DNA from: Naegleria lovaniensis
Taxonomy: Eukaryota; Heterolobosea; Eutetramitea; Acrasida; Naegleriidae
Reading direction: 5' to 3'
Assembly: GCF_003324165.1 (NCBI RefSeq)
Contig: NW_025407829.1
Location: 124,001-188,000, forward strand
Length of the DNA stretch: 64,000 bases
Below, piece after piece: positions 1-64,000 of this stretch; the stretch's first letter is position 1, and each line of letters starts with the position of its first letter. Below the pieces are notes generated by a model. The model did no database searches. It was not told the DNA's origin and saw nothing but the letters and a program-made list of their open reading frames with translations. Position numbers and translations under genes: made by a program.

Positions 1-1491
1 GCAGTTGAATGAGCAGTAAGTTGAATTTTTAAATTTGTATTTCACACGCTGAAAATTTTTTCTCTCAACAGATCTTCTCAACAAAATGAAACCATCAAAA
101 TGCTCAACAAGAAACTAGAAGAAGAACGAAAAACTTATTATCAAAAAGAGGAGAAAATTATAGAGCTCGAGAAAGAGTCACAAGATGTAATGAGAAATTA
201 TCAAGAGCTCAGAGAAACACTATTAGCTGTCAACAAGGAAAAAGAAACTCTACTATTGAACGAAGAATCCAAATTTAAAGAATTATTGGAGAATGACGCT
301 CGCTTACGCCAAGAAAACAAGGAAGCAGAAACTCGCATTGGAGAATATGAAGCCAAATTTTTGAATTTAAAAAAAACAGTTGAAGAACAGCTTGAACAAT
401 ACAAATCAAAATATGAAGAGGAAAAGAAAAGATCAAAAAAGTATCAAATCATTACAGAAAAACAAAAAAAGAAATTTTCAGAAGAGTATGAAAAACTCAA
501 AGAACAAGTCATGAAACGAGAAAAAATGTTCGACGAGAAAATACAAGAATTGAAAAAATTATTGGAAAATGAACGAAAGGAAAATGAAAGACTCGAACGT
601 AGATGTGAACACTTGGAAAGTATTAAAAGTGTCATGACCTCGTCTCCTCCAATGACCTCGCATATGAGATTTAACAGCAATGTTGTTATGGAATCTATGA
701 GTGCTAGTACAACCATTAAGCAACAACCAGTGACTTGTAACAACATGAATGAGAATGTGAATCCAAATAGAGAAACCATGGATAGTATTAAACCATTATT
801 CCGTCAAGTAGAAGTAACGCAGCAACAAGTTGCAGTGACGAATCAAAAAGAAGATCGAAGCACAGATGATGGCTCGAGTTCCACGTCGAGCTCTGATTGT
901 GAATCTTCATGTAGTACGTTAAAGAAAAAGAGAAGGCGAAGATTGAAACGAACGATGGTAGAAACTCGAAATGTGACTGCTGACGGAGGAGTGAACCATG
1001 GACATGCTACAAGGTCTTCTACTCCCGTCGTCAACAAACCCACACAAGAGAGAAAGGAAATGAATGAAGAAACTTTTAACGCCTCTTCGACGGTTGTTGT
1101 GAGGAGAAAACAACCTGAACCAGTGAAAGAGTCATCCTCATGTGATAATTCATTACTTGAGGATCAGCAATCAGCTCATGAAACAGACATTTCAGAAGCA
1201 CCTTCTATTGGAAAATTGAAAGATTTTGCCAAACTTCAAGAGGAATGCAACAACGAATTCAAAGATTACACTCAGAAAATGAAAGCCCTTGTTAAAGATA
1301 TTAGTATGCATGGAAAAGAGCTGGTTGAACTAAGATCTGTGGTAAAACAAATTGACAAACGACCTCAACAAGAGAGCAGAAAGGAAGTTCCAATCGCAAC
1401 AAAATCCAAAACTGCAAGCAATCCAACAATGACAAAGAAAAAGAAGATTTTAAAGTCAACCTCGCCTCTCAAAAAAAGCAACAAGCCATAA
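1..1491 (+). CDS. coiled-coil protein, 5' end outside window
   Basis: Only the 3' part of this gene lies in the window. An exon ends at 15, a GTAAGT donor starts at 16 and a CAACAG acceptor ends at 71; joining 1-15 to 72 keeps one open frame that runs into the ATG at 100, so that ATG is internal and not the true start. The visible protein is almost wholly charged heptad-like coiled coil for its first 180 residues (rich in E, K, Q, L), then a Ser/Thr-rich linker with a basic KKKRRRRLKR stretch that could be a nuclear localisation signal, then a short second coiled coil and a Lys-rich tail. No catalytic domain is visible. It ends 38 bp from the convergent remodeller gene. Function unknown; a structural, cytoskeletal or centrosomal role is possible but not shown. 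Confidence 0.75.
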
Positions 1492-1529
1492 TCATTTGTT
1501 GAGCATCAACAGATGTGAATTAATTGTTA

Positions 1530-4500
1530 TTATTGAATCATGGTCATAATATCGGATGAAGTTACCACTTGGCACAAGGGATGTTGTTTGAGATATTCTT
1601 TCAATTGTACTGTTTCTTGATCCTCAATTTCGTCATCCTTAACGACACTGTTGTCATTGGTAGCCAGAGAAAATGGATGGCTGACAATAATCATATCCAA
1701 ATTCGAGATTGAATTTGTAATAATACCTCCATTAATTGTGATTAATCGTTTCAGTTTCTTATCATTCTTATTTTCCACACCATACAAGTAAATGTTCAAG
1801 GATTCAAGAGGATCATCCTTCGTATCCACTTTGTTGGCCACTGGCTGTGGTTGTTGTTGTGGAGGAGGAGAATTTTGCTTCACAGGAGTACGCTTGGTGG
1901 TAGGTGTCGCTACATGCTTCACAGGAGTCATGATTGATGATTTGATCGTACTGCTGCTGGCATTCCTGTCAAAATAGTAAACAAAAGTCTTGATTCCTGC
2001 TTTCAGTAAACACTTTTTAAGAATTCTTTCAGTCGAATACCAATCAAATCCTTGCAATCCAAATCCAATTCGAGGCATGTGAACTGTTGCTTTCATTGTT
2101 ATTGCAGAATATGCCACTTTATGAAGAGCAACTTCAAGAGCATTGGTTAATAAAGGTCCATGTCCTTTGGATTTCTCATAATGCTGTGCAATGACATTCA
2201 CGACATGGGTAGATGCGTGATTGCTCTTCTTGAGTGGAATGAGTTGTGCATCGCCGAGTGAAATTTCTCCTTGCTCAATGGCATTTTCATAAATCACTTT
2301 TGGTTTGTCTGAATATTTGGTAATGATTTGTTTTGATATTCCAGCTGTTGGATATTGGCCAAAATCAGAAATACAACTGTTGAAAATTTACACAATGATC
2401 GTTCGTAATTTAAAAAATCCACAAATAATATTACTACATACTTGATAATAAATCGAGCTCCAGAACTTTCATATTTTTCAGGTGATGTCACATCTCCTTT
2501 AACATATTGAATTTGGTTGTTATCAGCATTTAGTGTTGGAGTGGATGGTTCCTCATCTTCTTGGTTGAATTCTTGTTCCATCAAGTATAATTCAAGATCC
2601 CAATCTTCTGGAATTGTAATAGTGTGTGGATCATATGCATCATAATCACTTTCGTCATCCTCTTTTTTAACTTTTCGTTTCTTTCGTGATGTTTTAGTTG
2701 CAGATCGCGTTCTTCTAGAAATTGGAGTTGATTTTTCATCATCTTTCCCAGAAGAGTAGGAGTACAGCAAATTGTCGTCTTCACTACTCGAAGATGATGA
2801 CAACACTTCTTTTTTCCTCTTCTTGGCTGCATTCTTTCCTCTATTCGTTTGTGCTGGTATTGTTTGTGACAGATCCAATCCAACTTCTTCCAAAATATTT
2901 TTCAAAACTTCAATGTCCTTTTCATTTTGCTGTGGTTCTTTGTAAGAAATCTTCGATGGTTTTTGTTGATAATCGACACCTTCATACATGTAGATGGATT
3001 CAGAATTGGATTCTGCATTTTCTTTAAACGACTCGGCTGCCTCGTCCAATGTAAGACTTAATCGTCCTGATGAATGAAGCGAACTTTTTTCATCCAGTAT
3101 GTCATCGATTGAAAGTTCTAACAATGCTTGATCCGTATCATGATCATCCTCAGTAGTGGAAGACGAGTTCATGATTTTGTGAAGTCCAAATGTAAGTATT
3201 TCAAGTATTGTATCTGTCGATAACTTGTCATCAGAATTTGACTCGAAAGAGTTGGAAGCAGCAGCTGCAGTGTCTACAGTGTTGACAGAGAGAGTAATCT
3301 TTTTCATGGAACGTCGTAAAATCACCTCCTCCACGGTATTCTCGGTCACCAAGCGATACACTGAAACGGGTTTGTCTTGTCCAATTCTGTGACATCTGGA
3401 TTGAGCTTGAAAATCGAGCTGAGGATTCATATCCATATCTGTAAAAATAACTGTGTCGGCGCTGACCAAGTTGAGACCAACACCTCCAGCTCTTGTTGAG
3501 AGTAGAAAGGCAAATACGTTATTATCGGAGAAATTAGCAATTGCGTTAAATCGTTCCTCTCCTCTGACACTTCCATCCAGACGTTCATAATTCCACTTTC
3601 GGTAATGGAAATAATCTTGCAAGATATCGAGCATTGATGTCATTTGTGAAAAGATCAATACACGGTGTCCTTCTTTCTTTAACTTCTTCAGCAATTTGTC
3701 AAGTATTATCATTTTGCCACTATTATTAACAATATGTTCGCCCTCCACAAATGGTTCTGGTTCTGCTCCTTCAAATAAATAAGGGTGATTGCAACACTTT
3801 CTCAAGCTCATAAGGATGTTGTTCAGACCTTTGACATTCTTTTTTCCAATCGTTTGTCTGTCTTTAAGAAGGAATGATTTGTAATACTTCTTTTGCATGC
3901 TCGTTAAACGTGTATAAATAATGTGTTCCTTCTTGGGTGGAAGGTCATCCTTCAACACTTGATTTTTAGTTCTTCTGAGCAGAAATGGTTTTAGCATGAA
4001 CTGGAAGTTTTTACGAACTTGATCTGCATCAACAGACATTACCTCATCAGCATCTTCCAGACTTGGTTGTGTTGCCGAGACACTCTTTTTGAGTCGTGAC
4101 TTTGACAAAAAGCATTGTTGAGGGAACCATCGTTCGAATGTGTCATAGTCGTGATCAAAGAACTGTGGTGCGGCAAAACGAAGTAAGGCCCATAACTCAT
4201 GCATTGAGTTCATTAATGGTGTGCCACTCATTAGAATAGCTCTTTCCCATTTATAAACTTGTTGCAGCATTTTGTAGAGCTGAGATTTAGGGCTCTTCAG
4301 CCTATGAGCCTCATCTACGCACAATAATTTGTAGTTAAATCGTCCAAGAAAATGTTCATCGTTCAATATCATTTCATACGACGTAACCACTACGTCAAAA
4401 GGAACATTTCCGGAATTTTCAAAATCTCCCTCAACGTTGGACTGTAATTTTGAACGTTCTTCTTGGTTTCCAATATATCTCAAAATTTTGATATTGTCCC

Positions 4501-5178
4501 CACAGAATTTTTTAAACTCCAAGCACCAATTCTCGATAAGTGACAGCGGTGTGACAATTAAAAAAGGTTTTCTTTCAACACTCGATGATGTATCCATTAG
4601 CTCCATAACATAGGCTATAAATGCAATCACTTGCACAGTCTAAAAGTGTTGTGTTGAAAATTTATGATCATGGATAATAACACGCACATCAAAAATTGAA
4701 TCAGAAAATTCGAGCTAGTACAAACCTTTCCAAGACCCATATCATCACCAAGTATTCCAGAAGTCTCATGATCGATTAGCAGAGATTTGAGCCAAGATAC
4801 ACCTTCCCATTGATGATTTTTCAGTTTGCACGAATTCAACATATACTTTGGAGCAGGATTATTTTGGGAGAGTTTCAAATCATTAAAACATTGATAATCA
4901 ATTTTCAAGTTCGTAATTCGGGACATGAATAATGTAAAGTCCAACGTTTTGTTTTTTAATTTTAACTCTTTCAACTGGTGTTTCTTCTTCCTCTTTTTTT
5001 TGGACAATTCCTCTTCCGATGACGAATCCATCAAAGAGACATCTGATTCTCCACCATCCTCTTGATCCGATGCTGAAAATTCAGAGGAAGCTCCATCATC
5101 AGAGCCATCACTCACCCTCGGTTTCATTTGATTTTCATCATCATCGTACTCGGAGATCAAAAAGTCGTCTTTTGCCAT
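1530..5178 (-). CDS. CHD1L: ALC1/CHD1L-like SNF2 chromatin remodeller with macro and BRCT-like domains
   Basis: Model: exons 5178-4726, 4639-2442, 2376-1530 (introns of 86 and 65 nt), 1165 residues. The first intron splits SNF2 motif I; splicing restores DDMGLGKT. The helicase core then shows VDEAHRLK, SGTPLMNS, LSTRAGGVGLNL and RCHRIGQ. The second intron lies inside a macro domain; splicing gives a frame through NCISDFGQYPTAG and VHMPRIGFGLQGFDWY, closely matching the C-terminal macro domain of human ALC1, which binds poly(ADP-ribose) and relieves autoinhibition of the nucleosome-sliding ATPase at DNA breaks. After a Pro/Gln linker the last 100 residues (YLYGVENKNDKKLKRLI and a following GG turn) look like a BRCT domain, which human ALC1 lacks. 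The N terminus is acidic. The start ATG at 5178 lies 68 bp from the divergent DUF4246 gene. Family assignment is firm; the BRCT call is moderate. Confidence 0.92.
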
Positions 5179-5246
5179 TTTTTTGTTTGCTGAAAAACCA
5201 TTCGCCCGTTACAATTTCCAGGAGTAGCAGAAAAAAAAGTGTCATC
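5179..5246. promoter_or_regulatory. 68-bp shared divergent promoter region
   Basis: The start codons of the ALC1-like gene (minus strand, 5178) and the DUF4246 gene (plus strand, 5247) are only 68 bp apart, so both 5' untranslated regions and any core promoter must lie here. T-runs flank the minus-strand ATG and an A-run precedes the plus-strand ATG. No TATA box or other known motif is evident. Co-regulation is an inference from spacing alone. Confidence 0.4.
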
Positions 5247-7138
5247 ATGCCTCGGATCACTAAATTCAAGAAAATCAAATTGAATCGTTCTCGCTACAAT
5301 GAATTTCAATCAGCAACCACGAAAGAAGACCCTTGTAACAACTCGAGTGGAGATGAAGCACAACTTTCTCCGACCACAAGGGCCATTCAAATCAGTCCCA
5401 AAGATGTAGATTCCATCGTGATGAATGTTATTCAAAAGCGTGAATGGAAAAGTAAATTAGAGCTTTTGGAAGATAAATGGAGAAAAGAGTGCCAACAACA
5501 AGGTATTTCTAACTCTTCGGTGGATGTTGCTTTTGAAATTCTTCGTGATATTGTACATCAAGGTTCGTTTTGTGATGATCTCGCGGGAACATCATTCATA
5601 ATACGATTTTCATTGTTAATGATATAATTGTGATAATAATAATTAGGAAGAGGAGCAAAGCAATGTTGTGGTTGTTGTGGAGCTGATCCTCGTCCCATGA
5701 AAAACGAATATGGCAATGAAGACGATGAAGAAGATCCAGAATATGTCGATTCCGAAGAGGAAGAAGAGAGAAAAGAAAAAAAGAGCTCTTTGTTTGGTGC
5801 CTACAATGACTACGAAGAGGAGAGATACTCTCGTTCCACTCGTTTTTGTGAATGTCCCTGTGAACATTGTGCTATCAATCCTACAGCACAATTCTCAGGA
5901 GAAATTGAAATTGAGGATGACCTCATTCCACTGGAGTTGAAAGAAAGATTAAAGGCTCAGTTATCACGCTTGGAAAATGTGCCAGAAGAGAAGAAGGATT
6001 GGCATCCAGGAAGTAATCATCAAGTCTTGGATCTCATTCATCCATCCTTGTATTGTTATGTCGAGAATGTGAGTGTGAGCGATAAGGCCATGGAAGCGGA
6101 AAAGCCTAAAACCGATCATTATTGGTGGAGACCTCAACCTGCAGAGGAAAAACCTAAAACTAATAGATGTCAATGGCTTCCAGTGGAATTTGAGATTGAG
6201 GATGATGAGGTTTCGAGAATTGCTTCATACATTAATAATTTGGATGAAATCACTCACAAGGATTTATATCAGACCATCCAGGAAATATTCTCCAAGTTTC
6301 TGCCCATGGTGGGTTATTTCATTAATTTTGACGATCGACTGCAGGTAATTGTAAAAGCAGCAAACATTATTGTTTCTCCTGACAAACCATTCTATAGTGG
6401 AGGCACTTTTCACACGGAAGGTACGTTATTTGGCCAAAAGTCACCACAATTACGTTACAAATTGTATAGGCATGGACTATGAGCATATTGCTGCCACATG
6501 TATTTACTATTATCAATCGGAGAATGTGAAAGATAGTTATTTAGAATTTCGAGAAAGCATTTCAGAGCCGTATGGTTATGGCCAAGATGATGTGAAAGGA
6601 TGTTTTGAAATGTATGGCCTCCATGATGGGGATCTTCAATTTAGAAGTTTGGGTGCTATTGAGACCAAAGAAGATAGGTGTATTGTTTTTCCAAACACGG
6701 TTCAACACCGAGTAAGACATTTCTTCCCTAAAAATCCGTCACTCCCAGCTGTTCGTAAAATTTTGGGTAAGTGTTAAGATTGTGTTGAATTTGATATAAT
6801 CTCAGTTTTTTCACACACAGTATTCTTTGTTGTGGATCCAAATCATCCGATTATTTCAACACAAAATGTTGACATTCAAAGAATGGATTTTCTAATTAAC
6901 AAGTATTTTCTTTTCAACAAACTACTTCCATTCCATGTAGTACATAAGGTAGGTAATTTATTCATTTCACAACTTCATTGTTGACAACCTTCTTAATTCA
7001 AAGATTCTATCGTTCTTACCTCATTTTACCAGAGCTGAGGCATTGAAATATAGAGAGGATTTAATGAACCAGCGAAAGTTTTTCGTAAATGAGCAGAATG
7101 TGGAAGTGGAACGCGAATTTTCTCTGTGTGAACATTAG
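5247..7138 (+). CDS. DUF4246 family protein, probable 2-oxoglutarate/Fe(II) dioxygenase
   Basis: Five-exon model: 5247-5562, 5647-6420, 6470-6766, 6821-6948, 7004-7138 (549 residues); each junction is GT-AG and in phase, and the 49-nt third-exon boundary removes an otherwise frame-breaking segment. The protein matches the DUF4246 family, best known in fungi: a conserved block with SYINNL and HKDLY, then GGTFHTEG, YYYQSENV, EMYGLHDGD and FPNTVQHRV, ending in VDPNHPIISTQNV. His361-x-Glu363 and His443 followed by Arg fit the metal and co-substrate ligands of a double-stranded beta-helix dioxygenase. Substrate unknown. An acidic stretch and a Cys pair cluster (QCCGCCGADPR) sit near the N terminus. 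It is fired divergently from the ALC1-like gene and converges on the GRF/F-box gene 40 bp away. Confidence 0.85.
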
Positions 7139-7178
7139 ATGCTTTGTACACCAAAGACACACTAAAACGGTCTTCAAT

Positions 7179-10040
7179 TTAATTGGTCTTTTTCTTTTTT
7201 CTTTGAGGACGAACTTTGGGTTGCTCTTCATCTTCACTTGACACATATTCTTCTCCAGAGTATTCTTCTTCTTCCTCCTCTGACTCCTCTCCATCGTCAG
7301 AATTGTACGAAAGATCTTCGTCGCTTTCTTCATAGGTGGAATCCATCTCCTCATCATCATAGTAATCATCTCGCTCAATAGGTGATCTATCACCACGCTC
7401 GAATGAATCTATCTTAGGCCTGTTTTTAAAACAGAGTGTCACAAAATGTTCATCTTCCATTTCATCACCCTTGGCATCTTCGTGGACCTGCTCATCATCA
7501 TCTTCTGACATTGCATTAACAACATCAAATTCACCTTCCTCCAATAATGTAATCCAACTAAATGGAAACACTGGCACCTCCCCAAAACCAGCCAACTTGG
7601 CAGGAGAATTGAAATTACTGCCTTCGCCATCGTGGTCAATGAAAATTGAATCGGTCCAATATTCATCAATTTTTCGAGCATACACATGACATGAATCCTT
7701 CAATGCTTCCGTTATTAAGGATTTTTCGTGAAGAAAAATGATCAAGTTCACAGATTTTCCAATTTGTGATTGGTTAGCACACACCTGTCGTAGAGCCTTC
7801 TCGTCCGCAAGTTCAGCCTTCTTGAAATACAATGCAATAGATTTGAGGAAATATTGCAAAACATTGACCCTGTATGTGTTTGCATATGTTTCTGAAATAT
7901 TTAGTATTCCTTTCAATAAGGCACATTTCACAACATCTATTTTCTCCAAAGGAATGGATTCAGGTTCTAGTTGGTCCCACAAGTTGAATTGATTCAATAA
8001 ACAAACTGAATTTTTAGAAGTGACGTGTGCCGAGTCAACGACTGTTTTCCCGTCACAATCAATTCCGTTATAGATTTGCAATTTTCCTGTTCCCCACTTA
8101 AACCAGTCAATGTATATGAGCGAAATTGCTCGATCATTTACAAGTAATTGTTTGAAAGGCCAACGATCTAATCCTTGTGAGGACTGGATAGTGACGTCAG
8201 TATCCCAAAAATTTGATTTTTCATAAAAGTCTTCAATGGTGCCATCACACAAACCAGTAAGACACTTGTAGTAAACTTTTCTATCCTCATTGACCCAGCT
8301 GAAATTCATTCCACAATTGAAGGATGATTTAGTGAAGCACTTTGGAAGGCAAATAATGTGTTGCAAATTTGCTAATTTTTGTTTTGAGTTAAATCCTGTA
8401 ATTCTTGACGAAACGTTTTCTACAAATTGTTTGTAATGGGTCGCTACTTCTCTATTGAAAGGGATGGTATTAATGTATTTAAGCCCAACTGGAATAATCA
8501 CATCTGTTTCTTCACTCATTTTCGAAAACATCATTTGTGTAACTACACCTCTAAACTCTAACGTTTTTTTGTATTCTTGAACTCGTTTCTTGGCAAAGGT
8601 ATTGTCGTTGTACTGATTTCCTCCGTAATGATAATAATCGTGCCAGAATTTGTATCTCTTTTTTGATTGCTTTTCTTTAGGTTGTTCGTCGTGTGCAGTT
8701 TCTATCTGATGCATTGACAGTTTGGTTGAGCAATTATAAAATACCAGAGTTGTTAAGTTTGGCATGAACTCGATCAATCGCATCAGCTCGTTTGTTATGG
8801 CCATGTTACAAAAAACAATTCGGGTGGCATGTAAAAACTTTGAAAAAATGGAACACCACCAAGAATAAGGAGGGATGTTATCCTTCAGAAATCCAAAATG
8901 AAGCTCCAATTGCTTGTAATCACTATTAATCAAAATATTTGACATTCTATTCCACTCTTGACACACTCTTTGTACGATTACAAGGTCAGGTAAAACATTA
9001 AGATATTTAAAAATTTCTCGAAATATTTCTATAGGAATGCCGGCAACCCATAAATTATTTTGATTTGCTTCTGACATGACAATGGGCCCCTCTGCAATTT
9101 TCATTGAGTCAAAAAAGCTGGAACTAGCATTATTGATCGAAGAAGAATGTGTGTTTGTAACCAAATGCTTGTACAAGTCTTCGTCTCCTTCAAACCAAGC
9201 AAAATATTTACATCGTTCATGTTGAGCACTAACTCCACAACACCAAAATAATTTCCCCTTGTTTGGTCCTTCTTTCACTACTCGAAGTAATCGGCAAGGA
9301 GTGTTTGCATGCTGTTGACATGTTGGGATTTGTAAATTATTTGTGTTCGGTGTGACAATGTTACTACAACCTGCAGGCTCCTCATCATCGACTGTTGCCA
9401 TGGTTGATTTTTCGTCATTTGATGAATTTAGAGAAGAAGAGGAACTTGCTGAAGGAGGGGTCGAATATTTTGGAACCAAATGTTTGTACAATTCAACATT
9501 TCCTTCAAACCAACCAAAATGATTGCACCGTTCATTTTGAAAACTCATTCCACATGCCCAAAATAATTTCCCCTTGTTTGGTCCTTCTTTTACAACTTGA
9601 AGCAATCGACATGGGATATTGCTGTGTTTTCGACATGTTGGAATTTGTAAATTTGTTGCATTCATTGTTGTGGTATTCGATTGGTGGCTTAAATTTGTGG
9701 TACTTGCACTTGACGAAGAAGATGCAATTGGCTGTTGAAGATTTTGAGAGATCAATAGCCCTTCATTCGGATAATTCAATGTTGAAACCGATCTTGCGAT
9801 CACGGGTGATGTTCTCTGTTGGGGCGAGCTTTGATTCAATTTCGGGCCACGATCCTCATCAGCCCACTGAAAGAATTTACAAAAACGTTCCGAACACGAA
9901 TAAAACCGTCGTCCCTTGTTAGGACCTTGTTTAAATACAGTGAGTAAGACCGAAGGACGAGGAGGAGAACATTTACAATTCGGAGGAAGAGAGGATCGGG
10001 TGGATGCTGGGGGTGGACTAGACGGCAGAGGTTGTTGCAT
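7179..10040 (-). CDS. triple GRF zinc finger plus F-box protein, paralogue A
   Basis: Single-exon frame of 953 residues starting at an ATG preceded by a long T/A run. Three GRF-type zinc fingers stand in series near residues 20-60, 125-180 and 235-290; the latter two show PTC, PCRLL, GPNKGKLFW and ERC..F.WFEG. GRF fingers in other proteins (APE2, NEIL3, TOP3A, ZGRF1) bind single-stranded nucleic acid. An F-box follows near residue 330 (LWVAGIPIEIFREIFKYL), suggesting a substrate adaptor of an SCF ubiquitin ligase. The long middle part is unrecognised. The C terminus is strongly acidic and then basic (RPQRKKKK). The next gene upstream is a tandem paralogue with two GRF fingers. Role is inferred: recognition of a nucleic-acid-bound substrate for ubiquitination. 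Domain calls are solid; the function is not shown. Confidence 0.85.
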   Translation of the reverse strand: MQQPLPSSPPPASTRSSLPPNCKCSPPRPSVLLTVFKQGPNKGRRFYSCSERFCKFFQWADEDRGPKLNQSSPQQRTSPVIARSVSTLNYPNEGLLISQNLQQPIASSSSSASTTNLSHQSNTTTMNATNLQIPTCRKHSNIPCRLLQVVKEGPNKGKLFWACGMSFQNERCNHFGWFEGNVELYKHLVPKYSTPPSASSSSSLNSSNDEKSTMATVDDEEPAGCSNIVTPNTNNLQIPTCQQHANTPCRLLRVVKEGPNKGKLFWCCGVSAQHERCKYFAWFEGDEDLYKHLVTNTHSSSINNASSSFFDSMKIAEGPIVMSEANQNNLWVAGIPIEIFREIFKYLNVLPDLVIVQRVCQEWNRMSNILINSDYKQLELHFGFLKDNIPPYSWWCSIFSKFLHATRIVFCNMAITNELMRLIEFMPNLTTLVFYNCSTKLSMHQIETAHDEQPKEKQSKKRYKFWHDYYHYGGNQYNDNTFAKKRVQEYKKTLEFRGVVTQMMFSKMSEETDVIIPVGLKYINTIPFNREVATHYKQFVENVSSRITGFNSKQKLANLQHIICLPKCFTKSSFNCGMNFSWVNEDRKVYYKCLTGLCDGTIEDFYEKSNFWDTDVTIQSSQGLDRWPFKQLLVNDRAISLIYIDWFKWGTGKLQIYNGIDCDGKTVVDSAHVTSKNSVCLLNQFNLWDQLEPESIPLEKIDVVKCALLKGILNISETYANTYRVNVLQYFLKSIALYFKKAELADEKALRQVCANQSQIGKSVNLIIFLHEKSLITEALKDSCHVYARKIDEYWTDSIFIDHDGEGSNFNSPAKLAGFGEVPVFPFSWITLLEEGEFDVVNAMSEDDDEQVHEDAKGDEMEDEHFVTLCFKNRPKIDSFERGDRSPIERDDYYDDEEMDSTYEESDEDLSYNSDDGEESEEEEEEYSGEEYVSSEDEEQPKVRPQRKKKKTN

Positions 10041-10145
10041 TTTTTTTTATTGTTTTTTTTTGGATTCGTTTCTCGTTCTTCCTGCTAGTCGAACTCAACG
10101 AAATATATCCAAGCTATATTCTTCAATCGGCTTTCTTGCATTTGA

Positions 10146-12416
10146 CTAATGCAACTTTTTCTTTTTACGTTGGGGTTGAATTCGTCGTTTGGGAGGTTGT
10201 TCTTCTTCAGGCTCCTCTTCGTTTTCGCTCATTTCTTCATTGGTGTCAGAATTTTCACTATTTTCATTGTTTTCAATATTTTCATCGTCTTGTTGTTGCT
10301 CAGAATTTGAACTAAATTTTCCAAACTTCAATAAACAGGTCCAACTGAACGGAAACGGAGAAACTGGTCCATACGATGGTAATGATCCTACCGAATCATT
10401 GGCATCGTTATCGTCTTCATCGCTGGCAATGAATGATTGATGTGTCCAATATTCATCAATTTTTTGAACATGCTCCAAACATGAATCAATCACTTCTTGC
10501 GTCATTAAATGATGTTTGTGAATGAAGACTAATAAATCAACACACATGCCAATGATTGAGTGCTTCTTGCACAAATAAGTGAGCTCATCTTTGTCACCGC
10601 TCACCATTTTTCTGGAATATTCTCGAATTTTGTCGAGTTGGTACTTGAGAATGGGCAAATGGGATGCCTGTGGTAGAGGTTGTGTTAATTTGAGGGAACC
10701 CTCAGCAATAGCAAATTTTAACAGATCGATATTGTTCGTTGGGATAATATTTGGATCAATATTTTTCCACAAACAGAAATGCTTGTAAATTTCAACTTGT
10801 TTAGAAACACTAAGATCCACACGATCCACCACTGATTTTGCATCGCAATTAATTCCGTTATAAATTTGAAATGAGCTACTTCTATGGTTCATCAAGCTAA
10901 AGAAAATGAGAGAAATTGCTCTATCTTGAACTAGTAATTGTTTAAATTTCCAATATTTTTCTGGCACGATGTCTGTTTCACTGCAAGTAGTGTTCGCTTT
11001 GTCAAAAAATGAATCGATATTTCGTTCACATTTTGCATCAATGCATTTGTAATAAACTTTTCTATCCTTATTGATCCAGCTAAAATTCATTCCACCAGCT
11101 CTTGACTCAACGCAAATGATGTGTTTTAAGGCCTCCAACTTTCTCTTTGATTTGAATCCTGGTATTCTTGAAGAAACATTTGTTACAAACAGTTTGTATT
11201 CTTCTCCAACTTGTTTGTGAAAAAGTGTTTCATCCTCAATGTCTTTCAATCCATGTGGAATGATGACATCCTTGTCTTCATCCATTTTAGAAAACATCAT
11301 TTGTGTAACAGTGCTTTTAAACTTGTGAGTTTTCTTGTAAGCTTCAATTTCCTCTTTTGTTAAATTTCCTGCAAATCCTCCATGCCAATACGAATGCCAA
11401 TCAAAATTTTCATAGTATTCATCTGGATAGTCCTCCACTGGGTCATGCACGCTAACGTCTACTTGATAATTGGACATGACAGTACTGCAATTGTTAAAAA
11501 CTAGAGTTTTCAAATTTGGCATGAACTCGATCAATCTCATCAACTCATTAGTGATTTTCATGTTGCAAAAGATCACTCGAGAGGAGTATAAAAACATGGA
11601 AATAATGCGACACCACCAAGAATAGGGAGGAGTAGACTTGCTGTATTCTTTTAAAAAACCAAAATTCAAATCCATGTCAGTATGCATTGAAACAGCAAGA
11701 GTGAACATTCGTTTCCATTCCTTACACACACATTGCAATTTAAACTGATCAGGCAATTCAAGAGATTTGAAAATCTCTCTAAATATCTCGATTGGTAATC
11801 CAGCCACCCACAAATTATTTTGATTGGTTGCTGACATGACAATTGGCTCCACCACCTCATTGTCTTTTGTGTTGTTGAATGATGAATTCAAAGAAGAGGA
11901 ACTTGCTGAAGGAGGAGTTGAATAATTTGGAACCAAATGTTTGTACAATTCAACATTTCCTTCAAACCAACCAAAATGATTGCATCTTTCATTTTGAGAA
12001 CTCATTCCACATGCCCAAAATAATTTCCCCTTGTTTGGTCCTTCTTTTACAACTTGAAGCAATCGACATGGGGTATTGCTGTGTTTTCGACATGTTGGAA
12101 TTTGTAAATTTGTTGTTGTTGGTACCGATGATGACGAAGAACTTTGTTTCGTTGTTACTGATCGACTCGTATTACCCATCATCGTACTATTGCTGTTACC
12201 ATTAATATTGTTGTGATTATTGGCAGAATTATTCCGAGATGAATCATGATGATTGCTTGTTTCTGCCCATTGGAAGAAATTACATCCACGCCGAGCACAC
12301 GTATAAAACTGCCTTCCCTTGTTGGGTCCTTCTTTCGCCACAGTTAATCTCTGGGAAGGCATCGGAGGAGAGCATTTGCAATTCGGAGGAGGAGGAGGCA
12401 AAGAGCCTTCTGACAT
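10146..12416 (-). CDS. double GRF zinc finger plus F-box protein, paralogue B
   Basis: Single-exon frame; I start it at the ATG at 12416 (MSEGSLPPPPPNC, preceded by seven A residues), not at the upstream TTG in frame, giving 756 residues. It has a classical GRF finger near residues 12-50 (NCKCSPP, GPNKGRQFYTC, CNFFQWAE), a second near 105-155, and an F-box near 215 (LWVAGLPIEIFREIFKSL). The rest is collinear with the neighbouring gene at 7179-10040, including MNFSWINKDRKVYYKC and an acidic then basic tail (RIQPQRKKKK). The third finger of paralogue A is missing. The two genes are in tandem, same strand, about 105 bp apart, so they arose by local duplication. Part of the second finger is nearly identical in DNA to its counterpart in paralogue A. 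Confidence 0.85.
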   Translation of the reverse strand: MSEGSLPPPPPNCKCSPPMPSQRLTVAKEGPNKGRQFYTCARRGCNFFQWAETSNHHDSSRNNSANNHNNINGNSNSTMMGNTSRSVTTKQSSSSSSVPTTTNLQIPTCRKHSNTPCRLLQVVKEGPNKGKLFWACGMSSQNERCNHFGWFEGNVELYKHLVPNYSTPPSASSSSLNSSFNNTKDNEVVEPIVMSATNQNNLWVAGLPIEIFREIFKSLELPDQFKLQCVCKEWKRMFTLAVSMHTDMDLNFGFLKEYSKSTPPYSWWCRIISMFLYSSRVIFCNMKITNELMRLIEFMPNLKTLVFNNCSTVMSNYQVDVSVHDPVEDYPDEYYENFDWHSYWHGGFAGNLTKEEIEAYKKTHKFKSTVTQMMFSKMDEDKDVIIPHGLKDIEDETLFHKQVGEEYKLFVTNVSSRIPGFKSKRKLEALKHIICVESRAGGMNFSWINKDRKVYYKCIDAKCERNIDSFFDKANTTCSETDIVPEKYWKFKQLLVQDRAISLIFFSLMNHRSSSFQIYNGINCDAKSVVDRVDLSVSKQVEIYKHFCLWKNIDPNIIPTNNIDLLKFAIAEGSLKLTQPLPQASHLPILKYQLDKIREYSRKMVSGDKDELTYLCKKHSIIGMCVDLLVFIHKHHLMTQEVIDSCLEHVQKIDEYWTHQSFIASDEDDNDANDSVGSLPSYGPVSPFPFSWTCLLKFGKFSSNSEQQQDDENIENNENSENSDTNEEMSENEEEPEEEQPPKRRIQPQRKKKKLH

Positions 12417-12605
12417 TTTTTTTGTAACCTTTCCCAACCAACGAAAATTTCTGTAAATTGCAAGAATCGCACAAAGAGTAGATCGGACATGTTGAAGATC
12501 TGAGAACTCGCCCTTACAAAAGTAACATCAATTATCCGTTGTAAAATCTGTGGTAACCGTTCGACGATTGCCAAACTAAGCTTTTAGGATTTTCATCTCA
12601 AAAAA

Positions 12606-14425
12606 ATGTTTTTTCTATTCGTTACTCTCGCGAGCTTGTCAATGGTTGCAATCGTGCTCTTAGCTTTGGCATCTCCGAAAGTTATTCATCGGATACTTAA
12701 TGAAATATTTGGGAGAACGATTTGGGCGAGTGCTGTTTTTCGTCCCGAAGCTCCATCATTGGAAAAGTATGATTTGGAATTTTTCCCGAAACTTGAATCC
12801 GATTCATCATCCCAGAGCCATAATGATGACGATGGAAGAGAATGTAATTCAAAAATTTACAACACAAGAATTGTCAAAGTCACTCCCTGTAAAAAGAATT
12901 CTACGGAATCAGTGACATTATTGACATGCCCTGATTTATATTCTCGTTTGAGAACCAATGCTGTGTGTTATACTTTACTTTATCCTGTTCACATAGAAGA
13001 ACAAGTTTTATTGAAATCTTTGAGTCAAGTGCTTTCAGAAATTCCACTTGTTGGTGCCAAGTATTTGGAATTGGATTCTCAAAACAAAAATCATTTGAAA
13101 TTATTGAGTGAAACAGAACAAGAGTTAGTGAAAGGGAGAAAAAAGAAGATTCTCGTGTTGGACCATTCCAATGCATTTGTGAATGTGTTGATACGAGGAC
13201 AAACAGATGAAATTTCGAAACGAGTAGATGACAAATTGATGATGAAACAAGTCGAAAATTTGGATGACTTCACTGACCATGAAAGGGAAGAATTGTTTGG
13301 AGCTTTAGTTTTTGAAACAGAAACATGTTCTCCCTATTCAAAAAAGGAAATTTCAAGAATTCAGGTTACGTATTTGAAAAGTGGGAAAATGGTCTTGTCA
13401 CTGACGTTAAATCATTCTGTGGGAGGTGCAGACACGGGATATTATTTTTTGAGGTCTTGGTGTGAAATGGCTAAATTTGGAAAATTAAGTGAAATTCCAA
13501 TATTGGATCGAACTGATATGATCTATCCCAGACATTTATTAAGGTATGATTTTTTATTTAACTTATTTCATTCGGAGTTTTTTTGATTATTCTGAATTGA
13601 AACGCACACCCTGTGATGATGAAACTTGAATGGATTCATAGTAGACCATCTGAAAATGAAACAAAAGTCAACATGGAGGAGGAATATTTATTTTACAAAT
13701 ACTTACTCAGCACCATTCATTGTTTATTTTTATACAAATCCAAAGAAAGAACTTTAAATTTCTCAGTTTCAAAACTCGACCGTATGAAAGAGCAAGTTCG
13801 AAATTCCCTGTGTGAAAAACAACAAGACACTTCAAATCTCGTCATTTCTACCAATGACATCATATGTGGAATTTTATTCAAATTGATGGCACTTTCAGAT
13901 CCCTCTCTCTCCAATGAGACCATTCTCTCATTTCGTTTTGTTGCCAATTTTGCACCCAAATATCCACCTTACAACAAGAAAGGATTTCACTTTGTTGGAA
14001 ATTCTCTCATGGCCATTTGGATTCACAAAACAAAACAAGAATTATTGGACATGACCCTTAACGAATGCATTTGCATGATTCGACAACACGTACTTGTTCA
14101 ATACACCGAAGAAAATGCTCGTCAATTTATTAAGGAATCAAGCCGAGCTTATTTTGATGAAGGAAAATCAGACTTCTACAAACCAATTATTCAGAATGTA
14201 AGAACGACGTTTTCGCTCACAAATTGGTGTAAATATTCCTTTGTGCGGGATTGTGATTTTGGGAAAGGAGCACCTCAGAGATTTTTGCAGTTGGAGAAAA
14301 TGGATGCTTTGCATCATGGTTTTCTTGTGGAGAGTACTCCTGAAACTCTTCAACTGAAATGTGGATTGACGGATCGAGAGTATGAAAATTTGAGAGAGAT
14401 GTGTAAGGATTTGATAGTCGTGTGA
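12606..14425 (+). CDS. BAHD-type acyltransferase with N-terminal membrane anchor
   Basis: Two-exon model 12606-13543 and 13642-14425 (573 residues; 98-nt intron with GTATGA donor and ATAG acceptor). An alternative acceptor after 13575 would add coding-looking residues but runs into a stop, so I prefer the longer intron. The first 30 residues form a hydrophobic signal anchor. The BAHD/transferase fold is seen in NHSVGGADTGYYFLRSW followed by PILDRT, in STNDIICGILFKL, and in CDFGKGAPQRF, which takes the place of the family DFGWG motif. BAHD enzymes move acyl groups from CoA thioesters to alcohols or amines. The catalytic HxxxD appears changed to HSVGGAD, so either spacing is altered or activity is reduced. 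Substrate unknown. The family is best known in plants and fungi. Confidence 0.72.
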
Positions 14426-14523
14426 AATGACATTTTAGCATTTCTGGATTAAAATGGTAATGATAAAATCGAATCATTGTTCCATATTATGGTCGACATT
14501 TGTGCTACAAGTTGATGATAAAA

Positions 14524-16425
14524 TTATACATGTTCAATCACATTTACAGCTGCTGCATTTCCTAACTCTAAATCTCTTCCATGCTGCTTTGTATTGATCT
14601 CATACGGATCTGAATAGTGTGACGGTGCTGTCTCCAGTGAACAACACAAACATTTCCAAGAATTATCTTTGCCAGCAAACGCGTAACAATACAAGGTGCA
14701 CGAAAAGAAACATAAAAATATCAAAAAACCCAACACCATTGCTGCCACGACACCATATCCTACCTGAATGGGAATTGTAATAAATATTGGAACAATAGGA
14801 GGTCGTTTAAAAATCAATGGGAAAAATAAGCAAATGAATGAAAAGAGAATCAGAATGAGAACAATGATGAGAGTGCAAAAACCTCCAAAAATGCAACACA
14901 CAGAATACCACATGGTATCTGTCGTGGAGGCAATGGGAGGAGATTCTTTCTGTGGTGCGTCGCCATGAGCAAGTTCATGAGGATTTGAAGCTTCTTGAAG
15001 TTGTGGTTGTTCCGTTTGTGAAATCATGAACGTTTCACCGAGGTAGGCCTGTATTTGTTGTCGATAAAATCGAGAGAGTAGTTTTTTGTGACGATTCCTT
15101 CGAACGCGTTCCAATCGTTTCTTTCTCTCTTCGAGTGTATTTCCATCTTGTTTCACATGAATGTAATCAAAATCAATTTCAAAATCTGGAAAAAATCGAG
15201 TTCCAATATTATAAAACACTTCTTCCACAATTTCATGATAATGAGCAATCGCTGCTTTTTGTTTCTTGTTTTTTGGTCTATTTTTCATGTTATAAAACAC
15301 ACAAACTCCGACACAACTAATAATCGAAACGACAAAAACTCCACTAATGGCTGCAGAAAATATAGCTTCTGCCATGGATCCTCGAAATACTATAAAATAA
15401 ATCAATGCCAATGCCAACGTTCCCAAAGCAGAAGCAGTTGCTGAAATAATTAAAATAAATAAATAAATATTCACAGATTCAAACGTTGTGCATTTGAACA
15501 TTTCATCCTCTGTGATTTTTCGAATGACATCTCCCAATAATCTTAATTCTTTTCGTTGCATTTCGTTGAGATTTAATGCATGAAGAGAGACGAGAATTTG
15601 TTGTTGCTGTTCGATCGTGAGTCGAGGACGAGTTGCTTCATAACTGTGTGAAATGGAATGTGTGGAACTTGATGAATTCACTTGAGTTGCTATATTCTTA
15701 TTTTGATGTTTTTTCTTGGAAATGTGAGGATCGCTTTGTAGCATTTCCAATTCATCGGGTGTGAAATGTAAATCAGCATCAGCGAGATCCATATCTTTTT
15801 CAGTAGGATCATCATCGTGTTGATCTTGAAGTGTCTTTTTCAGTCTCTTGTGTTTTCGATGATCTTTCTTTTCAGCTTTGACATTTGACAGTGCTGCTTG
15901 GATCGGCGTCTCGTGATTCGTTGGTGTCGCGGTCGTGCCGACAAGACCTCCAAAATCCACAATCGTAGAACAAGTCAATCGAAGTGGTTCTTGCTGTGTT
16001 TCAACAAGATTATTGAGATGATCCGCTTCGCGAAACACTCGTGGTGACTCATTGAGAACGTTTTCACCACTTTTCGAATGTTTAAAATTTTCATCCTTTG
16101 CATTCGAATGATGAATATTATTATTGTTGTTGTTGTTATTATTGAAAATTCCATCATGATTGGACACTTGTTGTTGAAATAATTGACTCGGAATGATGGT
16201 AGCAATGTCGTGATGAATGATGGATGCTTCTTGGTTGTTGACGACAGGAGTAATAAGAAGAGGATTCTTGTTGGTTGTTGTTGTGGTTTCATGATGAATG
16301 TGGTTTGACACATTCTCCTGTTGTGGTTGTTGTGGAGATTCTTTTGGAGACCCTGTCCGCGTGTGATGATGGTTGTGGTCTTGTTGTTGTTGTTGTTGTG
16401 TTTCATCCACAACAACAGTTGACAT
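14524..16425 (-). CDS. four-pass membrane protein with Gln/Asn/His-rich N terminus
   Basis: Single-exon frame starting at the ATG at 16425 (MSTVVVDETQQQQQQ), the first real ATG; an upstream in-frame TTG is ignored. 633 residues. The first 310 are low complexity with Q, N, H and T runs. Four hydrophobic segments follow in two pairs: near 325-355 (IYLFILIISATASALGTL), 365-390 (ISGVFVVSIISCVGVCVFY), 520-550 (CTLIIVLILILFSFICLFF) and 560-590 (VGYGVVAAMVLGFLIFLC). A basic, charged cytosolic-type loop (ERKKRLERVRRNRHKK) lies between the pairs. No known family is recognised. It converges with the BAHD gene 98 bp away. Membrane topology is clear; function is unknown. Confidence 0.75.
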   Translation of the reverse strand: MSTVVVDETQQQQQQDHNHHHTRTGSPKESPQQPQQENVSNHIHHETTTTTNKNPLLITPVVNNQEASIIHHDIATIIPSQLFQQQVSNHDGIFNNNNNNNNNIHHSNAKDENFKHSKSGENVLNESPRVFREADHLNNLVETQQEPLRLTCSTIVDFGGLVGTTATPTNHETPIQAALSNVKAEKKDHRKHKRLKKTLQDQHDDDPTEKDMDLADADLHFTPDELEMLQSDPHISKKKHQNKNIATQVNSSSSTHSISHSYEATRPRLTIEQQQQILVSLHALNLNEMQRKELRLLGDVIRKITEDEMFKCTTFESVNIYLFILIISATASALGTLALALIYFIVFRGSMAEAIFSAAISGVFVVSIISCVGVCVFYNMKNRPKNKKQKAAIAHYHEIVEEVFYNIGTRFFPDFEIDFDYIHVKQDGNTLEERKKRLERVRRNRHKKLLSRFYRQQIQAYLGETFMISQTEQPQLQEASNPHELAHGDAPQKESPPIASTTDTMWYSVCCIFGGFCTLIIVLILILFSFICLFFPLIFKRPPIVPIFITIPIQVGYGVVAAMVLGFLIFLCFFSCTLYCYAFAGKDNSWKCLCCSLETAPSHYSDPYEINTKQHGRDLELGNAAAVNVIEHV

Positions 16426-16648
16426 TTTTATTTGTTGCTGTGTTTTTTGATTTTCAAAAATCAATCCTGTGTTGTGTCCTTTCGACTACACTAGGAGTTC
16501 GTGAGATTCAACTCGTAAACATGGTTGAAAAAACAATGAACATTTGACAGTTCTGTTCTCATAAAACCGAGTTCAGTATGGTTAGTGGAAAAACACAGTA
16601 GTATATAGTGCCAATTGGCGAACAATCAAATACCTTCTCGCACTGTCG

Positions 16649-18607
16649 CTACATGACCAAACACTTCTCCTTGTTCGAACTTGTGTTAAAATGAAGAGAA
16701 TCTCCAAAATTGAAAACATATCGAATAAAATTGTTCCAATCGATGGTGTTGGCAACTCGTGAAAATTTGTGACAAGCATGGTATTGTTGAGCGATGAGAC
16801 GTTCCAAGACCTTGTTGGAAATGTTGGTTCCTTCCATACTGCTAATTTCAACATAGATAGGAGGCACAATACTCGATGAAAAATTTCTTCGAATAATCCT
16901 GTCAACTCTTTCCTTAATTAAAATATGTTCAGCGGTATCTGTAAGAGCATCCATCTTGTTGCCACAAATGATGATTGGTATTTGTGAAATTTCAATGTAG
17001 TTTTTCTTTCGTAGAATATGTTGAATCACTTGTTGGACATATTCCAACGACTCATCTACTTGAGTCAGATCAAAAAGTAAAATAAATAAATCAAAATGTC
17101 GAATATTGTAGTCGATTAACGATTCTGATATTTCTTGTCCTACGGTGTCGTACATATCGATAGTGTATCGTTCCGTGTCAACACAAATAAATTCATCTTC
17201 TGGATTTTTGGGTTCAAAAAATTCATCGCAATTTCGATTGGAAAATTTCATCATGAACATGGATTTTCCAACATTCTTGGAGCCCATGATTGCAACATGG
17301 ATGGCTCTGGATTGGTTTTCTGTTGAAAAGTTGTCATTATGTAAATATTCTTCGTCTTCAATTTGTTGTTCACTTTTTCGAAATGTTTCATACATGATCT
17401 CATAGTTAAATGTACTGTTAGAGCTATAAGTACGTCTGTGGGAGACTCTTGACGGTGTCGATGATTGTTGAGTTGTAGCTTTCTTGTTGGGTGTTTGTAT
17501 AGTTACATTATCTGTTGTTGGAAGTCCCAGGTAATTCGATGTCGAGGACGTGCTCGATCTTTCTTGAGAGTTCGATGAATCTATTGAATTTCTAGAAACT
17601 TCAGGCGTCTTGTTAGAATTCTCTTGAGGAATATTAATATTTACAGATAAAGGGGTTCTGGGAGAAATCATAGTATTTACATTTCCAGAGTCAGCAATAT
17701 TGCTGAACGATTGAGAACGAGAGTGACGCAATTTGGCAGGTTGCTTGTTGACTTTTTTCGAAACTTCAACCGTTCTATATACAAACCAAGCATGATTAAT
17801 TTTCGAAAATAGGGCCTTATAATCTGTGACATTATTGGCCTCTTTGACTGCTGATCGATGAAAATAATCTTGCTCCAACAATAAATGATATTGAATTGGT
17901 GCCATGACATCTCCCTTTCTCAGCTCTAAAATAAATTTTCGAATATCTGTCAACACAATTTTATGTGTATCCTCATTGGTCATCCACAAGTATTTGACAA
18001 ATAATAAATCTGCATAGAAAATTGGAGCAAAATGTCTTCGTAGTACAAAGTAAAAATCTCGAGAAACGAGTTCATAATTATGAATATCATGCATGACGGT
18101 TAAACAATCGACAAGCGCCAAAATACGTTTTCCATAAAGTTTTGATGGTCTCCGAGATCGTCGCATCATGGTGTTGGTTGGAGAAAGGAATTGTTGTTGA
18201 TGATGATGATTGACGACGGTCGTGTTTGTACCATTCATCAATGTTGGGGATGGTGAATGCTGTTGTGGTGAGATGGGTGAGTAATAATCGGAAGTATAAT
18301 AATAATGATTAGCTGTAGGATCATCAATTCGTTCTGTAATGATCGGAATTAAAAATACTAAAATTCGTTTCGTAATATCCCGAGACCATGGACAAGAAGA
18401 GGCTTTACGAGCGGTTTGATTGGATGATGATAGTGAGGTAGAAGGAGAGATCCCTTTTTTAGGAGTAGCAGGTGGAGGCATTTCAATAATATTGGCTGAA
18501 AGTGAGGTTGATCTCGGAGAGCTAATAATGATATCACAACTGGAAGCGGCTCTTCCTGAGAAAGAGGCGGCAGAAGGTCTTGAATGAGAGTGTTCATCCA
18601 GAGACAT
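16649..18607 (-). CDS. Ras-like GTPase with long N-terminal extension, F-box-like segment and CaaX end
   Basis: Started at the ATG at 18607, which follows seven A residues; GTG and ATG codons further upstream are in frame but less likely. 652 residues. The C-terminal 220 residues are a Ras-superfamily G domain: P-loop GSKNVGKS (near 438), switch II DTVGQE, GNKMD, and ISSMEG in the G5 position. The protein ends in CLVM, a CaaX box for prenylation, so it should be membrane attached. The N-terminal half has Ser/Thr/Gln-rich linkers around a helical segment (residues 165-225, ELVSRDFYFVLRRHF) that resembles an F-box or its immediate follow-on. Switch I is poorly conserved. The effector and partner are unknown. 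GTPase call is firm, the F-box call is tentative. Confidence 0.82.
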   Translation of the reverse strand: MSLDEHSHSRPSAASFSGRAASSCDIIISSPRSTSLSANIIEMPPPATPKKGISPSTSLSSSNQTARKASSCPWSRDITKRILVFLIPIITERIDDPTANHYYYTSDYYSPISPQQHSPSPTLMNGTNTTVVNHHHQQQFLSPTNTMMRRSRRPSKLYGKRILALVDCLTVMHDIHNYELVSRDFYFVLRRHFAPIFYADLLFVKYLWMTNEDTHKIVLTDIRKFILELRKGDVMAPIQYHLLLEQDYFHRSAVKEANNVTDYKALFSKINHAWFVYRTVEVSKKVNKQPAKLRHSRSQSFSNIADSGNVNTMISPRTPLSVNINIPQENSNKTPEVSRNSIDSSNSQERSSTSSTSNYLGLPTTDNVTIQTPNKKATTQQSSTPSRVSHRRTYSSNSTFNYEIMYETFRKSEQQIEDEEYLHNDNFSTENQSRAIHVAIMGSKNVGKSMFMMKFSNRNCDEFFEPKNPEDEFICVDTERYTIDMYDTVGQEISESLIDYNIRHFDLFILLFDLTQVDESLEYVQQVIQHILRKKNYIEISQIPIIICGNKMDALTDTAEHILIKERVDRIIRRNFSSSIVPPIYVEISSMEGTNISNKVLERLIAQQYHACHKFSRVANTIDWNNFIRYVFNFGDSLHFNTSSNKEKCLVM

Positions 18608-18746
18608 TTTTTTGTGATTGGTTTGATAAGTAACCACATGTTGACAAGAGGTCATACACTGGAATGGACTTTGTGATTTCACTGATAAATGTCAATGCTA
18701 TATTTGAATGGTTAATAGAGCAGTGTCATTTGACAAATATTGAGAA

Positions 18747-19625
18747 TTAAGGTTTGTCCTTGTTGTTGAATTTGTCTTTGAAAATGGATCGAATGGATTC
18801 CTCGGTTTCTCGTCTAGTTTTACTCAAAGCTGCCTTGATCGGTTCAAAAAAGTCCTTATCTAAAAAGTTTTTTTCTGTTTGGACAGGAGGGGGACTATTC
18901 GATTTATGGCCATGATTTTCGCCAGGCTTGACGCCTGTAAACTTTTCAATCTGTTCTGTGTGCACAAAAGTCATAGTTGAGGCCTGTTCTTCATTGGTAA
19001 TCTCTTTCGTTTCATTGGTAGAGTTGAAAATTACCTCATCATATCGCTTTCGAGGTTGTTTTCCTTCTAAAACATCATTGATTAATAATTTCATTGCAAA
19101 ATCTGGCTGTTTTCCTTGTTTTTTCATTTCCCACAATATACTATTCACTCTTTCCGTTCGGTCATGAAGTCCAGCACATTCTTCAACTTGCGTTCTGAAT
19201 TTATCAATAGATGGATCGAGTGTTACCATCTTTTCTACCAGTTTTCTGGCATCATCTTCCGAAAGTGTAACCTTTGTTTCATTAACCACTTTAGAATTTT
19301 CTGTTCCAGAAAACAAATTTGTTAATGGCTTTCTTCCATGAACTCCTTTTTGTTTCATAATTTCAAAAACATCATCATCGGATGTCTTACGAATATTATA
19401 CACATATCCGATGGTGGTATGAAATTCTCTTTGATGACGATTCATATTTACAATCATCATTGCGTTTCTCTTTTCCAAAAATTCCCATTTGCGGTCGTAA
19501 AATTTCGAAAAACTCCTTCCCATCATATTATTTGTACACATCATCATTGCTGCACCATTTCCGTGCTGGAAATAATAATCATGACGGAATGAGGAAAAAC
19601 TTTTCAAGTACGCACGTTGCATCAT
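18747..19625 (-). CDS. probable mitochondrial protein, unknown function
   Basis: Single-exon frame of 292 residues. The N terminus (MMQRAYLKSFSSFRHDYYF) is rich in Arg, Ser and aromatic residues and lacks acids, as in mitochondrial presequences, and further Arg/Met-rich stretches follow. The middle has a helical charged region (LSEDDARKLVEKMVTLDPS, then WEMKKQGKQPDFAMKLLI), and the C terminus is Lys-rich. I do not recognise the family. The start is 60 bp from the divergent gamma-glutamyltransferase gene, so both share a very short upstream region. The mitochondrial location is inferred from composition alone. Confidence 0.6.
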   Translation of the reverse strand: MMQRAYLKSFSSFRHDYYFQHGNGAAMMMCTNNMMGRSFSKFYDRKWEFLEKRNAMMIVNMNRHQREFHTTIGYVYNIRKTSDDDVFEIMKQKGVHGRKPLTNLFSGTENSKVVNETKVTLSEDDARKLVEKMVTLDPSIDKFRTQVEECAGLHDRTERVNSILWEMKKQGKQPDFAMKLLINDVLEGKQPRKRYDEVIFNSTNETKEITNEEQASTMTFVHTEQIEKFTGVKPGENHGHKSNSPPPVQTEKNFLDKDFFEPIKAALSKTRRETEESIRSIFKDKFNNKDKP

Positions 19626-19685
19626 TTTTTAACTATTGAATTTCCAAAAATTGCCTCTTCGATTAAAAGATCCCATTCAAAAAAA

Positions 19686-22449
19686 ATGAACTCTCCGTCG
19701 GGTGCTGTCCATCCAACAACCAATACCAACAACTTGAAAAGCCTCACCACCTCAACCGCTCATCATCATACGAAAGGTCAGCACTCCGGAGTTGCTGTGA
19801 GAACTCCTAGTTTTTCTGCCGTTGATAAAGAGGATGCTACAGAACGAGATGCCATGAGCGAGGAATTTAGTGAGGTCTTTCCGACACAACAATCAGCAAT
19901 TGTTTTTGGAGAATATGGAGCTAATGATGGTCAGATGGATTTAGAGATGAATCATGTGAGGAGAGGAAGTTCAGCATTTCAGGACGATCAGCCTTTTGAT
20001 GATATTCGATATCATCATGATAAGGGTTCTCGGGATGATCAAATTTTGAATGGATGGAAGAAAATAATTTTGGATCGAAGATTTAGGTGAGTGAAATGAT
20101 GAAATTATGATTGTGAGTGAGATGTTAATATTTGGATTTTGGATTGCAATATTTCAATTTTCGTTATCCAAATTCATTGTTTTGCTCAAAATTTATGACA
20201 ACTGAAATCCCGAGTAGCATTGGAGTCGTCTCATTTCTTCTCATTGCTGTGACAGTTTTATTTGGCATAATTTTGATTTTACTTTTAACACTGTACAATA
20301 TAGATAAAGGAGCACCTATCAATAGTGATGGCTCTGTGTGGACACCACCTGTCACAGAATCCGGAGCAGTACAATTAGTTAAGGCAACAAATGGTGCTGC
20401 AGCTGCAGACAATGAAATTTGTTCCAATATTGGTGTGAAAATTTTGCGAGACTTAAACGGAAATGCTGTTGATGCTGCTGTTGCTACCACGTTTTGTATT
20501 GGAATAATGAATCCGTTTAGTGCTGGTATTGGTATGTTTTGTATACTAGTTTGTTTATCATTTTTCAATTAACAAATCGACCTTTCTGAACAACTATTTA
20601 CAACCATCTCACTGGTTGTTGGTTTCACTTTCATTATGGATGTCATATAGGTGGAGGAGGTATAATGGGCATTTCCATTCCTTCTAGCTCACCAAATACT
20701 AAAGACACTGTTGAATATATTGATTTTAGAGAGAAGGCCCCACTCGCTGCAACATGGGACATGTATTCATCATTAAGTAATTCTCCTGCTCCACCTTCAC
20801 AACGAGGAGGTAAAAGTATTGCCGTATTGAGTGAAATTAAGGGTCTCTACACTGCTTGGAAAAGATATGGCTCACTACCTTGGAATGTATTAATTCAGCC
20901 CTCCATAGACCTTGCAAGGAATGGTGTGAAAGCCAACAGTGTCATTGCCTCTCATCTTAACAAGTATAAAAAGTGGGTACTCGAGGAAACTTTTGGGAGT
21001 GGAATGAAACAACTTTATGCTGTGAATGGAGAGGTGAAAAAAGAAGGAGATTTATTGCAATACTTCAAACTAGCAGATACTTTGGAGATTGTAGCAAAGG
21101 AAGGAGCAGATGCTATTTACAGTATGAATGGATCATTAATTCAACATGTTGTGGAAGATATCAGAAAAGCTGGAGGAATCATTAGTGAGGAGGATTTAAT
21201 TAATTATGACGTGAAAATTTACTCAACTAGAAATCAATCCAAAGATGGAACGGAAGAAGATATTTCCACTCCACTGTCAACCTATTTTATGGGATATCAA
21301 GTGTATGGGTAAGTTTCTCGATAACAATATCTCGTTCAAACTAACTGAATATTACTTGCAATTTATATTCCAAAATGTAATGAACAATGTTATTAATTTT
21401 AATATCTTTTAAAATGATGGAATATTACCAAAATCATGGCATCATATTTTCCACACAGACCACGCCCAGAAATTTCAGGAGGTTCATGCGTTATTTTCTT
21501 GCTTAACATGTTAGAAAATTATGTCAGAGAATTAATGGAACCTCTTCTCAATCATGCTGGTCAACTCTATCAAGCAAATCAACAGTTTCACATGTCTCAA
21601 CAAAAATATGCTCTATTTATCGAAGCTTTGAAATTTACATTTGCTCATCGTGCAGATTTAGCTGATCCTGAATTTGTCAAGGAATCCAACAAAGTCATGG
21701 AAGACATGATTAGCAAAGATTATAGCGCGCAGATACGAACAGCCATTGATCGTGCATTAGTGAACAACAAGACATTCTCAGATCCTCTTCATTACAAGCA
21801 CGATAAAATGAATTTACATTATGTGAGAGATGATCATGGAACGTCGCATTTGAATGTATTGGATAAGAATGGAATGGCTGTGAGCTTAACAACTACGGTG
21901 AATTTAATTTTCGGAAGTTTTGTAGTCGGTGACAAGACTGGAATTATTTTCAATGATCAAATGGATGATTTTTCACTGCCCAATACTACTAACTATTTTG
22001 GATTAGCACCATCTCCAAGTAACTATATTGATCCAGGCAAAAGACCGCTTTCTTCCATGTCACCAACGATTATTCACAAAAACAACAAATTTTACATGGC
22101 TGTAGGTGCAAGTGGAGGCTCTAGAATTATCAGCTCTGTTTTTCAAACCATTTGGAATCATATTGTTGGTGGCTTGAACATTGCACAATCTATTCAATTT
22201 CCAAGAATTCATCATCAATGGAGTCCAGTCACTCTGGCTGTTGAGCAAGGTATTCCAGAAGAATTAATAGCCTTTTTCAAGAGCTTTTTGGGTTACAATG
22301 GAAATGGAAATGAATCCACATATATTAATCGTGTGAAGGGAAATGCCGAGTTTAGTGTTGGAATTGTTCAAGGAATTGTAAAGAAGGGAGACAATAATAT
22401 TGAAGCTGCCTCTGACATTAGAAAAAAGAGCAAAGCCGCTGGGTATTAA
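19686..22449 (+). CDS. gamma-glutamyltransferase (type II membrane enzyme)
   Basis: Four-exon model 19686-20086, 20218-20531, 20651-21308, 21459-22449 (787 residues), all GT-AG and in phase. The first acceptor is a GAGTAG tandem, so exon 2 may start at 20215 or 20218 with one residue difference. A 130-residue cytosolic tail leads to one membrane anchor (FLLIAVTVLFGIILILLL). The ectodomain shows NAVDAAVAT, then GIGGGGIMGI across a splice junction, PRPEISGG, and DDHGTSHLNVLDKNGMAV, where Thr near 586 is the N-terminal nucleophile after autoproteolysis, and GASGGSRIISSV. The enzyme cleaves the gamma-glutamyl bond of glutathione at the cell surface and transfers it to acceptors or water. Overall length is greater than animal GGT because of the long tail. 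Assignment is firm. Confidence 0.93.
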
Positions 22450-22556
22450 GGTGGGTTTTATTTTTTCGGGTATGATGAAGGTTGTCATGAAATTTGACAG
22501 GACGGTGAAATACTGAGCTGTAAGAAATCACACATTTTGAAAACGTCATGATACCT

Positions 22557-24002
22557 TTAGTTCATGTTATTATAAGTATATGCATAAATATCGTTCATGT
22601 TGTCATAGTCATAATCCAATTGTGATTCGAGGAAGCGCTGGCTGTCATTCCTCTCAATATATTCCGCAAATGTGTCAGCAAACGGCTTAATATTTCCTTC
22701 AGGATTGTGTTGCTTTCGAGAATTGTGGTCTTCAATAATTGCGAAATAAATTCGATCAAAGCAATTCTTGAACTCTTCACTCTCAATTTTTTCTTTAACG
22801 ATTTCAGCAATTTTCACAGGATCATTTCTAAATGCACCACATCCTTTGGTATGTCGAGGTCATCACGAAAAGGAGGTGACATATAATGGCATACATATTC
22901 CAAATATGCCCCACGAAAAGGTATGATTGTGAGCTCACAAAATAGGAAAAATTAATTAGCAATAAACCTACCAAATGCTGAGAGGACCAAATTCCTGACT
23001 CCATGATGAACAGCAATTTTCAAAATCGCCTCAATGGTACCAGTATTTCTTGGATCAACCCCGTGCACAGTGGAGCGATTTAATGGAACAGCGGCAGCCG
23101 TTATAATATCCACTAATCTTGGAGTTTTCAACAATGGATAACCTTTTGCTTCACATCCTCTAAATATTGTTACATTTGGCGAATAAACTCCACTTTCATA
23201 GCCAATGGGATAATTCCAAGATCTAGTCTTGTCAATGTTATCCACATGATTATCCAAGCACATGTACAAGTTAGATCTACGATGTAAATTTTCTTCTTGA
23301 GCTCCACAACCTATTGATGATTCCATTTCATGAATCATGGATTGGTATTCACTCCTATAATCTAAAGGTGACAATTACAAAATACCTACCTCCTTTGTAT
23401 CCACCTCCTGGAGTGTTAGGATTTGCCATATTCAACACAGCAACTCGCTCTTGTGGATATTTTCCTTCCTTGATGAGCTCATCTTGAATATAAAATGCAA
23501 CATCGAGACAATCCCCATTGAACACCATGACTTTTGTCAAAGATTCAGAACCATTGTTGTTGTTGTTATGTACAGTGAGTGTTTCATTCTGATAAAATTT
23601 ACTCATGATGGAAGCTCTCTCAAGAAGATCTTTTCTTAATGGAATGATTTCATACTCTCGTTCTTCACTATTCTGCATCTCTTCATTGACCACTTCACTC
23701 TTCACTGTATTTCCGACATGACATGGCATATAGGCATAACATTGTTTTCTACATATTGAAATGGTATGATTTTGAATCAATACTCTCAATCGTTTCAACC
23801 GATCAAATTGCTTGTTATTGACCATCCCAGTAAAAATTCGAACAAATTGATTCGGATCATAAATAAAAGAATCAAACTCCACCCGTTTGGTATTAAACAA
23901 TGGATCATCAAAGAAGGTATCGGGACAAGCTGGGAGTTTGATCTTGTTGTTGTAGTTTGATGAATAAGAGGAAGAAGTAGAGGATGAGCTTGAATTGAGC
24001 AT
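22557..24002 (-). CDS. microbial-type poly(ADP-ribose) glycohydrolase domain protein (TIGR02452/DUF2263-like)
   Basis: Three-exon model 24002-23390, 23310-22972, 22843-22557 (412 residues; introns 79 and 128 nt). The first intron splits the signature: splicing joins PGGGYKG directly to GCGAQEENLHRRSNLY, restoring the GGG...QEE motif of PARG enzymes whose second Glu is catalytic. The next junction gives LSAFGCGAFRNDP, also typical of this family. ALNM-type strand NMANPNTP precedes the signature. The enzyme would remove ADP-ribose chains or units. I start at the ATG at 24002 behind a run of ten A residues; an in-frame ATG at 24032 would add ten residues. It converges with the gamma-glutamyltransferase gene. 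A poly(ADP-ribose) reader (ALC1-like) lies at the start of the window. Confidence 0.85.
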
Positions 24003-24097
24003 TTTTTTTTTAATCATCAGTTCCAGTTTCATTTATGAAATTGAGGTTGACCGCAAAGTTCAAACCTGTACAGCTCGTTTTTGTAAAAATGCATGAA

Positions 24098-24177
24098 ACC
24101 TGCGACGGGATTCGAACTCGTGAAGAACCAACATTGCTTGCTGTTAGATCGCGTGACTGCAATCATTCAACACAGGT
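24098..24177 (-). pseudogene. tRNA-like sequence, probably decayed tRNA
   Basis: On the minus strand a 7-bp acceptor-like helix (ACCTGTG with CGCAGGT) closes an 80-nt segment with a good T-arm and box B (GAGTTCGAATCCC). The D arm and anticodon arm do not fold convincingly and the D loop lacks the GG pair, so I cannot assign an anticodon. It may be a decayed tRNA, a tRNA with a large variable arm or intron that I fail to fold, or a tRNA-derived repeat. Confidence 0.4.
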
Positions 24178-24379
24178 TCCATGCAACAATTTTTCGTTAA
24201 AATAATGATCATTTTCAAAAACTCGTCACATTCAAATTGTTATTACTGATTTTTCTGTCTTCATCGGCTTTGATCACAATTTCTAAACGGCAGAACAAAC
24301 GGTGAATCCCTACCAAACTCAAATTCTGGCAGTGTCACTCAACCTCGTTTTGGTAGCTCCTAAAAACAATTGCAAAAAA

Positions 24380-25720
24380 ATGAAAAGAGGCCTAGCAGCT
24401 TTGGAGGCATCCGATAAGAAATTGAAACTCAGCAGAGATGATGATGACCAAGCATTGGAAAAGGATCCACGACAACAACAAACAGAGGAAGAAGAAGTGG
24501 AGGTTCATGATGATGAAGAACTCTACATGTCTTATGAAGATTATTGGAACGTTGTTGCTGAGATAGGCTGTGATGATCATAACCATGATGAAGAGGATTT
24601 TTCGGATGTGATTGTGAGAACTTCATTTCATGATTATCATTTGCATAAAATTATATTGAATCGATGTAATTATTTCAAAATGTGTATGAAACGAGACTCG
24701 GGATTCAGTGATTCAAATCAATTTGAAAATGGAAAGTTATTGATGGATCTGAAAGCGATGGAAGAAACATTTGAGAATAATGGATCTAAAATTGAGAAGG
24801 ACATGTTCGACAAGATTGTAAATTTTATTTATTGCAATCATGTGGAAGTGCAAGATGCAGATGCCAATGATTTATATTGTTTGATTCAGATTGGAAATTT
24901 TCTTGACATGAAACAATTACAGGATTACATTATTCAAAAAACGTGGCCACATTTCAGAATATATTTGAAAGAAAGGTTGGGATTGGAACTACCATTAGAA
25001 GAATTATTGTTCTACTCTTTAAATGTTGTGGAAGATGGCAACGAGTACTTGATGGAAATTCCAGAAATTCCAATAGAGTTTTTGAATTTCATGTTTTCAC
25101 AACCAAAAATTCCAATTACATGCAAACTTGAGCTTCTATACAAACACTTCTATCAAAGCACTGGAAAAGATTTGAAAGAAATTGACAAGTCTGAAATTTT
25201 CACACACCCATTCGTACAGCCATACTCCAAACTCATGCATCAATTGAAAGAAATGCTTCAACAACCTGGCATGACTCTTTCTTTCATCCGTGAATCAGGT
25301 GCCCAATATTTCGCACAAATGTTGTGCCCAGAATTGCCATCCTCGTCGTCCACTAAAATAGATATTCAAATTACACCAGCAGCTTATTTAGAATTTAATT
25401 TGGAGCCGAGTGATGATATCATCGAGGAACATTTTTTGTTTGGAACATTGTTGGATTTACGTATTGCATGTGGTGAGAGAAGTGTTTGCTATTGGTGGAC
25501 TTTTCAATTATCCAACCTTGATTTTCCTTATCCAATACAAGTGAGCTTTTATATAATGTATAGAAATGCGTGTGGAGGACTTGAGCATACAAAAGTGATT
25601 TCTCAAGGTTTGCCACCACTTGAAAAAGGAGAGTCACAAGAGATTGGAGTTGTCTATGGAGAACAACTGTATATTGGTCGTGTTGCTATGAAAGGAGTTC
25701 TCATAGTCGAAAAAGCTTAG
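24380..25720 (+). CDS. BTB/POZ domain protein
   Basis: Single-exon frame; the ATG at 24380 follows seven A residues and is preferred to the upstream GTG in frame, giving 446 residues. After an acidic, Gln-rich N terminus a BTB domain runs from about residue 70 to 205: FSDVIVRTSFHDYHLHKIIL, then RCNYFKMCM, IVNFIYCNHVEVQ and CLIQIGNFLDMKQLQDYI. BTB domains dimerise and often bind Cullin-3. The C-terminal 240 residues are unrecognised and carry no Kelch or MATH repeats that I can see. A role as a ubiquitin ligase adaptor is possible but not shown. Confidence 0.82.
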   Translation: MKRGLAALEASDKKLKLSRDDDDQALEKDPRQQQTEEEEVEVHDDEELYMSYEDYWNVVAEIGCDDHNHDEEDFSDVIVRTSFHDYHLHKIILNRCNYFKMCMKRDSGFSDSNQFENGKLLMDLKAMEETFENNGSKIEKDMFDKIVNFIYCNHVEVQDADANDLYCLIQIGNFLDMKQLQDYIIQKTWPHFRIYLKERLGLELPLEELLFYSLNVVEDGNEYLMEIPEIPIEFLNFMFSQPKIPITCKLELLYKHFYQSTGKDLKEIDKSEIFTHPFVQPYSKLMHQLKEMLQQPGMTLSFIRESGAQYFAQMLCPELPSSSSTKIDIQITPAAYLEFNLEPSDDIIEEHFLFGTLLDLRIACGERSVCYWWTFQLSNLDFPYPIQVSFYIMYRNACGGLEHTKVISQGLPPLEKGESQEIGVVYGEQLYIGRVAMKGVLIVEKA

Positions 25721-26022
25721 ATGTGAATTGTTGATATTTTGAAATATATTATCAAGTATGACTATTACATTCGAATCTGTGATTAGAAAACGTATTGAAT
25801 GTTGTCTAAATAGATGGTAGAATTGAATTAGGAATTGTTTTTCGATCGTTGCCTCACTTTCAGTTTCGCAAGAATTCCAAGATTACCATAAAAAGAATAA
25901 ACCATTCCAAAATGACAAAAATTTCAAGAAACTGTCTTGGAACTGCTGTTCATTTCGCTACTCAATTCATGTTGTTTTACCAGCTTGTGAAATAATTTCC
26001 GTCTTTGTTATGGAAAGAAACA

Positions 26023-26726
26023 ATGAAACTCAGTTTGGCCTATGGTGCTGTTGCTGCTCCTTTCTTTTTCATTATTTGGACGTTGTTGTTTGTGTCCATC
26101 ATACTATATGTTCTCAAGAGAAAAGGAATGAAGAAGAATCAACACATCTTGTTTGTGTTGGCCATTATGTTGACAAGTGTAGTGGCTACAAATTAACTTA
26201 CCTGAAATTACTGAATTTGGTAGTTTTGAAGTAATAGGAATGAATGCATCCTTTTACGCTGTTTTACGCCATTCTTCTCGCTGCACAAAGAGAAATAATT
26301 AACTACTTGGTCTGGCATCATCTCTTAATGATGGCTTTTCTTTGTCATATAAGTACTTTCAAAACTGCCATAATTAGAATTCTCAACTAATCTCAATAAC
26401 AGTTTTGACTCTATTTAATAGTTTGGTCACTTGTAAAGAGACAGGTGCCATTACTTAGACCCAATATACACATCCAAACTTTGGTCATTTACATTTCTGG
26501 TTGGCTCATGATGTCAGGATTCACTCTTTGTTTCTCTTTTAATCTCTGGTTACAAATTGAACAAATAATTGCAAAAAAGCATCAGAACATTGAAATTCAA
26601 AATGAAAAACAACAACCAGTAGAAGCTCAACTCCTCAATTCTCCTCCAGAAGAGGACACTTCGAAGCAAGCTGGTCTTGTTGTTGTTGGATGTGTGAAAA
26701 ATCGAGAACATACCATCTGTTTATGA
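26023..26726 (+). CDS. small putative membrane protein, spliced model or degraded gene
   Basis: Two separated hydrophobic reading frames can be joined by a 245-nt GT-AG intron (exon 26023-26176, exon 26422-26726) to give 152 residues. Three hydrophobic segments are seen: AAPFFFIIWTLLFVSIILYV, ILFVLAIMLT and TLVIYISGWLMMSGFTLCF, followed by a polar Glu/Gln-rich tail. It is much shorter than usual multi-pass receptors, and the intron is longer than most in the window, so this may instead be the remnant of a larger receptor gene. A stretch near the start (26031-26065) is repeated with changes at 28743-28777. Family not recognised. Confidence 0.35.
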
Positions 26727-27365
26727 AGTCAAATAATTCAAAATTTTGACCAATCCTCTTGTGCATCATTATCATGATGTTTGTTTGAAACTAGATTATT
26801 GAAAACCAACTGCTGTTGGAAGTTTCACCCAAAAGATTGCACCCAGTTCTATGCTTTCGCAAAAAAATTTAAAAAATATTTAAATTTGAAAAAGCATATT
26901 TTGGTCCTACAAACACTACTTTTCTTCACAACGCAATGCTAAAAATACAATGAACACAGCATATCCCCAAAATATTGGAAATTTATTTCTGAGGTAAAAC
27001 GTTGCGATCGACGCTTACCTCTCGATCATTATCAAGTCAAGAGTGTGGATCACTTGATCAACAACCAAACTTTCAGAAGTGCTCGATATCGATCGTTTTG
27101 AATTGATAACGTGCCTGTGATCACTTTGTCAACCAAGGCAAAAGTTTTCGATCCGAGAAACTTCCACCAAAATATGACAAGTTATTTTTAGATGCCTCAA
27201 GTTTTTTGTTCGAACAATTCATACCAGAGTAGTTTCGACGATTTCATAGTTTTCGAAATGCTGATTCCATTTTTTAAAAGATGCAATGTTCATTTTGAAA
27301 CCTTGTATGATTTCATCGTGAAATGACAGTATTCGCGCTCTTTTGGGAGAAACTTTCTTGTTCCA
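26727..27365. other. intergenic, no gene seen
   Basis: AT-rich sequence without a convincing reading frame. It contains several short GATC-rich palindromic bits near 27040-27135 but nothing that I can assign. Confidence 0.5.
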
Positions 27366-27427
27366 ATTGTAATTAGGCCATGTAGTGTCAGACGACATCA
27401 TACACTACATGGCCAACTAATTACAAT
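27366..27427. repeat. imperfect 23-bp inverted repeat (hairpin)
   Basis: The arm at 27366-27388 (with GGCCATGTAGTGT) is matched by its reverse complement at 27402-27427 (ACACTACATGGCC), with 3 extra nt in the second arm and a 13-nt loop. It could form a cruciform in DNA or a hairpin in RNA. No flanking gene explains it as a terminator, although it lies about 310 bp outside the split tRNA-Cys element. Confidence 0.7.
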
Positions 27428-27678
27428 AATCAAATGCAAACTCTGCAAAAATGAAATCAAATCATTATAAGTCAATTCAAGACTCCATCAGCCCTCTAAC
27501 TTCTTGGCCTTGAAACAAAAGGCCAATACCAGAGAAAATTGAAGGAATTGTTTCTTCTTAATGTATAACGTGCACTGCTCAGCTCGTTAGGTGGTGAGTG
27601 CGTTCATTCTTGTTCATCTTGACATCTCTTTGTACCACCGTGTTTCCTCAGGCTCAGTGGGAAACAAAAAAATTGTTA

Positions 27679-27741
27679 GGAACCAGCGTGAATCGAACAC
27701 GCGACCACTGGATGGCTGCTGCAAACCTCATTGCAATCCAA
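27679..27741 (-). pseudogene. 3' part of a split tRNA-Cys gene
   Basis: Read on the minus strand, this segment begins in the anticodon stem (TTGGATTGCAA), carries a 17-nt intron-like stretch, then the other anticodon strand, the T-arm (GCGTG, TTCGATT, CACGC) and the 3' acceptor strand TGGTTCC, followed by a run of seven T residues as in a pol III terminator. It is nearly identical to the intact gene at 28799-28888 from the anticodon stem onward. The acceptor 5' strand and D-arm are absent here. The matching 5' part lies on the same strand at 32283-32314, so I read the two as one gene separated by an insertion. Confidence 0.8.
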
Positions 27742-28798
27742 ATCATGCACAGGCAAGGGAAACAAAGAATCACATCCCAATTCTGCATTCATGGCTACAA
27801 CAATACGTCTCGGATCTTTTGATAGCCATTCAATATCTCGAGTGAGATTGATCGTGTGGCTAATTTAATCCGAAAATAAAATAAAATCAAAAAAAAATAT
27901 TCTACAAGTAATGACTTCTTTGTGTATCGGAGTATAATAGCCGGCAGTTCATCTACGCGCGATGTTCCAATGGTTGTATGCTCAACGATGAATTTGAGGT
28001 CATTACGGTTTTGTTGTTTAGTAACCACAAAAATTGAAAATCAATTAATCCCATCATCTGCACTTTATTGATGAGACTCCGGTCACAGAAAACAACAACA
28101 CTAAGCTTTTAAAATTAATTGTATTTAAAAATTGCTTGATTCTTCAAACAATCAGCCATACAATCAATCACACAGTCTCAGCTTTCCCTTGCTCAAAAAT
28201 GGAATGATTATAAATATGTAACAATCGTTGTTGGCCATAGTATTAATAGAGTCATTTTTAAAAATACTCTTAATTTGTACCTTGAACTATTTAGGAAAGC
28301 TACATTTGTGACATAATTTAAGAATATTGAAAGACAATATTAATCTTCAATTTTAAAAAAAAACAATGACCGATGATCTATTTTCGATAGTAACATGTCG
28401 ATGTTATATACTTCGAGTGACTCTTTCACCGATGAGGGAAATATTTAACGAACAACATTGTTTCAGAACTAACTTTTTATATCCAAAAGATACTAACTGT
28501 TTGTAATGCCAAAACATTGAAGCTTCAGGGGTAATGATTACAATCACTATGTATCTGCTCTTAGTTCAAATGAAGATGCTAGATTTAGTGTTGTGTTTTA
28601 TTGTCATAAATTCCATATCCATCGTAAATCCTATTTATTTTATTGCCTCAAAATAAACACAAAGTTCATTGTATCACACGTCAATCTCTCATCTCCATCC
28701 AAAAACAAATACAAATGTATTACATTTCTACCAATGATAATTCAGTTTGGTCTCTGATGTGGTTGCTGCTCCTTTCTGGCTAGAGAGCAACACCGTAC

Positions 28799-28888
28799 GG
28801 AACCATAGCTCAGCGGTTAGAGCATTGGATTGCAATGAGGGTTTGCAGCAACCATCCGGTGGTCGCGTGTTCGATTCACGCTGGTTCC
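28799..28888 (+). tRNA. tRNA-Cys (GCA) with an 18-nt intron
   Basis: Perfect acceptor stem GGAACCA with TGGTTCC, D arm GCTC-AGCGGTTA-GAGC, anticodon stem TTGGA with TCCGG, and T arm GCGTG-TTCGATT-CACGC. The anticodon loop reads TT-GCA-A, then an 18-nt intron at 28836-28853 in the standard position one base after the anticodon, then A. The anticodon GCA reads Cys codons. Box A and box B are intact and five T residues at 28893-28897 form a pol III terminator, so the gene looks functional. It lies inside the putative element that splits another tRNA-Cys gene on the opposite strand. Confidence 0.93.
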
Positions 28889-29070
28889 TAACTTTTTCAC
28901 AAACGACGCTTTGTCTTATTTTTCAACCTGCGATTTTCGAATTGTTATAAGAGATAATTAAACACATCAAACAACCCTTCAATAAATCTGATCTCCCAAA
29001 AACAATTTGGATCAGAAATTTTTAAGGAGTCCATGTGGTGAACACTGTTATGAAACATGTTTATTTCAAG

Positions 29071-29291
29071 ACAATTTTTTGCTGCTCGATCATGGAACTG
29101 CCTGTTCTAGGATCTTTCGAAATTCTGTAATAGTGTTCTGCCAACTCACTTCTACCCAATTTTCTTACAAATTCCTCGTCGTGAGTGATGACAATTACTT
29201 GAAGTTGGAGAGTTTTCTTCTGTCTTCAATCAAGAATCGGAGTGACTCGGCTAAACTGATGGCGTTGTCAATATCTAGGGCATTTGTAGGT
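29071..29291 (-). pseudogene. duplicated fragment of the RAD50 3' end
   Basis: This 221-nt stretch matches 34405-34626 inside the last exon of RAD50, in the same orientation, with only two substitutions and one 1-nt deletion that I can count. It covers codons for roughly residues 1243-1315 and stops just short of the RAD50 stop codon. No start, splice site or upstream exon accompanies it, so it is a non-functional copy. The near identity says the duplication is recent. Confidence 0.92.
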
Positions 29292-29535
29292 AATAAGAAT
29301 TATGTAGCTATTGAGGTTGTATTTTCATTTTCGGTTTCATAAACGATGGAGAAGGCTGTGATGACAGTGTGATTATTTTTTCTTTGACATTTTTAATACG
29401 ACAGCTAAGGACTGTTAAACGATAAGCCTTATTCTCGACAAGCCTTAATGGCCACACTATCGAAGCATGGAATACAGAATTAAATAATTAAAAAAACATC
29501 ATCACATATATTCATTACTTGGAATATCTAACGTC

Positions 29536-32221
29536 ATGGTCCGAAAGAATAACAACATCAATAACCAGAAAAGAATGAAAGAGGAAGATGAAATCAAGAT
29601 ACATGTCAGTGATGACGATGTTGCAGAAATTGTTTCATTTGATGATGATCAACTTCAAACTTCGAAATTTAGAAAAGTCTCTTCCTCTTCTTTGACAGCA
29701 AAAGAACTGAGGGACAAGGTACCTTTAACTCTCCAATTCCGCTCAGATCCTTCCGTTGTAGGTTGCTCATCTTCAGAAACGAAAGAGTCATCCGCCTCAG
29801 CGCTGACTTCCTTGACTTTCCAAGAGAAAACTTCCAAGAACAGCGTTGCAAAATCTGAAAGCAAGGCTCGTTCAAGAGATCCTTCAAGCAGCTCCTCCGG
29901 TCGAATGAAAACAGAAAGGTTCAAATGGAATCCAACAGAAGAGATTAGGCTTTTTAACGTTGTTGAAGGATGCAAGCTAGCCAACAATAAACCAAGTTGG
30001 ACTGCCGTAGAACAGCATTTCAACAAGGAGGGAGCACCTTTCGTAGCCATGTCTGCCCTTCAAAACAAGTACTCCACCAAAGTTAAGAAGCTTAATATTA
30101 CACCGGAAACTGAGAAAGGCTCATTGCTCTTGATTTCATCGTCTTCAGCAATCCAAAAGATGATAAAAGATGCAATGGTTATGGCCGATAACCAAGTAGT
30201 TGATGATATTATTCAGAATATCCCAGTAGAAGCATGCAAAATGTTAAAAGGAGAAAATATGGAGTGGTTTCCTCCTGCCACAAACTCTAACACCAGTCCA
30301 ATGCTGAACAACTTGAGATGCTTAATGATTGGATTGCTCGATGGTAAATTATCCTCCTCGTTAAGCAAAAATATTAACAGGGATCTCTTAGCTAAAGGCC
30401 ATTTGCTCATGAAGTTTCCCAAATTGATATATTGCAAAATTTCTCATGCACAGTCCTTTGAGAACGAGGTCAAAAAACTTGGTTATATTGAGGATTCGAC
30501 TCTACTAGAGAAGATAAAGATGAGCATGTTGGAAAAAATTGAAATTAAGGAAGAAACAATTGTGTCTCGCTCTACGTCATTCTTCGTTCGGACTGGTTAT
30601 GGAAATGTAGATAGCTTGGAAGTTCAATACCTGACTGAAACAGTGGACTTACTGACTGTTGAGGTGTTAAGCAACAATCAAGTCGTGTCAAGATTTGCTC
30701 CTTTTCAAGTAGAGGAAGTGATCTGCCAAAAGGAAGATGTTTTGAAAATTAATAATGGAAGTTTGGACTGCTTTGGTGCAGATAGTGAGGTGCACCGCTC
30801 ATCTCGTCTATTACTGGAACATAGGGTTTTAAAGAAATGGAATGGATATGTCAACATTTTTAACCCTTCTCGCCCTTCATTAATGCAGGTTTCAGAGGAA
30901 AGAGCAAGGAAAATATGGGGAGATAGGTTTGAAACAAACATCCAAAAAGGTTCCGATTTGAGAATCTTAAAGTCGCAAAGCGTTGGCCAGTCCAGCTCCA
31001 TTAAAAGAGCCACCTTGTGCTGGGAATATTGCGAGCCAGATGAACATTTTGGTAGGTTATTTGTTGAACATAATTTTAGCTCACACTATTACAGAGCAGA
31101 TGTTGATGGATTATTTCTCATTCACAAACCTTTCAAAGGATAAAATTTTGGAAATTGGTGGTGTTATTCTGGGACTATGGTTAACAGACGGGAGCAAAGA
31201 TTCTGCATCCATTTGTCTCTCCGGAAATGAATTAATGTTGGTCAGATGGTTGATATCTCAGTTTGAAATGTGTTCCCCTCAAAGCATGCCGTACTTTAAG
31301 CAATGGTATGCCAAAATTATTAAGGATGGCGAAGAGGAGGAAAGTAGGGCGAATATACTCCTATTTGATGATTTTAATGAAGATGAATCAAAGTTGAAAC
31401 CGAACATTAGATTTTGCGAAGGAGATTTTTTTCTTAATGGGCAAGGTTTTGTAGATCCATCCTGTAATTTTGTAAATCAAGGTAAGGCAAGGCAACATAT
31501 TTCAAATGGAAGACATTACGTAGGTGTATCTTCTAAGGAGTCAGATGAAGAAACAAGGAACAAGATAGACACTATTTTGAGATCTAATGGATACTATACG
31601 TCGTTTTACACAGTCCATTTCCCAGGGGCTGAATTTCTTTCATTCTTGAGGAAGGTTGGTTTGTTGAAAAACGGAGAGAAATGTGTTCCTTCCAAACTGT
31701 ATTTTTCGAGATCAAGGTTGTTATTGGGTTTTGCAAAAGGAGAAATTTATGGAGATGGGTCTAAAGATGGAAATAGATTCTTGTTCACGCAGAAGAAGGT
31801 TGATCCAGTAAAGATTCTCCAGTTTGGTTGCGTGGCCAATGGAATGTCAACTGGTAAAATTTTATTAGATACGGAGGCGGTTTACCCATGTTACCATATG
31901 TACCTTTATGGGTCAGGTCTTCGTAAATGGGTTGACGATTACTTTCCCAAGAAATCAATTAAGGCAGAACAGAATATTTACACTCGATCTCATACCACAA
32001 GAGAAGGAGATAAAGAATCCAAAATGTTTAAGCTCAAAAGTGTCATGAAGGCTGATGACCATGTTGTTGGCAGATTTCTTGTCACAACACAAGGAGTGTA
32101 TTATGCTATTGGCGAGAAGGATGTTTTTTTGCTTTCCAACAAAGGTGGGATGCAGGTTGTGAAACACTCGGAAGCGTTAAGCGAAGTAATACCATCATTT
32201 ATTAATGAGCTAAATCATTAA
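29536..32221 (+). CDS. Myb/SANT-like plus HO/VMA-intein-like LAGLIDADG endonuclease
   Basis: Model: 29536-31051 joined to 31095-32221 by a 43-nt GTAGGT...TTACAG intron, 880 residues. A Ser/Lys-rich N terminus is followed by a Myb/SANT-like segment near 128-190 (FKWNPTEEIRLFNVVEGC, W..V..HF). The C-terminal half shows two LAGLIDADG-type helices: ILGLWLTDGS (near 530) and LLGFAKGEIYGDGS (near 720), each with the catalytic Asp. Both resemble the yeast VMA intein and HO endonuclease (LLGLWIGDG and LAGLIDSDG), and the run-up VGLLKNGEKCVPS resembles LGFLKDGVKNIPS of the VMA intein. The end (YYAIGEKDVFLLSNKGG) resembles the Hint strand VYGLTIEGHKNFLLGNK of HO. Terminal splicing residues (Cys1, His-Asn) are not evident, so it is likely a free-standing, non-splicing endonuclease. 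It lies inside a split tRNA-Cys gene. Domain similarity was judged by eye. Confidence 0.72.
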
Positions 32222-32263
32222 ACATTCATCAGTAAACAGATCCATCAATCGCTCACCATTCAA

Positions 32264-32453
32264 AAAACGTGTAAAACGAATAAATCCAATGCTCTGCCGC
32301 TGAGCTATGGTTCCTTATGGTAATGTTGAAATTCATCTCACTACCAAGTGTTGTTACCGGTCATTTGCTCGAGCTTCGTCTCTCATTGCTTTGCTTAGTT
32401 GGGACGATGGAATAGAATGTCAAACAGCTTACAAAACGTGTAAAACAAATAAA
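32264..32453. repeat. 21-bp direct repeat flanking the 5' tRNA-Cys part
   Basis: AAAACGTGTAAAAC followed by gAATAAA at 32264-32284 recurs with one change at 32433-32453, 169 bp away. The first copy runs across the right boundary of the putative element; the second lies in the flank beyond the 5' tRNA part. Confidence 0.65.
32283..32314 (-). pseudogene. 5' part of a split tRNA-Cys gene
   Basis: On the minus strand this reads GGAACCATAGCTCAGCGGC then AGAGC and TTGGATT: the 5' acceptor strand, a complete D arm (loop one base shorter than in the gene at 28799) and the 5' strand of the anticodon stem, stopping at U33. It then diverges completely. The missing anticodon, T arm and 3' acceptor are found at 27679-27741 on the same strand. 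Confidence 0.82.
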
Positions 32454-34397
32454 ACGTTGCAAATCACGAAAATTCCAGTAAATCAATAGCATGTATAAAT
32501 TGATGTTTCATTTGTGCATGGTGTGGAAATTGGTGTTTTTCTCATGTTGGAATTTGTTTTACTTGTTTTCGGTGAAACTTCGAAAAAAACAATTAATTGC
32601 TGAAGATGGAATGAAATATTAAGAATATTGAAAAAAAACGTTAAATCAATAAGAATCTATTGAAGGTCGTATTAAACAGCTATTTACTTCTCCAAAAACA
32701 TCACTGAAAGAAATTACCTTTTTTGTCTTTAGAGGTAAATGAGTGTATTGTTAAGCCGGACAAGACGTATTTTGTGAGGGAACGAGCAACAAATTCTGAT
32801 CAAGCCAATCAAAAGGCCAGAAAAGAAAAGTTATCTCTAAGGACCTTCTTGTGTCTCTTTACACGAATTTGTGATATCTATTCGATAAATTTTGATTTTT
32901 ACTTGAGAGAAATAACTTTCTAATTTACCTTCTAATTAACAACGCACTCGTACCAGGAGCAGATCTGTGAACAGCAAGAGAATGGAATGCAAGGTCGCAG
33001 GTTCGACTCTCTGAGCGAAATCACGAAACTTTTGTTGGTGGCATCAAAACCATAGTTCAACAGGCGCACTATGTGAACGAGGTGGTTGAAAACAAGAAAG
33101 TCGAAGGTTCGATAACTGAATGATGTAGCATTTTTACACCAAAAACATTTGCGGTCACCACGAATATTATTAATTAGGATTTGATGATTCTATTGGAATG
33201 TGAATTAGAAACGCATTTCTTATCTCTCAAATTGTTGGCTCAGGCGTGGAAGGGGTACCTTAAGGCACGTGTTTATATGATAATAGATTCTGTTACAAAA
33301 TTACTGTTATTGTAATTTTTAGAGGGAAATATCGCAAGAAAAATTACCTCAACAACAGAGCGTGTAGTCAACCATGTCCATCAACCAAACACCCTCCCAT
33401 CCCACCTGATGATGTTTCCTCTCCTTGTCATTCCTTATTTTTTCTTCACACCTCATTCACGAAATTCGTGAACAACTCCTTCTTACTTCACACCAATTGT
33501 GAAGTTGTTAAGAATCATCTCTAAATCCAACCTTGACACACTTTGCCTGGAGCAAGCAGGTCCCAGTAGTGAACTTGTTAAGACAACTTGTCTGGTGGTC
33601 ATAGGTATTCGACACAATGTTACCTTAATCTGGTCCGTAGGCGTTAAATCCTGTTAGAAGACATAATCTATCTATCTTTTGGATCAGTGGACTCATGTCG
33701 GATTCTCCAGGAATCAGTTGCGTAAAAGCCAACCTCTGATCCAGCACCTTAGGTCTTGATTCACTTCAGTCTACCTTGAACCACGGTAAGCTCTTGTTAA
33801 AACTTGAAACTGTTCTTTAGTTGTCTTTTACTCACCTTGCCGATAACATTTCTCATTAAGGGTTGCCTCTTCTCATGGGTTCTTGTTCTCCCATGAGCAG
33901 AGGATATTGATCGATGTTAACAATCTCGTCATCTACTCCATTTCAACCCTTTTCACCCCTATGTACCATTCTATACCTTTATAAATAAAGGGATTTACCA
34001 TGCAATTCATGTCACAACCCCTGGTTATCGTTGGATCGTAGTTTGAAAGTGTGTAATAACTGTTTGGGAGAGAGATGGTCGATCATGTGATTGTGACGAG
34101 GAAGATGGTTCAGTCCTCCAATTTGAAGTAGTCACCATGGCACTTGTAATGCCAGTTCAACGTGTGGACTCACCGATAGTGATTTCGTGTTTCCTTCATG
34201 TACGAAATAATAATTTGCGTTGGCAGGTTTTGATGGATAGAAACCATCATAAAATCATCCAATGATCTTTGTTACGTTAAAACTTCCAGCTGGTTCGTCT
34301 AGTGGCTTTTTGCACCAAAGCAATGTCGCAGCCTTTCGACTTGGAGAAGAACCAGCACCAAATCAACAAACGTTTGAGCATTTATTAAATGCAGCCT
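32315..34397. other. intergenic region with decayed tRNA-like sequences
   Basis: No convincing protein gene. Two stretches look like worn tRNA genes on the plus strand: about 32944-33020, with a box-B-like GCAGGTTCGACTC, and about 33047-33125, with a box-A-like TAGTTCAACAG, a box-B-like AGGTTCGAT and possible CATCA/TGATG end pairing. Neither folds fully. The remainder, 33130-34397, holds no feature that I can assign; a small open frame at 34262-34444 runs into RAD50 on the other strand and is probably chance. Confidence 0.45.
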
Positions 34398-37300
34398 CTA
34401 ATCAACAATTTTTTGCTGCTCGATCATGGAACTGCCTGTTCTAGGATCTTTCGAAATTCTGTAATAGTGTTCTGCCAACTCACTTCTACCCAATTTTCTT
34501 ACAAATTCCTCGTCGTGAGTGATGACAATTAATTGAAAGTTGGAGAGTTTTCTTCTGTCTTCAATCAAGAATCGGAGTGACTCGGCTAAACTGTTGGCGT
34601 TGTCAATATCTAGGGCATTTGTAGGTTCATCTAGAGCCAATATTCCACAATCAATACTAAATGCCTCAGCTAGTGCAAGACGAATAATAAGGCAAGCAAG
34701 AACTTTTTGACCAGCACTAGAACGACCTCTCATTGGCAATTCTACATCGCCTTTGACCATGACCACACGATAGTTATATGTTTTTCTGGCAGACTCTGTT
34801 TCAGTGTCACACTTAATGCTGATGGTGTCAATGTCGTTTCCTCGATATGTTTTTTGCCAAAGTTCCTTAATAATCTCATTAATCTCTGCCATCTTCATGC
34901 TGTGGTATTTTGTGAGAGCCTTTTCGAGTGCCTTCATGTACTTGTCTAAATCTTCTACAGCATGCTTTGTTGTAACAACCTTGATGAGTAAAGACTTGTA
35001 CTTGTTTTCAATATCCTTATACTGATCAGAATTGAGTTGTTCTTGAATGTCCTTAACTCTTCCTTTCATTGTGCTTCTCATTCCTGATATTTGAGATTTT
35101 TCATTAGAATATTTAGTTTGCTTTTCTTTCAATTGTTTGATGTCTTCATATGAGTCCAATGATGCATCGCTACCTGTAATGTTTTCGATTTGTTTGGTCA
35201 ACGTTTCACATTCGGTAATAATATTTGTCAGCTCCCTTTTCTTTTGTCTGTATTTCAAATTGTCTTCAATGTTTTGCTTAATGACATTTTGCTTCTCAAG
35301 ACCTTTGTTGTACTTTTTAAGAAGCTCAGACAACCTGTCATTTTCCTTTTGATTCTCGTCAATCTGAATCACCAACTTGGTAATTTTAGATTCAACATTT
35401 TGCAAATTTTCTTCAATACCCTTCTCCTTGTATTTCTTGAGTTCTTGCACGGAAACATTAAGTTTGGAAATGTCTTGCTGATAGTCTGTGATTGAGCCCT
35501 CAAGCATGAATTCTTCCTTTCCATGCTTTTCCTTCATCTCGTTTAACATCTTATTGTATGATTGATATTTCTCTTCAAGAGTAGGTATTTCGAGGTTAAT
35601 TTTTTCAATTTCTTGACCTTTTTGGTTGATTTCTGATTGCTTTTCATTAAGAGAATCCTGAAGCCGCTTCAACTCTTTCAAGTCGTATTGAGCCTTTTGC
35701 AAGCTGGTGAGTTTTTCTCGCAACTTGTCTTTCATTTTGGAAAGCTCATTCTGACAATTTGTGAGCTCCTGTTGTAACTGGGAATGTCTATGGGTAAGCT
35801 TTTCTCGTGAGCTTTGGGCATCTTCTAACTGTTGTTTCACTTGTTCATATGGTACAAGATCTTGTGGAAGACCAAGGTTTTTGAGAGCAGTCTCTTGTTC
35901 AGTGATACGCTGTTGCGTGATTTTGATGCTATTTTGCAAAACTTTCAATTCTCCGCATCCATTTAAAAGCTCTATTGCCTTCTTTTCGTCATTCTTAGCT
36001 TGGTTAATTTCTTCTGTCAGCTTTTCAATCGTTTCATTGAGGTTTGTAATTTCTTGCTTAATGTTAGAAGCTTCCATCTCGAATTGAGGAAGGTCAGAGG
36101 TTTTCAATCGTTCGATATCTGCAACAACAGGTTTGATTTCTCGAAGCTTTTCCAATACAGAGCTAGCTGATTCAAGTCTTTCTTTCGTCTTTTTCAATAG
36201 CTTAGGTGTTTGTTCCATTTTTCTTTGTAGTAGAGATTCAAAACTGGAGCACTCTTCTTCGGTATGAAATCGCCTCTCGCAAACCAAGCACTCTTTGTGA
36301 CTGCTTGCATGGAGAATAAATTTTTCATAGCAAAGCTTTAATGCTTCATCAATGCTTGCTCGATTTCTTAGATCGTTCACCTCCGTTTCTGCTTGTTTCA
36401 TTGCCTCATCCCAAGTCTTTCCTGCTGGGAGGACTGCAGCCACATGTTGTTGCTTGTTTTCAATATCATTCTTGATTTTTTGTGCTTGATTGTTAGCAGT
36501 GTCTAGCTTTGATTTTTGAACAGACATAGATTTCTCCAAGCTTTGTAACGATGAAGTAAGCGTTTGAACTTTGTCAGTTGCCTTCTTGATCAGTCCCTTG
36601 ATCTTAACTTCAACGTTCGCAGCTGTGACTTCATTGTCAACACCTCCCAAAGCTGTTTCATATTTCGTTCTGACTTCAGAGAATTTTTCGTTCAAACTTG
36701 AATTATGCTTGACAAGCTCCTCCCTAAAATTCTGAATTTTGAAACAAATATCTTTTTCCTTTTCTCTCGAGGCTAGTTCTTTGTTAAGGTTAGTGATTTT
36801 CAAGGTCAAATCTTTCTGATTTTTAGTGTTTGTTTCCATTTCTTTCTTGATAGTATCCATCTCCTTGTTCTCCTCTTTGTCTCTAACTTGTTTTTCAAAA
36901 GTTGAATATTCTCTTTCCATGTCAGATACCACAGCTTCGGTGATAGAAATGTGTCGAATCGACTCTGAAAGTTTCTTTGCTTCGCTCTCTAAAACGGTCT
37001 TTCGTTGCATAGCGGTTTTCACCCTGGAGACGCTATTTTCTTTTTGCTGCAAGAATGAATTGGTTTCTTTTAAGAGACTCTCTTGTTCAGTTTTATGTTC
37101 TCGTCTCTTATTTTCAAGTTCTTTCTTTTCTTTTTGAAAGAGCTGCTCAAGTGAGCTGAGAAAACTGAAAATCTGACTTTCTGAAAAAGGAGGATGCTCA
37201 TATCCTGGTATGTGATATCTTTGTGAGAAGACCATAATATCAGTGCTCATATCATGAATACGGCCTTCATGAGCTTCCTTTTGGGACTTCAACATTCCCA

Positions 37301-38585
37301 TACTTTCTTTAAGAGTATTCATTTGGTTATTGAGGGTCTTTTTGGTTGTTTCATTCTTTGCAAGATCATTCTCAGTCTGCTTTTGACTTTGTTTCAATTG
37401 TTCGAGTTGCTTGGAGAAGTTTTCTTCAAACTTTTTCACTTCTTCGTCCGTTTCAGTGAATTCTTGCTGTAAGTTTTGATACATTTCTTCAACATCCTTT
37501 TCCATCATTTTCTTTTTAGTGTCTGCAGATGTAAGCTTTTGTTTAAGAGCATTAACCTTTTGAATAACTCCTTCGTATTTCTCAATCTCTGAATTTACTT
37601 GATTCAACTTTTCATCCAAGTCCTCAATCTTTTCTTTCAACTTTTGAAGCTTGATTACTTCATTTTCTGCTTCCTTGCGCAATTTAACGCTTTGATTTCG
37701 TTCAGTTTCTGAAACAGCCAAATCTTTTTCATGCTCTGCTAATTGTTGTGTTATGTCTTTCTTGGTTTTTTTGATAGCTTCTAAAGCCTTAGAATATCTA
37801 GTGCTAGAAAAGATATCATCAAGTTTTTTCTTTAGTACAGTACTTTCACTGAGTGGCCAATTTACGTCCTCTTGGTGACAAAAGATAACTATTGTGTATT
37901 ATTTCATTGTAAAACCAGTTAAGGTTCATAATAATTAAACATACCATTCTCCAATATTGCTTTGCTCACGCCCATTAGTTCAGGAATTAATTTGTCCATA
38001 TCTGTGCATTTGTAGCTACTGCTTTTGGTTTCCCCGTCTTCTCCCTTTGTAGAGAGAACAGATTCCAATTGTTTAAATTGTGTAGTTTTCTTTTTTTGCG
38101 TCACTTGAAAGCTACGCACTGTAATATATTTCTTCTTATTCGCTGCTTTGAATTGCAATCTAATTTGACCTTTCACTTCTGTGTCTCCTGATACTTTTGG
38201 GTCATGAACGAATGATTTGCCTCTATCACAATTCGGAGGGAGTTCACCAGTGGTAGCGCATTTCAAACATTCAATGAGTGTCGTCTGAGGATAATAAATT
38301 TTGTAAATAAATCAAGAGGGCAATATTCATGCCAAGGGTAATATCATCATAAAATAATTATCCAAATTATTAGAATAATTATTATTTCAGCAATAAAGTA
38401 GTAATAAGGATCGGAACGAGAAGAATCAATACCATCCAACATTATAATATCCTTTAACTTACTTTTCCTGATCCGTTTGCTCCCAAAATGATTGTCAATG
38501 GTTTAAAGAATTTAATAATTTGCGGTTCTCCGGTATGATCAAAAGAACGAATACCGCTTACACTCAGCCAATCTAATGAAGACAT
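34398..38585 (-). CDS. RAD50: DNA double-strand-break repair ATPase Rad50
   Basis: Three-exon model 38585-38463, 38284-37945, 37888-34398 (1317 residues, close to human 1312). The first intron falls inside the Walker A: exon 1 ends GANGSGK and exon 2 begins TTLIECLK. The second restores ENVIFCHQEDVNWPL. Long antiparallel coiled coils surround a zinc hook at about residue 687 (CLVCERRF, CxxC), and the C-terminal lobe carries the signature RGRSSAGQKVLACLIIRLAL and Walker B CGILALDEPTNALD. With Mre11 and Nbs1 it tethers and processes broken DNA ends and activates checkpoint signalling. The last 220 nt are duplicated about 5 kb downstream within the tRNA-Cys element. Assignment is firm. Confidence 0.97.
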
Positions 38586-38944
38586 TTCGAAATTGCTTTT
38601 AAATGATTGATAGGGTTTAATGCAGCCAATGAGAGATCCAACAAAAACAAAAGGCTAAGAGTTTCTCAAATTTTTTGTTTCTTGATTTTTCTGGAAGGCG
38701 TTTCACGGCAACAAGGCTTCATTTCGGACCGAAACAATGTTCTCGGTTTCAAAACATGATGAAGCCAATATCAGTGATATTAGGCTTTCCAACACAATTA
38801 AAGACATTTCCTCTTGTTTGAGTACTCAGTGATCTCTATGAAGCTTCCAGCGTGTCACTCTGAACTCCATCAAAAAAAATCAAAGAGTGCACACTGAACT
38901 CTACATTCCTAGCTTGTTCACACTTCATTTTGTAACGGTTTTCC

Positions 38945-40990
38945 ATGTCCTCTTCCATCACAACCACACCAAGCTCACCATCACCGAATCCCTCTTCCAT
39001 TACCCACAACAATCATGCGTTTTTTGATGATACAACACCCTCTGCTTTAGGTTTCTGGTCCAATGTCTCCCCGACACCAGGTGGACCTCTCTCATCAAGT
39101 CATCACAGCTCGGGTGGAAGTAGCAATGGAATAGGAGCCTTGAACTCGAATCAATCCTCTCCTCAAGTATTCTCCATACCTCCACTCAATTCATCGGGTA
39201 CAATTACAACGAGTGCTCTCCCTTTTACCTCACCCACACCAGGTGGTTTGTTTGATGTTCCCAGCAATAACACACCGAGTGCAGATGAAGCTCACGCATC
39301 CTCTACTTCGTTATCATCCTCTTCATCTTCACCATCCGCACTGAAACATGAACATCATGGCTCATCGTCATTGTTAGGTCATTCTGGCGTTACACCAACT
39401 CCTCTCTCGATTGGAGCTTTTACCTCCATCTATGATGCTCCCAATCCACCACAGCCACCACCGCAACCAGTCCAGAGTAAACCATCATCGTCATCTCACC
39501 ATCATCCAACCTCCTTGAATCCAAACAACAACAACAACTCGAATTCCAACCATCACGGAAGTAATAGTGGAGTGAATAGCCATCCACTAACTGCATCAAG
39601 ACCAATCACTGTTGCTGGTTTGAGTGCCTTTACCAATAATCCTCCATCTCAGCCTCCTTCTTCTGGAGCAACAACGGCACATAATCAGGCACCTTCAACT
39701 GAGGAATCTCCTTCTTTAGGTATTTTCACACCATCCATACTGAATCAGGTCAATTTGGACGCAACTCCACAACATGGAGATTTGGCTGACAACTCTGCCC
39801 AGTTACATCATCAACAACAGGCTGCTCAGCATCATATGCAAATGATGCATGCTCAACAACAAGGCATGATGGCTGCTCATCACAATCCACTCTCTGCTTT
39901 CAATTTTGGCAACAAGATACCTTCAGCTCACATGATGCCACAACAAATACCAAGTGCTAACTTGACTTTTAATGTCAACAATGCAGCAACCTATATTCCA
40001 ATACCCATGAATTATGGAATGGCATCGTATGTGGATCCAAATGGAGTTGCAAATTCTAGCTCTCCTTCTCCTTCCTCCCCTGTTGGTGAAAGCTTACCTT
40101 CTGGCGTTCTCATGTCAGTCGTCAGAGGATTCAATGTTGACGATGGTGTTCCTGAGGAGCACGGTGGTAAAGATAACAAGAAAACGCTCACCACTCATGT
40201 TGTTCGTGTAAGGGTTGCAGATTTAATGAACGCTCATCCTCTACCATCAGGCTATAAATACATGATTAACGCAGTCTTATTGGGATATAAGCGATATGAA
40301 AAAGAGGAGATCTCATCACTCGAAAGCCAAGAAATTGCTTTGAAAAGTCAATCGGAAGAAGATTTTACCTTTGACAATATGGTTGTCAAACATACTAGTC
40401 ACAGCAATGGCCAAAAACTGTTCCTACGATTCAAATTGGTCATGTGTAACGACAGGGACGAAAAGGTATTGGAGCAACTTGACACAACATACTTTAAGAC
40501 TGTCACAAAGAGAGCCATCATAAAACGGCAAAACACAAAGAAGATTGATGAACAAAAGAAGAAGGTTACCAAACTTCTTCAAGTAGAACCAAAATACAGC
40601 GTCACTACAGGTGGACAACTTATCAAAATTGTCACTGATAACATGCCAGAAAAAGTTCGATTACAAACCCTAATTGTGAAATTTGGAGAGAAGAAGGCAC
40701 GAAGAGTTCACTCAGCAAGAGACAACATGATTATTTGTGAAACTCCAGAGTATCAAAAGGCTGAGGGAGTTCCAATTTCAATCTCCATGGACAATGGTGT
40801 TTCGTTCTTCCATGCACCTAATGTGAAAATGACATTTATTGATCCTGCCACAGATACATTACCAGAAGTGACGCCTCATAGTAAGACGTTTGTGGTGAAT
40901 TTTGCAACGGCAGGCGGTGGAAAGCATGCCAATAGTAGCAACGACGAAGATGAAGACTTGGATCCTAAAAAGAAAAAGTCTAAGAAGTGA
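38945..40990 (+). CDS. IPT/TIG-domain protein, putative transcription factor
   Basis: Single-exon frame of 681 residues, starting 359 bp from the divergent RAD50. The first 370 residues are low complexity (Ser, Pro, Asn, His, Gln), as in many transcription factors. A conserved region follows from about 390: HVVRVRVADLMNAHPLP, GYKYMINAVLLGYKRYEK, LFLRFKLVMCNDRDEKVL and a basic TKRAIIKRQNTKK. Residues about 548-640 look like an IPT/TIG immunoglobulin-like fold (VTTGGQLIKIVTDNM, IICETPEYQKAEGVPISISM), as in Rel/NF-kB, CSL, EBF and CAMTA proteins. The region before it could be the DNA-contacting domain, but I cannot assign it to one of those families. The end is acidic then Lys-rich (DPKKKKSKK), a likely nuclear signal. 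Confidence 0.7.
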   Translation: MSSSITTTPSSPSPNPSSITHNNHAFFDDTTPSALGFWSNVSPTPGGPLSSSHHSSGGSSNGIGALNSNQSSPQVFSIPPLNSSGTITTSALPFTSPTPGGLFDVPSNNTPSADEAHASSTSLSSSSSSPSALKHEHHGSSSLLGHSGVTPTPLSIGAFTSIYDAPNPPQPPPQPVQSKPSSSSHHHPTSLNPNNNNNSNSNHHGSNSGVNSHPLTASRPITVAGLSAFTNNPPSQPPSSGATTAHNQAPSTEESPSLGIFTPSILNQVNLDATPQHGDLADNSAQLHHQQQAAQHHMQMMHAQQQGMMAAHHNPLSAFNFGNKIPSAHMMPQQIPSANLTFNVNNAATYIPIPMNYGMASYVDPNGVANSSSPSPSSPVGESLPSGVLMSVVRGFNVDDGVPEEHGGKDNKKTLTTHVVRVRVADLMNAHPLPSGYKYMINAVLLGYKRYEKEEISSLESQEIALKSQSEEDFTFDNMVVKHTSHSNGQKLFLRFKLVMCNDRDEKVLEQLDTTYFKTVTKRAIIKRQNTKKIDEQKKKVTKLLQVEPKYSVTTGGQLIKIVTDNMPEKVRLQTLIVKFGEKKARRVHSARDNMIICETPEYQKAEGVPISISMDNGVSFFHAPNVKMTFIDPATDTLPEVTPHSKTFVVNFATAGGGKHANSSNDEDEDLDPKKKKSKK

Positions 40991-41085
40991 GGGCTCACAA
41001 CTGTATTCCAATTTTAAACAAGCTTAGTTGAAAACTTAATTGATTGTCCAATGTAGAAGAGGCCTTTTTACTGAAACGTGTAGTG

Positions 41086-43517
41086 CTAGACCAAGTTAAT
41101 GTTTTTCATATCATCTTCAAACTTTTTCAATTCTTTCACCATCTCTACAAAATTCGTGCTCAAAATAAAGCGTGACCAAGTATCTTGTAAATTGTAATTG
41201 CAAGTTATTTCCACTTCATCCAAAATTGTTTTCAATTGCTCAGTATGCTTTTCGTTCCATTCTTGAATAAAGACTGAATCACGTGGTTTGGCCGTGTTGA
41301 GTGTAACGGTAGTTGCTCCAACTCCTGAAACAATTACTCCATTTTCTCGCAATGCATTACTTGCTGCTGGTGCAGATTCGCTTGTTTCTCTCAACACTCT
41401 GGTGGATAGTGTATATGAAAGAGTTTTGCTCAACAATCGATAATTCTTTTCAAATTCTTTTTTCACGTTGGACGATAGATTGAGTTCAAAGGGTGCTCCA
41501 TTCACAATGAAATTGTCACTCAGTTTACCCAAAACAGCAATCTTCTTTTGAATGTCTTCCAAGGTGTGAGAGGGTACTGGATGGTAGACTTTCTCAGCAA
41601 AATAAAGAAATAGAAAGTTTTCAGCAGAAAATTCTAATTCACACCATTCTATTATGTGTCATGTAACATTAATATTACACAAAAAAAAGGTGAATAATCT
41701 TAATAAATTTCACACACTTACCCTTAAAGTATTTTTGACAAACTTCATCATGAAACATGACAAACAAAATAATACGCAAGTCAATAATATTCTGAGAGTC
41801 ACTGTCCTTTCCGTTCACAATTCCAGCTTCACGATATAGAATACTCAAAATTCTATTGTGATCCAATGCTGAAGATCCACTTGACAGCTCCATAATCATA
41901 CTATTTTCATGCTTCAATTTAGAAGGATTTACCATTGAATTGTCTCCAGTTTTAGATGCTGTAATCGTTCCTGAAGATTTCGAATGATTTTTTCCATCCG
42001 AATTCTTCCAAAAGAAACTTCTAATGAGTGGAATCCAAACACTAATAAAGTTTGTAATCAACAATGGAATGTTAATGAGCCAAGCTGCAGCAAAAGAGTA
42101 TTCAGGACCTTCTTGATATTGTGGAATGACACTCAACAAGACAAAACATAAAAGGAAGAAAGCCCAAACCACTACAATGGTGATTAATTCTGCCTTAATA
42201 CCAAATGATTCTTTGGCATATCTCATGACTCGATAGAAGAAGATGAGAATGAAAATTCCATAAAATAGAATGAGTGCAAAAGATCCCACATAGACAGCAA
42301 CTATGGTTATAAAATTCCAATTCAAAATATAAATTTCACACATTTTGTTGGTGTGAAACGAAATGAAACCATGTGTGTGAATTTCAAAAATAAATTTTAA
42401 AAGAAATAATAACTCATTCAAACATACCTGTAGCTGCACATCCAACATTCCAAGTTTCAGCACCTGTCAATCGGTTCAAAAACACTCCACAATAAGCCAA
42501 GAAAATAATACTATTCAATAAAAATGTGAATAGGAAAATTTTGGCAATAAAGTCGTCACGTGCCAACTTTCTCAATTGTCTTAAACGTTTTTTACGCTTC
42601 TCAGACCATTTCTTTCTCTTTTCTTGATCCGTGATGGTCGAGTCAGTCGTGTTGGTTAAATGTAATGCTTCTTTCACTTTTGATTTCAAACTACTCTTTT
42701 TTCGTAATGAAATACGTGATGAAGAGGAGGAAGAGAGATCAGAATTCTTCTTATCTAATTCATTCAAAGAAGAGACAAGTCCAGTTTGTAAATTTCGAGG
42801 AGTAGTTACTGAACCAGTGGTGTTATGGTCTGACGTGGCATTTGGCTTGTCTAGCAGCAAATCTACACCCATGGAAACTAAATGATCTTTGAATGAATCA
42901 CCTTGTAATCGGTTCATTTCTGAAATATAATACAATCGAATACACAACACCAAATAAGGAATTGCAATCAATGGAAATCCATAAAATTGAAAACTCAAAT
43001 ACAGTGCACAAGGAAAAGCATCTCTTCCAACAGCCAATCGAAGTGACAATATCGAAAATGAAAAATAGTGAGCCAATATTAATATAAAAACAAAAAACGA
43101 TGATCGTGCCTTGATCGGTTGTTTGTTTCTCCTAAAAAAGTATGTCACGATCGTGACAAGTGTATAGAGTGTGAAAAGTCCCCACATGACCCACGAAGCA
43201 ATCGTGACAAATGGTTGATCTGCACGTAAAATTTCATTATTGAAAGCCACATTATTTTGTAAGAGAGAGTCTGTCTGTGGTCCAAACAAGGTCATTTTAG
43301 TTGTTGTTGTTGTCATTGTCGTGGACAGGATGGAATCTTGAACGGGAGGCTGTTGAAAATTGTGGAAATTATTGAACGACGTCGAGGTTAAACCCGAAGA
43401 ATAACATGAAGAAATCCATCGAATCATCTCTGACCAAATATAGGACATGAAATGATTATTATCCTGATGATGATGTGTGTCCGTTATGAACCTGTCAGTA
43501 GGAATGTGTTGTGTCAT
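41086..43517 (-). CDS. seven-transmembrane receptor with C-terminal RGS domain
   Basis: Three-exon model 43517-42428, 42300-41722, 41648-41086 (743 residues). Seven hydrophobic helices are seen, among them WVMWGLFTLYTLVTIVTYFF, SSFFVFILILAHYFSFSI, FPLIAIPYLVLCIRLYYI, IFLFTFLLNSIIFLAYCGVF, FALILFYGIFILIFFYRV and LITIVVVWAFFLLCFVLL, with a long basic third loop. The last intron lies inside an RGS domain; splicing reads EVCQKYFK then EWCELEFSAENFLFLYFAEK, and the final helix is DTWSRFILSTNFVEMV. RGS domains speed GTP hydrolysis by G-alpha. The 7TM-RGS layout is known from AtRGS1 and from several protists. The N terminus has no obvious signal peptide. Ligand unknown. Confidence 0.85.
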
Positions 43518-44265
43518 GATCCTAGAAAAACAACTCTTTTTTTTAAAATATGTGTGAATGTTGATAATGATGATGTGAGAAGGTGTTGCTGGAATAACGA
43601 GGGAAATGAGAAGGGGATGAAAAATGATTGTAATTATTTGGGAATTTTGTGAGATGATGTTTTTAGACTAGTTGTTGTTGTTGTTGTTGTATGAGGAAAT
43701 TGGTGATTGAAATTTCTCCGATGAAGAGAAAGGCAATGGTTGTGTTGTTGTTGTTGTTGAAATGTTAAAATACGCCGAGTGAGTTTGAAATCGAATGTAA
43801 TCACCAATGACGCGTTGTTGTTGTTCAGATGGATAAATCGAGTGTTGTGGTTGATTTTTTTGTCGAAATGACAGGTGGCGTTTGTCAAACTTTTTGTGTC
43901 CTCCAGAACAAACTTGAAAATACGGCTCATTCATCCAATGAAAAACAAGTAGAACAGCGGGAAAAATAAATTCTTGGCGCAAGTAAATGTTCATAATTGG
44001 GTATTTACAATAAATTCCTCAACTTTAATATTGAAGTTTTTCGTGTGTGAAAAACAAATCATTAAGGAAATCGTAAAAAGCACCTTCAACTATCGTTTTG
44101 ATTCTATTTTTGTGTCTGTAGAATTGAGGCGCATATTAGGACAATTTGTTGAGGACTGTTATTTAACTGGATTAAATTCTTCATCGAAACCAATCGATTC
44201 CTAAATCCAATCAAAAAAAAACAAATACAGATCTAACTTTAATTTTCATCAACAACTAACAGAGA
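43518..44265. other. intergenic region with GTT repeats
   Basis: Contains GTT-type microsatellites at about 43671-43690 and 43741-43760, probably upstream sequence of the 7TM-RGS gene. On the plus strand an open stretch at about 44030-44204 (CEKQIIKEIVKSTFNYRF, RRILGQFVEDCYL) looks helical and might be the last exon of a small gene behind an intron ending near 44037, but no in-frame ATG is visible, so I do not call it. Confidence 0.4.
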
Positions 44266-44472
44266 ATGCAATTGAGTAAAAATCACTTACTGAGCGGAAT
44301 TGCGGCAGGAACATTTCTCGGATTTGCCGCTGGTCGAGGAACACGTTGTCGAAATTGTATGGCTCAATGTCAACACAAGGAGAATTGTCAAAAGTCATGT
44401 AAAAAGAAGGAACAAGCAAATAACAATCCTTCTTCCAATACTGAGGTGAATGATGATCAACCTAAACAGTAA
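44266..44472 (+). CDS. small Gly-rich/Cys-rich membrane protein
   Basis: 68-residue frame starting at an ATG. Residues 9-24 form a glycine-rich hydrophobic helix (LSGIAAGTFLGFAAGRG), then six Cys in a basic stretch (CRNC, CQHKENC, CKKK), then a polar Asn/Gln tail. It may be a short single-pass or metal-binding protein. No family recognised, and the length makes chance a real possibility, although composition looks coding. Confidence 0.5.
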   Translation: MQLSKNHLLSGIAAGTFLGFAAGRGTRCRNCMAQCQHKENCQKSCKKKEQANNNPSSNTEVNDDQPKQ

Positions 44473-44641
44473 TAAACGAATCATGATTTATTTTAGCTTG
44501 ACTTGTGAAATTGTTAACATATCCAACATGTTAATACTTTTCATTTCATTGAATCATTCATTCGAGCGCATATTTGGTGTCACTAACAGAATTCTTGTTG
44601 TTGTTTCATATTGAGGTGAAGATTACCACAAATTGTATCAT

Positions 44642-45690
44642 TCAAGTTTGGAATCCTTCTAATGAATCATCGATATTCTTAATCAATCCCACTTGTTCCA
44701 AAATATAACATTCAATTCCAGTTCTCAAACTTGATGCTGAATCTGTAAATAATTCCTTCTTCAACCATGAGGATGGAACATGAGATTTGTTTGGCAAAAT
44801 AAAGCTCACTAATTCTCTATTGAATGCTGATTGGAATGCTAATCTTGAAACTGTCCACAAATCAAAGGATGATTCTCTCATGGTCTTGAACACATCATCG
44901 ACCGTTCGAATGTGTGAAAATTTCAATGCATTGCTTTCAGAGACCAATTCAAATCCAGTGGTTGATGAACCAGTACTGCTCGATGGTGACTTGGATGATG
45001 TTGTTGGTAGTGAGAAACTTGAAGATTTCAAAGTATAAAACGAAGAGCGAGTGGGAGTGGATGGAGAATATAAGGAAGTGTTTGAAAAGTTATTGGTTTC
45101 TAATGGGATGGAGACCTTTTTGGAATTCAATGCAGATGTGGAAAGGGAGGAAGCACGTTCAATTCAACATCTCCTTCGTTGGCAGTCATGGCAGATAATT
45201 GAATGGTCAATACATTTAACACATCCGATTCTTTTTGCAATTGCTCCTTGAGCAAGTCGGATTGAATACCAAAAAATTCGAATGGATCGACCTTACTGTC
45301 TTTCAAGATCTTCATCGTGTCAATGGCTGAGGCAACACCAGCATATTGACAACTTCCGTACTTGCATTGTTCGAGTAAGGAAACTCCTGAAACTCGTTGG
45401 AAAAAATCGGCTAGATTTTTCGATTGATGGATAAGATCAGACAATTTGTGACTTTTGTAGTGGTCACAATTGCTGGAGTTTCTGTATTGCTCTCAGCAGG
45501 GATGGCATGAAGGGAGAGACGAGGTACTATTGTTGGTTGTGGCTGAGGCCTTTTCGAAATGCTTCTTTGTGGTTTTTCTGATTTTAATTCGAACGTCTCC
45601 GTACTTGTTGAACAGTTGAGAATAAATGGTTCGTAAAATCAAGAGAACAGAACCCAAGAAGAAGGCAGTGAGTAAAACGGCACTGATCAT
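44642..45690 (-). CDS. single-pass membrane-anchored protein, unknown; two very short introns or in-frame TGA
   Basis: Model: 45690-45521, 45481-45157, 45115-44642, 322 residues, with introns of 39 and 41 nt. The first boundary is uncertain: the frame before and after it is the same and is broken only by one TGA at about 45491, so the alternatives are a 39-nt GT-CAG intron or read-through, for example as selenocysteine. The second intron is needed to change frame. The N terminus is a membrane anchor (VLLTAFFLGSVLLILRTIY). Downstream are helical segments (SDLIHQSKNLADFFQRV, a CKYGSCQYAG pair of Cys), a Ser-rich linker and a helical C-terminal domain (FDLWTVSRLAFQSAFN). I do not recognise the family. 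Confidence 0.5.
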
Positions 45691-46611
45691 GTTGAGAGGA
45701 TGTTGTTGTTGAACAGTAGCAAAGAAGATGATGATGTTGCAGTGGTTGACAATTTGACTAACACGAATTGCCTAATTAAGCGAAAATACAATGTTCACAA
45801 TGAGAAGTGTGTATCCAATTGGACAATAATCAAGGAGAGGTGTGTGCGTGCACGATCGAATTTGAAGGCAGTCAAATCTGATTTTTAATTCAAATTACTG
45901 CTTTCTGTGTTGTACAATTTTAACAGGGTCCTCAATTCTGGAAGAGAATCTCTTGTTGTTTTTGAGTGTTAGTGTTGTTGTTTTTTTTCTCAAAGACACT
46001 CTCGCAAGAGTGTGATCGAGAAGGCAACAAACTCGGCGACTTACAAGCAATTCCGAAAATACAAAAGTCTAAAAATGGGCTGCAAAATTCGAGAGGCAAT
46101 TTCTCTCAAGGAATTTGTACCAAAAACGTTCGGATTGCAATTTCACACAATGAAAGTGAGGAATTTTCAATAAGAAGAATTTTGAAAGTATGGAAAGAGT
46201 GTTCATTCTCCATTCCATGCATGTGCACATAAAACTGAGATAGACCTATTCCAGAACACGTGAGCTCTTTGACGTATTGACATTTCAGTGCACAATACAT
46301 TTTAAATTTCTTCTTTGAAATTAGAATTTATTTCAATTTGGTTTGTGTGTGTATTGGCCTTCACACTTCTGTTGTATTACAAGTGTGATCACACGGAGAG
46401 AGTTCTCTAACCAAGCAATCGATTTGACTTTTTGGGAATTTTCCCATTTCATAATTTTTGTTATCCGTTTGCCTCATGAACTTTTCGTTGTATTACGTTC
46501 ATTTTACTAATTTGATTTGGGCATTTACAGTTTTTTGTTTGGTCAAAATTTCACATTGTTGTCACCCATACAAGTTCATAGTTCTTGATCAAAGATTAAA
46601 AAAACAAAAAA
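45691..46611. other. intergenic, no gene seen
   Basis: AT-rich with T-runs near 45975. Short open frames on both strands lack ATG starts or coding-like composition. The last 50 bp, with A-runs before 46612, are the upstream region of the amidase gene. Confidence 0.5.
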
Positions 46612-48243
46612 ATGTCTGAACAACAATTTCATCAAACCACTGACGGATCGAGCCGATCGGAAACACCTTTTTCTTCAAGAAAACAAGAAATTCCATTGTA
46701 TTGTTCTGAAATTGAAATTGGTGATTTGGATGATGAAATTACACCCATCTCCGATCTTGGTGGAAATGTCTATTCCTTTGCAACCGATGAGGAAGATGAA
46801 CTTGTGCGAAATGAAAAGGGATCAATTTCAAACACACTTCGAACAATTTCATGTCGTACCAATGTGCCTGAATATGAAATTAATTTGGATTTACCACCCA
46901 ATGAAAGATGGACAAACTTAGTTGATGATTATAAAGAAAAGTTTCCTGCATTGATCAAATTTTTAGAAGGTAAGAATGAGTTAAGAATTTTGCAAGAAGA
47001 TTACTAATTGCCACACGACTTGTCAATTTTTTGTATTGTTTCAATGCCAATGATCATGTTGTGTCCATCAAATTAGGTGAAATGAATGACGTTCTTGGAG
47101 GAGGTATTCGTGCTACATTTGCCAAAACTTTCCTGAACATGATTTTTAACGTGTTTACAAACTCAGGAGCAGTGTATTACTCACAAGAATTGAAAGCAGT
47201 TGCTCAACAAGCGAATTTACCATTGGGACTATTGGCATTCATGCAATTAAGTTATGAACTGTTCGCTTGTTGTACGAGTGTTGTAAAAGAGAATAGTGAT
47301 GGATTTCCGTAAGTTATTTTTCCAACTGTATCTATGAATAATTTTGACAATTGAAATATTAGTATTCATGTGAGAACTATGGACTGGGCTATGGATTTAT
47401 TGAAAGAATACACAGTTCAACTTAATTTCACAAGAAATGGAAAAACACTTTTTAAAGCATCCAGTTGGGTGAGTACACGTGTAAATAATGAATTTCGTTC
47501 ATTTTGAATTTTTTGATAAATAATAGGCAGGATATTTGGGAGTATTAACGGGATGTAGACCCAATGGATTTTCGATATCCATTAATTTTAGAAGTACAGA
47601 AGATGGTCACTTTGGAAAGAATATTATCAAAACTATTACAAGGTAGGTGTGAAAACATGTAAATGGATTGTTACGGAACTCGATCAATGTAAAATATTCA
47701 ATGTTTCGTTCCGTTCCTTACATTGTAACGAAAAGAGGTTGGCCCATCAGCTTCCTTGTTCGAGAAACTTTACAAGATTGTGAAACATACTCACATGCAG
47801 TAGCAATTTTGAAAAATAGCAAATTGATCGCACCTGTATATATTACCGTTGCTGGTTGCAAGAAGGGAGAAGGAACAATCATTACACGTCAACGAGAAAC
47901 CTTCAGTTCTGACAATTATCTTATTTCACTCCAGGATTTGCACAATAATACCCAAATTTCAAAACAATATTATTTAAAAGAAGCAAATGCCATGATTCAG
48001 GCCAATGCCGACTGGTGGAAGAGTTTGAAAGAAATTAAGGATCAGTGTAACATTTTATTATCCAGTGAGAGATTGAGTAAGGCATTCAAACATCTAAAGA
48101 AAATGCCACAAGAATTGACCACTATCGATTCAGTGACCGACATGTTTTCGAAGTATGGAAATTATCCTCTCAAGAATGAGACCACTATTTATATTACCGC
48201 CATGAATCCAAGTAATGGAGATTATGCAACCATTTTGGTATAG
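46612..48243 (+). CDS. acid ceramidase/NAAA-like N-terminal-nucleophile amidase
   Basis: Five-exon model 46612-46969, 47077-47308, 47363-47468, 47527-47642, 47736-48243 (439 residues); all junctions are GT-AG, in phase and each restores family-like sequence. The nucleophile is the Cys of FACCTSVV at about 185, exposed in this family by autoproteolysis; IHVRTMDWAMD and LGVLTGCRPNGFSISINFR follow, matching the (N/T)xDW and GxxxxxRPxxFSxSxN-like blocks of acid ceramidase and N-acylethanolamine acid amidase. These lysosomal enzymes hydrolyse amide bonds of ceramide or N-acylethanolamines. No signal peptide is visible at the predicted start (MSEQQFHQTTDGSSR), which is odd for a lysosomal enzyme. 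Which lipid amide it cuts cannot be told from sequence. Confidence 0.85.
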
Positions 48244-48496
48244 GGCTGTGATGATGAACCTTAATAACCATTTTTTTTTCTAACTGTTTGAAGAATTTCT
48301 GTAACCCTTAAAACACCTTAATAACCATTTTTGTTTTTTACGGTTTTCCGGAAAGAAGGAACTTTAAAGCTCACAATATTTTTTGCAAATCGTAAAAAAA
48401 AAAGAAATAAAAGGCGCCAACACTCTGGTTTTTCAAAATAAAACAACAAAAAAAAACAATAAACAACACAAAATTCAAAGATAATCTCAAAACACC

Positions 48497-49692
48497 ATGA
48501 CCGTCCTTAAAAATCAAAGAGTAAACAATCCATCATCGAGACAATCTCAACCATTGTCATCAGAAAAACCTCTCCGACATGTAGGAGCAAAGGTTGCAAC
48601 CAGCAAGCGATCGACTGCTGCCACTTGTCAAAACTCCAACAATTCCAATCCATCCGGGCCAAGACCTGTCATTAGAAATCCAAGACCCAACAGCCCAACA
48701 AAAATATTAATCCCACTCCAACTACTACACAAAATGATATTCAAAATATTCAAAATAATCAAAATGACATGATGAGACCATACCAATCGTCTCCCATCAT
48801 GATCTCACCCACTTTTCCACACATGATGATCCATGCTACTGATGATGATCAATTATCGAACAAACCCTCTTTGAAGACTCTTATTTCTCAACTCTCCTCG
48901 TTCCCTCCTCGCGTAGATCCTTCTCCAATTTTGAACAAGATTGATGAACACATGAAAGAGTCTCCATTCTCGACCGTCCTCTCATTGGTCGGTCACTTTC
49001 AAAGATCTACTCGTTTACTCCTAAAGAAATCAGAAGAACAACTGGTCAATGATTTCAATTATTTGCTCATCCTTGCTCGTCATTGTCAGAAAAAGATTTC
49101 TCTTCAAGATGCTTTGTGCAAAGATTATATCTTTTTGTGGATCAATTTGAAAACTCAATTCTGCATCAATAGACAACGTTGTTTGGACAAGATGAGTAAG
49201 AGTGGGAATGCTCAATGTATCCAAGATTTGACTCGGCTCTATATGGATTTGTCGATTGTTTTGCTTTCAGAACATTTAGAAAAGACATGGGTTGAGGAAC
49301 AACTAGTCAAGATCCATTCTCCTCCAAGTTTGGTACCTACTGTAATGCCTCCTTGTCAACCACAGCAACCAATGGAAACCAACCAAGTTCCATGTTTAGC
49401 AGAGTCCTCTGGTCCAATGAATGCTCTTCCAATCAAACAAGAACCAACACGTCCAAAGAGAACAAGAAAATTGACTTCTCAAATCAAATCCACTCTCCAA
49501 GAATATTGGCGTGAAAATCCAAACGAAGCAGAACCATCATTCTTTAACTCTGAGGAAAGAATGAGAAAATTCATACAAGTGATTCAGTTAGATGATTCAT
49601 TCTTGGAAGTGTTAAAGAATAATGCTGCAAGTTTGTGGATGGAGTTTGAAACAGCTCGTCGTTATGTGACACAACAGGATAAACTTTTGTAA
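48497..49692 (+). CDS. unknown protein with an apparent 1-nt frameshift
   Basis: Two frames join into one plausible 398-residue protein if one base is gained near 48700, at an A5 run (CCAACAAAAATATT): upstream reads MTVLKNQRVNNPSSRQ to NPRPNSPTK, and downstream reads NINPTPTTTQNDIQNIQNNQ and then MMRPYQSSP to the stop. The Asn/Gln/Thr-rich reading before the ATG at 48769 is typical coding sequence of this genome, so the shift is probably an assembly homopolymer error or a real break rather than a second start. No GT-AG intron fits. The C-terminal part is helical (FSTVLSLVGHFQRSTRLLL; RTRKLTSQIKSTLQEYWREN). No family is recognised. Confidence 0.5.
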
Positions 49693-49823
49693 ATAATTAC
49701 AAATGATTATAAATATGTATATTCATACCTTCAACAACATACTTTTTTCAAAAACAAAGAACGAGTTCAATAATTTTGTAATTCAACAGAATTTCAATAG
49801 ATGGAAAAAATCAAAGTTGAAAA

Positions 49824-51076
49824 ATGCAACAAGAAGAAGACACTCGGAAGCCGACATACCATCATCAAGACGTATTTCCTGATGATATCTTGTATCAAAT
49901 ATTTTCCTATTCATTGCTTCCGATCATACAATTTCATTATTCACTCGTTTGTAAGCAATGGTATCATCTCACCAATCATGAAACATTTTATAGAAATTAT
50001 TATAACGATGCCATTCATAACGGATTGAATAACTTTTTGAATCCCACCCATTCCGATCGGATGAAATATTTATTTGATTGGACTGAATTTGTGAGTCATC
50101 TTCATCCAGAACACTATGAAGCCTTACAACAATTAAAGAAAAATATTCGTGTGGAGGATGTGAGCGAATGGTCAGATTCTGATTTGCATTACGGTATCCT
50201 GAATTTTCAAACAATCATCAGGAGAAAGGAAATCCAAGCGAATTATTATTGAAAATGGAACTAGAACCATTTCGTTCTTTGTTTGGAGTTCACGATATGA
50301 TATTAAATTTTTGGCATTAGCAAAAGAAAACCCAGTACTTGAAAGCGTAGATCATCAACAGATACAGAGCAAGCCGAGTTATACGATGTTTCGTTGATTA
50401 TTGCAAATACTGCAACATGGAACATGTGGCTAAAACACTTATTAATGGTCATATTGTGGAAATTATTGAAAAAAGGGCAAATCTTTGCCAAGTATTAGTT
50501 CAAAACAATTTTAAATACAGGCAATATGTTTGTCAGAAAGGGGAAGCCTGTGGATTTTCATCTCTACAGGTCCAAGATCATGACTCGATTTTAGATATTC
50601 AAGCAGCAAGAAAAAAGTTCTTTTCCAAGTTTGTTTTAACCGAAGACGTATTGAGACGAGGTCGTGTGGATACACAACGAATTATTGTGGTCTATTATTC
50701 CAAATTAGAGCAGCAGAAATTCACAATATTTTTCAGAAAGCATTATCCATTATTACAGGATCGTCATTATTTGATTCCAAAGAAATCCACGGCATACAAG
50801 GACGAGTTTGTGACCTCTGAAATTCTAGAGAATTGTGATACAGTGGTATTTTGTGTGTTTACAATTCCTGATGAGGATCATGCTTCCAAATACCGTGAAG
50901 CTTTGCAAATGTTAAAAAGCAAAAAGAAGAGAGTGTTGTTTGGATGTCGAAAATCAAAGTCGCTTTCGCGTGTCACTCTTTACCATCCAGACATTGAAAT
51001 TATTCGACTACGAAAAGATCCAGTGAGTACTGCATTGTTGCTGGACTATGCCTTGTTAGGAACGAACGGCATTTAA
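49824..51076 (+). CDS. F-box protein, intron structure unresolved
   Basis: Starts at the ATG at 49824 with an F-box (FPDDILYQIFSYSLLPIIQF, then VCKQWYHLTNHETFYRNYY). The open frame stops at 50252. Coding-like sequence continues in other frames: a 28-nt GT-AG segment at about 50195-50222 would lead into IIIENGTRTIS, and a further jump near 50360 leads into RCFVDYCKYCNMEHVAK and the long final frame (50417-51076: RRGRVDTQRIIVVYY, HYLIPKKSTAYKDEFV). Either there are two unusual introns or the gene is decaying. The C-terminal region with its Cys pairs is not recognised. It converges with the DOCK-RasGEF gene 76 bp away. Confidence 0.45.
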
Positions 51077-51152
51077 TGAGATTGGGCAAAGAGTGAAAAG
51101 TCTTGACAGGAAATGAAGAAAAAATCGATTATGAAAAGCTTAACAACAATTT

Positions 51153-54100
51153 TTATTGCTTCTGTTGTTCTCTAGGTTCAATGATCAAAGATTTGCTCCA
51201 AATTACATCTTCGGCAAGCAACAGCTGTGCCTTCTCACTCTCTACCATGTTACTGAAATCGAATGTTTTCTGCAAGAATGGTATTGAAATGAAATCATAC
51301 AATGTTTGTTGTTGTGTCTTAATTCGTTGAATCACTTCAGCAATTTTTCTTCTCTTGGCAAAATTAATCAATTGCAAATCAGATCCCTCCTTGGTAATGT
51401 AATCCTTATTTCCATCTTCAATAAATACCATGTCTGTTAAATAAATTCCAATGTAGGGTAATCCTTCTCCACTTCTTGACATGTGATCTCTCATATTCTT
51501 GTAGGAACTGGTCATGGATACCAATTCATTCAATTGTTTCAATCGTTCACTTTCAACATCTCTCTTAGGAATGGCTTCCCATGTCTTTTTGAGTCTGTGA
51601 ATACCAGCATTATTGAACGCACTGACAATCGAATTACATCCATTCAAATTATTTAAATTTTTACATTCCCAAGCCACGTTAATCCATTGTTTCACTTTTC
51701 TCACTCTCTTCTTAATATTCTCTTCACACACAATATCTGACGCAACAAATGTACTCAAATTATTAAATTGTTCAGTGAGATGTGAAATGTTTGGAGCGCG
51801 TGTCATTTTATCCTTCTTGGTCCAACCAAGACCAAAGAATTCTTTTGGTTCAATGGCTGTGAAAATATTACTTTCGAGAAGAGTAATTTGCTTGGCAATT
51901 TCACTTGGTTCCCATTGTTTGATGTTGAATGGTTTCTTTTCATCTGCTTCACTCCATTTCGATGGTATCGAGGTTGTACTCGTTCTCTACTAAACATTTT
52001 TTCAAGTTTTTCTCTTGATTCTCCATTGCTGATTAAATTTGCTTCAATTCTTTCCTTAATCTTGTTGGCAATACTAATGTAACCAGAACTGGATTGTTTT
52101 TCCATTTGACATAATCTTCCCACTTGTCGATAAATAAAGTTCATCATGGAAGCATTCAAATGATTGTTAAAATCATAGCTGTGATCTTGAACCCATACTC
52201 GGACTGTATTTAACATGCGGAGGACAAGACTTGCCATATTCTTGTTGTTGGCCTCTTGATGAATGAGAGGAAGAATGTGATATTCAACATAGCTCATCAT
52301 TAATGTCAACAACGTTTCAGGAGTACAGAATGATCGGTAGGTAACAAGGAATGTGTTTGTGAAATTTGAATCTTCACTAATGTTTTGACCGCAAACTCGT
52401 GCAACCAATCGATTGAGTGTGCTGGCCTTAATTTTGTTTTCCTCATCTAGAATGATTTCATTTTCTGCGTCTGTTGCTTCGTCAAATAATTTTGATAATT
52501 TGTCAATCGTAATGATATCTGATTCATAAACTTTCTCCAAGACAGTCATTAAAGAGTTGGAAATGGAATGATCATTTGAATTTTTTCCAGAAATGAAGGA
52601 TTCTAATGTTGAAGCTGAAAATTCCTTTCCAAGTAAGAGAGCTCCATAAAGCCATTTCCAATAAGTGTTATTTGAGTTTGCTCTAAAAATGGAAGTAAAT
52701 TCTTGAACATAGTTAGTCACAATTTCCACAGATTGTGAAGTTAATTCCAGAATGACTTTCTTTTGAGTTCCTAGAGAGACGTGTTGCAACATTTTTGCAA
52801 TGATAAACATCACGTATTCGATAAATTGCTTATCCCCAAGTTTGGTATCGGTGAGATATTTAGCTCCTTCAGAATCTCGAATATCTAGCTTGATAAACGA
52901 AGATAAATCTTTGTGAGTGGGTTCAAATAATTTCAAATTATCGAAATTGTTGTTGACAATTTGCGTCACTCGAGGATGAACAAGAGTATTCACTTGACTG
53001 AAAATGTCTTGGAAACATTTGAAGCTATTCGTCTCAAATTTGTTTCTTCCTCTCAATTCAAATTGATCAATATAGAATGCAAGAAGTTTGATGAGTGCGT
53101 CGAGTTTTTCAGAACTTCTTAACCATTCTGTGAAATAGGAAGGATTCAAGTTGGAAAGAATCCACAAACAACACTTTAAATGTTGCTTCAACGTCATTTC
53201 TGGAACAGTTTCCATGGCATTTAAATTTTCGAGAACCATTACGACATACGGGAAGAATATTCTTGCAAGAAGTTCAAGTCTTTCTTTTGATGCATGTTGC
53301 TGAGATAAATGTAAACATTCCTCTTTTGTAAGAATGTATCTCAACACTTTCACAGCACTGTTGTGGACATCAACTTCCGCTTTAAATTTAGTCACACAGT
53401 CTCTCAAAATATTAGTCAACAATTTGAATGGAGGACATAAAATGGCTTCATGGTGGATATACTCTTTTGGATGATAATTTGCAAAGTTGAGCTCCATAAA
53501 TTGAGGAAAGTCACAAATAATTTGTAAAAAGTCAATTCCTAATTTGATCGTATTGATGGTGACTGTCTTTTTAACCACAAATTCTCTGAAATAAATTTCC
53601 ATCAAATCGAACACTAATTCTGACTTGATTTCACCACAACCTAATAAATCTCTAAAGAAGAAGGCCAATTGGTTGTTAATTTGAGAGGCAACAAAGAAGT
53701 TTGCAAAATCGTCCTTATAAAACACAGCTTTCTCAGCAAGAGCACCAATAAGTTCTTTCAACAGTAAGGAAAATTTGTATCCATGATCGTTGGTTAATGC
53801 TTCTCGTTCTCTTTCAGAAAGTAAATTATATTGAACTTCACTCATGTGTGCCCTACTGGCCGTCTTTTCTCTCTGACACAATAAATAAGATTTTAGAATT
53901 AAATCCAAGAAGAACCATGAATAATTAAGACTTTCGTAATAAACTGGTGCTGAACCAATAGCAAACAAACTCATATTCATGGAGTAGCTACTTCTATTGT
54001 TTTGTGAAGTTGCAGATTTGTCTGTGTCAGTGTTCAAACTGCTTCGTTTAGTATTTCCAAACATGTCTTGAATGGATTTTCGAAGGATGCCATTACCAGC

Positions 54101-57100
54101 ACGTCTTCCTGAACCTTCAGATTGATATAGATGTGAAGGTAGACCCTCATCATCTGTTGGAACTGAAACTGTCAGTGAATCATCAGCCTTTCCAAGTACA
54201 TCTGTGAAAAGTTCAATTAAATTCACATAGACTGGAGATTGAGTCATGACAATGTCCTTGAACACGTAATTCACATAGGTATTCAGAAGCTTGTTCGATC
54301 GATCTGCACAATCAGTGATAACTGCTGCTCCCTTTAACATGGAAACAATAACTTGAAATACTGTTTTTTGCAAATCAAACAGTACGTTAGAAATTCCAAG
54401 AAAATCGAAAAGATCTCCTTGATTTTGACTTTCCCTAGAGGCTGTTAAATTTGAAGTCGTGAATGTGATACTTTTTCTTGTAGTAGTTCCAGTTTCAGTC
54501 GAAGGAAGTGAACTTTCTGTAATTGGTGACGCAGCTGTACCATCGGTTGATTTGTGTCTATTAAACAATCGATCTGTAAGTGACATTCTTTTCTTCATTT
54601 TATCATTCTTGATCTGATTCTGTTTTTGATCAAAAAGAGAAGAAGCATGACTCTCTTGTTGAGTCGAATTGTTGTATTGCTCTTGTTCTTGTTGAGCTTT
54701 CAAATATTCCAATAAATTAAATCCGTCCTCTCCAGGTTGTGCAACACGTTTGATAATTTCATTTTGCGATTGTTGTGGTGATGGAGTAGTGCTGGTGTCA
54801 ACTTCTTTTGATTTTCTCTTCAAAATATTCTTTAAGGAAAATCTCTTTTGGAGTGTTGATTTAGGTTGTGCGGCGTCCTTCATATCCTTATTTTCAGGAG
54901 AAGGAGTGCTATTAGGTGGTGATGAATTATTTGTAAAAGATTTTCTCTTAGCAGCTAAAATAGAACTCTTCAATGATTTTCGATCACCTGCTCCTGAGCT
55001 TGATGAAGCAGAGCTCGAGAGAGGAGGTTCTAATCCGAAACGAGCCGAGATGGATCTCAACATTTCATCCTCCGTGGAAGAGGATCCACCACTGATGGCA
55101 ACATTCACAGTGGATTCACCAAACAATGTACTCGATCGTGATGTTTCTTGCATTTGCTCAGCCTCCGTAACAAATGAATGTAATACATCAGGAATTCGAC
55201 ACATCACACTCAATAGCATATCCATGATGAGTGTGAAATGACTCACAATTTTCGAGAAGGGAACTTTCATTAAATTTTCAATCGATCTGCGACAATCCTT
55301 AACAGCTCGTGTGAGCTCTTTCACTTGTCCGTTCGATCCATCCTTAATGATACTAATGAATGGTGCACAATCGGCAAAGAATTGAAGAAGTAATTTCTCA
55401 TTGGGATAAATCGTTGAACACACCCGAGTGTTACACAAGAAGGATATTTTTTTAGGGTCATGACGTCGCTTCTCGAGGGAGAGTAATTGATTGGAACTTG
55501 CATTCACATTGACACTCAATCGTTTGGCGTCAGAGAGATAATTTCCAGTGAGTTTTTGATAGATGGGGAGTGAATAAGTGTATGTGAAATCTGTCATCTT
55601 GGAACAATGATTGTCAACAATATCCTTGATGGTGAGAACGGAATATCCAAAACAAATTTTTGGAACTTGGCCATCATTACCTAGAGTTTTCTTTCTCTTT
55701 TGGCCTTGCTTTTCAATGACTAGATGATACAAAGAAATCACTAAATGATTCTCTTTTTCAATAGGAAGAGGGAGAGCAATTTTGATTTCATCAATAAATC
55801 GAATAATGTGATCACAGTCAAACACGACATTGCAATAAATTTCAGAAACCAAAGATTGCCCAACGGGAGAAATAATTCTTGGAGCTGGTTTTCCAATAGC
55901 TTCCATATACTCAATTTTCACAAGTACATTCTTTGCTTTGAACTTTTTGATAGCAAGATTCTCTAAAAGTGCCATATCCGTGTCCAGAGAGGACAAATTT
56001 TCAACTTTAAATTTGTCAATGTTCAACGACACGGGAGAAATATACAGTAAATGTGAAAAATCAAAGTGAGGGAATTTGGGAAGCTTCTCGTGCAATTCTT
56101 CAATCCTGTATGACTGATAATTCAAATTGTCAAGTGAGGCACAACATTTTCGAAGTTCCTTTTCTTGTTGAGGATCTTTTGGATTGAGAATGGACATGTT
56201 TCGCAACTGAATTTTTTGAATGACTTCCTCAAGAGAAATCCATGCACCACTTGTTGTGAAAAGTGGTTTTTCAAGTTCGGATCCAAACAACAAAAGTCGC
56301 TCTACAGGATCATTTTCAAACTTCTTTGGATTGAATTTGAAACTTTCAAAAACAAGATATCCAGGAACTGCCTTGAGTTTTTTCAGGTTTCTTCTAATGA
56401 CATCAGTTTCAGCTTGAAGCAATTCTTTGAGATCGCACTCACGACTTGTGTGTGGAGTGTGAAATGAGAGTGAATTTTCAGCTTGTTGGCTAACAAGTTC
56501 ACACATTGCATCAACATACGATGCTTGTCGTTTTGAACTCACGGTGGCTTCTCCACTTTCTGACTCGGTAGCATTTTGTGGAGTAATGTGCTGAAAGAGG
56601 ACATCCATTGGTAAAAAGTATTTGATCGCATGAATACCATTTTCTTTCACAGGGCAAAAAGAAAATAAAAATGGTTCTTTGTGAGCTTTCAAACCCTGAA
56701 AATCATCGAGTGGTGTTGGTTGTGATTGTTGACACTCTGATTGGGTATCTTTCACGAGGGTATGATTCTTTCTTCCTGCATGATGTTGTTTGAGAATATG
56801 CTCTGAGGTTGCACCCTGCAATGTTTTGTACACGAAAATAACAGCATAAATATCTGTCAGTTGTTCTCCTTTCAAAACATGTGACAAGGAAAACAATGCT
56901 TTTGGTTGCTGATCCAATTGTTTTTGTAACTGTTTTTTGACATCCAATTCATCATAGAAACCATTAATCATTTGATGTGAAATCATGTGGAAATAAAACC
57001 TTTCACTCAATTTAGCTTTGGTTTTTGCATTGATGAGTTCAAGTGAAAGAAAATATGGCTCTAGTTCGCCAGCTTCTAATCGGAATCGATAAAATTTGGT

Positions 57101-58439
57101 GAGAATATTCAATTGGCTGTTTTCAATGAACAATATTGAACCAAATCATGATGATACTTTAGAAATAACTTACTCTTCCATAAAGTCATTTGGATGATAG
57201 GCCATTCTACGAGTGACAAATTCAAAAACATCTCTTGCTTGTTCATAGTAAAGTAGATTTGATGCCTACAATTAATTGATATCGATATATATATCGATTC
57301 CAAAAGTGAGAACGTGTGTTGAGTCAAATATATTTCCGTTTTTCAAAAAGTTCACAAAAAAACAATCATTGACAACCTACCTCTGCATTGTGTGGCAAAA
57401 TATTCACACTCTCTTTCTCATCATGTTTCATGACTGTGAATTCTCCGTTATACAAGTGCAAACAATTCTTTGCAAATAAATCCTGAATGGCATTGTCATC
57501 TCTCTTTTCAATAAAGAACTTGTTGACCGTCTTTGACTTTTCGACATCAATGTGCAATGTTTCGGAAAGTTTACAATATTCTTGTCCATTATGATCATGA
57601 CTTGTCGTTTGATTTGGAACATGCTCTTCAAAATACTTGTAATCATTTTCAAGCGTATGTTTCACATTCTTGACACTCATCGAGGAGGCATTATTTACAA
57701 ATGAAATTCCATTATTAACCACAGCCGAATTTGGTGAAGTAGGAACGACAAGTTCTGGTGTTACTTGTGGTTGTGACGATGATGGAATCGAACATACAGT
57801 ACTCGAGTTCGATCCATCCACAGAGTTTGAATTCAACACAATTCCAGCATTAATACTCGAATGTCTAGCAGCTCGACTATTTGCCCTTGATTGTTTATAA
57901 GTGTTGAACAAGGCTACGGTTGAAGATGAGGAAGAATTGGATAACGACGAGTGAGAAGTTGTTGTTGTAGGAGTTGTACCACTATTACTACTACTATTTG
58001 GAGAATCAATTCTTTGAGAAGAGGATGACAGGAGTGATTTTGTATCATACATTGGAGTCAAAGGAGTCGTAGTAGTAGTAATGTTGGCAGTTGTTATCAT
58101 CATGGGTGTTATCTCATCTAGATTTTGTGAATCATGATGATTTTGAGAGTGTTGATGGTTGTTATTATTGGAATCATTCAATGAAACATTTTCATCCATG
58201 TTGTTGTTGTTCGTTGTTGGAAATGATTCATTGAATACGGATTGTTGTTGTTTGATGTAGTCATGAGGGGTGGTCACTGAAATGTCATTGTCATCTTGTT
58301 CGTCATGAATAACCGAATCGTAGGGAATGTCAATGGTTGGTGTGGTGGTTGTTGTTTCAACAGTTGGTGTTGAGAGAGGATCGTGATGCAGCATTGGTTC
58401 TACTTGTTGTTGCTGTGATGATGAATCATGATGCAGCAT
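51153..58439 (-). CDS. DOCK-like (DHR-1) protein with C-terminal RasGEF
   Basis: Model: 58439-57381, 57265-57174, 57116-51991, 51946-51153 (introns 115, 57 and 44 nt), 2356 residues. A 270-residue Gln/Asn/Ser/Thr-rich N terminus precedes a region like the front of DOCK proteins: KEPFLFSFCPV, then a C2/DHR-1-like block around 780-960 (NHLVISLYHLVIEKQG, KICFGYSVLTIKDI) and the typical RVCSTIYPNEKLLLQFF. A long helical, armadillo-like middle follows. Where DOCK proteins carry DHR-2, this one has a RasGEF N-terminal (REM) module near 1915-2040 (FLVTYRSFCTPETLLTLMM, RVWVQDHSYDF) and a CDC25 catalytic domain (EIAKQITLLESNIFTAIEP, EFFGLGW, RVRKVKQWINVAWECKNLNN, PYIGIYLTDMVFIEDG). It would exchange nucleotide on a Ras/Rap GTPase at membranes. 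The last intron changes frame just before the CDC25 domain and could instead be a frame error. Confidence 0.8.
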
Positions 58440-58771
58440 TTGTGTATTTTTTTAAGAAAAAGTGTCACTTGTCATTGTTGCTTTGGAAAAAAACATCGAT
58501 TGGTTATTGGTTTGGGAAGCGTTGGATTTATTGGTAAAAATTATCAAACCGCTGTCTATCGCCAAATTTTACAATTACTGAATCCAACCTTAGCACTCAC
58601 GTTACAACATTAGATCTTTACAACCTCAAGAAACGTGATGCAAGGTTACAGAACAATTAAAAAGAATTCGAACATTGTTAAGAAATCAAAGATTTTTTGC
58701 TTCTAATAAGTGTAAGGACTGATTCGAAATATTTAACAACAACAAAAAATATAATTCATTATTCCTTATAG
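58440..58771. other. intergenic between divergent genes
   Basis: 332 bp between the start codons of the DOCK-RasGEF gene and the LRR gene. AT-rich with T-runs beside the minus-strand start; no motif or RNA gene recognised. Confidence 0.5.
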
Positions 58772-60661
58772 ATGATTCTTGATCATGACACTTTATTTCA
58801 CATGATGCAATTTCTAGATCATGTATTCGTGATCGGAACGTGCTCCGTGGTGTGTCAACAGTGGCATCAAATTTCTTCCAAGATTCCTTTCCATTTCAAT
58901 TTTAAACACAAAAGACGAGCCTTGATTCCACTCATTTTGAATTCAACTCTGAATTATGAATTGAACATCATTGAATTAAATTTAAATGACATGAACTTGG
59001 GAGATGATTTTATTGAAAAGTTGTCGTCCAATTATGGTATGATGACATTGAAACACTTGAAAATTTTAAAAATTAGAAAATGTTGTCGTGAGAATGGTGT
59101 GAAATGGATTGCAACAAGTTCCGTAATGAAAAATTTAACACAATTGAACATTTCTGATTGCAATGTTGATTCTGACATGCTCAGCGTGGTTGCTACCAGT
59201 TCATACATGCAAAACTTGACCAAGTTAAATATTTCAAGTAATGGATTTGATGATGACGGAGTGATTTCATTGTCAAAAAGTGAATACATGTCCAATCTCA
59301 CTTCTCTAAATATGAACAGGTGTGGATTTACAGAAATTGGGATGATTTCTTTGATCCATAGTCCGTACATTCGAAATTTGAGATCGTTGAAATATGCAAG
59401 TGATCATTCAGCATTATCAGCAGAAACTGTCGAGAGAATGGCTTCTTCGGATCAATTTAAACATTTAACCAAGCTTTCGTTGTGCGAATTATTGGAAAAC
59501 GACAGCTATTCAACAATTGCTAATAGTGAAACTATGAAAAACTTAACATCAATTACAATCAACCAGTCAATATTGTTAGAACATGCAATTCAATGCTTTG
59601 CATCAAGTCCTTTCATGTCCAATTTAACTGAAATATCAGCTAATGACCACATTCACGAGAACGACAATACCTCAGGAGGAGAGCTCGCTATTGCCCAATC
59701 CAAATATCTCAAAAAGTTGAAACGTCTCCATATCTATTCCAGAAACGATCAAGTGCTCAAAGAATTATTTACGAGTGAAAATGTCAAGAATTTGACTGAA
59801 TTGAGTGGAGTCATGGTGAGTGAATCCTTTTGTCATTGTCCTTATTTTACCAATATTACCCAACTTTCATTGTCATTTGATGAAACCGATTCATCATGCA
59901 AGTATTTATCAATCAATAGATATTTGACCAAATTGAAATACTTGAGACTTGTAGACTTTCCAGACGATGCAATTGAATCTATTTGTCAGTCAGAAAACAT
60001 TTCAACATTGATTGCTCTTGAATTGAGAAGTGATCGTCAAAACTCCTCTTCCTCATTAATTTCCATTGCAAAAAGTCCTTTTCTTAAGAATTTACAACAA
60101 TTATGTCTTGGATTTATCGATTATCCCAACAAGGGATTTGAAGAATTGTGTGCTTCACAAAACATGAAACATTTACAAGTGCTTGAAATTGGTAATCTTT
60201 CCACAAATGCCTTAGAATGTATTCGTGAAAGTCCCTATTTGAATCAGCTTAGAGTTTTGCAATTATTGGCAGACGGATATTGGTTTTATATATATGGAAA
60301 CATTCAAAACTGTACTGTATTAGCCAATTGTTCGAACATGTCAAATTTAACAGAATTGGATCTTTCTTTCAATGCCATAGATGATGAAAGTGCAGTCGCC
60401 ATTGCCAATGGTTCACATTTGAATAATTTAAGAAAATTATGGTTGTTTGAGAATGCAGTTGGCAATGAGGGATTTCTTGCTTTACTAAAAAGTAGCTGTT
60501 TAAGGTTGGATTATCTAGATTTAGCTTATAACAGTATTAAGGATGATGCTGTTGAGGACTGGAATGAGCTCGTTCCATATGCGACCTACATGACATTGTT
60601 AAAACTTGAAGGGAATGATATCACTGAAGAACATCTTTCATTAGTTTGTCGATGGTTTTAA
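58772..60661 (+). CDS. leucine-rich-repeat protein with N-terminal F-box-like segment
   Basis: Single-exon frame of 629 residues. The first 40 residues (DTLFHMMQFLDHVFVIGTC, VCQQWHQIS) look like an F-box. Leucine-rich repeats of about 24-26 residues fill the rest, with the recurring pattern S.yM.NLT.LN.s.n.hdddgv, as in SSYMQNLTKLNISSNGFDDD, and later MSNLTELDLSFNAIDDESAV and LNNLRKLWLFENAVGNEGF. This is the layout of FBXL-type SCF adaptors, in which the repeats pick the substrate, and such proteins are abundant in Naegleria-like genomes. No membrane segment or enzyme domain is present. Confidence 0.82.
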   Translation: MILDHDTLFHMMQFLDHVFVIGTCSVVCQQWHQISSKIPFHFNFKHKRRALIPLILNSTLNYELNIIELNLNDMNLGDDFIEKLSSNYGMMTLKHLKILKIRKCCRENGVKWIATSSVMKNLTQLNISDCNVDSDMLSVVATSSYMQNLTKLNISSNGFDDDGVISLSKSEYMSNLTSLNMNRCGFTEIGMISLIHSPYIRNLRSLKYASDHSALSAETVERMASSDQFKHLTKLSLCELLENDSYSTIANSETMKNLTSITINQSILLEHAIQCFASSPFMSNLTEISANDHIHENDNTSGGELAIAQSKYLKKLKRLHIYSRNDQVLKELFTSENVKNLTELSGVMVSESFCHCPYFTNITQLSLSFDETDSSCKYLSINRYLTKLKYLRLVDFPDDAIESICQSENISTLIALELRSDRQNSSSSLISIAKSPFLKNLQQLCLGFIDYPNKGFEELCASQNMKHLQVLEIGNLSTNALECIRESPYLNQLRVLQLLADGYWFYIYGNIQNCTVLANCSNMSNLTELDLSFNAIDDESAVAIANGSHLNNLRKLWLFENAVGNEGFLALLKSSCLRLDYLDLAYNSIKDDAVEDWNELVPYATYMTLLKLEGNDITEEHLSLVCRWF

Positions 60662-60719
60662 TATATTAATACAAATGGAATGGAATTCGAACTTTTGTTC
60701 AACATTTCGTATCTGTATT

Positions 60720-61140
60720 TAAGATCAGCTTCTATTCGGTTACGCAAGGATCGAACATGATGTTGAGGCTATGAATACTGCTCTTCGACTAAAAGCAAAT
60801 TCTTTACAATTCGTTCCATATGAAATCATTTGCAAGAATGAATTTGGAGCATGTATGAGAACATATTAAACGAAACATTAAGATTAGATGAACAACCATT
60901 CATTGAAAGTAAAGATCTGGATTTCACTCACACCCGTGATCTTGTCGTTCATCAACAATCCTCAACAAAAACATGGAAATGTCCAATCAGTTCTTGCTTG
61001 TTCCACGTACTTTTTCAAATATGGAAAATATTTATAATACATTGCAACCTGTTGAAAATCTGTCCCGTTCATTCGCAGCGAATCCACAAAACGAAAGGTG
61101 TACCAAATGAAAGATGTAAAGAATTCATTCAACCAAAGAC
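60720..61140 (+). pseudogene. degraded coding remnant
   Basis: Several short coding-like stretches lie in different frames without splice sites that connect them: ARIEHDVEAMNTALRLKANS at about 60740-60810, NETLRLDEQPFIESKDLDF at about 60865-60930 and MENIYNTLQPVENLSRSF at about 61022-61080. Stops and frame changes interrupt them. I read the stretch as the worn remains of a host gene lost between the LRR gene and the next gene. The family cannot be told. Confidence 0.4.
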
Positions 61141-61151
61141 GCAGTACAACC

Positions 61152-62219
61152 ATGACCGAATTACAGTTTGTGTCACGTGCATTCGTGATGTCGTGTGGTC
61201 TTGCTGTTGGAGTGTTGTTGTATTGTTTTGCAACAATCTCACACGTAAACAACAGGTCTCCTCTTCAAGTCACACGTCCAACGAGCCCGAACAAGGAAAT
61301 TTATATGAAATATATTCAGCTCCCAATTCCAAAGTCATGCAGCTCTTTCATTTCAATCCAATGAATGCATTACCTTCTCCTGTTGGACCTCCAATCGCTC
61401 AAGATCTTCAATTAGAATTGGGTTTTCAATTAGCAGATATCGATCCAAGAAATCAATTGTTTTATATATTGGCTCGTCGAAATGACTCGAATGTATTCAA
61501 AGAAGAATTACTTGGTTTGAGTTTGACGAATGGTCAAATTGTGAAACAAACCATTCTTCATACCATCGTTCCTGGTCGTACCACATTTGGAAGAGCTCAA
61601 TACTTGAATGTGAATCCAATGAATGGAGATGTGTTTGTCGTTTGCAATTTGACTCCAAATATTCATTTGTTTTCGTTATTGAAGATTTCTTTTAAGGGAG
61701 ATCAATCCAATATCACCATTCTTAATCATGGATTTAGTGGAATTGGGTCTAATGATGGATTATCTGCATTCGATTTCAAAAACAATGTACTCGTAATTTC
61801 CTTTACTTTTAATCCAACGGAGGACCCTTCTCTTGTTGCATTGGATGGAACCACAGGCCAGATATTGAAAATTGATCCAAACAAAGGTTTAATGAACACA
61901 TTGACATTTGACGCAAAGTACTGGATTCATACTAGGTATTGGTTTCGATCTGCAAAGAAATCAAAGAACTATATTGTATTTGGAGAGTAGAACTTTGCAA
62001 GTTCGAAAAATTGTGTATATTGAGAAGTTGAGTACTCGTGTATTATTCTATGGAGGTTCCTTGGATACAGTGAGAAGAGTCATGTATTGTTTCATGTCCA
62101 AGATCAAGAGTTTGGAAGTGGATTTGGTAACCATTGAGGTCGATACAGGGAAAGTCGTTGAAACATCTCCGGTTTTAATTCTTCCTCAAAATTTACTTGT
62201 TTATAATGGTGATCAATAA
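61152..62219 (+). CDS. membrane-anchored, propeller-like protein of unknown function
   Basis: Three-exon model 61152-61244, 61286-61886, 61936-62219 (325 residues; introns 41 and 49 nt). Both introns are needed to keep frame; the second runs from GTTTAA to ACTAG. The first exon is a signal anchor (FVMSCGLAVGVLLYCFATI). The body shows repeated four-strand-like units: FQLADIDPRNQLFYILAR, QYLNVNPMNGDVFVVCNL, LVALDGTTGQILKIDP, GIGFDLQRNQRTILYLES and VDLVTIEVDTGKVVETSP, as in NHL, YVTN or quinoprotein-type beta-propellers, although too short for a full seven blades. Likely outside the cytosol. The function is unknown. Confidence 0.65.
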
Positions 62220-62322
62220 AACGATGAGTATATGGGAGGTACAGAATCTGTTTTTGCGAAATCAACGAGTCTAATGTTTTTGTAATTTACATCATAAAAA
62301 CAATGTACTGAAAGACATGATC

Positions 62323-62440
62323 GGCTACGGCCATATCACGATGAATGCACCTCATCCCGTCCGATTTGAGAAGTTAAGCATCGTCGAGCTGCATCAGTAC
62401 TGAGGTTGGAGACAACTTGGGAACCTGCAGTGCTGTAGCC
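62323..62440 (+). rRNA. 5S ribosomal RNA
   Basis: 118 nt closed by a perfect 9-bp helix I (GGCTACGGC with GCTGTAGCC). Internal control regions are recognisable: AAGTTAAGCATCGTC (box A region) and CAGTACTGAGGTTGG followed by GGGAACCTG (box C region). Five T residues at 62441-62445 give the pol III terminator. Only one copy is present in the window, so this is a dispersed 5S gene or one not in a local tandem array. Confidence 0.93.
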
Positions 62441-62589
62441 TTTTTGCCTTGTTGAAAAGTGTCAACGCTACCTCAGTTGGATTTGTTTTCACAGCAGCTC
62501 GTTGTTTTTTGGTAATGCTGTTTGACCGTAATAGGCTTTAATCTTCCAACCTGGCTATCCCATCAACAGAATTCCAATTCAACTGTCCA

Positions 62590-63146
62590 ATGGTTAATGG
62601 AGCATTGAGAGAGATCTATGACTGCCAGTTGAATTGGAGTCCAGAAGTCATGGGCAATGAAGCGAGAATGCAAACCAAAAACGACCAACAAACGAAGAGA
62701 AAACAAGCTCCAAAGAAATCTTCCTCAGAAGAAAGAGCTGTAAAGAAAACAAAGCGACAAACTCAGTCCTGCTCGTCTTCATCCAGCGCTGGAAAAGACC
62801 TTGTTTACTCATCATGTGAGTCATTTCCTTCCACGACTGCTGAATCTGTTGCTTCTCTTTCTCAACCTGTCAGTGTTCAAGGGAGTAACCTGCCATTGAA
62901 TCCTTCACGTATCGTTTTACTTGGCTTATCCTTTCATTTGGACTTCACATATCATTTTCAACAGTGTTGCTCTGTTTACCAAATGATATTCCCAACCAAT
63001 TCAATGCCCAAGGTGGCAACTGTGGTTCATTACATCGGACTGAGACCTGTCTTCAAAACTCACCTGTTGATAATCAGCAACAACAAATGCTGACAGCCCA
63101 AGATGAATGCGCTTGTCGAAACACCAACATTTTCCATTGGAGGTGA
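62590..63146 (+). CDS. small basic, Ser-rich protein, unknown
   Basis: Two-exon model 62590-62908 and 62965-63146 (166 residues; 56-nt GTATCG...CAACAG intron). The unspliced frame gives a different end (to 63093), so the splice is a choice based on the Gln-rich, coding-like second exon (NQQQQMLTAQDECACRN). The N-terminal exon is rich in Lys, Arg and Ser (KRKQAPKKSSSEERAVKKTK), a likely nuclear signal. No domain is recognised. The second exon overlaps a coding-like frame on the opposite strand, so one of the two is wrong. Confidence 0.4.
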
Positions 63147-63149
63147 CAA

Positions 63150-63425
63150 GATCCGTTGAGATAAGAGATGAAAGGGCTGCAATGGAGGAGTGCAACGACC
63201 TTCTGGAAGAATTGGATTCTAACATTTGAGGAAGATGCATGGTAATGCCAAATAATTGTCGAAAATCTGTTTCATTCTTTTTCAAAATATCGTTGGGATG
63301 TTTGGTGGCTGCCTCTGGCGATGATAAAATAAATTCAATAAGTGAAAGAAGTAGCAATTTCAGATTTCGAGTACAGCCTTGAATTATTTCAAGCAAGATT
63401 GAACCACTGTTATTGATGTCCTCCT
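63150..63425 (-). other. possible exon on the minus strand
   Basis: The minus strand reads as helical, coding-like protein here (EIIQGCTRNLKLLLLSLIEF, RQLFGITMHLPQMLESN, RSLHSSIAALSSLIS). It lies just downstream of the coiled-coil gene and could be its further exon or a separate gene, but I find no clear splice pair or start. Listed so that it is not lost. Confidence 0.3.
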
Positions 63426-64000
63426 CTATTTATTATTGACATTGGTCAGTTGGTTATTGAACATTCGGGTTAAAGGTCCACCAAGGGCAATAGGGTTTGG
63501 ATAACTGTGAACAGACTTGAATGACTGCTTTGAACTTTCTTTTCTCAACAAGTCATTCAGTGAAATTAGTTCAGAGTTTTCTTTTGTAAGCTTTTCAATT
63601 TCTTCTTTGTCATGCACACTTTCGTTGTGAATTGTTTGTACTTTCAACTCAAGCTGAACCATTTCTGCCTTTAGTTCCGTATTTTCCTTGGTGAACATTT
63701 CAACGGAGTCTTTTAGTTTCATGTTATCTGCTTCCTTTAAATCCAATGACGAATTCAATTTTGTAATTTCATCAGTAAAATCCATTTTGGCTTTATCCAA
63801 CATTTGGTTGATATTTTCAATATTGGATTTGAGAGAATATATCTCCTCTGTCTTACTATTCACAATTCCTTCCAATTCTTGTTTGTAATTCATTAACTCC
63901 TTTGCTTGAGTTGTTAATCCAGAATTTTCTAAAACTAGCCTTTGGTTTTCTTCAACCAACGTTTCTCTTGCTTTCACCTCAGCCTCAATTTGGAAAGTTA
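63426..64000 (-). CDS. coiled-coil protein, 5' end outside window
   Basis: The frame is open to the window edge, so the N terminus lies beyond 64000; the GTG at 63977 is internal. The visible 190 residues are a continuous heptad coiled coil (ENQRLVLENSGLTTQAKEL, MVQLELKVQTIHNESVHDK) followed by a short Pro/Gly-containing tail (YPNPIALGGPLTRMFNNQL) and a TAG stop. No enzyme domain is visible. A tether, golgin or kinesin-like tail is possible but cannot be told. Confidence 0.65.
   Translation of the reverse strand, partial: TFQIEAEVKARETLVEENQRLVLENSGLTTQAKELMNYKQELEGIVNSKTEEIYSLKSNIENINQMLDKAKMDFTDEITKLNSSLDLKEADNMKLKDSVEMFTKENTELKAEMVQLELKVQTIHNESVHDKEEIEKLTKENSELISLNDLLRKESSKQSFKSVHSYPNPIALGGPLTRMFNNQLTNVNNK

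Follow-up and report, generated by a model that had tools for sequence, protein, structure and literature searches.

We found that a tRNA-Cys(GCA) gene on the minus strand of gene-dense nuclear DNA of Naegleria lovaniensis is broken by a 4,541-bp insert that carries a second, intact tRNA-Cys, a fragment of RAD50 and a long gene with remote similarity to intein-type LAGLIDADG endonucleases. The sequence gives good support to the view that the tRNA gene was disrupted by an insertion, and we put at roughly 60% the probability that the insert belongs among nuclear mobile elements of the homing-endonuclease kind and operates like the WHO elements of yeast. Positions refer to the window, that is, the whole 64-kb stretch of DNA that was analysed (Table 1), and the evidence comes from one locus in one genome.

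Table 1. Features of the interrupted tRNA-Cys locus.
Feature	Positions	Strand	Remarks
Interrupted tRNA-Cys, 3' part	27679-27734	-	Starts at G34 of the anticodon; includes 17-nt intron
TTGGATT, 7-nt direct repeat, copy 1 at break	27735-27741	-	Directly precedes the 3' tRNA part
Insert, 4,541 bp	27742-32282		tRNA-Cys restored on removal with one repeat copy (ARAGORN)
AT-rich (67%) stretch without long ORF	27742-28798		
Intact tRNA-Cys(GCA), 18-nt intron, proposed replacement copy	28799-28889	+	Rfam 56.2 bits; ARAGORN
Frameshifted copy of RAD50 3' end	29071-29291	-	222 columns, 98.6% to 34405-34626, E 1e-107
Endonuclease gene (predicted), two exons, 880 aa	29536-32221	+	
Exon 1	29536-31051	+	Low-complexity N-terminus, Myb/helix-turn-helix-like segment (29899-30129), then region without family match
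Proposed 43-nt spliceosomal intron, GTAGGT...TTACAG	31052-31094	+	Removal gives one 880-aa frame; PI-SceI similarity spans the junction
Exon 2	31095-32221	+	Two LAGLIDADG motifs (GVILGLWLTDG; GFAKGEIYGDG); C-terminus weakly like an intein end
TTGGATT, 7-nt direct repeat, copy 2	32283-32289	-	End of the 5' tRNA part
Interrupted tRNA-Cys, 5' part	32283-32314	-	Direct reading; broken after U33, end ..GCATTGGATT
RAD50 3' part (full resident copy), the fragment's source or twin	34398-37721	-	Pfam SbcC_Walker_B E 1e-4, below curated cut-off

The first-pass annotation of this DNA had described a minus-strand tRNA-Cys split after U33 with AATCCAA (plus strand) at both breakpoints, and direct reading of 32314-32283, of the 3' part and of the junctions bore this out. 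It had run the 3' part from 27741 to 27679; the end stands, and the start lay too far out because the repeat (27741-27735) had been counted in. AATCCAA occurs 34 times in the 64 kb and a further 20 times as TTGGATT, so a match at two fixed junctions is unlikely to be due to chance. When the insert (27742-32282) was deleted in silico together with one repeat copy, ARAGORN called an 88-nt tRNA-Cys(gca) with its intron, and the paired positions of the rejoined gene showed no decay; neither half scored alone, and neither insert junction gave a tRNA. The two parts lie in the right order and orientation; together with the flanking repeat, the seamless restoration and the undecayed pairing, this argues strongly for an insertion into a tRNA-Cys gene. 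A default ARAGORN run found no tRNA in the window because the tRNA genes here contain introns, and we found no report of tRNA-Cys introns of Naegleria in the literature.

The intact tRNA-Cys within the insert is opposite in orientation to the broken gene and is the only tRNA of the window that reaches the Rfam gathering score. That the rejoined halves form a normal intron-bearing tRNA-Cys slightly different from this copy, as had been noted earlier, is supported by the ARAGORN call and by five differences: one insertion and one base change in the D-loop, one base change and an additional G in the intron, the G lying about 9 nt away from the break, and one change in the anticodon stem, with none elsewhere. 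The exact tRNA-Cys 3' end pattern was absent from collections of genome and viral contigs, which do not include eukaryotic nuclear genomes. The RAD50 fragment extends from just past the Walker-B motif (LALDE|PTNALD) almost to the stop codon and lies 244 bp upstream of the endonuclease start codon, adjoining the endonuclease block. It may be either a relic of a former host site or a stretch acquired as a patch at repair. A third captured gene fragment was suspected from a 46-bp match between 28732-28777 and 26021-26065 (E 1e-6), and was dropped because control stretches of the window yield similar matches of 36-39 bp.

The codon usage of the 880-aa frame is gene-like (+0.14 per codon), and that of every other frame is negative. 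Both LAGLIDADG motifs retain the aspartate (LGLWLTDG, GFAKGEIYGDG). In pairwise BLAST against PI-SceI (VDE), using a sequence checked against PDB 1dfa, residues 500-555 matched with E 0.001 and residues 658-727 with E 0.08, in the correct order. A family profile built from VDE, HO and 12 phage or plasmid intein loci gave the spliced gene 13.2 bits, compared with at most 8.6 in 2,000 shuffles, and among 77 frames of the window the only higher scorer was the unspliced exon 2 of the same gene. With a two-sequence profile (VDE, HO), hhalign reached only 11% probability, although the correct motif was aligned. Searches with the whole protein in Pfam, NCBIfam, PHROGs and PDB sequences returned no significant match and none to LAGLIDADG, so the family similarity remains remote. 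No relatives of the protein were found in viral contig, genome contig and phage collections, again without eukaryotic nuclear genomes, and there is no second copy of the gene within the window. A single-sequence fold of exon 2 was unusable (pLDDT 35) and was set aside. The C-terminal half of the protein thus shows remote similarity to intein-type two-motif LAGLIDADG endonucleases, of which it would be a divergent member.

The N-terminal half holds a segment with a Myb-like match below the cut-off (E 0.027 in the family search), which folds into three helices with low confidence (pLDDT 55) and has homeodomains as its best structural matches (E > 1). No zinc-finger family matched, and a series of Cys-X-X-Cys was not apparent by inspection. 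The N-terminal splicing block of inteins gave no significant match to VDE or HO (p 0.42 and 0.17), the C-terminal block matched weakly (p 0.19) with its terminal Asn replaced, and no exteins flank the gene. A degenerate N-terminal intein block suspected by eye near residue 210 failed a shuffle test. We propose that the product is a free-standing, intein-derived LAGLIDADG endonuclease with a putative DNA-binding segment of Myb/helix-turn-helix type at its N-terminus.

How such an element might operate can be outlined as follows. The predicted enzyme would cut the host at a conserved site, in this case most probably in the anticodon loop of the tRNA-Cys gene, and the break would be repaired by copying the element into it. 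The target would stay interrupted and so no longer be cleavable, and the complete tRNA-Cys carried by the element would replace the broken one ('home and rescue'). Because the target tRNA is vital and a full copy is carried, the element could be tolerated or perhaps even favoured, but the genome may hold other tRNA-Cys genes, in which case rescue may be unnecessary. Homing between homologous chromosomes by itself creates no 7-nt target duplication, so the duplication must stem from the first insertion. The earlier annotation is well supported as regards insertion into the tRNA-Cys gene, and its proposal of a homing element gains support from the content of the insert, an intein-type LAGLIDADG gene. 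It had not recorded that an intact tRNA-Cys and a duplicated RAD50 3' end both lie within the insert, and these make WHO-type elements, rather than a simple homing insertion, the nearest known counterpart. We regard as tentative, and on balance doubtful, the fuller reading of a natural home-and-rescue element outside fungi, in which an HO/WHO-like endonuclease targets a nuclear tRNA-Cys and spreads by way of an uncleavable inner copy. Spread would then depend on an altered intron, with its extra G, making the carried tRNA-Cys resistant; the inner copy is identical to the target within 7 nt of the break, which counts against it.

A WHO-like element might instead have RAD50 as its home target, in which case the tRNA-Cys gene would have been broken off target, by a secondary insertion, and the tRNA copy inside the insert would be just a passenger. 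The enzyme would cut at the Walker-B codons, and homing would swap the RAD50 3' end and displace the old end beyond the endonuclease gene. The order of full RAD50, endonuclease and RAD50 3' fragment in direct orientation resembles that of FBA1, WHO and the FBA1 3' fragment, and WHO10 elements retain a home-gene fragment after relocating (PMC7282813). The fragment also begins at a conserved motif and abuts the endonuclease block. However, RAD50 lies 2.1 kb away from the endonuclease, with the tRNA 5' half in between, the fragment is near-identical to RAD50 at all sites and could therefore be a local repair patch, and the shared break and clean rejoining of the tRNA halves are left unexplained. 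We consider this account a good deal less probable than a tRNA-Cys target, though the likeliest of the rivals.

An ordinary insertion or local rearrangement in a dispensable tRNA-Cys, by a transposon or by end-joining capture of several fragments, with the endonuclease-like gene as a passenger or host gene, appears unlikely. The 7-nt repeat does resemble a transposon target duplication, and pieces from the neighbourhood (the RAD50 end, and 21 nt at 32264-32284 that duplicate 32433-32453) resemble repair patches. Against this, no terminal inverted repeats are seen in the insert, which begins with TATTCG.. and finishes with the unmatched ..CATGAT, and its only long gene is of the homing-endonuclease kind, with no match to a transposase family in family and sequence searches. 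An assembly artefact joining two haplotypes or loci is very improbable: mis-joins do typically arise at near-identical duplications such as that of RAD50 and at repeated genes such as the two tRNA-Cys, but the halves meet exactly at a common 7-mer, the insert has a long intact gene unique in the window, and a mis-join gives no reason for a clean tRNA break. Least credible is a split tRNA of the kind found in some archaea, its halves transcribed separately and joined in trans. The break does fall close to where introns usually lie in the anticodon loop, and joining the halves gives a normal structure. Yet the 3' half retains the whole intron, both halves contain the 7-nt stem strand, complementary extensions at the junctions are not apparent by inspection, each half has a single internal Pol III box instead of two, to judge from where the boxes lie in a tRNA, and the halves enclose an intact tRNA-Cys.

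The WHO elements of Torulaspora and Lachancea, which Coughlan et al. 2020 (PMC7282813) describe only from budding yeasts, provide the closest comparison. The WHO10 insertions of Torulaspora globosa measure 2.8-6.6 kb and interrupt a host gene in three of five cases; all have a home-gene 3' fragment beside the endonuclease, and some have other gene fragments (PMC7282813). The element described here would share with them a free-standing, intein-derived LAGLIDADG gene without exteins, a candidate added DNA-binding region, a similar size, an interrupted host gene and a host-gene 3' fragment beside the endonuclease. As in WHO, damage to a vital target might be tolerated through a working copy that is kept or brought in. 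The likeness is one of element anatomy. What would be new relative to WHO is a tRNA gene as target, a complete, reverse-oriented and presumably working tRNA copy inside the insert rather than a replaced 3' end, and a proposed DNA-binding segment that is N-terminal and Myb-like rather than the C-terminal zinc finger of the FBA1-associated WHO. The RAD50 fragment upstream of the endonuclease gene, the 7-nt direct repeat, a host inferred to be non-fungal, and BTB and RAD50 genes as neighbours, without an FBA1 association, also set this locus apart. If our reading is true, the case is an independent one from a distant eukaryote and would show that intein endonucleases repeatedly turn into free-standing, mobile elements through the gain of a DNA-binding domain and the carrying of a piece of their target. 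It would also show that an element can break a vital gene in nature and supply the substitute itself, a strategy known until now from engineered drives.

The predicted protein shares with HO and PI-SceI (VDE) the presence and order of two LAGLIDADG motifs and a K.(I/V)PS block preceding the second. Unlike VDE, a splicing intein in VMA1 to which its similarity is remote, it lacks an extein and any recognisable N-terminal splicing block, and its C-terminal Asn is replaced. Prokaryotic mobile elements that integrate in tRNA genes are integrase-driven, and their target is made whole again at the junction. The N. lovaniensis element would resemble them in its conserved tRNA target and in carrying sequence that preserves tRNA function, whereas the target here remains broken. 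Synthetic home-and-rescue gene drives, as outlined in PMC7968924, likewise place a copy of themselves in a vital gene and supply a functional version of it; those are engineered, whereas the arrangement in N. lovaniensis would be a natural one.

The first-pass annotation had described a minus-strand tRNA-Cys gene split in two with a short repeat at both breaks, and direct reading of the sequence bore this out. The two halves of a tRNA-Cys(GCA) flank an insert of 4,541 bp, and TTGGATT occurs at both break points. When the insert was excised in silico together with one copy of the repeat, ARAGORN recognised the rejoined target as a tRNA-Cys(gca) gene containing a 17-nt intron, and it found no tRNA in the separate junction regions. 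Every paired position of the rejoined target is sound, suggesting that there has been little decay since the break. Insertion is strongly supported as the cause of the split.

The anatomy of the locus was read along the insert and across its two junctions.

Features of the insert and the broken tRNA-Cys gene, ordered along the window
Feature	Position	Strand or orientation	Basis
tRNA-Cys 3' remainder	27734-27679	minus	direct sequence reading
Second TTGGATT, just before the 3' remainder	27741-27735	minus	direct sequence reading
AT-rich DNA, 1.06 kb, without long ORFs	left end of insert, before inner tRNA-Cys		
Intact inner tRNA-Cys	28799-28889	plus	Rfam, gathering score
Spacer, 180 bp	between inner tRNA-Cys and RAD50 3' copy		
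RAD50 3' copy, 222 bp	29071-29291	same as RAD50	sequence match to 34405-34626
Spacer, 244 bp	between RAD50 3' copy and 880-codon gene		
880-codon gene	29536-32221	plus	
Spacer, 61 bp	between 880-codon gene and tRNA 5' half		
tRNA-Cys 5' half (first 32 nt), ends ..GCATTGGATT	32314-32283	minus	direct sequence reading

As the first-pass annotation had also noted, the intact tRNA-Cys differs only slightly from the rejoined target; we count five differences. This intact copy sits inside the insert, in the orientation opposite to the broken gene. It is the only tRNA at the Rfam gathering score in the window. The difference nearest downstream of the break is an extra G in its intron, about 9 nt away. 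The insert also holds a duplicate of the final 222 bp of coding sequence from the neighbouring gene RAD50, with 98.6% identity. This copy begins right after the LALDE codons of the Walker-B motif, its match ends at the last codons ahead of the stop, and a one-base deletion disrupts its frame.

Several smaller repeats were seen around the locus. A stretch of 21 nt at the insert's right end (32264-32284) recurs, at 95% identity, as a direct repeat just outside the insert (32433-32453) and looks like a repair patch. A 46-bp match (85%), weak against controls, pairs DNA immediately upstream of the inner tRNA-Cys (28732-28777) with the beginning of a frame that lies to the left of the insert and resembles a membrane protein (26021-26065). 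Two plus-strand tRNA-Cys-like relics (32977-33009 and 33048-33113) lie in the spacer that separates the broken tRNA from RAD50. Their ends are A-box- and B-box-like, with shuffle p values of about 0.005 and 0.06, and they may be left over from earlier copies or may be due to chance.

The window is gene-dense with few introns and has a GC content near 36%; Naegleria nuclear genomes are gene-dense with 33-37% GC (PMC12482156). Together with the 5S RNA gene and the neighbouring genes, these traits would suit a Naegleria-like amoeboflagellate. At 7179-12437, two adjacent genes on the minus strand form a tandem duplication, with long stretches of similarity between them (up to 95% over 239 bp); matches of the GRF zinc finger and F-box-like kinds were seen in the first. 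A 5S rRNA gene (62323-62441; 104.9 bits, Rfam) stands amid protein genes.

In the 880-codon gene of the insert, two open frames overlap at 30983-31143, and excising a proposed 43-nt GT..AG intron (31052-31094) fuses them. Coding statistics trained on 10 other genes of the window gave +0.14 per codon in this frame compared with -0.09 to -0.44 in the others, slightly under the host genes (+0.16 to +0.29). Searches of Pfam, NCBIfam, PHROGs and PDB sequences with the 880-aa protein returned no significant match. In a direct comparison with PI-SceI (sequence identical to PDB 1dfa), residues 500-555, which cross the proposed splice junction, aligned with the first LAGLIDADG region (E 0.001), and residues 658-727 aligned, in the same order, with the region of the second motif (E 0.08). 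The aspartate is kept in both motifs (LTDG, YGDG). An intein-type profile built from VDE (PI-SceI), HO and 12 intein loci of phages and a plasmid gave the protein 13.2 bits, the two motif regions being collinear, and no shuffle out of 2,000 scored above 8.6. Among 77 window frames, only the gene's own unspliced exon 2 outscored the spliced protein. No N-terminal splicing blocks were detectable in the 880-aa protein, and a C-terminal likeness (YYAIGEKDVFLLSNKGGMQVVKHS against YYGITLSDDSDHQFLLANQVVVHN; shuffle p 0.19) is only suggestive. Residues 122-198 resemble Myb/helix-turn-helix domains, below the cut-off.

This remote but significant similarity to an intein-type LAGLIDADG profile supports a homing-type agent, as had been proposed for an insertion in a conserved tRNA. 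The simplest account would be an element of the homing type, whose DNA cutter descends from an intein and which is seated at its own target. Because that target is broken, it would be protected. Insertion in a vital tRNA would be costly unless a working copy came along, and the insert does carry a tRNA-Cys copy. The sequence itself shows the anatomy, and we infer cutting, movement and rescue by such an element from this arrangement.

The closest parallel is with the WHO elements, intein-derived endonuclease elements of budding yeasts that swap the 3' end of FBA1 at each homing, leaving FBA1 3' fragments (PMC7282813). Insertions of the WHO10 branch measure 2.8-6.6 kb, interrupt a host gene in three of five cases, and always have a home-gene fragment adjoining the endonuclease (PMC7282813). 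The RAD50 3' fragment beside our endonuclease-like gene matches this last feature very closely, and the match obliges us to weigh RAD50 as a target of the element, either now or in the past; we rank this reading second because it leaves the clean tRNA split without explanation. Mis-assembly of the locus is unlikely. The best reading is a WHO-like variant carrying a tRNA, and the insert would follow the same logic as the WHO elements, with a working copy to offset damage to a vital target.
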